From IMG/VR virus record IMGVR_UViG_3300044712_002400, positions 1 through 34,046 of that record: a stretch of DNA of 34,046 bases; one strand, 5' to 3'. Shown piece by piece: positions 1 through 34,046 of the stretch (its first letter is position 1; every line of letters begins with the position of its first letter). The notes below the pieces were generated by a model. It worked only from the letters and a program-made list of their open reading frames with translations. It did no database searches and was not told where the DNA came from. Both the position numbers and the translations under genes were made by a program. Origin of the DNA: a virus.

Positions 1-1
1 G

Positions 2-196
2 AAGCTCCGCAAGCAGGTGACGCATCGACAGGGCATCAAGGGCAAGCGGCGACGCGACCCGGGGCAGGGCATCTGCCGCCTGATCGTGCGACCCATTGAG
101 GCAGAAGAGGGCATCCCGTTCGATTGGGCGTACACGGCCGGCACGGGGGAGCAAGCCCCCACCCAATGGCACCCATCATCGACGGCGAAGTATTAA
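2..196 (+). CDS. Endolysin, amidase_2 family, C-terminal part (partial)
   Basis: The open frame enters from the left edge and stops at TAA 194-196, giving 64 residues. Residues 7-21 contain a Thr-His-Arg-Gln motif followed by Arg-Arg-Asp-Pro-Gly-Gln. In zinc N-acetylmuramoyl-L-alanine amidases this is the C-terminal region carrying the second zinc His and the DPG or CPG loop. The amidase at the right edge of the window (33401 onward) lacks exactly this part. With a 1-nt gap (or 4, 7 and so on) the two pieces join into one protein of about 280 residues with natural spacing. I infer one lysin gene split by linearisation of a circular sequence. The lysin cuts the cell-wall amide bond at the end of infection. 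A palindrome copy begins 2 nt after the stop. Confidence 0.7.
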   Translation, partial: KLRKQVTHRQGIKGKRRRDPGQGICRLIVRPIEAEEGIPFDWAYTAGTGEQAPTQWHPSSTAKY

Positions 197-198
197 CC

Positions 199-218
199 AA
201 CTGGGGAATTCCCCAGTT
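199..218. repeat. Dispersed palindrome, copy 1
   Basis: Perfect 20-bp palindrome AACTGGGGAATTCCCCAGTT. It starts 2 nt after the lysin stop codon and ends 13 nt before the ATG at 232, with the AGGAGG Shine-Dalgarno in between. As RNA it would form an 8-bp stem with an AAUU loop. It has no T-tract, so it is not a standard terminator. Confidence 0.95.
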
Positions 219-231
219 CACAGGAGGCAAG

Positions 232-447
232 ATGGCTGAGGCAAGACAAGAAGTCAGAGAGATGATCGGGGCCTGGCGTGATGTGAGCCGTAAGGTGAGG
301 GCCTCGAGGGCCGGCGGCTTCACGGCAGAAGAGAAGAGCGAGATCAAAGCAGAGGTCATCGAGGCCCTGGAAGAGACCATCGACGTGCTGCAGCTCAGCG
401 CCGAGAAGGCCCTCGCGCTCAAGAAGTTCCTGCAAGAGAACCTTTAG
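232..447 (+). CDS. Small helical protein, unknown
   Basis: A 71-residue ORF with a strong AGGAGG site just upstream of ATG 232, directly after palindrome copy 1. It is predicted to be almost entirely helical and charged. Residues 30-70 are Glu/Lys/Leu-rich with heptad-like spacing, which suggests a coiled coil. There is no signal peptide and no membrane segment. It lies immediately downstream of the endolysin and is probably co-transcribed with it as the last gene of the late operon. I do not recognise a family. Longer upstream starts in the same frame would run through the palindrome and are less likely, given the Shine-Dalgarno position. Confidence 0.7.
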   Translation: MAEARQEVREMIGAWRDVSRKVRASRAGGFTAEEKSEIKAEVIEALEETIDVLQLSAEKALALKKFLQENL

Positions 448-680
448 CTCTCGCTTTTACCCTCTCTAAGTTTCCCTCTATCCTCTGTATTTGTTTCAAC
501 CAGATCTCGCGGTCCTGTGGCGGGCATCGTCGGTATTTGCTGCGCAGCAGTCGCAGGTTGTAACGCAATATGTTCATCAATAGCCGATCCATGGAGGCCT
601 CCTTTGAGAGCTCGACTCTCGCCCCCTTATCGGCACAGCCTCAAAAACGTTTACCAAAAAGTTGAAAATAATTGTGGGCG
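448..680. other. Convergent intergenic region with small dyads
   Basis: This is the non-coding stretch between the end of the late rightward transcript and the end of the leftward early operon. It holds a 10-bp palindrome GGAGGCCTCC (593-602) and a short hairpin GAGAG-CTCGA-CTCTC (606-620). These are possible termination or processing structures, but neither has a convincing T-tract. The left part is pyrimidine-rich. GTTTACCAAAAA (649-660) recurs as its reverse complement at 8062-8073. Confidence 0.4.
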
Positions 681-860
681 TCAGTCTTCCCAACGGAGGT
701 CTACCACCTTGCCACAACGATCACACTTCTTCTCGGCGGTCACCCTGCCATATTCCCGAAGCGGGTCTCCTCCTTCCTTCCCTGAGATGAACCCCTGCAA
801 GCGCCTTCCCCCGGGCCCTGTGTACCAATCGTGACCGAACAGCCAGCAGATAAGAATCAT
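681..860 (-). CDS. Small zinc-finger-like phage protein (DUF1660-like)
   Basis: A 59-residue ORF with ATG at 860 reading leftward to TGA 681-683. The Shine-Dalgarno GGAGGAG lies about 5 nt upstream, and the upstream gene stops 1 nt before the start. It opens with MILICWLFGHDW and carries CDRCG near residues 46-50. The combination of an N-terminal C-x-LFGH-x-W motif and a C-terminal C-x-x-C matches the small phage proteins grouped as DUF1660 (family knowledge, recalled rather than searched). The four Cys/His positions probably bind one zinc ion. The function of the family is unknown. It is the last gene of the early operon and is easily missed because of its size. Confidence 0.75.
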   Translation of the reverse strand: MILICWLFGHDWYTGPGGRRLQGFISGKEGGDPLREYGRVTAEKKCDRCGKVVDLRWED

Positions 861-861
861 C

Positions 862-1158
862 TCACTCCTCCCGGTTGATATAGTAGAGCAGCTCCGACCT
901 GGTCAAAGGCGACATCAAACGCGCGGCCTTGGGGGGCTTGGGTCTTGGGGCCTTCAGCTTCTTGGGGATGGAGTCGAGCGTCAATAACATCACCTTCTCG
1001 ATCATCGTCACCGGCCACCTCGAGCGCGACTGCCAAGCCCGGATGGTCCCGTCTGTGGAGCCCAGTAACGCAGCGAGTGCGACCTCTCCTCCGCGACGAA
1101 TCAACCGCGCGACGTGTTCGCTCTCTCGGTCTGTGAGCTCGCGCATGTCTTTTTTCAT
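862..1158 (-). CDS. Small HTH DNA-binding protein
   Basis: A 98-residue ORF whose ATG at 1158 overlaps the upstream stop (ATGA). Residues 23-45 (GGEVALAALLGSTDGTIRAW) look like a helix-turn-helix of the Cro or XRE type: a short Ala/Leu helix, a Gly turn and a recognition helix with Thr-Ile-Arg. The C-terminal part has a basic Pro/Lys-rich stretch (residues 66-78) that could contact DNA. This is the best candidate for a transcriptional regulator in the early operon. Whether it acts as repressor or Cro cannot be decided from sequence. An overlapping frame (857-1165) is less protein-like and does not fit the operon junctions. Confidence 0.7.
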   Translation of the reverse strand: MKKDMRELTDRESEHVARLIRRGGEVALAALLGSTDGTIRAWQSRSRWPVTMIEKVMLLTLDSIPKKLKAPRPKPPKAARLMSPLTRSELLYYINREE

Positions 1159-1505
1159 TGGTCACCTCGATCTAGCCCGCACTCATCATCTTCACAGAAG
1201 GGCTCGCGACAATGCAGGCAGAGATAGTCTTCGCGTCTCCCTGTATACTCTGGCTTGATGTACCAGTGATCGATGTGACCATAGGAGCCATCGCCCCACT
1301 GCAACCATGCGGCGGTCATCTTCATTGCAGCGTCGCGATCTAAGAGGCCCAACTCATAGCCATCGCTGATCTGGGCGAAGATAAAAATATGACCAACTCG
1401 ACTCTGAGCAAAGCCACACCATCGAACGCCAATCAGCCCAATCGCAAAAACATACTGATCGTTGTATCCAATCTCTACATACTCGGTCATGTGTAGGTCG
1501 ATCAT
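1155..1505 (-). CDS. Early protein with C-terminal zinc-binding cluster
   Basis: 116 residues. The start ATG at 1505 overlaps the upstream stop as TAATG, with a GAAGGGA Shine-Dalgarno. The N-terminal 95 residues look like a compact alpha/beta domain rich in aromatic residues that I cannot assign. The C-terminus has Cys96, Cys99, Cys104 and Cys109 (CLHCREPFCEDDEC), a likely C4 zinc knuckle. It ends in an ATGA overlap with the HTH gene. An internal ATG at residue 6 is an alternative start, but the TAATG coupling favours the first. Function unknown. Confidence 0.75.
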   Translation of the reverse strand: MIDLHMTEYVEIGYNDQYVFAIGLIGVRWCGFAQSRVGHIFIFAQISDGYELGLLDRDAAMKMTAAWLQWGDGSYGHIDHWYIKPEYTGRREDYLCLHCREPFCEDDECGLDRGDQ

Positions 1506-2530
1506 TATCCCTTCGTCCCTTCTGCTTCCGCTTCCGCGAAGCTCACTACACCTGACTCAAAGCTACCATCCGGTTCTTTGTCCGCGAGCTCATACCCCAA
1601 GAGGCGCAGCTGCTTCGCCGCGACCAATCGCCACTGAGGCAAGCGCCCATCTGCCAGCACCACAGACCACCAACCCCGGGCAATGTGCCTCACCCTCTCA
1701 TTGTCCAGGTCGCAGAAGACCAACAGCTTGATGTGCGTCTCTATCTTGGCTTTGTCCGCTTCGTGAAAGGTCTTGCAGGTCTTGAGGTGTTCGGGCGCTG
1801 CGTTCTGCCAAGACTGGTAAGAGAGAGCAGCCGCCCAGACCGCGGAGTAGAGACCGCAAGCGATGGAGGGGATCGACCTCTTGCGCGCCATCAGGGAGGG
1901 AGTGAAGGTCACGATCGAGCTCGACCTCTGACCGCAGCATTTCTCGTGAGAGACCTTCTTCACCCAGTGCCACCAATGAGGAGGCCTCTCCTTCGGCGCC
2001 GGAGGAGCGACCCACCTGGATGGGTGCATTGCCTCTGCATCAGGCAAGCCCTTGCTCTTATAGGGGTAGTGCTCTGCGGGGCTGTTATCGCTGCGCTCTG
2101 GGGTCACGAGCTCATACACCCCGGGTATCACCGTCTCTCTTTTATAGACCCCGGGCATCGTCTCTGATGGCTCTTTAATGGGTGCCTCTATTTGGCACAG
2201 TGGACTACCCTCCGGCGATGATGGGTTTTCTAGTCCAACCGGAGAGTCGCTCTGTGCCTGCGTCGCAGGGGTGCTCTGGACGACAGGAGCCAGGTGAAGG
2301 CCTCCTTCCCAGTCCGCGCGACAGACCCGCAATAGATGATAGCTGATGGAGAGGTACGGCTGCTTACAATGAGGGCACTGGGTCACGGTGATAGGCTTGC
2401 CTGCCATCGGTCCGCTCTCTCGCAGCTGCTCTGCAAATACCCTCTCTTTGTCCTCGCGAGAGGGCACGGCGGGAACGTTCTTCACCGGGGGAGATGCGAC
2501 ATTAAAGAGAGTGGGTTGTAGTCCCTTCAT
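1505..2530 (-). CDS. Early protein with N-terminal C2HC zinc finger, unknown
   Basis: 341 residues from ATG 2530, which overlaps the upstream stop as ATGA. A start 14 codons earlier is possible but breaks the coupling pattern. Cys52, Cys55, His65 and Cys70 form a C2HC finger (CPHC followed by H-x4-C). Residues 75-185 are a low-complexity Pro/Ser/Glu-rich linker. The C-terminal 140 residues are compact, with a Trp-rich helix near residue 210 and a GWWSVVLADG segment. I recognise no enzyme motif. The finger plus long linker suggests a nucleic-acid-binding or adaptor protein. Confidence 0.75.
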   Translation of the reverse strand: MKGLQPTLFNVASPPVKNVPAVPSREDKERVFAEQLRESGPMAGKPITVTQCPHCKQPYLSISYHLLRVCRADWEGGLHLAPVVQSTPATQAQSDSPVGLENPSSPEGSPLCQIEAPIKEPSETMPGVYKRETVIPGVYELVTPERSDNSPAEHYPYKSKGLPDAEAMHPSRWVAPPAPKERPPHWWHWVKKVSHEKCCGQRSSSIVTFTPSLMARKRSIPSIACGLYSAVWAAALSYQSWQNAAPEHLKTCKTFHEADKAKIETHIKLLVFCDLDNERVRHIARGWWSVVLADGRLPQWRLVAAKQLRLLGYELADKEPDGSFESGVVSFAEAEAEGTKG

Positions 2531-2856
2531 GGTTCCCCGCATTCTCGGCAGTGAGGTTGTCCGCACTGGCACGGCTTCTTGCGAAACATCTTGTGCAGCA
2601 TCGCCGTCGCGAAGGAGATGGGCTCTCCCTTCTCCGTCCTGACATAGACGAGGCGCGGCATCCTGTGCGCTCTGGGGTCACGGTCGAACTCGCACATATA
2701 GCGCTCGCCGGCGAACAACGCGCAGAGCTGCTCTGTGATAAAGTACTCGTTGTCGATGCTGCCTGAGACGCGGTGACCATCGTCAAAGCGGAACTCATAC
2801 TCACGAGAGAACGGCAGCACCCAGAGGCGCCCGGTGTAGTGGTGTTCTTCGCTCAT
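2527..2856 (-). CDS. Small early protein with C-terminal Cys cluster
   Basis: 109 residues from ATG 2856, which overlaps the stop of the large methylase gene as ATGA. An earlier in-frame ATG at 2967 would lie wholly inside that gene and is unlikely. The N-terminal 70 residues are beta-rich. The C-terminus carries Cys96, Cys98, Cys103 and Cys106 (CQCGQPHCREC), a probable zinc site. The stop overlaps the next start (ATGA), so it is translationally coupled on both sides. Function unknown. Confidence 0.75.
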   Translation of the reverse strand: MSEEHHYTGRLWVLPFSREYEFRFDDGHRVSGSIDNEYFITEQLCALFAGERYMCEFDRDPRAHRMPRLVYVRTEKGEPISFATAMLHKMFRKKPCQCGQPHCRECGEP

Positions 2857-5800
2857 CGTCGCCCCGCTTTCTTGGAGACCTTCTTCTCTTCGTTCTTCCC
2901 CTTGTTTCTCGTTGGCTTGGGTGCTGTTCGGTTGTAGGGAACCGTCGCGGGCTTGCTGTGCTTCCACTCACTGAAGACAGCCCGGCACTTGTCGCGCTCT
3001 GCGGTGGTCACTGTGAGGTCGATCATCGCGTCAAAGATCCGGGTCCCCTCGCCAACGGTGTTGCAGCGCTTCATGTCTGCGGTCATATCCTCCAACCAGT
3101 TGGGGGTCCGCATCTTGATGCGCTTGTCATTCTGCCAAGAGGCAAACTGCTTGGGGGTCAACGACACATCACGAACCTCATCCTCAAAGAGCGTGTAGCC
3201 ACCCTTGCTGTTGAGGTTGGCGTGTTCCACCAACCAGGCCTGCATGTGGATGAGCTCAGGACCCGTCGCGGGTGGTAGCTCAGCGGCCTTCTCCGGGTTC
3301 TTCTCGGCGCTCTTGACGTAGGCTTCTCGCGCCGATGGCTTGACGTTGCTCTCGTGAGGCAGCTTGGCGCGCAGCTCTTCCCGATAAGAGAGCAGCTCGT
3401 TGCGCTCATCGAGTGTCGAGGCGAGGGCCTCTAACTTGGTGTACGCCTGGTCGAACTCCTCGCGCGTTGTGCAGGCCCGGAGCTGCGAGAGAGCGCGGTT
3501 GGCCCAAGGGCCAACCGCGTCAGGAGCCGCGGCCTCTTTGCTCGTTGGCTTGGGACCAACGTATTGATCGCCGTACTGGTCGATCTTGAAGATCAACCCT
3601 TTGCCCACATGGTAATCGACGGAGTTCTGCAGGCCCTTCCAACGCTTATCTTTGTCGGTGCAAAAGGACACAGCAGAGGCGCCAAAGAAGAGCCAATCCC
3701 GAAGACGCGACCCGGGCACTACCTCACCCTTCACGCATGAAGAGACGCAGCACGAATTGCCATTGATGGTGATGGGGGTTGCGCTCGCGACTCTCCCGTG
3801 TGCGTCTTTGCAGTGCGTGTTCCATTCCTCGACTTTGATGCAGGAGAACCCGCAGATCAGGCAGAACCAATGAGGCCAAGAAGAGGTCTCTTCCTGGGGC
3901 TCTTCTTTAGCCTTAGGTGAAAAGACCTCTTGGCAGCTCGCGCATTGCAACTCGTCATCAATGACGCGGCAATCGTTCTTGGTTGTCCAACACTTGGCGC
4001 AGCGGCCGCGCAGGTCTTTGGTTCGGCACCCAGCACAGATCAGCTTCTTGCCACCCAACAGAGTGCAGTCATTGAGCAGCTCACAGAAATGGCATCGCCC
4101 TCTCTTCGTCGCCTCTGTCTGAGGCAGAGCACCACTCAAGAGAGTGGTATCCGTGGCGCTCTCCTTTGGGGTTGCCGCTCGCGGCAACCCCATCTGCTTG
4201 GTGGGGTTGAGCACCTCTCGAATGTCGCGGCCGTCTATCTCATTGCCGATCGAGACCCAACCCTCTGCGGTCTCGCGGGCGAAGAGCTCTACCCTGGGGT
4301 GCTCGTCTCTCGAATAGAGAGAGTCTAAGTACTCCCTGACGTCGCGGGGCTTCTCGGAGTGTCGCCCTCTGGGGTACTCCAACACTGAGCTGACTCTGAC
4401 CTCTGGGTCACTGGGGCCAAAGTTGCCCTTGGTCGCGACGAACAAGAGCTCGTGATCGACTCTCCAATAATGACCCATCCCTGCGCCGTTGCGCCCTTTG
4501 ATCCAAACCGCTTGCGATTTATAAACAAACCCCCAGGCGTCTAAGAGCTGCAGCGCCTCTTTGATCATCGGCGCCGTGACCCAAAGGTAGAGAACCGCGC
4601 GGGGGGCTGTGATCGAAGGCACGTTCAGCGCGCAGAGCTCTGCGATCGAAAGGGTTGGGTATTGTTGCTCGATTGATTTCGACTCAGAGACGCGAGCGGA
4701 GTACTGCCACGGGGGATCCACGTACAACACAGAGAACGGACCCAGCTTATCCGGGGAGGCCAAGTCCTTGGCCTCCCCGGCGATCGCGGCGTGCTTCGCC
4801 TCGCGGTTGGTGTCCACCGTCTCCCGGTAGGAGGCCTTCTCTGCTGGGGTCTTTGGCGCAGGAAACACCCCTGTCGCCGGGAAGGGTTGGAGCGCCGGCA
4901 ACGGGGGCTCCGCGATAAACCAACAGAGGCGCTTCTTTAAGATGACATCGACGAAGCACACCCTTACCTCAAACTGATCATCGCTCATCACGGCGGCGCT
5001 GACCTCTGCGTCTGGCAACACCGTCATCGCCTCTATCATCGTCGCCGGTTTCAAGCGCCCTTCGATCATCACCTTCTGCGACCACCCATTGATCAAAGCG
5101 TGCTCTCGCTCCAACTGACCCAACAGGGCATGGAGCTTTCCCGTTTTGACAGAGGCCTTCTTCTCTTCGGCTTTTCTCTCCGCCTGGTCGTAGAGCCCGG
5201 GCCCGCTCTTGGCGGCGCGCTCCTCTGGGGTGCTGATGCTGAGGCGGTTCTTCTCTTGGGCGGCCTCTGCAGCGTGCTTCATGCAATGAACGCCATTCCA
5301 GGCGAGCAACCCGCAGTAGCATTTGACGGCGCCTTTGGTCGGGGTAGAGATGGTCGGTTTGTCGATCGACGTTGCGTCGTCTGTCGATAACTCAGACAGG
5401 GTAGGGGTTTCCGCGATCGGCTTCGAAGGAAATAGCTCCGGTTGGGGCGAGGGTTCAACTGGGGAATTCCCCAGTTGACGTCGCTTGCCATCGGCGCCGA
5501 CCCGCTCGAGCGCCTCTGGGATCTCTCCTGCAGCGACCATCTGAGAGCGCACGGCGGCGACGGTCTTGTGATCGAGGTCGCAGGCCTTCCCCACTCTATG
5601 ATCGGAGTGGGTGTGCCAATCGCCCTCAAGGAGATAGAGCCGGATGGCATTGCGGCCGTCCGCCTGGGTCCGAACGACCCCGTGTTGTTTAGAGGTGTTC
5701 GCTCTGACGGCGTGCAGCAAAGCGGCCTGGGCGCCGCCCTCATGTATATAGGCCTCGATGAGGGCTTGTCCCGCTTTGATGTGAGCCTTGATTCGGGTGT

Positions 5801-5993
5801 GTCCATCTCCGATCGCGAAGCGCTCTCCCTCTCGATAGAGGTCTACCGGGGGGAGTGTTTCACCGGCCAAGATGGCGGCGGCGTACTCATCGATCTTCGC
5901 GGGGTCCGGATTTACCCGGGCCTGCTTGGAGATTTCGAAGCTGATCTTGTCGATGTTAATCAGCGCGGTCTTTGACTTGGGGGGCTTGTTCAT
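2853..5993 (-). CDS. ParB-like / HTH / MT-A70 adenine methyltransferase fusion
   Basis: 1046 residues. Residues 10-110 are a ParB-like domain with GDGHTR at 62-67. Residues 125-152 form an HTH (DHRVGKACDLDHKTVAAV). MT-A70 methylase spans about 418-590, with the catalytic DPPW at 426-429 and a typical DHELLFVATKG segment. Further on are Cys-rich zinc ribbons (about 625-690) and a C2H2 finger (about 705-730), then a helical tail. ParB-MT-A70 combinations are known in phages; MT-A70 enzymes transfer methyl from SAM to N6 of adenine. It probably protects phage DNA or marks it for regulation. The ParB-HTH part could give sequence recognition. Palindrome copy 2 lies in frame in the linker between HTH and methylase and encodes QLGNSPVE (173-180). 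The start is ATG 5993, coupled by ATGA. Confidence 0.85.
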   Translation of the reverse strand: MNKPPKSKTALINIDKISFEISKQARVNPDPAKIDEYAAAILAGETLPPVDLYREGERFAIGDGHTRIKAHIKAGQALIEAYIHEGGAQAALLHAVRANTSKQHGVVRTQADGRNAIRLYLLEGDWHTHSDHRVGKACDLDHKTVAAVRSQMVAAGEIPEALERVGADGKRRQLGNSPVEPSPQPELFPSKPIAETPTLSELSTDDATSIDKPTISTPTKGAVKCYCGLLAWNGVHCMKHAAEAAQEKNRLSISTPEERAAKSGPGLYDQAERKAEEKKASVKTGKLHALLGQLEREHALINGWSQKVMIEGRLKPATMIEAMTVLPDAEVSAAVMSDDQFEVRVCFVDVILKKRLCWFIAEPPLPALQPFPATGVFPAPKTPAEKASYRETVDTNREAKHAAIAGEAKDLASPDKLGPFSVLYVDPPWQYSARVSESKSIEQQYPTLSIAELCALNVPSITAPRAVLYLWVTAPMIKEALQLLDAWGFVYKSQAVWIKGRNGAGMGHYWRVDHELLFVATKGNFGPSDPEVRVSSVLEYPRGRHSEKPRDVREYLDSLYSRDEHPRVELFARETAEGWVSIGNEIDGRDIREVLNPTKQMGLPRAATPKESATDTTLLSGALPQTEATKRGRCHFCELLNDCTLLGGKKLICAGCRTKDLRGRCAKCWTTKNDCRVIDDELQCASCQEVFSPKAKEEPQEETSSWPHWFCLICGFSCIKVEEWNTHCKDAHGRVASATPITINGNSCCVSSCVKGEVVPGSRLRDWLFFGASAVSFCTDKDKRWKGLQNSVDYHVGKGLIFKIDQYGDQYVGPKPTSKEAAAPDAVGPWANRALSQLRACTTREEFDQAYTKLEALASTLDERNELLSYREELRAKLPHESNVKPSAREAYVKSAEKNPEKAAELPPATGPELIHMQAWLVEHANLNSKGGYTLFEDEVRDVSLTPKQFASWQNDKRIKMRTPNWLEDMTADMKRCNTVGEGTRIFDAMIDLTVTTAERDKCRAVFSEWKHSKPATVPYNRTAPKPTRNKGKNEEKKVSKKAGRR
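5455..5478. repeat. Dispersed palindrome, copy 2 (in frame)
   Basis: A 24-bp perfect palindrome: the 20-bp core at 5457-5476 extended by TC and GA. It lies inside the minus-strand ParB/MT-A70 gene, in the inter-domain linker, encoding QLGNSPVE without disturbing the frame. The 24-bp length is a multiple of three. Confidence 0.95.
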
Positions 5994-6379
5994 TGCTCAC
6001 CCCCGGGGAGCAGCTCCGCGAGAACAGCGAGCGAGGCGATCGCGTGCTGCAGCTTGACCCAGCTCATCTCTCGCTGCGCCTCCTCCATCCACTCTCGAAT
6101 GTGCGCGACCTGTTGATTGATGCGGGTGACGCGCGCGGCCTCAAAGGTCCAAGCACCCACCCAGGGGAAGTCGCGCACGAATCCCTTGCGGTTGAGCTCG
6201 CGGGTCTTCGCAAGGCCTTCATCTATCTCCTTCTCTGAGGCAGTGAACGAAACGACGGGATCCTCTGGCAGCTCGGGGGCAAAGCCGGTCAGCTCGATCG
6301 AGCAATCATAACAAAGGCCATTCAAATACAACTTGAGCGCGCGCCTGCATTGTTGGCAAAGGGGGGTTTGTTCTGTCAC
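5990..6379 (-). CDS. Zinc-ribbon early protein, first gene of leftward operon
   Basis: 129 residues starting at GTG 6379, with AGGAG about 8 nt upstream (reading leftward). Cys8, Cys11, Cys23 and Cys26 form a C4 zinc ribbon (CQQC and CYDC). The rest is largely helical, with a Trp/Arg-rich middle. It overlaps the methylase gene by ATGA. As the first gene after the divergent promoter region it is probably expressed early. A zinc ribbon plus helical body is common in small phage regulators that touch host RNA polymerase or DNA, but no family is recognised. Confidence 0.75.
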   Translation of the reverse strand: MTEQTPLCQQCRRALKLYLNGLCYDCSIELTGFAPELPEDPVVSFTASEKEIDEGLAKTRELNRKGFVRDFPWVGAWTFEAARVTRINQQVAHIREWMEEAQREMSWVKLQHAIASLAVLAELLPGGEQ

Positions 6380-6599
6380 GAGGCAACTCCTTGTAGAGGT
6401 TCACCTCAACAAAGCCCCCCCTCTTTCAAAACCGTGACAAACTATTTTCAATAAAATGAATTTCTTCTGTGGATAGAATCGTTCTATTATAAAACCGTTA
6501 ACGTTTATTCACACCTTTGTATAATATAGTTGACGGCACTGGCTTGGCTTGCCCTGCCGGTAGGTTTGTGATCAGATCGAACCAACACAGGAGATTGTT
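6380..6599. promoter_or_regulatory. Divergent early promoter region with operator-like dyad
   Basis: An AT-rich 220-bp gap between divergent transcription units. On the plus strand, TTAACG (6498-6503), 16 nt and TATAAT (6520-6525) form a sigma70-like promoter for 6600. On the minus strand a TATAAT lies at 6491-6486 for the leftward operon, with only a weak -35. CGTTAACG (6496-6503) is a perfect 8-bp dyad, extendable with one mismatch to AACCGTTAACGTTT. It overlaps the rightward -35 and sits beside the leftward -10, which is where a shared operator would be expected. Confidence 0.55.
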
Positions 6600-7220
6600 A
6601 TGCGATGGCTCTTAATACTGTTATGTTTTCCCCTGAGCCTCTTTGCACAGAGTGGCCCTGTCTGCGGCAATGGAACGCAGGATGTGGGCGAGCGCTGCGA
6701 CGATGGCAACACCGCGGATAATGATGGCTGCAGCGCCCGCTGTATCCCTGAGTTCTGCGGTGACAAGATCATCAATAACAAGAACGAGGAGTGCGACGAC
6801 GGGAACGTCTTCCCGGATGACGGCTGCACCAATTGTTTCCGCTCAGCTGTCGTTGAGTCTGAGGACGAAGACGATGACCAGGCGGCGAGCTCACCCAGCC
6901 TCACCCCAGAGGAGGCCTTTCGGCTGTCGCTTGTGACGACGTTGTTTCTCCCCCCTGGGTTGGGTCTGGTCTGGGGGCCTTCTATGGGGCACTTCGCCGC
7001 GGGCGAGACGGGGCGCGCTATGGGGATGACGCTCCTCCGGGCCGGACTGATCGGGGCCGCTGTTGGCATCTCGCGCAGTCAGCTCTTTGTCGCCAACGAT
7101 CCTGACTTCAACCCGCGCGCCGGCACTGCGTTGATTGTGATCGATGGCTTGGCGCTGACGACGTTGATCGCGGTTGATCTCCTCGACGGACCCCGAGCCA
7201 TCGAGCGAGCAAAGAAGTAA
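6600..7220 (+). CDS. Secreted/membrane Cys-rich repeat protein (myxococcal type), probable moron
   Basis: 206 residues with CAGGAG upstream of ATG 6600. Residues 1-16 are a signal peptide (hydrophobic core LLILLCFPLSLF, then AQS). Two Cys-rich repeats follow at about 20-48 and 51-79 with the CGNG...C-DDGN...DGC pattern. This matches the DUF4215 / myxococcus cysteine-rich repeats abundant in surface proteins of Myxococcota. Next come an acidic Asp/Glu run (87-93) and three hydrophobic segments (about 109-128, 140-156, 177-195). The protein is likely exported and membrane-anchored with the repeats outside. It has its own promoter and no phage structural role, so it looks like a lysogenic-conversion gene acquired from the host. 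Confidence 0.8.
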   Translation: MRWLLILLCFPLSLFAQSGPVCGNGTQDVGERCDDGNTADNDGCSARCIPEFCGDKIINNKNEECDDGNVFPDDGCTNCFRSAVVESEDEDDDQAASSPSLTPEEAFRLSLVTTLFLPPGLGLVWGPSMGHFAAGETGRAMGMTLLRAGLIGAAVGISRSQLFVANDPDFNPRAGTALIVIDGLALTTLIAVDLLDGPRAIERAKK

Positions 7221-7222
7221 CC

Positions 7223-7244
7223 CGACTGGGGAATTCCCCAGTCG
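7223..7244. repeat. Dispersed palindrome, copy 3 (compensated variant)
   Basis: A 22-bp perfect palindrome whose core is GACTGGGGAATTCCCCAGTC (7224-7243). Relative to the other copies, the outermost A is G and the matching T is C, so the dyad is kept. It begins 2 nt after the TAA of the Cys-rich gene. Confidence 0.95.
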
Positions 7245-7268
7245 TCAGATGATTGCAACGATTCTGAC

Positions 7269-7297
7269 TTGCCTGTCTTGTATACAGCGCATACAAT
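7269..7297 (+). promoter_or_regulatory. Promoter with overlapping operator-like inverted repeat
   Basis: TTGCCT (7269-7274), 17 nt and TACAAT (7292-7297) match a sigma70-type promoter upstream of the gene at 7329. The inverted repeat TTGTAT-(7 nt)-ATACAA at 7278-7296 covers the spacer and -10, so a bound regulator would block polymerase. Autoregulation by the ribbon-helix-helix-like product is plausible. Confidence 0.5.
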
Positions 7298-7328
7298 GAC
7301 ATCAGACAAATCTATCCAGTGAGGTAGC

Positions 7329-7559
7329 ATGGCAGGCAAAAAGAACCCAACCCCAGAGCAAAAGACCCCCGCCCAGAAAGATAACATGCGCGGAGCGCGG
7401 CTCCCCGATGACATCCTGGTCCCCTTTGATACCCTCAAGAAAGACCTTGGCTTTGAAGACGCTGAACTTCTCCGGCGCTTACTACGACTCTCTCTGCGAT
7501 CGGTCCTCAAAGACAAGACCTTGATCATCTCCGCAGACGCCTCACACCCCATTCAATGA
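7329..7559 (+). CDS. Ribbon-helix-helix-like small regulator
   Basis: 76 residues from ATG 7329; the Shine-Dalgarno GAGG is weak. After a Lys/Pro-rich N-terminus (1-20), residues 22-62 read as a short beta strand (GARLPDDIL), a helix (FDTLKKDLG), a turn and a second helix (DAELLRRLLRLSLRSVL). This resembles the RHH/Arc-MetJ-CopG fold used by dimeric repressors. The gene lies between two promoters that both carry inverted repeats, which fits a repressor controlling its neighbourhood. Assignment is by fold-like pattern only. A structural or accessory role is not excluded. Confidence 0.6.
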   Translation: MAGKKNPTPEQKTPAQKDNMRGARLPDDILVPFDTLKKDLGFEDAELLRRLLRLSLRSVLKDKTLIISADASHPIQ

Positions 7560-7605
7560 TTGCATTGATTTCATAGTTGACAGCGCAATCATTGATTGCT
7601 ATAGT
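7554..7605 (+). promoter_or_regulatory. Strong sigma70-like promoter with paired operators
   Basis: TTGACA (7577-7582), 17 nt and TATAGT (7600-7605) form the best promoter in the window. The spacer holds a perfect 15-bp dyad GCAATCATTGATTGC (7585-7599). A related dyad, CAATG-ATTG-CATTG, lies at 7554-7567, and CAATGATTGC (7554-7563) is the exact reverse complement of 7585-7594. Two operator-like sites around one promoter imply tight repression. The promoter drives the SWIM-finger gene and probably the downstream set. Confidence 0.65.
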
Positions 7606-7628
7606 AGGGTCATCCTTGGAGGTGGCCC

Positions 7629-8054
7629 TTGTTCGACTCAACTCAGTTCGTTAAAGACCTCGCCGCAAAGTGGTCGGCTCAATATCCCAAGCACGCCAAG
7701 CGCCTCAAGAAAGCGGTCCGTCTCGTAGAGACCAACCAGGTCGCGCCGCGCTCGCTCGACTCTTGGCGGGTCGCTGGCTCTAAGCTCGGGACAGAGCACA
7801 CGGTCAAAGTGACCTGCGGCTACCCCTCTTGTACCTGCCCTTTCGAGGGGCGCTGCTCCCATATCTGGGCCTGCGCTCTGCTCACTCGCCTCGTGTCTAA
7901 GATCGAGCGGCTTCTCTCTAAGATGGTCAAGCCTCGCCCCGCAAAGCGCCCGCGTCGCAACGAGCTGAGCGAGCGCTGCGCCTCAGCCCACCAAGCCAAC
8001 CAGAAGGCAATGGAGCGGTTGCCGCTCGCTGAGGTGATCCCGCTTCGTAGATAG
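7629..8054 (+). CDS. SWIM zinc-finger protein
   Basis: 141 residues starting at TTG 7629, with GGAGG 7 nt upstream. The central part has Cys68-x-Cys70-x5-Cys76-x-His78, matching the SWIM zinc finger (CxCx(n)CxH), a domain found in proteins that contact DNA or other proteins. The N-terminus is Lys-rich and helical; the C-terminus (90-115) is strongly basic (KPRPAKRPRR), consistent with nucleic-acid binding. It is expressed from the strong operator-flanked promoter just upstream and so is probably a regulated early or immunity-region gene. Specific function unknown. Confidence 0.7.
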   Translation: MFDSTQFVKDLAAKWSAQYPKHAKRLKKAVRLVETNQVAPRSLDSWRVAGSKLGTEHTVKVTCGYPSCTCPFEGRCSHIWACALLTRLVSKIERLLSKMVKPRPAKRPRRNELSERCASAHQANQKAMERLPLAEVIPLRR

Positions 8055-8097
8055 ATTTATTTTTTTGGTAAACAGTTGCCTACATCTCCCGATAAGA

Positions 8098-8120
8098 AGC
8101 TGGGGAAATTCCCCCCAGCT
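8098..8120. repeat. Dispersed palindrome, copy 4 (degenerate)
   Basis: AGCTGGGG and CCCCAGCT arms flank a lengthened centre (an extra A and two extra C). The A-to-G and T-to-C changes in the arms compensate each other. It ends 14 nt before the ATG at 8135. The homopolymer expansions could be real decay or sequencing error. Confidence 0.75.
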
Positions 8121-8134
8121 GAAAGGAAAAATCT

Positions 8135-8813
8135 ATGTCCACCATTACAGAAATGGCGGCCTTGGTGAGGTCCGTCCATTCGTCTGCGCGCACGCATTGA
8201 TGAGGCCTATATCGCGCTTGGCCTTTCGTGGCCTTACTCGCGGCTACATTCACTCTCAGGTGCAGACTACAAAGAAGCTCTCTTAGCCGTCAGAGCGGCC
8301 TATGAAGCGAACCCCATCCCTGAGCACTTCTATCTGGTTGTGATCGTGATGCGCGGCTCACTGCTCCATTGGGCGGGCCTCAATGTGGCCCTGCCATCGC
8401 GCATCCTGCAGCGCCTTGAATCGGGCCTCCTTCGCCGCAAGCGATATCTCACGCTCTGGGTCAGACGTTGGTTGATGCCTCTGGTTGAGAAGCGCGAGCG
8501 CGAGCGTGAGGCGCTGCAGCTGTTGGCCTTCGCTCTCGATGTCGAGACCTACCAGACGCCGTCTGACCCGGGCCTGCGCAGAGCCATCTTGCGAGCGATT
8601 GCAGCGCTCAATGAGCGCGACCAGGCGATCATCCGGGCCTTGGCGCAGAAGCTCGGTGCAACGGAAATTGCTGACGAACTCGGCACGACACCGACGACGG
8701 CGAGGAAACAAATCGAGCGAGCAAGGCAAGCATTCAGAGAGGAGCTCAGATCTATTTTTCGTGGCGATGAAAATAGTTGGTCACGATTTCTAAAGAAGGG
8801 GGGCTTTGTGTGA
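8135..8813 (+). pseudogene. Sigma-70 region 4-like late regulator, frameshifted near its start
   Basis: ATG 8135 (Shine-Dalgarno AAAGGA) opens a frame that reads MSTITEMAALVRSV and then stops at 8198. From about 8178 a protein-like sequence continues in the +1 frame (IRLRARIDEAYIALGLSWP and on) without interruption to TGA 8811-8813. Joined, it would be about 225 residues. The last 60 residues (NERDQAIIRALAQKLGATEI, then an HTH with TPTTARKQIERAR) resemble sigma-70 region 4 and ArpU-type phage late-transcription regulators. Without a shift the nearest start is GTG 8340, giving 157 residues. The break may be a mutation, a base error or programmed +1 shifting, but I see no classic slippery site. 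The C-terminal domain remains intact either way. Confidence 0.6.
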
Positions 8814-8832
8814 GTAGAGAAAGAGAGGCTCT

Positions 8833-9147
8833 ATGGCAGACAAAAAAAACAGCAGTCCACCCCCTGACTATGAGGCCGCTATCTATAAAAAGGAGTATGC
8901 GCCGGGCATCGTCGCGATCTTGCGCCGTCTGTCCCGGCTGAACGAGAAGACCTTTTTAGAGATGGAGAAGATGAGTGATCAACTGGGGAATTCCCCAGTT
9001 GAAGATTTCGAGCAACGCCTTTCGATCTTGCTGTCAGAGAACCTGAAGCAAGTGGTAAAAGAAGTCTTCGCGTTGGGTGGTCTGTCGCAGTTGTCGCTCG
9101 AGGCGTTTCGAGAGAGCGCGGGCTATCCGCTTGAGGTGACGCGATGA
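8833..9147 (+). CDS. Small helical protein carrying an in-frame palindrome
   Basis: 104 residues from ATG 8833 with AGAGAGG upstream. It is mostly helical and charged. Residues 49-57 (DQLGNSPVE) are encoded by palindrome copy 5, placed between two helices where an extra loop would be tolerated. There is no recognised family. It ends in ATGA overlap with the next small gene, so it belongs to the operon that leads to the excisionase and integrase. Confidence 0.7.
   Translation: MADKKNSSPPPDYEAAIYKKEYAPGIVAILRRLSRLNEKTFLEMEKMSDQLGNSPVEDFEQRLSILLSENLKQVVKEVFALGGLSQLSLEAFRESAGYPLEVTR
8979..9002. repeat. Dispersed palindrome, copy 5 (in frame)
   Basis: A 24-bp perfect palindrome (core 8981-9000) inside the coding sequence 8833-9147, read as DQLGNSPVE. 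It is the same reading frame of the element as copies 2 and 9. Confidence 0.95.
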
Positions 9148-9320
9148 ACGATCACAAGCTTGTATACGTCGTCGATCACAAGAAGCAGAAGCCATACCGG
9201 GTGAGCTGCTCTCATTGTCGGCAGTACATTCACCTGTCGCTGACGGGCTTCTATCACTATGAGACGGAGCGCAAGACCGGCTCCTTCTTTGAGGCGATGG
9301 CCGGGGAGTGCAAGCGATGA
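9144..9320 (+). CDS. Small CxxC protein
   Basis: 58 residues; ATG 9144 overlaps the upstream stop (ATGA) and TGA 9318-9320 overlaps the next start. Cys22 and Cys25 (CSHC), with nearby His and a late Cys56, could bind zinc. The composition is basic and aromatic. ATGA coupling on both sides makes it a real gene despite its small size. Function unknown. Confidence 0.65.
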   Translation: MNDHKLVYVVDHKKQKPYRVSCSHCRQYIHLSLTGFYHYETERKTGSFFEAMAGECKR

Positions 9321-9424
9321 AGCCGCATTGGGTGGTGATCTTATTGGAGAGGCTCTTCTTGATCTTCGCGGTCTTCTTCTTTGGGGCATCGCTTGTGCTG
9401 TGGTGGAGTGCGTATCGTGGCTAA
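9317..9424 (+). CDS. Tiny single-pass membrane protein
   Basis: 35 residues from ATG 9317 (ATGA overlap with the previous stop). One hydrophobic helix covers about residues 7-29 (VILLERLFLIFAVFFFGASL and beyond) and the tail is short and charged. Its end overlaps the GTG start of the excisionase-like gene at 9417. Small membrane peptides of this size occur in phage early and lysogeny operons, with roles such as superinfection exclusion. That role is only a possibility here. Confidence 0.55.
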   Translation: MKPHWVVILLERLFLIFAVFFFGASLVLWWSAYRG

Positions 9425-9644
9425 GCTCAAGAAGGAAGCGACGCCCCCGGCCCCGCTCGAGCGTCGCTTCTTGCGAATCGAAGAGGCGGCGGCGTATCTG
9501 GGCATGAAACCGCGTACCCTGCGCGAGCGAGTACAAAGGAGGGAAATAGCCTTTAGTCGCCCGGGCGGGAAGCTCTTGCTCTTTGATATCAATGTGTTGA
9601 TAGCATGGGTCGCTGCAAACCAAACGAAGCAGAGAGACCCATGA
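9417..9644 (+). CDS. xis: Excisionase-like helix-turn-helix protein
   Basis: 75 residues from GTG 9417, with GGAG about 8 nt upstream. Residues 19-67 match the MerR-like/HTH_17 excisionase fold: FLRIEEAAAYLGMKPRTLRE, then a basic recognition helix, then GKLLLFDINVLIAWV. Such proteins bind DNA next to attP and steer the integrase toward excision, or act as small repressors. The stop overlaps the integrase start (ATGA), so the two are translationally coupled. That order, xis directly before int, supports the excisionase call, which is otherwise indistinguishable from other HTH_17 proteins. Confidence 0.7.
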   Translation: MAKLKKEATPPAPLERRFLRIEEAAAYLGMKPRTLRERVQRREIAFSRPGGKLLLFDINVLIAWVAANQTKQRDP

Positions 9645-10801
9645 TCAGAGTCAAGGCAACGCCTTATAAAAAGCGTGGTGTGGTGCATCCTGGAAAATGG
9701 CAGGTGACCATCACCATTCGGTTTCCCGATGACCTGCCGCCTCATCCATTCAAGCGAATGGTGGAAGAGACGAGCAAGCGCAAGGCAGAAGATTGGGGCA
9801 TGACGCTCGCCCAGAAGTTGGCGAAGCAGGGGCGCCCCGGGACTGCTCCGGAGAAGCCGGTCGAGAAGAAGATCCTCACCTTTGAAGAGTTCGCGAAGGA
9901 GTATCTCTCTCGATGGTCGCTAGAAGGCGAGCTCGATGAAGGCACCCAGGGAAACTATGAGCGGTGGATACGGCTGTATCATCTGCCGGTCCTTGGCGAT
10001 CTCCCGCTCGATGCTATCAGCACGGACCACTTAGAGAAGGTGAAAGCCTCGCTCCGACAGAGGCCAGGGGGGCAGACCAGGACGGCGCGCTACCGCAACG
10101 GGGCGATGGACATCCTGGGGCACATGTTGAAGAAGGCCCGCGAATGGAAGTATCTGCTCGGGTCGCCGCCGGTGATGCCGACCCGGGCCAGGGTTGTCGT
10201 GCAAGAAGAGGTGGAGTGCTTCAGTGAAGAAGAGCTCGAGCGCTTGAGGGAAGCGGCCAAGGCCTACAACAGGAACATCTATCTGGTGGTTCTGTTGGGG
10301 TCAGAGGCCGGGCTCAGGGTCGCAGAGATGATCGGGCTCAGGTGGTCAGACATCGACCTCAAGGCGGGGCGCCTGGTGGTACGTCAGCAAGAGGTGGTCG
10401 CGGGAAAGGTGAAGCCCCCAAAGAGCAAGAAGAGCCGACCCATCCCGATGACGGAGCTGCTCCGGACAGAGCTCGCAGCCGCGCAACACTTTGGAGAGAG
10501 GGTGCTGGTTGATAAGAACAACCAGCCGATCACGAGGCAGATGCTGCAGTGGGGGCTTGCAGCGGCAGAGAAGCGGGCGAAGCTGGTCAGCTCAAAGAGC
10601 CCGCATAAGTTGAGGCATAGCTTTGCTTCAAGGATGCTGGCGAGTGGGGCGAGTTTGAAGGCGGTGCAAGAGGCGTTGGGCCACAGCAGTTTGCGGACGA
10701 CGATGATCTATCTGCACATGATGCCCGGGGAGTTGGAGGAAGCAATCCGCCGACTATCTGGAGCCAAGACGGAACCAAACGAGAGAGGGGTCAAACGATG
10801 A
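9641..10801 (+). CDS. int: Tyrosine recombinase (phage integrase)
   Basis: 386 residues from ATG 9641, coupled to the excisionase-like gene by ATGA. The N-terminal 75 residues look like an arm-binding region, 78-180 a SAM-like core-binding domain, and 190-375 the catalytic domain. Catalytic residues are visible: Arg226 (GLRVAEMIGLRW), a beta-hairpin Lys near 261-264, His322 and Arg325 (HKLRHSFASRML), His348 (LGHSS) and the nucleophile Tyr357 (TMIYLHM). The full R-K-H-R-H-Y set indicates an active enzyme that integrates the phage at a host attB site. Length is normal for the family. attP probably lies just downstream. Confidence 0.93.
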   Translation: MIRVKATPYKKRGVVHPGKWQVTITIRFPDDLPPHPFKRMVEETSKRKAEDWGMTLAQKLAKQGRPGTAPEKPVEKKILTFEEFAKEYLSRWSLEGELDEGTQGNYERWIRLYHLPVLGDLPLDAISTDHLEKVKASLRQRPGGQTRTARYRNGAMDILGHMLKKAREWKYLLGSPPVMPTRARVVVQEEVECFSEEELERLREAAKAYNRNIYLVVLLGSEAGLRVAEMIGLRWSDIDLKAGRLVVRQQEVVAGKVKPPKSKKSRPIPMTELLRTELAAAQHFGERVLVDKNNQPITRQMLQWGLAAAEKRAKLVSSKSPHKLRHSFASRMLASGASLKAVQEALGHSSLRTTMIYLHMMPGELEEAIRRLSGAKTEPNERGVKR

Positions 10802-10984
10802 GACGGACAAAGGGAGTGTTAAAAAACTTGGCAAATTTCCAACGGAGAACAGATTTACCCTGTTCCCCCGACCACTTACAAGCTTTCTCGCACTGCCCCA
10901 AATCCAGCCCCATCCGTTTGCTCCCATTTGTTAACATCATTTCCCATTATCAGACATTTGTATCTGGAGCCATTTTGGAGCCAA
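10755..10984. repeat. Direct repeats around the integrase 3' end, candidate attP arm sites
   Basis: TATCTGGAGCCA occurs exactly at 10755-10766 and 10961-10972, and a related TTGGAGCCAA lies at 10975-10984. Between them are an AT-rich stretch and a small inverted repeat TTGG-(7 nt)-CCAA (10828-10842). Repeated 10-12-bp sites on both sides of a short AT-rich core are typical of integrase arm-type binding sites. The core itself cannot be fixed without the bacterial junctions. Confidence 0.45.
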
Positions 10985-11004
10985 AGGCAAGTGTGTCACG
11001 ATGA
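10798..11004 (+). CDS. Doubtful 68-residue ORF in the probable attP region
   Basis: The ORF opens by ATGA overlap with the integrase, has GAGAGGGG upstream, and closes by ATGA overlap with the next gene, which looks operon-like. Against it, the codon use is more AT-rich than any neighbour and the residue composition has no clear helices or motifs. The stretch also contains the direct and inverted repeats (GAACAG-(7 nt)-CTGTTC near 10846-10864) expected of attP. I lean toward non-coding attachment-site DNA. Confidence 0.3.
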   Translation: MRRTKGVLKNLANFQRRTDLPCSPDHLQAFSHCPKSSPIRLLPFVNIISHYQTFVSGAILEPKASVSR

Positions 11005-11753
11005 CGCATCCACTCTCACGCGACCCGCGCACCATCGCCTCTTCTGACCCAACCCCCGAACTCCCTCGAGGCGCCGGTCACCCGGACTGGGGCCGCGATG
11101 CAGATCTCTTCGTGCGCCTCATCCCCGCCCTTCGCGCCGAGCTCGATCGCGATAAGGATGAGAGCGGCCTCTCTCTCTCCGACCTGGTCGGCCATATCCT
11201 CGCAGTGCATTACTGGGGTCCGCTCGCCACCCCCGAGCAGCTCGCCGCCGAACAGACCCTCACCCCAGAGGAGGCCTACGTCCATCTTGATCCTGAGCTC
11301 AAGACCCCCGAAGACAAAGCACAGGTCATCAATCACCTTGCTTCTCTGCCTGAGCCTCTGACCATCGACGTGCTCGAGCGCGAAGAAGACAAGGCTGTCG
11401 AGCGCCTCTATATCCAGCGGCTTGATGAGGCGCAGGAGCGCGCGACCATCTACGAAGGAGACCATCTGCAGGGGCGCCGCAAGAAGGGCATCAGCCAAGC
11501 GCGCTATGCCGCAGAGGTGGAGCTCGTCCGCCAGACCAAGCAGCGCGACGACAGAACTCGAGCGCGACGACGGGAGCAGCGGCGAGCTCTGCTCTGTGCC
11601 GCGGCCGTGCTCATTGCCCCCCAGCTCAGGCGCGAAGGAGACCCCCGTCTGCAGCGCCAATATGAGCAGCCCTCGCATTGGGCGACCCTTGGCGGCTACA
11701 CCCGGCGCGACGTCGCAGAGGCCTCTGGGCGAGCGCCGAAAGACACCTCCTGA
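11001..11753 (+). CDS. Unknown charged protein
   Basis: 250 residues from ATG 11001. The Shine-Dalgarno is weak. It is acidic and helical in the first 140 residues, then strongly basic and helical (150-205, many Arg/Lys/Gln), with an Ala/Leu stretch near 206-216. I recognise no domain. It is the last gene before the large control region, so it may belong to the lysogeny module or to DNA-associated functions. A long open frame on the opposite strand (11016-11879) is a mirror of its GC-rich codons. Confidence 0.6.
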   Translation: MTHPLSRDPRTIASSDPTPELPRGAGHPDWGRDADLFVRLIPALRAELDRDKDESGLSLSDLVGHILAVHYWGPLATPEQLAAEQTLTPEEAYVHLDPELKTPEDKAQVINHLASLPEPLTIDVLEREEDKAVERLYIQRLDEAQERATIYEGDHLQGRRKKGISQARYAAEVELVRQTKQRDDRTRARRREQRRALLCAAAVLIAPQLRREGDPRLQRQYEQPSHWATLGGYTRRDVAEASGRAPKDTS

Positions 11754-11835
11754 CGAGGTGCCCCGATGGCGCCCGGGCGGTAAACACGGCGTCGCTCTCC
11801 CACCACAGACCCCAATCCCCTGCCCAGCTGGGTCT

Positions 11836-11866
11836 TTGACCCAACCTGACATTATCCGTCTATATA
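11836..11866 (+). promoter_or_regulatory. Candidate promoter overlapping a dyad
   Basis: TTGACC (11836-11841) and TATATA (11861-11866) are separated by 19 nt; TCTATA (11859-11864) would give 17 nt. The -35 lies inside the inverted repeat TGGGTC-TTT-GACCCA, which could be an operator. Confidence 0.35.
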
Positions 11867-11936
11867 AAACCTTATACAAACATAAAGATTGTTATCCCCT
11901 TGCTATCACTGCGCTTTTCCAACGGCGCCGAACCAA

Positions 11937-11957
11937 AGTAGACAGCAGGTGTCTACT
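11937..11957. promoter_or_regulatory. 8-bp-arm inverted repeat (operator or hairpin)
   Basis: AGTAGACA-GCAGG-TGTCTACT is a perfect inverted repeat with a 5-nt centre. There is no T-tract, so a protein-binding site is more likely than a terminator. The total length of 21 bp suits a dimeric HTH repressor. Confidence 0.5.
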
Positions 11958-12020
11958 CTCGCCCTCTGTCTGTCTATGCTGACGTTGCGGAACTTTTCGT
12001 TAAAAATAATTAGTGCTGGC

Positions 12021-12080
12021 GGTTATCTGATAAGAGTGGGCAGTTATCTCAAAGGCTTTGGTTGGTGCAATCGGTTATCT
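12021..12080 (+). repeat. Phased GGTTATCT repeats
   Basis: GGTTATCT at 12021-12028, AGTTATCT at 12042-12049 and GGTTATCT at 12073-12080 are spaced 21 and 31 bp apart, about two and three helical turns, so they face the same side of the DNA. The first is part of the dyad TTATC-T-GATAA. A related inverted copy (ATCATAACC) lies at 12149-12157. They look like activator or late-regulator sites, or iterons. Confidence 0.5.
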
Positions 12081-12208
12081 TAAAACGGTACGTGTCGGCA
12101 CTATTTATTGTAACAAACAGAGTCGCAAAGTCTTTGGTGGAGCGGTTTATCATAACCTCTTGACAGAGGTCCACTTTTGTAAAAGGGGTATCTAAGCCGC
12201 GCGATCGG

Positions 12209-12281
12209 AGTCTGCTCCCGTTGGTCGCAGACACAGACCAGGCGGACCCCAAAACAGACTCGTCTTACGGGGCAGTCTGTT
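12209..12281 (+). promoter_or_regulatory. Structured leader of the late operon
   Basis: GTCTGC (12210-12215) pairs with GCAGAC (12227-12232), and AACAGACT (12253-12260) pairs with AGTCTGTT (12274-12281). A further CAGAC lies at 12234-12238. Two successive hairpins in a leader before the late genes would suit RNA-based antitermination or processing; this role is inferred from position. Confidence 0.4.
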
Positions 12282-12347
12282 CGCGCGGGCTCACCACGTA
12301 CAGCGCAGAGACCGGGGCCGGGGGTTATTAATCGAGAGGTCAAAGAG

Positions 12348-12596
12348 ATGAGTGAATGCAAAGAGAGAGACATCGCTTGGTATTTTAAAGAGTACGCCTC
12401 TGAGATGACGCCTCTGCTCCCGGTCGGCATCGACCTCTCGCCGTCTCTACAAGAGGCAAGCGACAAAGCAGCCCAGTGGGCGCAGGCCTCGATATCGTTG
12501 GGGCAGGTCTTTGGCGCCATTACCTTACGCACCACACTGGCCCCCACGTTGCGCGAGATGACCCCCATCCCATACCCAAAGGACAAGAAGCCATGA
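12348..12596 (+). CDS. Small protein at the head of the late operon
   Basis: 82 residues from ATG 12348 with GAGAGG upstream, immediately after the control region. It is helical and amphipathic, with no motif I recognise. The stop overlaps the ATG of the next gene (ATGA). The reverse strand also has an open frame here, but its Ser/Arg/Pro-rich composition marks it as a shadow. It is probably a small late-operon accessory gene. Confidence 0.65.
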   Translation: MSECKERDIAWYFKEYASEMTPLLPVGIDLSPSLQEASDKAAQWAQASISLGQVFGAITLRTTLAPTLREMTPIPYPKDKKP

Positions 12597-12739
12597 TCAT
12601 CAAGATCAAAGGCAGTGATGGGGCGACATACTATCGGCCTCTCATTAAGCAGAGCGATGGCTCTACATCCTATCTGCCTCTTCCACCCGGGGTTAAGCCC
12701 CTTAGAAAGGTCAAGGTCAATGACAAAGCCAACGGATGA
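12593..12739 (+). CDS. Very small beta-rich protein
   Basis: 48 residues from ATG 12593 (ATGA overlap) to TGA 12737-12739. It is rich in Lys, Tyr, Pro and Gly, with alternating hydrophobic residues at the start (MIIKIKG). The end overlaps the next start by 20 nt. The coupling supports a real gene. No family recognised. Confidence 0.55.
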   Translation: MIIKIKGSDGATYYRPLIKQSDGSTSYLPLPPGVKPLRKVKVNDKANG

Positions 12740-13133
12740 ACAACTCCTCTTCTCTGGTCTGCTCGGGTCTGTCGGCATAGGTGATGCTGAGGTCGCGGCC
12801 TTCTGTCAGGTGACCAAAGAGCACGCGGAAGAATGGCGCAACGCTGGGCGCCGAATGCCCTTCGAAGTCGCTCTCTCGTTGGTCTGGCTCGCGAAGCACT
12901 GCCTTCAAAAGCAAAAGGCCGAGCTTCCTGCAGGCAGTTCCATCATTCTCCTCACGAAGACCCCGGCGCAAAAGATGGTGGAGCGCTCCGAGTCGATCCT
13001 GCATCTGATGCTCGAGCGGGTGAGCTGGTGGCCTTCGAAGCACTACGAAGCAGCTCGGGCCTACACCGCCAAGCGCGGCGGCCAGTTCGACCTCTCGCCC
13101 GAGACCTACAAGAACCCCATCATCTGGGACTAA
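12720..13133 (+). CDS. Putative HTH protein upstream of the terminase
   Basis: 137 residues from ATG 12720, preceded by an AAGG-type site. Residues 18-45 (IGDAEVAAFCQVTKEHAEEW followed by RMPFEVALSLVWL) suggest a helix-turn-helix like those of CII or Cro-type proteins. The C-terminus is basic and aromatic. It may be a late-operon regulator or a DNA-recognition partner of the terminase. The stop TAA (13131-13133) is followed 2 nt later by palindrome copy 6. Confidence 0.6.
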   Translation: MTKPTDEQLLFSGLLGSVGIGDAEVAAFCQVTKEHAEEWRNAGRRMPFEVALSLVWLAKHCLQKQKAELPAGSSIILLTKTPAQKMVERSESILHLMLERVSWWPSKHYEAARAYTAKRGGQFDLSPETYKNPIIWD

Positions 13134-13134
13134 C

Positions 13135-13156
13135 CAACTGGGGAATTCCCCAGTTG
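13135..13156. repeat. Dispersed palindrome, copy 6
   Basis: A 22-bp perfect palindrome (core 13136-13155). The core starts 2 nt after the TAA of the preceding gene, with the same TAACC junction as copies 1 and 8. The next gene starts 97 nt downstream. Confidence 0.95.
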
Positions 13157-13206
13157 ACCCCCCACCCAAACACCTTGACCTCTGAGAGCGACTGACCCAA
13201 GCTACT

Positions 13207-13246
13207 TTTGATTCCTTTGATTTCCTTTGATTTCAAAGAATCAAAG
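13207..13246 (+). repeat. 10-bp tandem repeats and hairpin before the terminase genes
   Basis: Three tandem units of about TTTGATTTCC (from 13207, 13216 and 13226) repeat with a 9-10-bp period. The last unit forms a hairpin CTTTGATT-TCAAAG-AATCAAAG (13225-13246) ending 7 nt before the ATG at 13254, partly next to the AGAGG Shine-Dalgarno. It may control terminase translation or be a protein or packaging-initiation site. Confidence 0.5.
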
Positions 13247-13253
13247 AGGTCAG

Positions 13254-13664
13254 ATGCCCAGAGGTGGGAAGCGCGACGGGTCGGGAAGGAAGAAGACAAC
13301 GGTCAAGGTGCCGGTGGTCGCTCTCCTGCCCCCACCCATCCCCATCTCTAAAGAGGTGATGTCGCCCAGCTCGCCGGCGGAACCCTCTCCCCCCAAGCAA
13401 ACCCCCACCCAAGAAGAGCTGATGGAGAAGCTCTTTGAGCTCGCCGGGCAGGGAGACATTCAGGCGCTCAAGTTGGCGCTCGCGGAGCTGCCACGCGTCG
13501 CCCTCATGCAGGAGCAGACGCGAGCTCTGCGACTCCGCAACGTCTTATTGCGCGACCTGGTCACCAAGAAGGGCTTACCCCTTGATGAGCTCGACGCCGA
13601 ATTCGAGCCAGAGGAAGACCCAGTCCAAGCGCCGCGCCGGGGATCCAAGGCGGTCGGGGAATGA
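13254..13664 (+). CDS. terS: Probable terminase small subunit
   Basis: 136 residues from ATG 13254, with AGAGG about 5 nt upstream; an in-frame ATG at 13227 lies in the repeat region and is less likely. It begins MPRGGKRDGSGRKK, a basic Gly-rich opening typical of phage terminase small subunits and related DNA-binding packaging proteins. A Pro-rich linker follows (24-50), then a helical region (53-105) that could oligomerise. It directly precedes and overlaps the large terminase (ATGA), as expected. It would recognise the packaging site and load DNA onto the motor. The call rests mainly on position and the N-terminal motif. Confidence 0.65.
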   Translation: MPRGGKRDGSGRKKTTVKVPVVALLPPPIPISKEVMSPSSPAEPSPPKQTPTQEELMEKLFELAGQGDIQALKLALAELPRVALMQEQTRALRLRNVLLRDLVTKKGLPLDELDAEFEPEEDPVQAPRRGSKAVGE

Positions 13665-15022
13665 GCGCCATTGGTCACGGCCTCAAGCCCCTCAGTGAGA
13701 AGCAACGGGAGATCGTCGCCTCCATTAAATATCACTCGCAAGTCTTCGCGATCGGCGGCAAGCGCTCAGGCAAGAGCACAGCTTGCGGGTTCGCTGCAGC
13801 AAAGATGACGTGGCGTTGGGCGCCGGGTCGCGATGGCTTTATGTTCGCCCCCACAGAGGCCCTCTTAAAAGACCTCAACCTTGCAAGGTGGAAGGAGAGC
13901 GCGCCGCCCAACCTCTACGAGATCAAGGCGGATGGCGACAAAGAGAATGGGCCTCATATCCTCTGCTATCACCCCCAGCAGAGCGGGCCTCCTAAGACCT
14001 CAAAGATTTATCTCCGGACAGAGAAGGCCTTCGATCGTATCGAGGGGTTCACCTGCGCCTGGGCCTATGGCGAGGAGATACAGGACTGCCCTCGCGCCTG
14101 GTCTCTCGCGCAAGATCGTCTGTCCGATAAAGAGGCTGAGCACAGAACCTTATTCGGCGCTGGCATCCCGGAGAACGGTTGGCTCGAGGAAGAGTATAAC
14201 GAGTTCAAGGATGGGTATTATCGAGAGGACATCGACGCCGTCTGGGTACATTGCAGCACGCGACACAACCAGCTCTATTTGCCAGACGACTACATCCAAA
14301 AGCAGGAGGCCAACCTCTCCATAGAAGAGTTTGAGATGCGATCAGAGGGCCACTTCCAAAAGGCGCACGGCACCATCCATCCGAACTTCAACAAAGATGT
14401 TCACGTCCAACCCTGGGACTTCATTCGAGGAAGGAAGGTCTGGGCCGGGAAGGACTTCAACATCAACCCCCAAACCGTTGGCTTCTCTCAGGTGAACGAC
14501 GCGGGTCAGCTTCACTTCTTTGATGAGCACTACTTGAGGAACGCCTCTACTCCCGATCACGCTCGAGCGATTGTCGAGTGGTGCGAGCGCAACGAGATCG
14601 ACCACACAGACGCCTCGCAGTTTGCCATCATCCCAGACGCTACAGGCAAAGCCAGAGGCCGGGAGACCTTTGACCTCTCGAGCGCGCATCAAGTCTTGCG
14701 GCAGTTTGGCTTTCACTTGAACGTGCCCCCGGAGAACCCCAGGCGAACCAACCGCGATGAGACTGTGAACTGGGCGCTGCGCGCCAAGGATGGGCGCGTG
14801 CGGCTGCTCTTTGACCCGCGCTGCAGGAACATCATCAAGTCTGTCTCTGGCATCAAAGAGCAGGGCCGCGACCTCCCCACCAATGAGCTCTCTCACTGGG
14901 ATGACTGCGTTGGCTATGTTGTTTGTCGTCTGTACCCTGTTCGTTCCGAGGAGCCACCACCCGATCCCATCTCCATCAGCCGCAAGAGTGTTCGGAAGCA
15001 CGGAAAATATTCGCGTTTGTAA
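13661..15022 (+). CDS. terL: Terminase large subunit
   Basis: 453 residues. Walker A is GKRSGKST at 33-40; Walker B with a catalytic Glu is CAWAYGEEIQD around 132-142. The RNase-H-like nuclease domain opens with GKDFNINP (Asp265) and closes with HWDDCVGY around residue 414. These are the ATPase motor and headful or cos nuclease of tailed-phage packaging. It docks on the portal and drives DNA into the prohead using the small subunit for recognition. ATGA overlap with the preceding gene supports the start. Length is normal. Confidence 0.93.
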   Translation: MSAIGHGLKPLSEKQREIVASIKYHSQVFAIGGKRSGKSTACGFAAAKMTWRWAPGRDGFMFAPTEALLKDLNLARWKESAPPNLYEIKADGDKENGPHILCYHPQQSGPPKTSKIYLRTEKAFDRIEGFTCAWAYGEEIQDCPRAWSLAQDRLSDKEAEHRTLFGAGIPENGWLEEEYNEFKDGYYREDIDAVWVHCSTRHNQLYLPDDYIQKQEANLSIEEFEMRSEGHFQKAHGTIHPNFNKDVHVQPWDFIRGRKVWAGKDFNINPQTVGFSQVNDAGQLHFFDEHYLRNASTPDHARAIVEWCERNEIDHTDASQFAIIPDATGKARGRETFDLSSAHQVLRQFGFHLNVPPENPRRTNRDETVNWALRAKDGRVRLLFDPRCRNIIKSVSGIKEQGRDLPTNELSHWDDCVGYVVCRLYPVRSEEPPPDPISISRKSVRKHGKYSRL

Positions 15023-15068
15023 TGTTATTGTATTGGCAAAAGTAAGTTGATTCTGCCAATCTATTGGC

Positions 15069-16589
15069 ATGCTTTCTCTCCCCAAGACAGGACCCGAATC
15101 CCCCAAAGACCGGCGGCGGTACGCGCTGCAGTACTCCACTGGTCTGACGCCTGACACCCTCGCCTCTGTGTACTCGAGCGCGGACCAGGGCGACCTCTCC
15201 GGGCTGATGGAGCTCGAGCAAGAGATTCTCAAGGATGAGCTCATCGGCGGGTATGCCGACATCGCCCTGGGGTCTCTCTCGCAACGAGAGCTGCTCGTCA
15301 CTCCCTCTCGACACGACCCCGAGCAAGGGCGCGCCGCTGAGGTCGCCTCTGCCGTCAAGGGTTGGATGTCCACCTTCAAGAACGTCGAAGTGCAGGGCAC
15401 TGGGCTCGCAGAGATTGGCGAGCTGCCAGAGGTGACAGAGGTGATCGACTCCGCGATGTATTTTGGCTTGAGTTTGCCCTGGGCCTATTGGGATACGCCG
15501 GCGGGCGAGCGACTGCCCAGGCCCGTCGCCGTCGAGCAGCTTGACCAACGCCGCTATCGACTGCGCCCAGACTCCAACGAGATCTTATTGGAGAGCGCCC
15601 AGTCCGGTTGGCAGGGTCAACCCATCTCTGCCTTTGACCCGTGGAACCTCATCCCTGTGGTGGGTCGCTCGATGAGCCCTCGCAAAGAGTTCGCCGGGTG
15701 CGGCCGCGCTGTATCAATTTTATACTATATCAAAAATACAGTGGGCCGATTGTCGATGATGAGCTATGGCGAGCGCTTTGCTGTGCCGGCTGTCATCGGA
15801 TCTTTTGATGGCGACGTCAATGATGTGGAGGTCGCCTACAATAAGAAGACCCAAGAGAGGCTCGAGAAGTTTATCGAAGGGTTTATGAGCGACGCGGCCG
15901 GCCTCTTCCCTCCGGGCTTTAAGGTCGATATCGCGCAGGTCCCCAGGGACGGGCACAACTTCTTTCTGTTCTTAGAGCAGAGCTGTCAGCGCGGGATCGC
16001 GACGGCGTTCTTTGGGCAGGATGGCACGAGCTCAGGGCAGGGCGGGTCACTCGCCAAGGCGTACATCAACGAGAAGAGCCGCCTCGATTCCATTGGTCGG
16101 AGAGGTCGCCGGGTGACTGGCTTCTATCGTCGTCTCTTTGGGTACGCAGTCGAGCTCCACTTTGGACCCGGGACTCCTTCCCCTGACATCGCCTTTGGCC
16201 TGACCCCAGATGAGAAGTTGGCCGTAGACAAAGACGCCATCAAGACCGCGGTGGAGTTGGGCCTCCCTGTGTCGCTTGACTACGCGCTCGCTGCGCTCTC
16301 TCTGCCTGAGCCTGCAGACGGCGCGGTCCTCATCGATGGCAACGTGTGGGACGGCATCAACAAGCGCCGCCAACCCACCATCTTGACCGGCAAAGACCTT
16401 GCCTCTGCGATGAGCACGGGTCTCTATCCGTTGACATCGGGGCTCAATGGCGGACTGGGTATCGACGCCGGGCTAACGCTCGATCGAATGGGTATCCCGC
16501 GCGACCCAGCAAAGCCGGCGTATGTCCCGCCCGTCGTCACTGCAGCCAAGGCTGACGCCACAACCCCACCCAAGGAAGAACCTAAATGA
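15069..16589 (+). CDS. Portal protein (Mu gp29/DUF935-like)
   Basis: 506 residues from ATG 15069. Position after the large terminase and the overall sequence fit the portal: N-terminal acidic helical region, a central YGERFAVPAVIGSF segment like the conserved stretch of Mu gp29/DUF935 portals, and GQGGSLAKAYINEKSRLDSI in the wing-stem region. The portal forms the dodecameric DNA gate. No good Shine-Dalgarno precedes the ATG. The leader 15032-15069 instead has ATTGGCA/TGCCAAT repeats, which could form a hairpin. The stop overlaps the next start by ATGA. Confidence 0.8.
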   Translation: MLSLPKTGPESPKDRRRYALQYSTGLTPDTLASVYSSADQGDLSGLMELEQEILKDELIGGYADIALGSLSQRELLVTPSRHDPEQGRAAEVASAVKGWMSTFKNVEVQGTGLAEIGELPEVTEVIDSAMYFGLSLPWAYWDTPAGERLPRPVAVEQLDQRRYRLRPDSNEILLESAQSGWQGQPISAFDPWNLIPVVGRSMSPRKEFAGCGRAVSILYYIKNTVGRLSMMSYGERFAVPAVIGSFDGDVNDVEVAYNKKTQERLEKFIEGFMSDAAGLFPPGFKVDIAQVPRDGHNFFLFLEQSCQRGIATAFFGQDGTSSGQGGSLAKAYINEKSRLDSIGRRGRRVTGFYRRLFGYAVELHFGPGTPSPDIAFGLTPDEKLAVDKDAIKTAVELGLPVSLDYALAALSLPEPADGAVLIDGNVWDGINKRRQPTILTGKDLASAMSTGLYPLTSGLNGGLGIDAGLTLDRMGIPRDPAKPAYVPPVVTAAKADATTPPKEEPK

Positions 16590-17836
16590 GCGCTCTCATC
16601 GGTGTATCGAAGCGATTCAATATCCCCATCATTCGCCGCGTCGCGACCATTGACGTCAGCTCCATCAATGAAGAGGACCGCTCCTTTGATGTCGTTTGGA
16701 CCACAGGAGCTCGCCGCGTCACCTTCTCGTGGGAGGAGTGGGGGCGCATTGAAGAAGAGCTAGACCTTGCGGGCGCTGACCTCACGAGGCTCAACAACGG
16801 CGGCCCTTATTTCAAGGACCACGCGACCTGGTCGATCGACAACCAACTGGGCGTCATCGTGGATGGGTCCTGTGTCATCGACCTTGAAAAGAAAGAGGGT
16901 CGTTGTCGGGTTCGCCTGAGCAAGGGGACGCACGTTGAGCGCTATTGGCTCGACATCAAAGACAAGATCCTGCGTCAAGTCTCTGTCGGCTATCAGGTCG
17001 ATAAGTATGTTGTGACCCGCGAAGAGGGGCGCTTGCCTCTGTATCGCGCGACGGAATGGACTCCGCTCGAGGTTTCCCAGGTCGGTATCGGCGCAGACCC
17101 GGGGGCACAAGTCAGAAGCGCCGATTCACCCGAACCCAAATTGTACGGCTGCATGGTCGTGTACCAAAACGAACCAGCCAAGGAGAACAGAGCGATGGGC
17201 AAGAAGAACATGATCCCCAACCAGGGGAAGAAGCGCGCGATGGATGACGCGACCAAGACCAAGGCGAGCGATATCCTGAAAGAGTACATCACCGATGAGG
17301 CCAAGTGCACCGAGTGCTGCGATAAGATCGCGGCGCTCTGGCCCGAAGAGACGGCGAGCGGTAGCGGCGAGATGAGCGCCGTCGCCAAAGCCCTTGGCTG
17401 CAAAGAGGGCGCCTCTGTCGCTGACATCGTCAAGGCCGCGACCAATGTGCGCGCGCTCTGCGACTCCTTAGAAGCTCAGCTCGAGGATGCCCAGGGCGAC
17501 GATGACGATGAGTTCGACAGCAACGAGAAGAAGGGCCTGCACCGGGGTCTCAACCTCGTGAGTGAGACCTTTGCCCGCGAGCTCTTTGACTCGAACCCTG
17601 AGCTCTACCGCGCCAAGGTCGCCAAGGTGAAGCCGCTCGACAGCAAGCCCCCGGCGGCCAACCCCAAGGAGCGCAAGACCCTCTCCGACCATGAGAGCGA
17701 GTCGAGCGATGCCAAGATGGCGGCTGAGGTCGAGGCCGAGGAGAAGCGCCTCTTGGAGCTGAACCCCAAGCTGACCCGGGGTGAGGCCTATAAGCAGGCC
17801 TTTAAAGTCGTCAAGGAGAAGCGCGCGCGTTCGTAA
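16586..17836 (+). CDS. Prohead protease fused to scaffold
   Basis: 416 residues. The first 180 resemble HK97-type (S78/U35) prohead proteases: KDHATW with His79, SVGYQV with Ser133 and the conserved end TPLEVSQVGIGADPGAQVRS (159-178). The rest is charged, helical and Lys/Glu-rich, like a scaffolding domain (acidic run near 310). It cleaves scaffold and capsid precursors during head maturation. The start ATGA overlaps the portal. An internal start at 17195 probably yields the free scaffold. The catalytic assignment is by pattern only. Confidence 0.75.
   Translation: MSALIGVSKRFNIPIIRRVATIDVSSINEEDRSFDVVWTTGARRVTFSWEEWGRIEEELDLAGADLTRLNNGGPYFKDHATWSIDNQLGVIVDGSCVIDLEKKEGRCRVRLSKGTHVERYWLDIKDKILRQVSVGYQVDKYVVTREEGRLPLYRATEWTPLEVSQVGIGADPGAQVRSADSPEPKLYGCMVVYQNEPAKENRAMGKKNMIPNQGKKRAMDDATKTKASDILKEYITDEAKCTECCDKIAALWPEETASGSGEMSAVAKALGCKEGASVADIVKAATNVRALCDSLEAQLEDAQGDDDDEFDSNEKKGLHRGLNLVSETFARELFDSNPELYRAKVAKVKPLDSKPPAANPKERKTLSDHESESSDAKMAAEVEAEEKRLLELNPKLTRGEAYKQAFKVVKEKRARS
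17195..17836 (+). CDS. Nested in-frame scaffolding protein
   Basis: ATG 17195 lies in frame inside the protease gene (its residue 204). AAGGAG (17180-17185) is placed 9 nt upstream, as strong as any start in the window. The product would be 213 residues, exactly the charged helical scaffold part (MGKKNMIPNQGKKRAMDD onward). Nested scaffold genes sharing the protease C-terminus are known, for example lambda C and Nu3. This is an inference from the Shine-Dalgarno and the domain boundary. Confidence 0.6.
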   Translation: MGKKNMIPNQGKKRAMDDATKTKASDILKEYITDEAKCTECCDKIAALWPEETASGSGEMSAVAKALGCKEGASVADIVKAATNVRALCDSLEAQLEDAQGDDDDEFDSNEKKGLHRGLNLVSETFARELFDSNPELYRAKVAKVKPLDSKPPAANPKERKTLSDHESESSDAKMAAEVEAEEKRLLELNPKLTRGEAYKQAFKVVKEKRARS

Positions 17837-17875
17837 TAACAAATCGGGTTCGTCCTAACGAATCGGGTCAGTGAA

Positions 17876-17897
17876 CAACTGGGGAATTCCCCAGTTG
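17876..17897. repeat. Dispersed palindrome, copy 7
   Basis: A 22-bp perfect palindrome (core 17877-17896). It lies between the protease/scaffold gene and the capsid cement gene, 16 nt before ATG 17913 with AGGAG between. Just upstream, AATCGGGT occurs twice (17842-17868). Confidence 0.95.
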
Positions 17898-17912
17898 AAA
17901 AGGAGCAACGAG

Positions 17913-18668
17913 ATGACCACAGGAACCGTACTCAACAACGTTGGCGTGATGAATGCCCAGGCAGACGGCGCGATCGCGCTCTGCCGCGTCATCAAGCCGG
18001 CGGGCCTCGACAGCAACAACAAGGCAGAGGTCGCCGTCGCCACCGCAGCAAAGGCGGCGAGCGTCGCCAACATCGATCGCGTGATCGGCGTCAGCACCCC
18101 AGACCGCGACACGGCGAGCGGCGAGAACGTCAACTACTACAGCCAACCCGGGTCGCGGGTGCTGTTCACGGCAGGCGCCGCCATCGCCGCAGACAAAGAC
18201 CTCATGGCGACCACAGACGGCAAGGTGATCGAGGCGACCTTCAGCGCCGGCCAGACCACCCAGCTGGTGGGTCGCAGCTATGAAGCAGCGGCCGCAGACG
18301 GCGACCTCTTTGGAGGACTCTTCTTTCCGCAGCTGGTGTCCGGCCAGTCGCTTGGCGTCCAAGGTGCTGACCTGGTCGCTGCAAACAATCTCGTCTTAGG
18401 GTCGGACGGCAACACCTTCGAAGTGACGGGGGCGACGCAAATCAACCTCATCGCCTCAACCAACTTTCAGAACGGGTCGCTCATCACACTGCTCTTTGCG
18501 GCGGGGCCTACGGTCAAGCACAACCAGGCGACGGCCGGCGTCAACACCACCATCCAACTCGCAGGCGCCGCAGACTTTGTGGCGACGGCAGGGGATACCC
18601 TGAGCCTGCGCCTCTGCGAAATCGGCGGAGTGGTCGCCTGGCGTGAAGTCTCTCGCGCCGTCATCTAA
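17913..18668 (+). CDS. Capsid decoration (cement) protein with added beta domain
   Basis: 251 residues from ATG 17913 with AGGAG 9 nt upstream. Residues 1-120 resemble the small DUF2190-type capsid cement family: Gly/Ala-rich, beta-stranded, with IGVSTPDRDTASGENVNYYS and a dense valine/alanine pattern. From about 150 a second beta-rich domain follows (GATQINLIASTNF, FVATAGDTLSLRL). This looks like a tandem fusion to a surface-exposed decoration domain that may bind the capsid exterior. The location between protease and major capsid protein is typical. Homology is by recall. Confidence 0.65.
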   Translation: MTTGTVLNNVGVMNAQADGAIALCRVIKPAGLDSNNKAEVAVATAAKAASVANIDRVIGVSTPDRDTASGENVNYYSQPGSRVLFTAGAAIAADKDLMATTDGKVIEATFSAGQTTQLVGRSYEAAAADGDLFGGLFFPQLVSGQSLGVQGADLVAANNLVLGSDGNTFEVTGATQINLIASTNFQNGSLITLLFAAGPTVKHNQATAGVNTTIQLAGAADFVATAGDTLSLRLCEIGGVVAWREVSRAVI

Positions 18669-18689
18669 CCTTTGAGTCAACTTGGTACA

Positions 18690-18704
18690 GTGTCATTGTG
18701 ACAC
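18690..18704 (+). promoter_or_regulatory. Short hairpin before the major capsid gene
   Basis: GTGTCA-TTG-TGACAC is a perfect inverted repeat 15 nt before ATG 18720. The Shine-Dalgarno (AGAAAG) is weak, so this hairpin may affect translation or stability of the capsid message. Confidence 0.35.
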
Positions 18705-18719
18705 AGAAAGAAAACGACG

Positions 18720-19664
18720 ATGCCAACCGGAGCAGATTACCAGGCGAACCGTACCCTGAGCGGGTTCGCCATTCGTTATCAGAACAGCGCCTACATCGCA
18801 GACCTGGTCAGCCCTGTCTGTGAGGTCGAGTCAAAGAGCGGCTTCTACTACAGCTTTGGCGAGACCGACGACTTTGACGAGTACGAGACCAACGCCTCTG
18901 AGGAGGGCGCCGTCTCTGAGTCCAAGGGCAAGCGTCAGCGCAACCAGTACGACACCACTCCTTTTTCACACAAGGAGTTCGTCAGCGCTGAGGCAGAAGA
19001 AGAGGGCAACCTCATCAACCTGCCTGAGATTGATCTCGCCGTGAACCGGGTGACAGATGTTGTCTTGCGCAAGCGAGAGATCGCCGTCGCCAATAAGCTC
19101 ACCAACACGGCCAACTATCCCGCAGGGTTTCGCCTCGCCGTCGTCAACAAGTGGGGCACGGCGACGATGAAGCAAATCCTTGACGTCATCAACGATGCCA
19201 AAGACGTGCTTGTCGAGGATAGCGGCCCGCTGCAGTTGACCTGTGGGCGGGTCGTTGCGCGCGCTCTCTGTACGAACGCCAACCTCATCGCGGCCGTGAC
19301 CCCCACCAAGGCGGTCGGTCAGCTCAAACTCGAGCAGCTCGCGGAGCTCTTAGAGGTCGATCGCATTGTGGTCGGCAAAGCCAAGAAGACGACCAAGGTC
19401 AAGAACAAGACGACCAAGAGCTTCATCTGGGGGGACTTCGCGATCCTGAACTACGTGAACCCCAAGCCTTCCTGGATTGGTACGACGGGTCACAACGTCA
19501 GCTTCCGTCGCAAGCTCAAGGGCCTGAGCATGAGGACCTATGTGCTCCCCAACATGGAGCGCGGGTCGGATGGTGGGACGGAGATCAAGGTCAGCATGAT
19601 CGAGGACTACGCCAAGATCGTGAACGACGCCGCGGGGTATCTGTTCAGCGCCTGCACCGCGTAA
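18720..19664 (+). CDS. Major capsid protein
   Basis: 314 residues. The order protease, cement, this gene, then connectors identifies it, and the size suits an HK97-fold capsid subunit. The N-terminal region is acidic and contains FSHKEFVSAEAEEEG, similar to the E-loop and N-arm region of Mu/Lambda-E-like coat proteins. Residues 125-200 are a mixed alpha/beta core (AVNKWGTATMKQILDVINDA), and the C-terminus has the Tyr/Asn-rich strands of the A-domain. It forms the icosahedral shell. TAA is followed 2 nt later by palindrome copy 8. Assignment is by position and composition. Confidence 0.8.
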   Translation: MPTGADYQANRTLSGFAIRYQNSAYIADLVSPVCEVESKSGFYYSFGETDDFDEYETNASEEGAVSESKGKRQRNQYDTTPFSHKEFVSAEAEEEGNLINLPEIDLAVNRVTDVVLRKREIAVANKLTNTANYPAGFRLAVVNKWGTATMKQILDVINDAKDVLVEDSGPLQLTCGRVVARALCTNANLIAAVTPTKAVGQLKLEQLAELLEVDRIVVGKAKKTTKVKNKTTKSFIWGDFAILNYVNPKPSWIGTTGHNVSFRRKLKGLSMRTYVLPNMERGSDGGTEIKVSMIEDYAKIVNDAAGYLFSACTA

Positions 19665-19665
19665 C

Positions 19666-19687
19666 CAACTGGGGAATTCCCCAGTTG
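19666..19687. repeat. Dispersed palindrome, copy 8
   Basis: A 22-bp perfect palindrome (core 19667-19686) filling the gap between the capsid stop (2 nt upstream) and ATG 19701 (14 nt downstream). It is the clearest stop-palindrome-Shine-Dalgarno-start arrangement. Confidence 0.95.
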
Positions 19688-19700
19688 AAAGAGAGAGACG

Positions 19701-20150
19701 ATGGCTTACCTCACCCTCGATGAACTCAAGACCCGAATCTCCGAAGACGAGTTGAAGCGCCTCACGCGCGACGACCCGCTTGACGAGCCCAAGATCAACG
19801 CGGCCCTCGCTGATGCGAGCTCTGCGATCGATGAGTTTGCTGTGGGGACAGAGGGGTATCCCTGGGCAACGGTCCCGTCGCAGGCCTTAGACTGCTGCTT
19901 TGCCATCACGCAATGTTATTTGCATCAGAGGAGTTGGCCCGGGACTCCCATCCCGCTGCATATCTCGGAGCCGTACAGCCGGGCCAAGACGCAGCTCAAA
20001 GACCTGCGCGACAAGAAGATCTCCTGGGTCCTCACCAACGCCCCAGAGATAGCCAACAAGAGCTCGGCGTTCGTCTCCATGCCCAACGATGAACCCACCT
20101 ATGACAGCCCCCGCCAAGCCCGCCTTGGGAAGCTGAGGAAGATCTTCTAA
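19701..20150 (+). CDS. Head-tail connector (Mu gp36/DUF1320-like)
   Basis: 149 residues from ATG 19701. The N-terminus YLTLDELKTRISEDELKRLT matches the opening of DUF1320/Mu gp36 proteins, and the helical body with an aromatic Cys stretch fits this connector family. It sits at the head-to-tail joint below the portal. The stop overlaps the next start as TAATG. Confidence 0.75.
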   Translation: MAYLTLDELKTRISEDELKRLTRDDPLDEPKINAALADASSAIDEFAVGTEGYPWATVPSQALDCCFAITQCYLHQRSWPGTPIPLHISEPYSRAKTQLKDLRDKKISWVLTNAPEIANKSSAFVSMPNDEPTYDSPRQARLGKLRKIF

Positions 20151-20617
20151 TGAGCAGCGTCATCCGCCAAATCATCGAGCGGGTCATCGCCACGATGCCT
20201 CAGATTGTGCCGCGCACAGAGGGGACCCTCTTCCCCTTTCGCGTCTGGGATGGCTCCAAGCCGCTCGATGAAGTCGATATGCCGGACCTCTATCGCGCGT
20301 TCCGGGTGGTCATCGGCGCTTCGCGGACACCACGAACGAACAGCAACCGCGACACCACCTGGCTCGCGGCCGCGCTGGAAATTCATATCGGCTATCCCTG
20401 GTACACCATCAACGCGAAGGAGGCGAGCCGCGCCGGGATAGAGGCTATCTGCGCGGAGGATACCTCTGACATTCAAATCGCTCTGTGTCGCAAACGGCTC
20501 GCCGCGTTGCACACCATTGGGGCCGTCCGGTCGTTGATACCAGAGTCAACGCGCCGGGGGACCCGCACTCAAATCATCCCGTTTTATCTGGAGTGGGGAC
20601 AGCCGAACAATGCTTAA
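20150..20617 (+). CDS. Neck/tail-terminator-like protein
   Basis: 155 residues from ATG 20150 (TAATG coupling). It has the alpha/beta pattern of connector and tail-terminator proteins: a helical start, then beta strands such as ALEIHIGYPWYTI, a central helix and a final beta strand ending FYLEWGQ. Position between connector and tail tube supports a neck or tail-completion role. Family not firmly recognised. Confidence 0.6.
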   Translation: MSSVIRQIIERVIATMPQIVPRTEGTLFPFRVWDGSKPLDEVDMPDLYRAFRVVIGASRTPRTNSNRDTTWLAAALEIHIGYPWYTINAKEASRAGIEAICAEDTSDIQIALCRKRLAALHTIGAVRSLIPESTRRGTRTQIIPFYLEWGQPNNA

Positions 20618-20972
20618 GCTCAAAGTCGAAGTCGAGGTCAAGAAGGTCACCATCAAGGCAGATGTGCCTATGCTCGAGGAGGTGACCAAGGTCGCGATGA
20701 AGGTGCTCAAAGAGCAGCTCTCGCGCGGCATCGACGCCAACGGAGTGCAGCATACGCACAAGGATGGGACGCCCTGGGACTTTCGAGAGAGCGGCGACCT
20801 GCTTGACACAATGACGACCTCACCCGGCGAGATTGTTATCACCGCAGAGCACGCGGAATTCTTACACCAAAAAGCGCCTCTTGATGGTCTCGCTCCTGCC
20901 TTTGAGGAGCAGCTGGGTCAAGAGCTACAAGAGACGGCGGAGCGACTGCTCCTCGTCGAGGAGGAAAAGTAA
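20610..20972 (+). CDS. HK97 gp10/Mu gpG-like head-tail joining protein
   Basis: 120 residues; ATG 20610 overlaps the previous gene by 8 nt. The N-terminal strands are Lys/Val-rich, followed by helices and TPWDFRESGDLLDTM-like residues in the middle, as in small phage virion-morphogenesis or tail-completion proteins. The stop TAA abuts the tail tube ATG. Function inferred from position. Confidence 0.6.
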   Translation: MLKLKVEVEVKKVTIKADVPMLEEVTKVAMKVLKEQLSRGIDANGVQHTHKDGTPWDFRESGDLLDTMTTSPGEIVITAEHAEFLHQKAPLDGLAPAFEEQLGQELQETAERLLLVEEEK

Positions 20973-22217
20973 ATGCCACTTACAGATCAAGGCGCTCTTA
21001 CCCAGGTCAAGCGATGGAATCACGCGGTAGAAGCGAGCGCGGTACGCGGCACCCCGGGCGGCTTCACGAACGGGCGACACTCCGCAGAAGGAGCCCGGAA
21101 GTTTGGCAGGAACAAGCGCGCCAACAATACCCAGATGGGGTCCCGTCGCCAAACCTACGGGAGCAAGCCGGGCCAGAAGACCTTCTCTCTGGATACCCGA
21201 CTCATCGCGACAGAGTATTTGTACACAGACTACAAAGACATTCTCGCGACGGTGTTTGGGAAGGAGCTCGCTGCCTCGACTCTGGTGATGACGGCCGCTT
21301 CTGGTACCATCAACGGCTGCACGATCACTTCTGGTATCCCGGATCCTGTGGTCCGAGTAGGCCTCTCCAATGGCCTCTTCTATATCGTGCCGGTCAAGAG
21401 CTTCGTCGCGCCCAACCTTGTGTTTGGATACACCCTGCCTGCGCTTGGCGGGGCGACGATCACCTCTGTCACGAACGCCAACCAACGCGCGGGCGGCTGC
21501 TTCGTCGAGTCGCTCGATGCTCCCTCTTCCTTCTGTGTCGAGAGTGACCAGGGCGGCGAGCCCAACCAAGTGGGAGTGCGCGCCAAAGGCTGCATCCCAA
21601 CGATGTCTCTGGGCTTCGATATGGCGAAGCATCTGGAGTTTATTCTCAATTGGTTGGGGATTGATTGGGACGACCCCACCATCTCTCCTCCGTCGCAGCT
21701 CGCGGACCCCGTCAATAACGCGACGGCAGACTTCTGCGCGGCACAATGTGACGTGCTCTTTCAAAGCATCACCACACCTGTTGTTGCGGCGCAGCAACAA
21801 GTCTCCACGCTCGACATCAAGCTGAGCCCCACCTGGTTGATGCTCGATGCGACCCAATCGCGCCTCTCCTCGGGAGCCAACCCGGGGTCGGCTATCTTCA
21901 ACATCAAGCGCAGCGCGCCCTTTGAAGAGCTAATCAAGATGGGGATGCGCCTTGCGGATAAAGCCTGGATTACCAGCCGCAGCGCCGGCACCATCGGTCA
22001 GCTGATGTTCACCTGGTACGACGGCGACCCGGGGCAGACGGGAACCCGCGCGATCGCGCTGCACTTCCGAAACGCGAAGCTCGATGACGACCCAGCCGAG
22101 GGCGATAACGGCGGCATCATGGGCCATAACCTCGACTTCAAAGTAGAGGACCCCATTGATGCAGACGCCATTGGCACGCTCAAGACCCGCGCTTCTCTGC
22201 ACATCTTCAACAACTAA
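20973..22217 (+). CDS. Major tail (tube) protein
   Basis: 414 residues from ATG 20973, with GAGGAGG upstream. It lies between the connectors and the tail chaperones, where siphophages encode the tail tube. It is beta-rich with Thr/Gly/Asn-rich loops (YKDILATVFGKEL, GRDIVG-like strands, TWYDGDPGQTGTRAIALHFR) and a C-terminal strand-rich part (GHNLDFKVEDPIDADAIG). No sheath gene follows, so a non-contractile tail is implied. It would polymerise into the tube through which DNA is delivered. Confidence 0.7.
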   Translation: MPLTDQGALTQVKRWNHAVEASAVRGTPGGFTNGRHSAEGARKFGRNKRANNTQMGSRRQTYGSKPGQKTFSLDTRLIATEYLYTDYKDILATVFGKELAASTLVMTAASGTINGCTITSGIPDPVVRVGLSNGLFYIVPVKSFVAPNLVFGYTLPALGGATITSVTNANQRAGGCFVESLDAPSSFCVESDQGGEPNQVGVRAKGCIPTMSLGFDMAKHLEFILNWLGIDWDDPTISPPSQLADPVNNATADFCAAQCDVLFQSITTPVVAAQQQVSTLDIKLSPTWLMLDATQSRLSSGANPGSAIFNIKRSAPFEELIKMGMRLADKAWITSRSAGTIGQLMFTWYDGDPGQTGTRAIALHFRNAKLDDDPAEGDNGGIMGHNLDFKVEDPIDADAIGTLKTRASLHIFNN

Positions 22218-22229
22218 GAAGGAGGACCC

Positions 22230-22526
22230 GTGGCTATCTCAGACAAAGACAAGCTCTTTATCAGAGAGCAATTTGCAAAGGCCCAGGAAGCCAAGGCACT
22301 GCTCGCGCTCGATGAGAGCGAGGAGGCGCCCGAGCTGCTCTATGCCGTGGAAGAAGAGGAGGCTATCTGCGCGGTGCGAGTGCCGATGAAGCAGCCTCAC
22401 TGCTTTGAGCTCTGGGCGGTGGATCGAACCTCGACGCCGCTGCAGGGGGTCAAGGTCGGCACCCAGAACGAGTACGGCCAATTCCATTGGAGCCAACTGG
22501 GGAATTCCCCAGTTGAAGAGGGGTGA
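22230..22526 (+). CDS. Small tail-region protein ending in palindrome-encoded residues
   Basis: 98 residues starting at GTG 22230, with AAGGAGG upstream. It is acidic and helical. The last residues, SQLGNSPVEEG, are encoded by palindrome copy 9, so the C-terminus may have been extended by the element. It sits between the tail tube and the tail chaperone genes. No family recognised. The stop overlaps the alternative GTG start (22523) of the next gene. Confidence 0.65.
   Translation: MAISDKDKLFIREQFAKAQEAKALLALDESEEAPELLYAVEEEEAICAVRVPMKQPHCFELWAVDRTSTPLQGVKVGTQNEYGQFHWSQLGNSPVEEG
22494..22515. repeat. Dispersed palindrome, copy 9 (in frame)
   Basis: A 22-bp perfect palindrome (core 22495-22514). 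It is in frame at the C-terminus of 22230-22526 and also 14 nt before ATG 22529, the same distance to the next start as in the intergenic copies. Confidence 0.95.
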
Positions 22527-22528
22527 TC

Positions 22529-23248
22529 ATGGGTGGCTTTGATTTGACCCGTAACCCGTTTGATGAGGAGCAGCACAGGGACCCGGTTGTCTTGGCGGTC
22601 GATATCACCGATCGCAGCAAGGGAACGTTCTGCGTCACGCTGCAAGATATCCCTGATGGCAAGCTCAAGAGCCTGCGCTTTGCCCTGGCGTTCGCTTATG
22701 CCACCCAGGGCGAGCTCGTTGGGATTCGCGATGAGGTCGCGCGCGCTTGGGAGTCGAACCCTGACCAGGTCGCCGGGCTCATTGAGAAGGCGCTCAGCCA
22801 AGGCAAGGCCTCGATCGCGAGTGCAGACGCACATGCAGAAGCGCTCTCTCTGGTGACCCACGCGCAGAGAGACCTCGTGCAGTGGGGTGTCTGCGATCAC
22901 CAGGCGGACGACTTCCGCTTTCCCAAGAAGGCCGGCGAAGAGCCAAGCGCGACCCCCTTTCAACCAATCGAGCTCGAGCACCCTGGGCAAAAGGTCATCG
23001 GCGCCAACCATCGAATGCTCACTCTCTATGCCAAGCTGGGCATCTTAGAGCGCCTCTGTACGGCGGTCCTGAACTATCAGGACGGGAAGCTCTTGCAGGC
23101 AGAGGCGGAGTGGGCGCGCGTCGAGAAGTCCCGAGAAGATGCAAAGGCCCAGAAAAAAAAAGAGGAAAGCCAAAGGCAAAGCAAGAACTCCAGCACGCCA
23201 AACACCCCGGCGAGCTCACCCGCGCCCAACGAATCGCCATCGCAATAA
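22529..23248 (+). CDS. Tail assembly chaperone (G-like)
   Basis: 239 residues from ATG 22529, with GAGGGG close upstream; GTG 22523 is an alternative. Between tail tube and tape measure this is the place of the tail assembly chaperone pair (lambda G and GT). The body is helical and acidic. After the AAAAAAAAA run at 23153-23161 the zero-frame tail becomes low-complexity (Ser/Pro/Asn-rich), which suggests that the meaningful continuation is the -1 frame. Only a fraction of ribosomes would shift. The chaperone would coat the tape measure during tail assembly. Confidence 0.7.
   Translation: MGGFDLTRNPFDEEQHRDPVVLAVDITDRSKGTFCVTLQDIPDGKLKSLRFALAFAYATQGELVGIRDEVARAWESNPDQVAGLIEKALSQGKASIASADAHAEALSLVTHAQRDLVQWGVCDHQADDFRFPKKAGEEPSATPFQPIELEHPGQKVIGANHRMLTLYAKLGILERLCTAVLNYQDGKLLQAEAEWARVEKSREDAKAQKKKEESQRQSKNSSTPNTPASSPAPNESPSQ
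23153..23161 (+). other. Probable programmed -1 frameshift site (A9 slip)
   Basis: Nine A's in frame as AAA AAA AAA, then GAG. A -1 slip moves ribosomes into an open frame that continues without stop to 23653-23655: RGKPKAKQELQHAKHPGEL and on through the gene at 23275. The fused product would be about 375 residues (211 + 164). Position between tail tube and tape measure is where -1 slippage of G/GT chaperones is known. The -1 frame here reads like real protein, unlike the zero frame. Confidence 0.65.
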
Positions 23249-23274
23249 GGCTGCACGTACCCTTGGAGGAGACC

Positions 23275-23655
23275 GTGTTTGATGAATCGACGAAGAAAAA
23301 GAAGAAGCGCTCTCTGGGTCTGGGCAGTGTGTTGCCAGAGTGCGCTAAGTGTCTCAAGGTCAACCGCAAGCAGCTGGGTTGCCATCGCTTTGGGAACTCC
23401 TTCGTTGGTTCTGTCACCATCCGAATCGCCAAAGAAGAGAAGCCAACGGCGCGCGGGATCATCCTGTGCTGTCCTCGCTCCTTCGATCAACCTCTCCTCG
23501 AGGCGGCGACCTGGGAGGCCCTCTCGATCGAAAGAGACGGGGGCCTGCACGCGGCCTTTATGAAACCGCTCGCGCATCTGTGGGCGCGTACCGTTGGCTT
23601 TTATCGAGAGGTCCTCGCCGCGCGCGACAACTATCTCTCAGAGCGGGAGGCCTGA
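23275..23655 (+). CDS. Tail chaperone T-part (frameshift extension; possible own start)
   Basis: The downstream part of the -1 frame. It may also be translated alone from GTG 23275, with GGAGGAG upstream, giving 126 residues. A basic Lys run near the start (KKKKKR) precedes a compact domain with Cys-x-x-Cys (CAKC) and helices (ATWEALSIERDGGLHAAFMK). In phage tail assembly the GT form binds the tape measure. Whether it is made alone, fused or both needs protein evidence. The stop overlaps the next ATG (TGATG). Confidence 0.6.
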   Translation: MFDESTKKKKKRSLGLGSVLPECAKCLKVNRKQLGCHRFGNSFVGSVTIRIAKEEKPTARGIILCCPRSFDQPLLEAATWEALSIERDGGLHAAFMKPLAHLWARTVGFYREVLAARDNYLSEREA

Positions 23656-24827
23656 TGCCTGTGGCGATCGAGATGTTTACAACCCCCGTGGTCGTACCTA
23701 CGGGCGGCATCACCCTGGGCATCGAGATTCAAACGACAGTGGGCGGCATTGCAAAGGTGCTCAACAGCGCGGCCGCTGCGTATCCCGTTCTGCCAGCGGG
23801 AACCTATGCGTTCTTTGTTTTCTTGGCGAAAGCAAACGCGCTCCTCCGTCAGTGGGTCTTAGACGCGGCGACGGCCCTGGGCATCACCACGCGCCCCGCG
23901 CTCGCGAACGTCTTGCTCAAGTTTACTGTGCCCTCTCCTCTGGTACCCACGGCCAACGGAAATATGTTGGTGGTCTCCTTCGTGCCCACAGGCTTTGCCA
24001 TCGGCGCGAACGTCATGGTCATCACCGGCGGCTTTCTCGATGCCAACACAACCGGCGCGTTCTGGACGAAGCTCGGGATGGTGCGGGATTCGTTCAACAC
24101 CAAGGGCGCGACGACTGTCACAACCGTTCTACTCTCCTTTACGGCAGCTCGACAGTCTTCTTATTTGTACGTCTATGAGCGGCAGGGTGAAGACCAGGGC
24201 GATATCGAGGAGGCGCAAGGCAACACCCGGGTGTTGCGAGATAATACAGTGCGGCAACATGTGTTCGGCTCTACTCGAGCAGACCGGGTGATTCGCCTCT
24301 TTGAGCATGAGGCCACGATGTTGGGCGGCCCTGTTCCTGTCGCGACCTTCTCCTCTATCAACGGCGCCCGCAACCAGCTGACGCTCAAGACTCAGGACGA
24401 AGACGGCCTGGTCAACTGCAGCAACCTCTATCAGAACGAGGACCTCTTTACCCTGGGGGCTTATGTCCGGGTGGGTTTGTCGCGCCATGTGACCCGCTGC
24501 GACCTCAAGACAGGAGCTCCAAAGACGACCTCAGCGACCTTGTTTGAGGCGGCCTCTGCCAACGCCGGCGCGTCGATGGTCGCGGGCCAGACGTTGTTTC
24601 GAGTGAGTGAGTTTGACGCGATGATGCGCCGGGTCCTCGATGTTGGATACGTCGTGTATCACGAGCCAGACGACACCACAGGACAGACCCGCTTCAAGGG
24701 CGAGGCCTACGCGCTGATGATTGATGGCAAGGTGAAGGTGACCCCCTCTCGCGTGGATAAGTTCTTTGACCTTTACCAAGTGACGTTGCTCCTCGTGCGG
24801 CGCGATGTCCCTGAGCTCATGCTGTAA
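23655..24827 (+). CDS. Tail protein, beta-rich, unknown
   Basis: 390 residues from ATG 23655 (TGATG overlap with the chaperone stop). It is mainly beta-stranded with Thr/Val/Gly-rich repeats of strands, and reads like a tail-associated structural protein, for example a minor tail tube or decoration protein. No family is firmly recognised. It is placed between chaperone and tape measure, which is unusual for simple siphophages. An upstream start in the same frame runs through other genes and is rejected. Confidence 0.6.
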   Translation: MPVAIEMFTTPVVVPTGGITLGIEIQTTVGGIAKVLNSAAAAYPVLPAGTYAFFVFLAKANALLRQWVLDAATALGITTRPALANVLLKFTVPSPLVPTANGNMLVVSFVPTGFAIGANVMVITGGFLDANTTGAFWTKLGMVRDSFNTKGATTVTTVLLSFTAARQSSYLYVYERQGEDQGDIEEAQGNTRVLRDNTVRQHVFGSTRADRVIRLFEHEATMLGGPVPVATFSSINGARNQLTLKTQDEDGLVNCSNLYQNEDLFTLGAYVRVGLSRHVTRCDLKTGAPKTTSATLFEAASANAGASMVAGQTLFRVSEFDAMMRRVLDVGYVVYHEPDDTTGQTRFKGEAYALMIDGKVKVTPSRVDKFFDLYQVTLLLVRRDVPELML

Positions 24828-24836
24828 GGAGGCCAC

Positions 24837-26975
24837 TTGGCGATCATTGTGAAGGTGGTCCTCAACCTTGATGAGGCGAATGAGCAGCTGGATAAATTCC
24901 AGGCATCGGCGGCAGAGGCCTTTAAGAAAGCGGGCGCGTCACTGGGGGACAACTTCAACGCCGGCGCACAAGAAGGTCTCGACAAAGCGACGGAACAATT
25001 TGGCGGCTTTGCCTCTGGCGTCGAGAAGCAGCTGAAGCGCGCGGCTGATGCAGCCGAAAACATCAGTAACAAGCTCTCGCTGCAAGACAAGATTGGCATC
25101 TTTGGCGACGCGAAAGACGTCTTTGAAAAGGCGGCCGGGTCACTGCTCGGCTTCAACCAGGCGGCCATTGATAGCGCCGTCCGTATCGCTGACGTAGCCG
25201 AGAAGGGCGCCAACATTGGCGCAGTCTTCGGGCCTCTGCCTGCGCTCATCCTGGGTGGGGTGGGTGCTCTGCTGGAATACTTCGGGGAGTCCAAGCGAAT
25301 CAGCGCAGAGAGCGAGGCTGCAGCCGTCCGGCATAAGCAGGCGATTGAAGGCCTTCACCTTGAGCTGAAAGCGCTGCAGCGCGATGCCATCTCTGACGGC
25401 AAAGCAAACCTTGAGGCAATGGGCGTCGCCCTGGTCAAGCTGGGCGACAAGATACGAGACCAGAACAAAGGGACGCGCGAAGGGTCTCAGGAGGGCATCG
25501 CCAAGGATACGCTCTTTGCTCTCGACCAGGCGCAGAAGCAGGTGCAGGAGATTCAAGACAGCATCGTCGAGACCCAGGACAGCTTCAAACCCAAGTCTCT
25601 CGATGAACTCAAGACGGCCGCAGAGAACTCCGCGAAGGGTCTGACCACCGCGCAAACAGAGCTGGGCAAGCTGAACAAAGAATTGGAAGAATCCAAGCGG
25701 CTCGTCAGCTCGACAGACATCACCACATTCAGCGGGCTTGTGCAGTTCGTGGGTAAAGATTTGGGTGGGTTGGTGCTCGACTTCTCCGAGAAGATACAGC
25801 AGCAAGAGCGCAGCGTCTCAGATGCACGCGCCAAGGCGAGTAAGGATGAGGCGGCCTACAAAGCCGAGCTCAAGAAGAGTGAAGCCGAGCTCGAGCGCGG
25901 GCGCCAAGAAAGTGCCCGCAAAGCGAAGGAGCGCGCGGAGCAGTCACGCCGCGATCGAGAGGCAGAGGTCGCGTACAACCGGGCGCTGCGCGAATCCATC
26001 TTGGCGCTGCGCGAGGCAGAGCAGGCGAGGACCCAGGCCATTTATGATCAGGGGGTTGAGCTGCAAAAGCTTGGCGAGGACTTCGCCAAAGTAGTGAAGG
26101 GTCAGGTAGAAGAGCTCGCGCAGTTTGGACCCGAGATCATGCAGAAGTTTTTGCCGGCGTTATTGGACGCGAGCAACCAGGGCGAAGAGGCGATGGCCCG
26201 GGTGGTCTTTCAAGCGAAGCTCTACAAGATCGAGATGGAAGGCCTGCCGCCTCTGGCCTCTGTCATTGGCGGTCAAACAGGGCAGGTCGATAATCTGAAG
26301 GCCTCCATCGCGGGGCTGTTCAACGTCATCTACACAGAAGGCTCCAACGCTGACATCGCGCTGACTGCCATCTCCGGTTCGCTCAAAGACATTGGCAGCT
26401 CTGCAGCGGGGGCCATTGGCGGCGCCGCGTCTGGGGCGCTCTCCGATTTATTCGAGGCGATGGCGGCCGGCGAGAAGACGGCAGAGGGCTTTGCCAAAAG
26501 CTTTGCGCGCAAGAGCGCTGAGGCGCTGCGGAGCACTGGGTCAGACCTCATCGGGGATGGCATCGCGAACGAGCTCAAGGCCCTCGCAATGACCTTCATC
26601 CCTGGGATGCAGGGGAACGCCGTTGGGTTGGCGAGCGCCGGCGCGGCAGAGATCGCGGCGGGCTTAGCAATGGGCGGCGTTGGTGTTGGGGTGGGTCGCC
26701 GGGTGGGACCTGCGCCCGAGTCGGAAGATGCAGCCCGGGGCGGGTCTTCTTCCCTGGGGGGAGGTGGGGGCCCGAGCTTAGGCGCCGCGACCCCGCGCGA
26801 ACTCGAGCGCGCCCCTGTCATCTATCAGTTCTTTGCGGGCGGGGCGCCGGGCTCCACAACCGTGAACGCCGGCGACGGCCCGGCCTCGCTCGCCCAGGCC
26901 AACCGAGAACTCACCCGTATCCAATCAGAAGGCGGCCGGGTGGGTAGCGGCGGCTTCACACGGAGGAAGTCTTGA
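24837..26975 (+). CDS. Tape measure protein
   Basis: 712 residues from TTG 24837 with AAGGAGG 4 nt upstream. Long helical, Ala/Glu/Gln/Lys-rich segments with coiled-coil pattern, one hydrophobic stretch near residues 126-150 (GPLPALILGGVGALL), a Gly-rich C-terminal part around 635-670 and a basic tail fit a tape measure. It sets tail length: at about 0.15 nm per residue the tail would be near 105 nm. The stop overlaps the next start. Size is moderate for this family. Confidence 0.85.
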   Translation: MAIIVKVVLNLDEANEQLDKFQASAAEAFKKAGASLGDNFNAGAQEGLDKATEQFGGFASGVEKQLKRAADAAENISNKLSLQDKIGIFGDAKDVFEKAAGSLLGFNQAAIDSAVRIADVAEKGANIGAVFGPLPALILGGVGALLEYFGESKRISAESEAAAVRHKQAIEGLHLELKALQRDAISDGKANLEAMGVALVKLGDKIRDQNKGTREGSQEGIAKDTLFALDQAQKQVQEIQDSIVETQDSFKPKSLDELKTAAENSAKGLTTAQTELGKLNKELEESKRLVSSTDITTFSGLVQFVGKDLGGLVLDFSEKIQQQERSVSDARAKASKDEAAYKAELKKSEAELERGRQESARKAKERAEQSRRDREAEVAYNRALRESILALREAEQARTQAIYDQGVELQKLGEDFAKVVKGQVEELAQFGPEIMQKFLPALLDASNQGEEAMARVVFQAKLYKIEMEGLPPLASVIGGQTGQVDNLKASIAGLFNVIYTEGSNADIALTAISGSLKDIGSSAAGAIGGAASGALSDLFEAMAAGEKTAEGFAKSFARKSAEALRSTGSDLIGDGIANELKALAMTFIPGMQGNAVGLASAGAAEIAAGLAMGGVGVGVGRRVGPAPESEDAARGGSSSLGGGGGPSLGAATPRELERAPVIYQFFAGGAPGSTTVNAGDGPASLAQANRELTRIQSEGGRVGSGGFTRRKS

Positions 26976-29557
26976 CCGCTCAAATGTCTCAGGCCTGGGG
27001 CGCCATCGTCATCTATGGGTTTCCTGACCCGGCCTCTCCCCAAAGCGGCGCTCCTGTCGTGTTTACCAATGGCGCCTTTGCTCTGCCGGCAGAGCTCACC
27101 GGCTACACCATTCGCAATTGGCTGACAGAGATTGGCGGCGAGACCTTTACGGCGAACCTGCGCACCCCGTGCGCGGCAGGTGGGTCGATTCGGGCGCTCC
27201 TCGAGGACACAGACGGCGCGCTCTCTGCTCTGCTGGTGAAGGACTCAACTGCTGCAGGGTGGTATCTGGAGAGCGCCGCGATCGATGATGCGGTGACGTC
27301 GTTCACGCTGAGCGGGAACACGGCCCCCACCATCAACCTCTTGCTGTGGATTGAAGGCGAGGCCGTCAAGGTGACCAACGTCGTCGCCGGTCCGACAGCA
27401 AGAACCTGGGTCGTCACGGTGACCAGAGGCCAATGCGGCTCCTTCGCGGCGACGCATCGAGTGACCCCCTCTGTCTATTGGGCGCCGGGCTCTAATGGCA
27501 TCGCAGAGCGCATCCTGGTCACGTCCAAGCCCGTGCCCTCCCGGCATCGCTTTTTGGCTCGCGCGTATCGACTGCGAGAGACAGAGACCGGGACGACGGA
27601 GGTCTCTCACTATCGAGACGGTTATCTCTCGCGCACTGTGGGGCGCATCAGCCCCCGGGTCTGTGAGTTTCATTTTGAGCCAGTCACCCGATTGATTGAA
27701 GATCATGTGGTGCGCCGCAATGCGGGTCCTGTCTCAGTGGGTCGCTGCATCGAGATCACAGACTTGGCAGAGGCCTTTGGGATCGCAGGGTCGCAGGTCT
27801 ATCCGCGCAAGGCGCGCCTCTGGTTATCTGCGAAAGAAGCCGGGCTCTTCTTGGACTTTCCCTTTCGACAACCAGGGAACACCGGCATTGATGCGACGTT
27901 GGTTACCTTGGCGCAGTCGGTCTATCAGTCGGGCGCGGAGTGCCCCAAGCTCTGCAAGCTGACCTCCACTCCCGGCGAGGCGCTCTATGAGATCACGTCG
28001 ATTGAGTATATCCCCGGCTCGAGCGTTCCCGATCACTCCTCGGAAGAGTTCATCTTGGTGAACCTCTCCGTGTGGCGCTCTGATATCGCGTTGGGCGAGC
28101 GCATTACAGAGGCCGGGTACACGGTCTTCTCGCGCTATCCCGGGGGCTTTGCCCAGGGGCAAGCCGTTCCTCTGATCGTGGGAGATACGCCGCCCCAGGT
28201 CGAACTCTGGTTGCTGCCGTCGCTGACCATCGCCCAGTTCTTTGCGCGCTTCCTCTGCTCGAATGGCGGCGACATGGACAACGCCTTTGACCTCTTTCCC
28301 CCCGGAGTCGGGTTGCGCCTGCCTGACGTTTTCATCAACTGGGGAATTCCCCAGTTGAACCCTTCGCTCGATACCGTCGCCCTGGCCGAGCTCGACCAGC
28401 TCCAGACGACCAAGTACATCTGGCCGATCAAGCCGGGAACAAAACCCGCGGACCTCTTGAATCACATTTGTCGTCTGCTTCGGATTGTGCCGACTCCTCT
28501 CGTAGAAGGAGGGATGACGCTGCGCACCTGGGCGAGGCCCTTCACGTCAACGGCCAACGAGGTCGTACTCGAGGATACGGAGCTCGAACTCTTGACAGAC
28601 ATCGCCCCGCTTCGCGCGCTCGAGTTCGTCGCCGGCGTCGATCTGCTGACCTTTGAGCCAGTCACCCCACCCAGGCTCGCCCTCGTACAGAGCACGCTGA
28701 CCGCAGAGGCCGGAGATTTGGAGCGCGTCTGGGTCTTGGTACAGGACCGCAACGCGCTCGATGATGAGGCCTTCGCGAGCGGCGATATCTTCGAGTGCTG
28801 CAGGGCCTTCTTTGTCACGCTGCAGGGCGAGCCTTTGGTGCTCAAAGGAGTGACCGACCTCGATGGCGTCAGCTATCAATCAGTGGATTATTTGACGCTG
28901 ACGGACCCCGCGATTCCCACCCCGTTGGGCCGGGGCGTCATCAGCAAACGGTACATCGTCATCTCTGTGGGGCTGAGCTGGAACGATGCAGGGCAACCCA
29001 TCTTGCTCTTGCCTGACGAGCTCAACAACGCGGCGCTGCAATCCACGGGCAAGATCGCGCCAACCTTGCGCGTCAGTGAGCTCAGGCAGGTCAAAGGAGC
29101 GGGGCCTTATACCATCGCAGTGCGCGTCGATTCGTTGGGAGACACCACCTTTGACGCGAACTCAGCCCACGGCGGCATCTGGTACGACATCTTATCAGAG
29201 GCCGGGTATGTGCGCTGTATCAGGCCCGTACACAACACCGTCACAGACCCCACCAAAGACCGCATTGGGTGGCTCGAATGCTACGCGCAGATAGCCTCTC
29301 TGACCTATGTGGGTCCGGAGACTCAGATGGAGCTGACCCTTGCAGCGGCGTGGCTCCATGACGGGCTGACGGCGCAAGATTATTTTGTCGCCGGAGAGAC
29401 CTTCATCACCCTGATGGATGTGAACACCGGCAACCGCCTGGGGTTCCGAGTGGAGCCTGCAGCGACCCAGCTCTACTCCAATGGAACCGGGCTGGACTTT
29501 CTCAAGTTTGACGGGGTGCTTCCTTTTGATTCACACCGTTCTTTGATAGGAGCGTAA
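26972..29557 (+). CDS. Tail-tip/baseplate protein with in-frame palindrome
   Basis: 861 residues from TTG 26972 (TTGA overlap with the tape measure; GGAGGAA upstream); ATG 26984 is an alternative. It is a large beta-rich protein with many short strands, the size and position of a baseplate hub or tail-tip protein. No enzymatic domain is recognised. Palindrome copy 10 at 28335-28358 lies in frame and encodes INWGIPQLN around residues 455-462, a different reading frame of the element from the other in-frame copies. Confidence 0.65.
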   Translation: MTAQMSQAWGAIVIYGFPDPASPQSGAPVVFTNGAFALPAELTGYTIRNWLTEIGGETFTANLRTPCAAGGSIRALLEDTDGALSALLVKDSTAAGWYLESAAIDDAVTSFTLSGNTAPTINLLLWIEGEAVKVTNVVAGPTARTWVVTVTRGQCGSFAATHRVTPSVYWAPGSNGIAERILVTSKPVPSRHRFLARAYRLRETETGTTEVSHYRDGYLSRTVGRISPRVCEFHFEPVTRLIEDHVVRRNAGPVSVGRCIEITDLAEAFGIAGSQVYPRKARLWLSAKEAGLFLDFPFRQPGNTGIDATLVTLAQSVYQSGAECPKLCKLTSTPGEALYEITSIEYIPGSSVPDHSSEEFILVNLSVWRSDIALGERITEAGYTVFSRYPGGFAQGQAVPLIVGDTPPQVELWLLPSLTIAQFFARFLCSNGGDMDNAFDLFPPGVGLRLPDVFINWGIPQLNPSLDTVALAELDQLQTTKYIWPIKPGTKPADLLNHICRLLRIVPTPLVEGGMTLRTWARPFTSTANEVVLEDTELELLTDIAPLRALEFVAGVDLLTFEPVTPPRLALVQSTLTAEAGDLERVWVLVQDRNALDDEAFASGDIFECCRAFFVTLQGEPLVLKGVTDLDGVSYQSVDYLTLTDPAIPTPLGRGVISKRYIVISVGLSWNDAGQPILLLPDELNNAALQSTGKIAPTLRVSELRQVKGAGPYTIAVRVDSLGDTTFDANSAHGGIWYDILSEAGYVRCIRPVHNTVTDPTKDRIGWLECYAQIASLTYVGPETQMELTLAAAWLHDGLTAQDYFVAGETFITLMDVNTGNRLGFRVEPAATQLYSNGTGLDFLKFDGVLPFDSHRSLIGA
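28335..28358. repeat. Dispersed palindrome, copy 10 (in frame)
   Basis: A 24-bp perfect palindrome (core 28337-28356) within the 861-residue tail gene, encoding NWGIPQL. It is the only copy more than 1 kb from both ends of the gene that contains it. Confidence 0.95.
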
Positions 29558-29562
29558 TAACA

Positions 29563-30429
29563 ATGGCGATTGACTCCGTCGATAAAGCGTATGCAGCGGC
29601 CTCGAGCGACACAGCTCTGCAACAACGGGTGTTCTCTAAGAGCCTGGGCGCCGCCTTCAACGCGGCTGATGTGCCCATCAACCTGATGCCGTACGGCAAC
29701 CAGCCGGCCGCAAGAAACCCCAACAACACCAAGGCGGCGACGCCTCTCACCAACGCGCTCACCACGGGCATCATCCCGTTCACGGACCCATCCGGCTCTA
29801 ACAAGCTGATCATGGAGAGCATCGAGGCCCGCCTCTTAGACACAGGCCTCGCCGCGGGCGACTCTGTCAGCGTGATCATCATCGATCGACTGCTCGAGTA
29901 TGGCGGCTTTGTTGGCAACTCTGCGGCGGCGCAGGGCCCCACCAACGCCTCTGCCATCCCGCGCTATGTCGATGGCGTTGGGGTACAGATGGCGGCTGTC
30001 GTCAGCGCAGCGCCGGGCCTTGGCGTTACGCCTGTCACGCTGACGATTACCTATGACAGTGACAGCACAGTGGGTTCAACCGTCGCAGTCACAACGCGCA
30101 CAGACGGCACTGTGTTGGGCCGGGTCATTCACGGCACTGATTATTTTATTCCGATTGCGCAGCGCGGCGTGAAGAAGATCACGCAGGTACAGCTCAGCGC
30201 GACGACGGGCGGCGCGGGTCAGTACGCGATCTTTCTCTTCAAGGTACTGGGCTCGATGCTGCTTAAGAGAGCACCCGACAGCAAGAGCTTTGCGCTTGGC
30301 CCAGGTCGAATCTTCCCTCGCATCTATCCCGGGGCGGCGCTCGACTTCTTCCTCGTACAGGGAAGCCCAACGGGCGTAAACCTTGCGAATGCCGGCGTCT
30401 CTGGAATCCTCAACGCGATGGAGGGATAA
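29563..30429 (+). CDS. Virion/tail appendage protein, unknown
   Basis: 288 residues from ATG 29563 with AGGAG upstream. It is Ala/Gly/Thr-rich and beta-stranded throughout, typical of phage appendage or tail-tip proteins. It follows the large tail-tip gene and precedes the receptor-binding candidates. No specific family recognised. The stop overlaps the next ATG (TAATG). Confidence 0.6.
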   Translation: MAIDSVDKAYAAASSDTALQQRVFSKSLGAAFNAADVPINLMPYGNQPAARNPNNTKAATPLTNALTTGIIPFTDPSGSNKLIMESIEARLLDTGLAAGDSVSVIIIDRLLEYGGFVGNSAAAQGPTNASAIPRYVDGVGVQMAAVVSAAPGLGVTPVTLTITYDSDSTVGSTVAVTTRTDGTVLGRVIHGTDYFIPIAQRGVKKITQVQLSATTGGAGQYAIFLFKVLGSMLLKRAPDSKSFALGPGRIFPRIYPGAALDFFLVQGSPTGVNLANAGVSGILNAMEG

Positions 30430-31151
30430 TGGCCCAGCTCGCCCTGGTCACTGATTTTCTGCGCTATCGCAAGCGGTTCAGGGTTGGGGCGGGGCACCTG
30501 GTTCCCATCTCCTCAGAGGCCTATCCCAAGCTCACTGGTTGGCCGCCCAACATCAACCACGACACAGACCTTTATCAAAGCATCATCCCGTTTATCGAAG
30601 GGCAGAACGCAGACGGTTACGTGTTCTCTCTGACGGGCGAGCGGCTTGCCGGGTCTCTTGCTGTGGCGGCCGGGCACAGTCACGAGCTCGCCAAGACGGC
30701 GCTCGCCTGGTGGCCCGTTGGGTCTTGGCAGTGTCCCGCGAACAGGGGCCCCGATAAACCAGAGGCCACCGTTCTGACGACGTCGGTGTATCTCAACCCC
30801 ATCATGGCGATCATCCTGGGTACGCTGCAGCCGGGAACGACCCGCGTCGCGATCAGAGCTTGTGTCACCGGGCCATTCAATGCGGGCGCCGCCAACTTCT
30901 TTCAGCTCAAGTTCAGTTTGTATGGAGACCTCGACACCTCTTTCTTATCGCCCATCACGACCCAGTTGGTCTGGGACTTGAGTGTGACCTCGACACAGAG
31001 ATGGCTAGAGACCTCTCCGATCGACATCACCGGGCTATCGCTCTCTGCCAATCGGCAGTTGGTGTGCTTGGCACAGTGGAGCTTTGATGTGGGCGCCGGC
31101 GCTCCTGATATGGCGGTGTATCAAATCCAGATAGGAGCGCTCGATCAATGA
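30429..31151 (+). CDS. Tail/receptor-binding region protein, unknown
   Basis: 240 residues from ATG 30429 (TAATG overlap). The C-terminal half has strands like TLQPGTTRVAIRACVTGPF and SLYGDLDTSF, reminiscent of beta-sandwich phage fibre domains. No motif known. The stop overlaps the next gene by ATGA. It probably forms part of the host-recognition complex at the tail tip. Confidence 0.55.
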   Translation: MAQLALVTDFLRYRKRFRVGAGHLVPISSEAYPKLTGWPPNINHDTDLYQSIIPFIEGQNADGYVFSLTGERLAGSLAVAAGHSHELAKTALAWWPVGSWQCPANRGPDKPEATVLTTSVYLNPIMAIILGTLQPGTTRVAIRACVTGPFNAGAANFFQLKFSLYGDLDTSFLSPITTQLVWDLSVTSTQRWLETSPIDITGLSLSANRQLVCLAQWSFDVGAGAPDMAVYQIQIGALDQ

Positions 31152-32722
31152 GCACCATCGATCCTCTCGACACAGAACAGACCCCCTACCGAACCTTACC
31201 CACAGCAGAGGTCAAGCTCACCTGGGTGGACAATACGACGGGCGTCAAGGAGCTCGCCTTTGGCACTCGCCTGCCGTCGCAGCGCGGATACCAGAGAGAG
31301 CACGATCACGGCGATAAGGGCGGGGTGCATCTGGGGATGCCGCTCGAGCGCTACGTGTTTGGGCCCTATACCCGCAAGCGCTTCGATATGTATTCGGGGG
31401 TTCCTATCGTGGGATCCAACCCAACCAATCTCATCGCAACGGGCAAGGCAAAGCTCTTGCTCTCTGCGCCCTGCAGGGTGTTGGGTGGGGTGACGGGTGT
31501 GCATATTGATTTCCTCTTGGTGGGTCAGCTCGCAGCGGCGCCCCAACCGCTGACGCTCGCCTTTGTCTTGCGGCCTCTGGGGCTCGTGAACTTCAACAGC
31601 TTCTTGAGCTCCATCAACGATAGCGCCTTCACCTATGGCAACATGAAGAAGGTCGCGCTCTCTGTGCCGCTCTCGATCACTCGTCAGCGAGCGACCATCT
31701 CTGACCTCTCGCGCCTGGGGCCTGCGCACTCCTTACGCCAAGCAGAGCTCTGCGTCTTTCTGTGCAGCGATATCCTGTCGGGGGATTACATGCACATCAC
31801 CTCTGCCAACGTCCTGGTCGCCTCGACAACGACTGACGTTTCCCCACTCTCCGGGCCTCCTCCCCAGGCAGTCACTCTGTCGCAGGTACAAGCCGGCCAA
31901 CCTTTGTTAGCAGGTCTGGGAGAGCAGGCCAAGCAGCGCGGCAACGCGCTCAACCTCTCTGTGCAGGGGGTTCGCCCCGGATTCTGGGACAACCAGATCA
32001 ACCCCTCTGTGCCATGGGTGCAGGAGCTCACCGGCGCACATCAGCATCAGGGACTGAAGATCAAGCAAGCAGATGGAAGTTTCCTGGGAGATGGCCCGAT
32101 CCTGGGGTACTCGCTCTTTAGTCAGAGCTACGCGCAGGTAGGGGAGACCTCTGCAGACGAGTTCGTGGATAACCTTCCCTGCACGGGGATTAAGGTGAGC
32201 CGCACGGGAGTGATCGGACAACAGCTCACCTTCTTTCAAGACTTCCCGCTCGCCTCTGGGGTGAAGAAGATTTATCTGCTCTTTGCGCTGCGACCTGAGA
32301 CGAGCTCACCCAAGACGCGCCTCGCCGTCGCGGTGCATCTGACGCGAGCGAACGTGACCCCCACCACAACCAACAACAAGATCATCTCCTGCGCCGGAAC
32401 GCCCACGGTTGATGCGGCGGGCTATGTGGTGGGGACGGCAATCCCCGCGCCCACGGCGGGACATCAACCCAACGGCGGCAGAGAAGCGGCCGGGCTTGGC
32501 CTCTGGACGCGCGACGCCGAAGCAGCCCAGGCGCAATCTGGGGTGAGGCTGGAAAACTGTTATCGGGTGTCCGTTCCGGTGGAGATGGTGTTGCTTGATG
32601 AAGCCCGCGCGACGGAGCAATACACGCTCCGGTATCAGTTCCTCTTGTACGACGATCAGACAGAGACGGCGCTCGATGATGCAGCTGGGTTACTGTGGGT
32701 AAATGGAATCGCCGTAGAGTGA
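31148..32722 (+). CDS. Putative tail fibre/receptor-binding protein with duplicated HxH modules
   Basis: 524 residues from ATG 31148. Two HxH motifs, His52/His54 (EHDHGD) and His298/His300 (AHQHQG), lie 246 residues apart, each followed by a beta-rich module. This suggests an internal duplication. HxH motifs that bind metal in trimeric tail fibres are known from T4-like phages. The position at the end of the structural cluster before lysis supports host recognition. Trimerisation is inferred. The TGA is followed 2 nt later by palindrome copy 11. Confidence 0.6.
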   Translation: MSTIDPLDTEQTPYRTLPTAEVKLTWVDNTTGVKELAFGTRLPSQRGYQREHDHGDKGGVHLGMPLERYVFGPYTRKRFDMYSGVPIVGSNPTNLIATGKAKLLLSAPCRVLGGVTGVHIDFLLVGQLAAAPQPLTLAFVLRPLGLVNFNSFLSSINDSAFTYGNMKKVALSVPLSITRQRATISDLSRLGPAHSLRQAELCVFLCSDILSGDYMHITSANVLVASTTTDVSPLSGPPPQAVTLSQVQAGQPLLAGLGEQAKQRGNALNLSVQGVRPGFWDNQINPSVPWVQELTGAHQHQGLKIKQADGSFLGDGPILGYSLFSQSYAQVGETSADEFVDNLPCTGIKVSRTGVIGQQLTFFQDFPLASGVKKIYLLFALRPETSSPKTRLAVAVHLTRANVTPTTTNNKIISCAGTPTVDAAGYVVGTAIPAPTAGHQPNGGREAAGLGLWTRDAEAAQAQSGVRLENCYRVSVPVEMVLLDEARATEQYTLRYQFLLYDDQTETALDDAAGLLWVNGIAVE

Positions 32723-32747
32723 TCAACTGGGGAATTCCCCAGTTGAT
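32722..32747. repeat. Dispersed palindrome, copy 11 (longest)
   Basis: A 26-bp perfect palindrome (core 32725-32744, extended by ATC and GAT). The core begins 2 nt after the TGA of the fibre gene. A separate 14-bp palindrome TTTGCAGCTGCAAA (32782-32795) lies between it and the holin-like gene. Confidence 0.95.
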
Positions 32748-32832
32748 TGGAGGGCGCATAAAGTTCGCCTTTGCGCTTGATTTTGCAGCTGCAAACCCGC
32801 AGATCAGATCAGGTTGTTTGGAGGTCCTGCAC

Positions 32833-33228
32833 ATGCAAACGAGTGTACCTGTATCAGAGACTGTACCCGAGACTTGGACCGGGTTGCCGTATTGGACACA
32901 ATTGGGAGTTGGGTTTTTGCTGATCGGATTAAGTGCGAGCATCATCGCCTCGAACTTGCGCGCGGCGCTACCGCCCTCGCAAGAGCCCGGACAAAGGAGA
33001 GCGCTGCACTATTTGTATCCGCCCTTCTTTGGGTCGCTCTTTGCGACGCTTGCGCCGGTTGCCCTCCCCGGGTTTGGGTTGGATAGTCGGTGGTTGATTG
33101 GCATCGCCGCCCCTGTCCTGTTTGCTCCGCTGTACGATTACCTCAAAAAGCGGTATCTCTCTCAATTGGGTATTGTAGCCCCAGAGGCCAAAGACCTCGT
33201 AGCCCCCAACGGAGAGACAAAACCATGA
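32833..33228 (+). CDS. Holin-like membrane protein
   Basis: 131 residues from ATG 32833 with GGAGG upstream; the upstream in-frame extension through the palindrome lacks a Shine-Dalgarno. Two to three hydrophobic segments (about 22-40, 66-80, 85-105) and a polar, charged C-terminus fit a phage holin. Its place directly before a small membrane gene and the endolysin is typical of a lysis cassette. It would permeabilise the inner membrane to release the lysin. The exact class is not recognised. Confidence 0.6.
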   Translation: MQTSVPVSETVPETWTGLPYWTQLGVGFLLIGLSASIIASNLRAALPPSQEPGQRRALHYLYPPFFGSLFATLAPVALPGFGLDSRWLIGIAAPVLFAPLYDYLKKRYLSQLGIVAPEAKDLVAPNGETKP

Positions 33229-33392
33229 CACCCATCCTGATGCTCCTCGCGCTCATCGCACTGTTCTTTGTCTGGACCGCTTCTATCAAGAGGCAGGTCC
33301 TTAAACACCATCAACGCAGAGCGCCGTCGCATAAGACGACGACGTTTTACCGGCCGCACACTCCCGCAGACGGAGTCTCCGCGCGGCACTAA
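33225..33392 (+). CDS. Small single-pass membrane protein (lysis accessory)
   Basis: 55 residues from ATG 33225 (ATGA overlap with the holin-like gene). One hydrophobic helix at residues 3-20 and a basic tail (KRQVLKHHQRR). Size and place between holin and endolysin are consistent with a small lysis accessory such as an antiholin or spanin component; the function is inferred. Confidence 0.55.
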   Translation: MTPILMLLALIALFFVWTASIKRQVLKHHQRRAPSHKTTTFYRPHTPADGVSARH

Positions 33393-33400
33393 GGAGGCCT

Positions 33401-34046
33401 ATGGCCGTTCTCTTTCGCCGGGGCGACAAGGGCCCCAAAGTCATCGCACTCCAACAAAAGATCCTCGCCCTCAACCCACTGGGCCTCCCTCGCTTTGGCG
33501 CCGATGGCGACCTGGGGGATGAGACCCTGCACGCTCTCTCGATCCTCCTCAATGACGACGACATCGAAGAGGCCGATATCATCACCGACTCGCAGCTGCA
33601 ATCGCTCGACGCTCGCCTCTCGACAGAGAGGGCAAGGTCTGGGGTGGTGAGCTATCTCGATCGTCGCAGCTTCGCCTCTGTCGCAGAGCGCAAAGGCAAG
33701 CGCACTCGAACCGAGTACGATCTCGTATGGCACCAAACAGACTGCGAGATGGGCGAGCGCCCGGCCCGCTATGACGGTGTCCCCGTTCACTTCGTGGTGA
33801 CCTCTGGGGGACAGGTGATACAGCTCCATGATGTGGATGAGCGGCTCAACGCTGCGCACTACCTCAACGGGACGGGCATCTCGATCGAGATAGAGGGACA
33901 CTTCGCCGGCATCGAGGGCGACCTCTCTGATGCCTCGTACCCTGACTATCACAAGGACGCCGGCCGAACTCCCCAGGAAATCACCCCGCTGCAGATTGAA
34001 GCGGCCAAGCGCTGCGTGAAGATCATCAAAGAGCAGCTCGCCAAAC
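33401..34046 (+). CDS. Endolysin: peptidoglycan-binding + amidase_2 (partial at right edge)
   Basis: 215 residues visible from ATG 33401 with AAGGAGG upstream, running off the window. Residues 1-50 look like a PG_binding_1 domain (RRGDKGPKVIALQQKIL and FGADGDLGDETLHAL). Residues 105-215 are an amidase_2 fold with the first zinc His111 (LVWHQTD), a VPVHFVVTSGGQVIQLHD core and GISIEIEGHF. The second zinc ligand and the DPG motif lie beyond the edge, and the matching fragment is at positions 2-196. Wall binding plus amide-bond cleavage releases phage progeny. Confidence 0.85.
   Translation, partial: MAVLFRRGDKGPKVIALQQKILALNPLGLPRFGADGDLGDETLHALSILLNDDDIEEADIITDSQLQSLDARLSTERARSGVVSYLDRRSFASVAERKGKRTRTEYDLVWHQTDCEMGERPARYDGVPVHFVVTSGGQVIQLHDVDERLNAAHYLNGTGISIEIEGHFAGIEGDLSDASYPDYHKDAGRTPQEITPLQIEAAKRCVKIIKEQLAK

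Follow-up and report, generated by a model that had tools for sequence, protein, structure and literature searches.

A phage ParB-like/HTH/MT-A70 fusion protein and a dispersed palindrome that is also present within its gene

Background

Many phages encode ParB-like proteins outside partition systems, and DNA targets are known for few of them. KorB of plasmid RK2 is a ParB-fold repressor that acts at dispersed palindromic operators, cooperates with a ParA, IncC, and dimerises through a C-terminal domain of its own. In the StrR family (StrR, Bbr, Dbv4, AoStrR1) an N-terminal ParB-like domain is followed by a helix-turn-helix (HTH) (PMC10886168), and the target of Bbr, GTCCAaN17TtGGAC, is a long palindrome (PMC7852140). 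Corndog, a cluster O mycobacteriophage, carries more than 30 dyad 17-bp repeats with invariant arms, many of them intergenic, and encodes a ParB-like protein; these repeats (TGTTCGG-N3-CCGAACA) have been linked to no protein (PMC4351075). Repressor sites scattered in phage genomes are also represented by the stoperators of cluster A mycobacteriophages (cited in PMC4351075). The ParB fold has been described in fusion with MT-A70 in archaea and with N6_N4 methyltransferases in phages (PMC12704722), in a text that does not mention palindromes or in-gene sites of ParB-methyltransferase fusions.

The DNA analysed here, called the window, is a linear virus record of 34 kb that encodes an integrase, terminase, portal and head proteins. 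Its protein P0001 has in common with the StrR family the ParB-like and HTH layout and long palindromic targets, the latter as predicted below; StrR-type proteins, however, activate antibiotic clusters from promoter sites, whereas P0001 is a phage protein with intragenic and post-stop sites and with MT-A70 and finger regions fused to it. It resembles KorB in its ParB fold, a Foldseek match, and in the dispersed palindromes, but KorB is without a methylase and has a different operator. Corndog is the nearest phage precedent, combining dispersed dyads with a ParB-like protein, although its repeat differs in sequence from the palindrome of the window, ACTGGGGAATTCCCCAGT. Cluster A stoperators are asymmetric and oriented, unlike the perfectly symmetric palindromes found here.

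Domain architecture of P0001

The gene and its predicted parts are as follows.

2853..5993, minus strand: P0001, 1046 aa, ParB-like domain, HTH, MT-A70 and Cys-rich fingers (ORF, PF05063, phrog_1033, AlphaFold, Foldseek)
5691..5978, minus strand: ParB/sulfiredoxin-fold domain, residues 6-101, with GDGHTR motif at 62-67 (phrog_1033, 69-row alignment, Foldseek)
5532..5666, minus strand: HTH, residues 110-154, with recognition helix 142-154 and hexamer LDHKTV at 140-145 (AlphaFold model, covariation)
4239..4736, minus strand: MT-A70 methyltransferase domain, residues 420-585, with DPPW at 426-429 (PF05063, E=2.7e-23)
3789..4094, minus strand: Cys-rich region, CxxC pairs in residues 634-687 and a C2H2-like motif at 711-732 (sequence)

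Residues 6-101 matched phrog_1033 (E=5e-10), and in the Pfam search ParBc gave no score on P0001. Arg67 of the nucleotide motif is invariant across 69 aligned sequences. The motif reads GDGHTR/DGFHR, which we take to be nearer the Srx/SerK form than GERR. A sequence search of the PDB returned no relative, but an AlphaFold model of residues 1-200 (69-row alignment as input, pLDDT 87) matched ParB, Noc and KorB structures in the Foldseek fold search (E down to 6e-7), and the HTH in this model consists of helices 110-123, 131-138 and 142-154. The N-terminal half has a ParB-type fold followed by an HTH. The nearest homologues on plasmids are about 29-37% identical, and several carry the annotation 'streptomycin biosynthesis regulator'. 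The methylase assignment rests on the PF05063 match together with an intact DPPW. A preliminary description had read the gene as a 1046-residue fusion of ParB-like, HTH, MT-A70 and Cys-rich parts, a reading borne out by phrog_1033, the modelled HTH, PF05063 and the Cys motifs.

Palindrome copies in the window and in a related contig

The 18-bp core ACTGGGGAATTCCCCAGT is present ten times in the window, each copy identical at 18/18 positions, and the chance expectation for this is nil. There are no degenerate copies; the best match elsewhere in the window has 6 mismatches. The core is extended to AACTGG..CCAGTT in 9/10 copies, and the copy at 7224 differs by a symmetric A>G/T>C change. All ten were found by sequence and are listed without strand.

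199..218, unstranded: immediately after a stop codon, ahead of an RBS/ATG
5455..5478, unstranded: within P0001, behind the HTH codons, encoding QLGNSPVE (residues 173-180)
7224..7243, unstranded: symmetric variant GACTGGGG..CCCCAGTC, after the stop of 6600-7220
8981..9000, unstranded: within ORF 8833-9147, QLGNSPVE frame
13136..13155, unstranded: follows a stop codon and precedes the terminase genes; syntenic in contig L005
17877..17896, unstranded: ahead of a 265-aa gene upstream of the capsid gene, syntenic in L005
19667..19686, unstranded: behind the stop codon of 18720-19664, the putative major capsid gene
22495..22514, unstranded: in the final codons of ORF 22230-22526, shortly ahead of the next gene
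28337..28356, unstranded: within ORF 26972-29557, NWGIPQL frame
32725..32744, unstranded: after the stop of 31148-32722

Non-coding DNA makes up 11% of the window and holds six of the ten copies (p=0.0003), five of these six directly following a stop codon; the other four, including that in P0001, lie in coding regions. The copies in P0001 (5457-5476), at 8981-9000 and at 22495-22514 share a reading frame and so encode one identical peptide, QLGNSPVE, within genes that are unrelated, and the stop-containing frame of the palindrome is used by none of the coding copies. The copy in P0001 had been placed 'precisely' between the HTH and the methylase; it does lie between them, but since it is about 19 residues past the HTH and about 240 residues ahead of the MT-A70 domain, the adverb slightly overstates the case.

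Since there are ten copies, mostly between genes, P0001 could act genome-wide. A ParB fold and palindromic sites would also be expected of partition, in which P0001 would be a genuine ParB acting on the palindromes as the parS centromeres of a prophage resembling a plasmid. We regard this as extremely unlikely, because the phage encodes an integrase, the sites are spread over the genome rather than clustered, the relatives look like StrR-type orphan ParBs and there is no ParA among the left-arm and regulatory ORFs searched, in a contig that may be partial.

A search of viral contigs returned the exact 20-bp palindrome in one other contig only, L005. This 8.8-kb fragment encodes a portal and a terminase with 76% and 70% amino-acid identity, respectively, to their counterparts in the window. 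It has the 18-bp core upstream of its terminase genes and the inner 16-18 bp, with diverged flanks, ahead of the gene preceding the capsid gene, both syntenic with window copies. Because L005 keeps the core at syntenic places with diverged flanks, the core is conserved and the flanks are not. The L005 palindrome upstream of terminase is bracketed by a 9-bp direct repeat, GAACCTACC, resembling a target duplication (L005:8634-8673); an origin of the palindrome as an insertion element was considered and rejected, as no such repeat was seen at the window copies. The 16-mer of the palindrome matched mostly unrelated singletons in viral contigs, and matches in bacterial genomes were singles in unrelated organisms, which were judged to be due to chance.

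In-gene palindromes in the ParB-HTH family

Scans of viral contigs with the whole of P0001 or its N-terminal part as a single sequence found nothing, and the search required an alignment built from distant relatives. Among 50,697 phage records there was one clear ParB-HTH homologue, in MT835519, whose top repeated palindrome, TCTGTCG-N5-CGACAGA, differs from that of the window and is present in 3 copies, one within the ParB-HTH gene just behind the HTH and two directly after stop codons. One MT835519 copy (L040:4109-4127) is near a mobilisation relaxase-like ORF (2775-3962), and this element may therefore be plasmid-like.

The in-gene palindrome of MT835519 led to a family-wide search, in which alignment-based scans of viral contigs gave about 125 loci, about 150 related phage genes being compared overall. 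Viral homologues number more than 500. In the first 49 loci, perfect palindromes centred 0-50 nt past the HTH codons numbered 20 for arms of at least 7 (2.8 expected) and 17 for arms of at least 8 (0.95 expected). A palindrome with an arm of at least 8 was found just behind the HTH in 46/124 ParB-HTH genes, compared with 1.0% of 6941 random control windows from the same contigs, and the loci showed no comparable enrichment upstream of the HTH. In a codon-shuffle control p was below 0.01 in 17/48 genes tested. In about 60% of relatives no near-perfect site is present behind the HTH. The comparison shows that many members of the family carry a putative DNA-binding site within their own gene. StrR-type genes on four plasmids had no palindrome behind the HTH, one of these genes ending before the HTH; an in-gene site may be characteristic of phages, although a sample of four plasmids is too small to say. 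AAGCCCT..AGGGCTT repeats in L075-L077 were terminator-like and were set aside. In the open-access literature we found neither in-gene target sites behind the HTH nor a recognition code for orphan ParBs.

Recognition helix and half-site

When 39 distinct in-gene palindromes were aligned on their centres, T-7 was present in 39/39 and C-8 in 33/39, with a half-site consensus of A-9 C-8 T-7 G-6. The StrR site GTTCGACTG-N11-CAGTCGAAC presumably also puts ACTG at -9 to -6, with a difference between even and odd centres. The start of the recognition helix was written V-S-x3-x4-x5-V and compared with the site in 38 helix-site pairs, in counts that ignore shared ancestry. His at x3 goes with G-5 in 13/14 and Asp or Glu with C-5 in 13/13 (kinship ignored), Lys at x4 goes with GG at -4/-3 in 7/9, and Thr at x5 goes with A-1 while Phe, Tyr and Leu go mostly with C-1 (Fisher 7e-7 for Thr/A, kinship ignored). 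Similarity of helices and similarity of half-sites were correlated with r=0.42, the largest value in 5000 shuffles being 0.21.

GGGAA, the inner half-site of the window palindrome, accompanies an HKT helix in 4/4 cases and 0/34 helices of other classes (p=1.4e-5, kinship ignored). The members of the HKT class are P0001 (LDHKTV), L140, L155 and L050, and the site of L140, ACTGGGGAA-t-TTCCCCAGT with helix VDHKTV, is near-identical to that of the window. A third scan served as a held-out set, with 56 fresh genes and 16 distinct palindromes of arm at least 8 among the matches listed; the x5 rule was borne out in 16/16 of these, His, Asp and Glu behaved as predicted in 10/10, both HKT helices were paired with GGGAA (2/2), and the Gln and Pro rules failed (0/3). 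Because other genes show the HKT-GGGAA rule without P0001, P0001 can be said to obey it, and the site predicted from LDHKTV is the site present ten times in its genome. Binding of the ten-copy palindrome by the ParB-HTH half of P0001 is thereby strongly supported as a prediction. A link between P0001 and the palindrome had been put forward earlier as a testable idea, and it gains from the homologues' palindromes behind the HTH and from inner bases that track the helix (LDHKTV with GGGAA).

The same correspondence bears on whether the palindrome is instead an operator or stoperator of another regulator, its presence in P0001 being incidental. The scattered post-stop sites do look like stoperators, and the window encodes two further possible DNA-binding proteins, including another HTH protein; candidates are a sigma-70 region-4-like product of 8340-8813, a weakly YdaS-like ORF at 862-1158, or a repressor encoded beyond the contig. 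In-gene palindromes across the family and a helix-site code that P0001 obeys exactly make such a coincidence very unlikely.

It is also conceivable that the palindromes act as hairpins in mRNA, in processing, stability or translation upstream of RBSs, as several copies are preceded by a stop and followed by an RBS, and base-pairing between the arms is feasible in RNA. In genes picked only on pairs -5 to -9, however, pair -1 matches in 49/72 and pair -2 in 56/72, so the dyad in the relatives spans the centre, where a loop would give about 25%. As a hairpin needs no match at -1 and -2, these pairs together with the covariation of helix and site favour a DNA dyad read by a dimer. With four copies within coding regions, inner bases that track the HTH helix and no match in Rfam, a role in RNA is highly improbable.

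Proposed role of the site

The in-gene site is single in the whole or near-whole contigs of twelve relatives, and L180 (IMGVR_UViG_3300045886_000052) has one site in 68 kb. MT835519, L057 and L126 have 3, 2 and 2-3 copies, respectively, L085 and L091 each have a second one close by, and the window is the extreme case with ten identical copies. The second copy in L057 (10174-10195) lies in a gap before another gene resembling a ParB-methylase fusion. From the single copy in most relatives it follows that the usual role of the site would be in cis at its own gene, which is most simply autoregulation, the window phage having perhaps recruited the site for more; control on a genome-wide scale would be peculiar to the window phage, most of the relatives checked having one site even across a whole contig.

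The reading that best accounts for the locus, and which we think probable, is that of an orphan ParB regulator with an intragenic operator, amplified sites and a fused methylase. The sequence evidence covers the architecture, the copies, the in-gene sites of the family and the helix-site covariation. P0001 would be an orphan ParB-like DNA-binding protein of StrR/KorB type whose HTH recognises (CA)ACTGGGGAATTCCCCAGT(TG) as a dimer, with one helix for each half-site and LDHKTV, at the start of the recognition helix, reading the inner GGGAA. The copy behind the HTH codons could be the ancestral kind of site, being the sole copy in most site-bearing relatives; it would most likely serve autoregulation, and its placement in the gene would keep HTH and site together upon module exchange. 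With ten copies, mostly intergenic, one protein may act throughout the genome, as a repressor or road-block or from nucleation sites.

The fused methylase

The fused MT-A70 would be brought to the palindromes and may methylate adenines in cis, its target being speculative. The GAATTC at the centre of the palindrome had been suggested as a methylation target. This is not supported, given L140, which shares the half-site and is free of a methylase, and L180, a second fusion of ParB-HTH and MT-A70 (about 390 aa, Pfam E=1.4e-16), where the order is likewise ParB-HTH, palindrome, MT-A70 and the perfect 30-bp palindrome is without GAATTC. In L182 the ParB-HTH is fused to a different, NPPY-containing methylase-like domain, and an in-gene palindrome is present. 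Most relatives lack the methylase motif. Because palindromes accompany the HTH with or without a fused methylase, the palindrome belongs with the HTH and not with the methylase.

Methylation could nevertheless be the purpose of the system, with a ParB-like clamp (ATP/CTP gated) that loads at the palindromes, the ten sites, about 3.4 kb apart, being loading stations, and an MT-A70 that methylates in cis to leave an anti-restriction mark. The intact DPPW, the family-invariant Arg67, the likeness of the fold to the CTP-clamp proteins ParB and KorB and the palindrome at the equivalent place in the L180 fusion would all suit such a clamp, and bacterial ParB fusions with SAM-dependent methyltransferases bind ATP (PMC12704722). 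L180, however, has a single site in its 68 kb, the multi-copy MT835519, L057 and L126 have no methylase motif in the ParB ORF, and an in-gene palindrome is usual among methylase-free relatives, so we consider this unlikely. A broader formulation, about which we are nearly as doubtful, is that of a family whose genes hold their own specificity site as a portable unit of reader and address, with a simple code from amino acid to base, in which the copied address here would steer a ParB-clamp-borne MT-A70 along the phage DNA.

Significance and neighbouring features

The target of a ParB-like protein outside partition systems may be readable from its own gene, and the code would predict the site from three residues of the helix. 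The finding adds a phage whose site has multiplied to ten places and opens dispersed phage palindromes of this kind to direct tests of function, the 17-bp repeats of Corndog being a similar case, and the family could offer many orthogonal pairs of protein and site.

Near P0001 a 42-nt inverted repeat (6409-6450 and 8768-8809, 88% complementary) brackets a DUF4215 gene, a SWIM-like ORF and the sigma-70 region-4-like ORF, and may be the mark of an inserted cassette or a pair of facing terminators. The DUF4215 protein (6600-7220) looks secreted. DUF4215 proteins of this kind are common in Myxococcota, and the presence of one here is a hint at the host.
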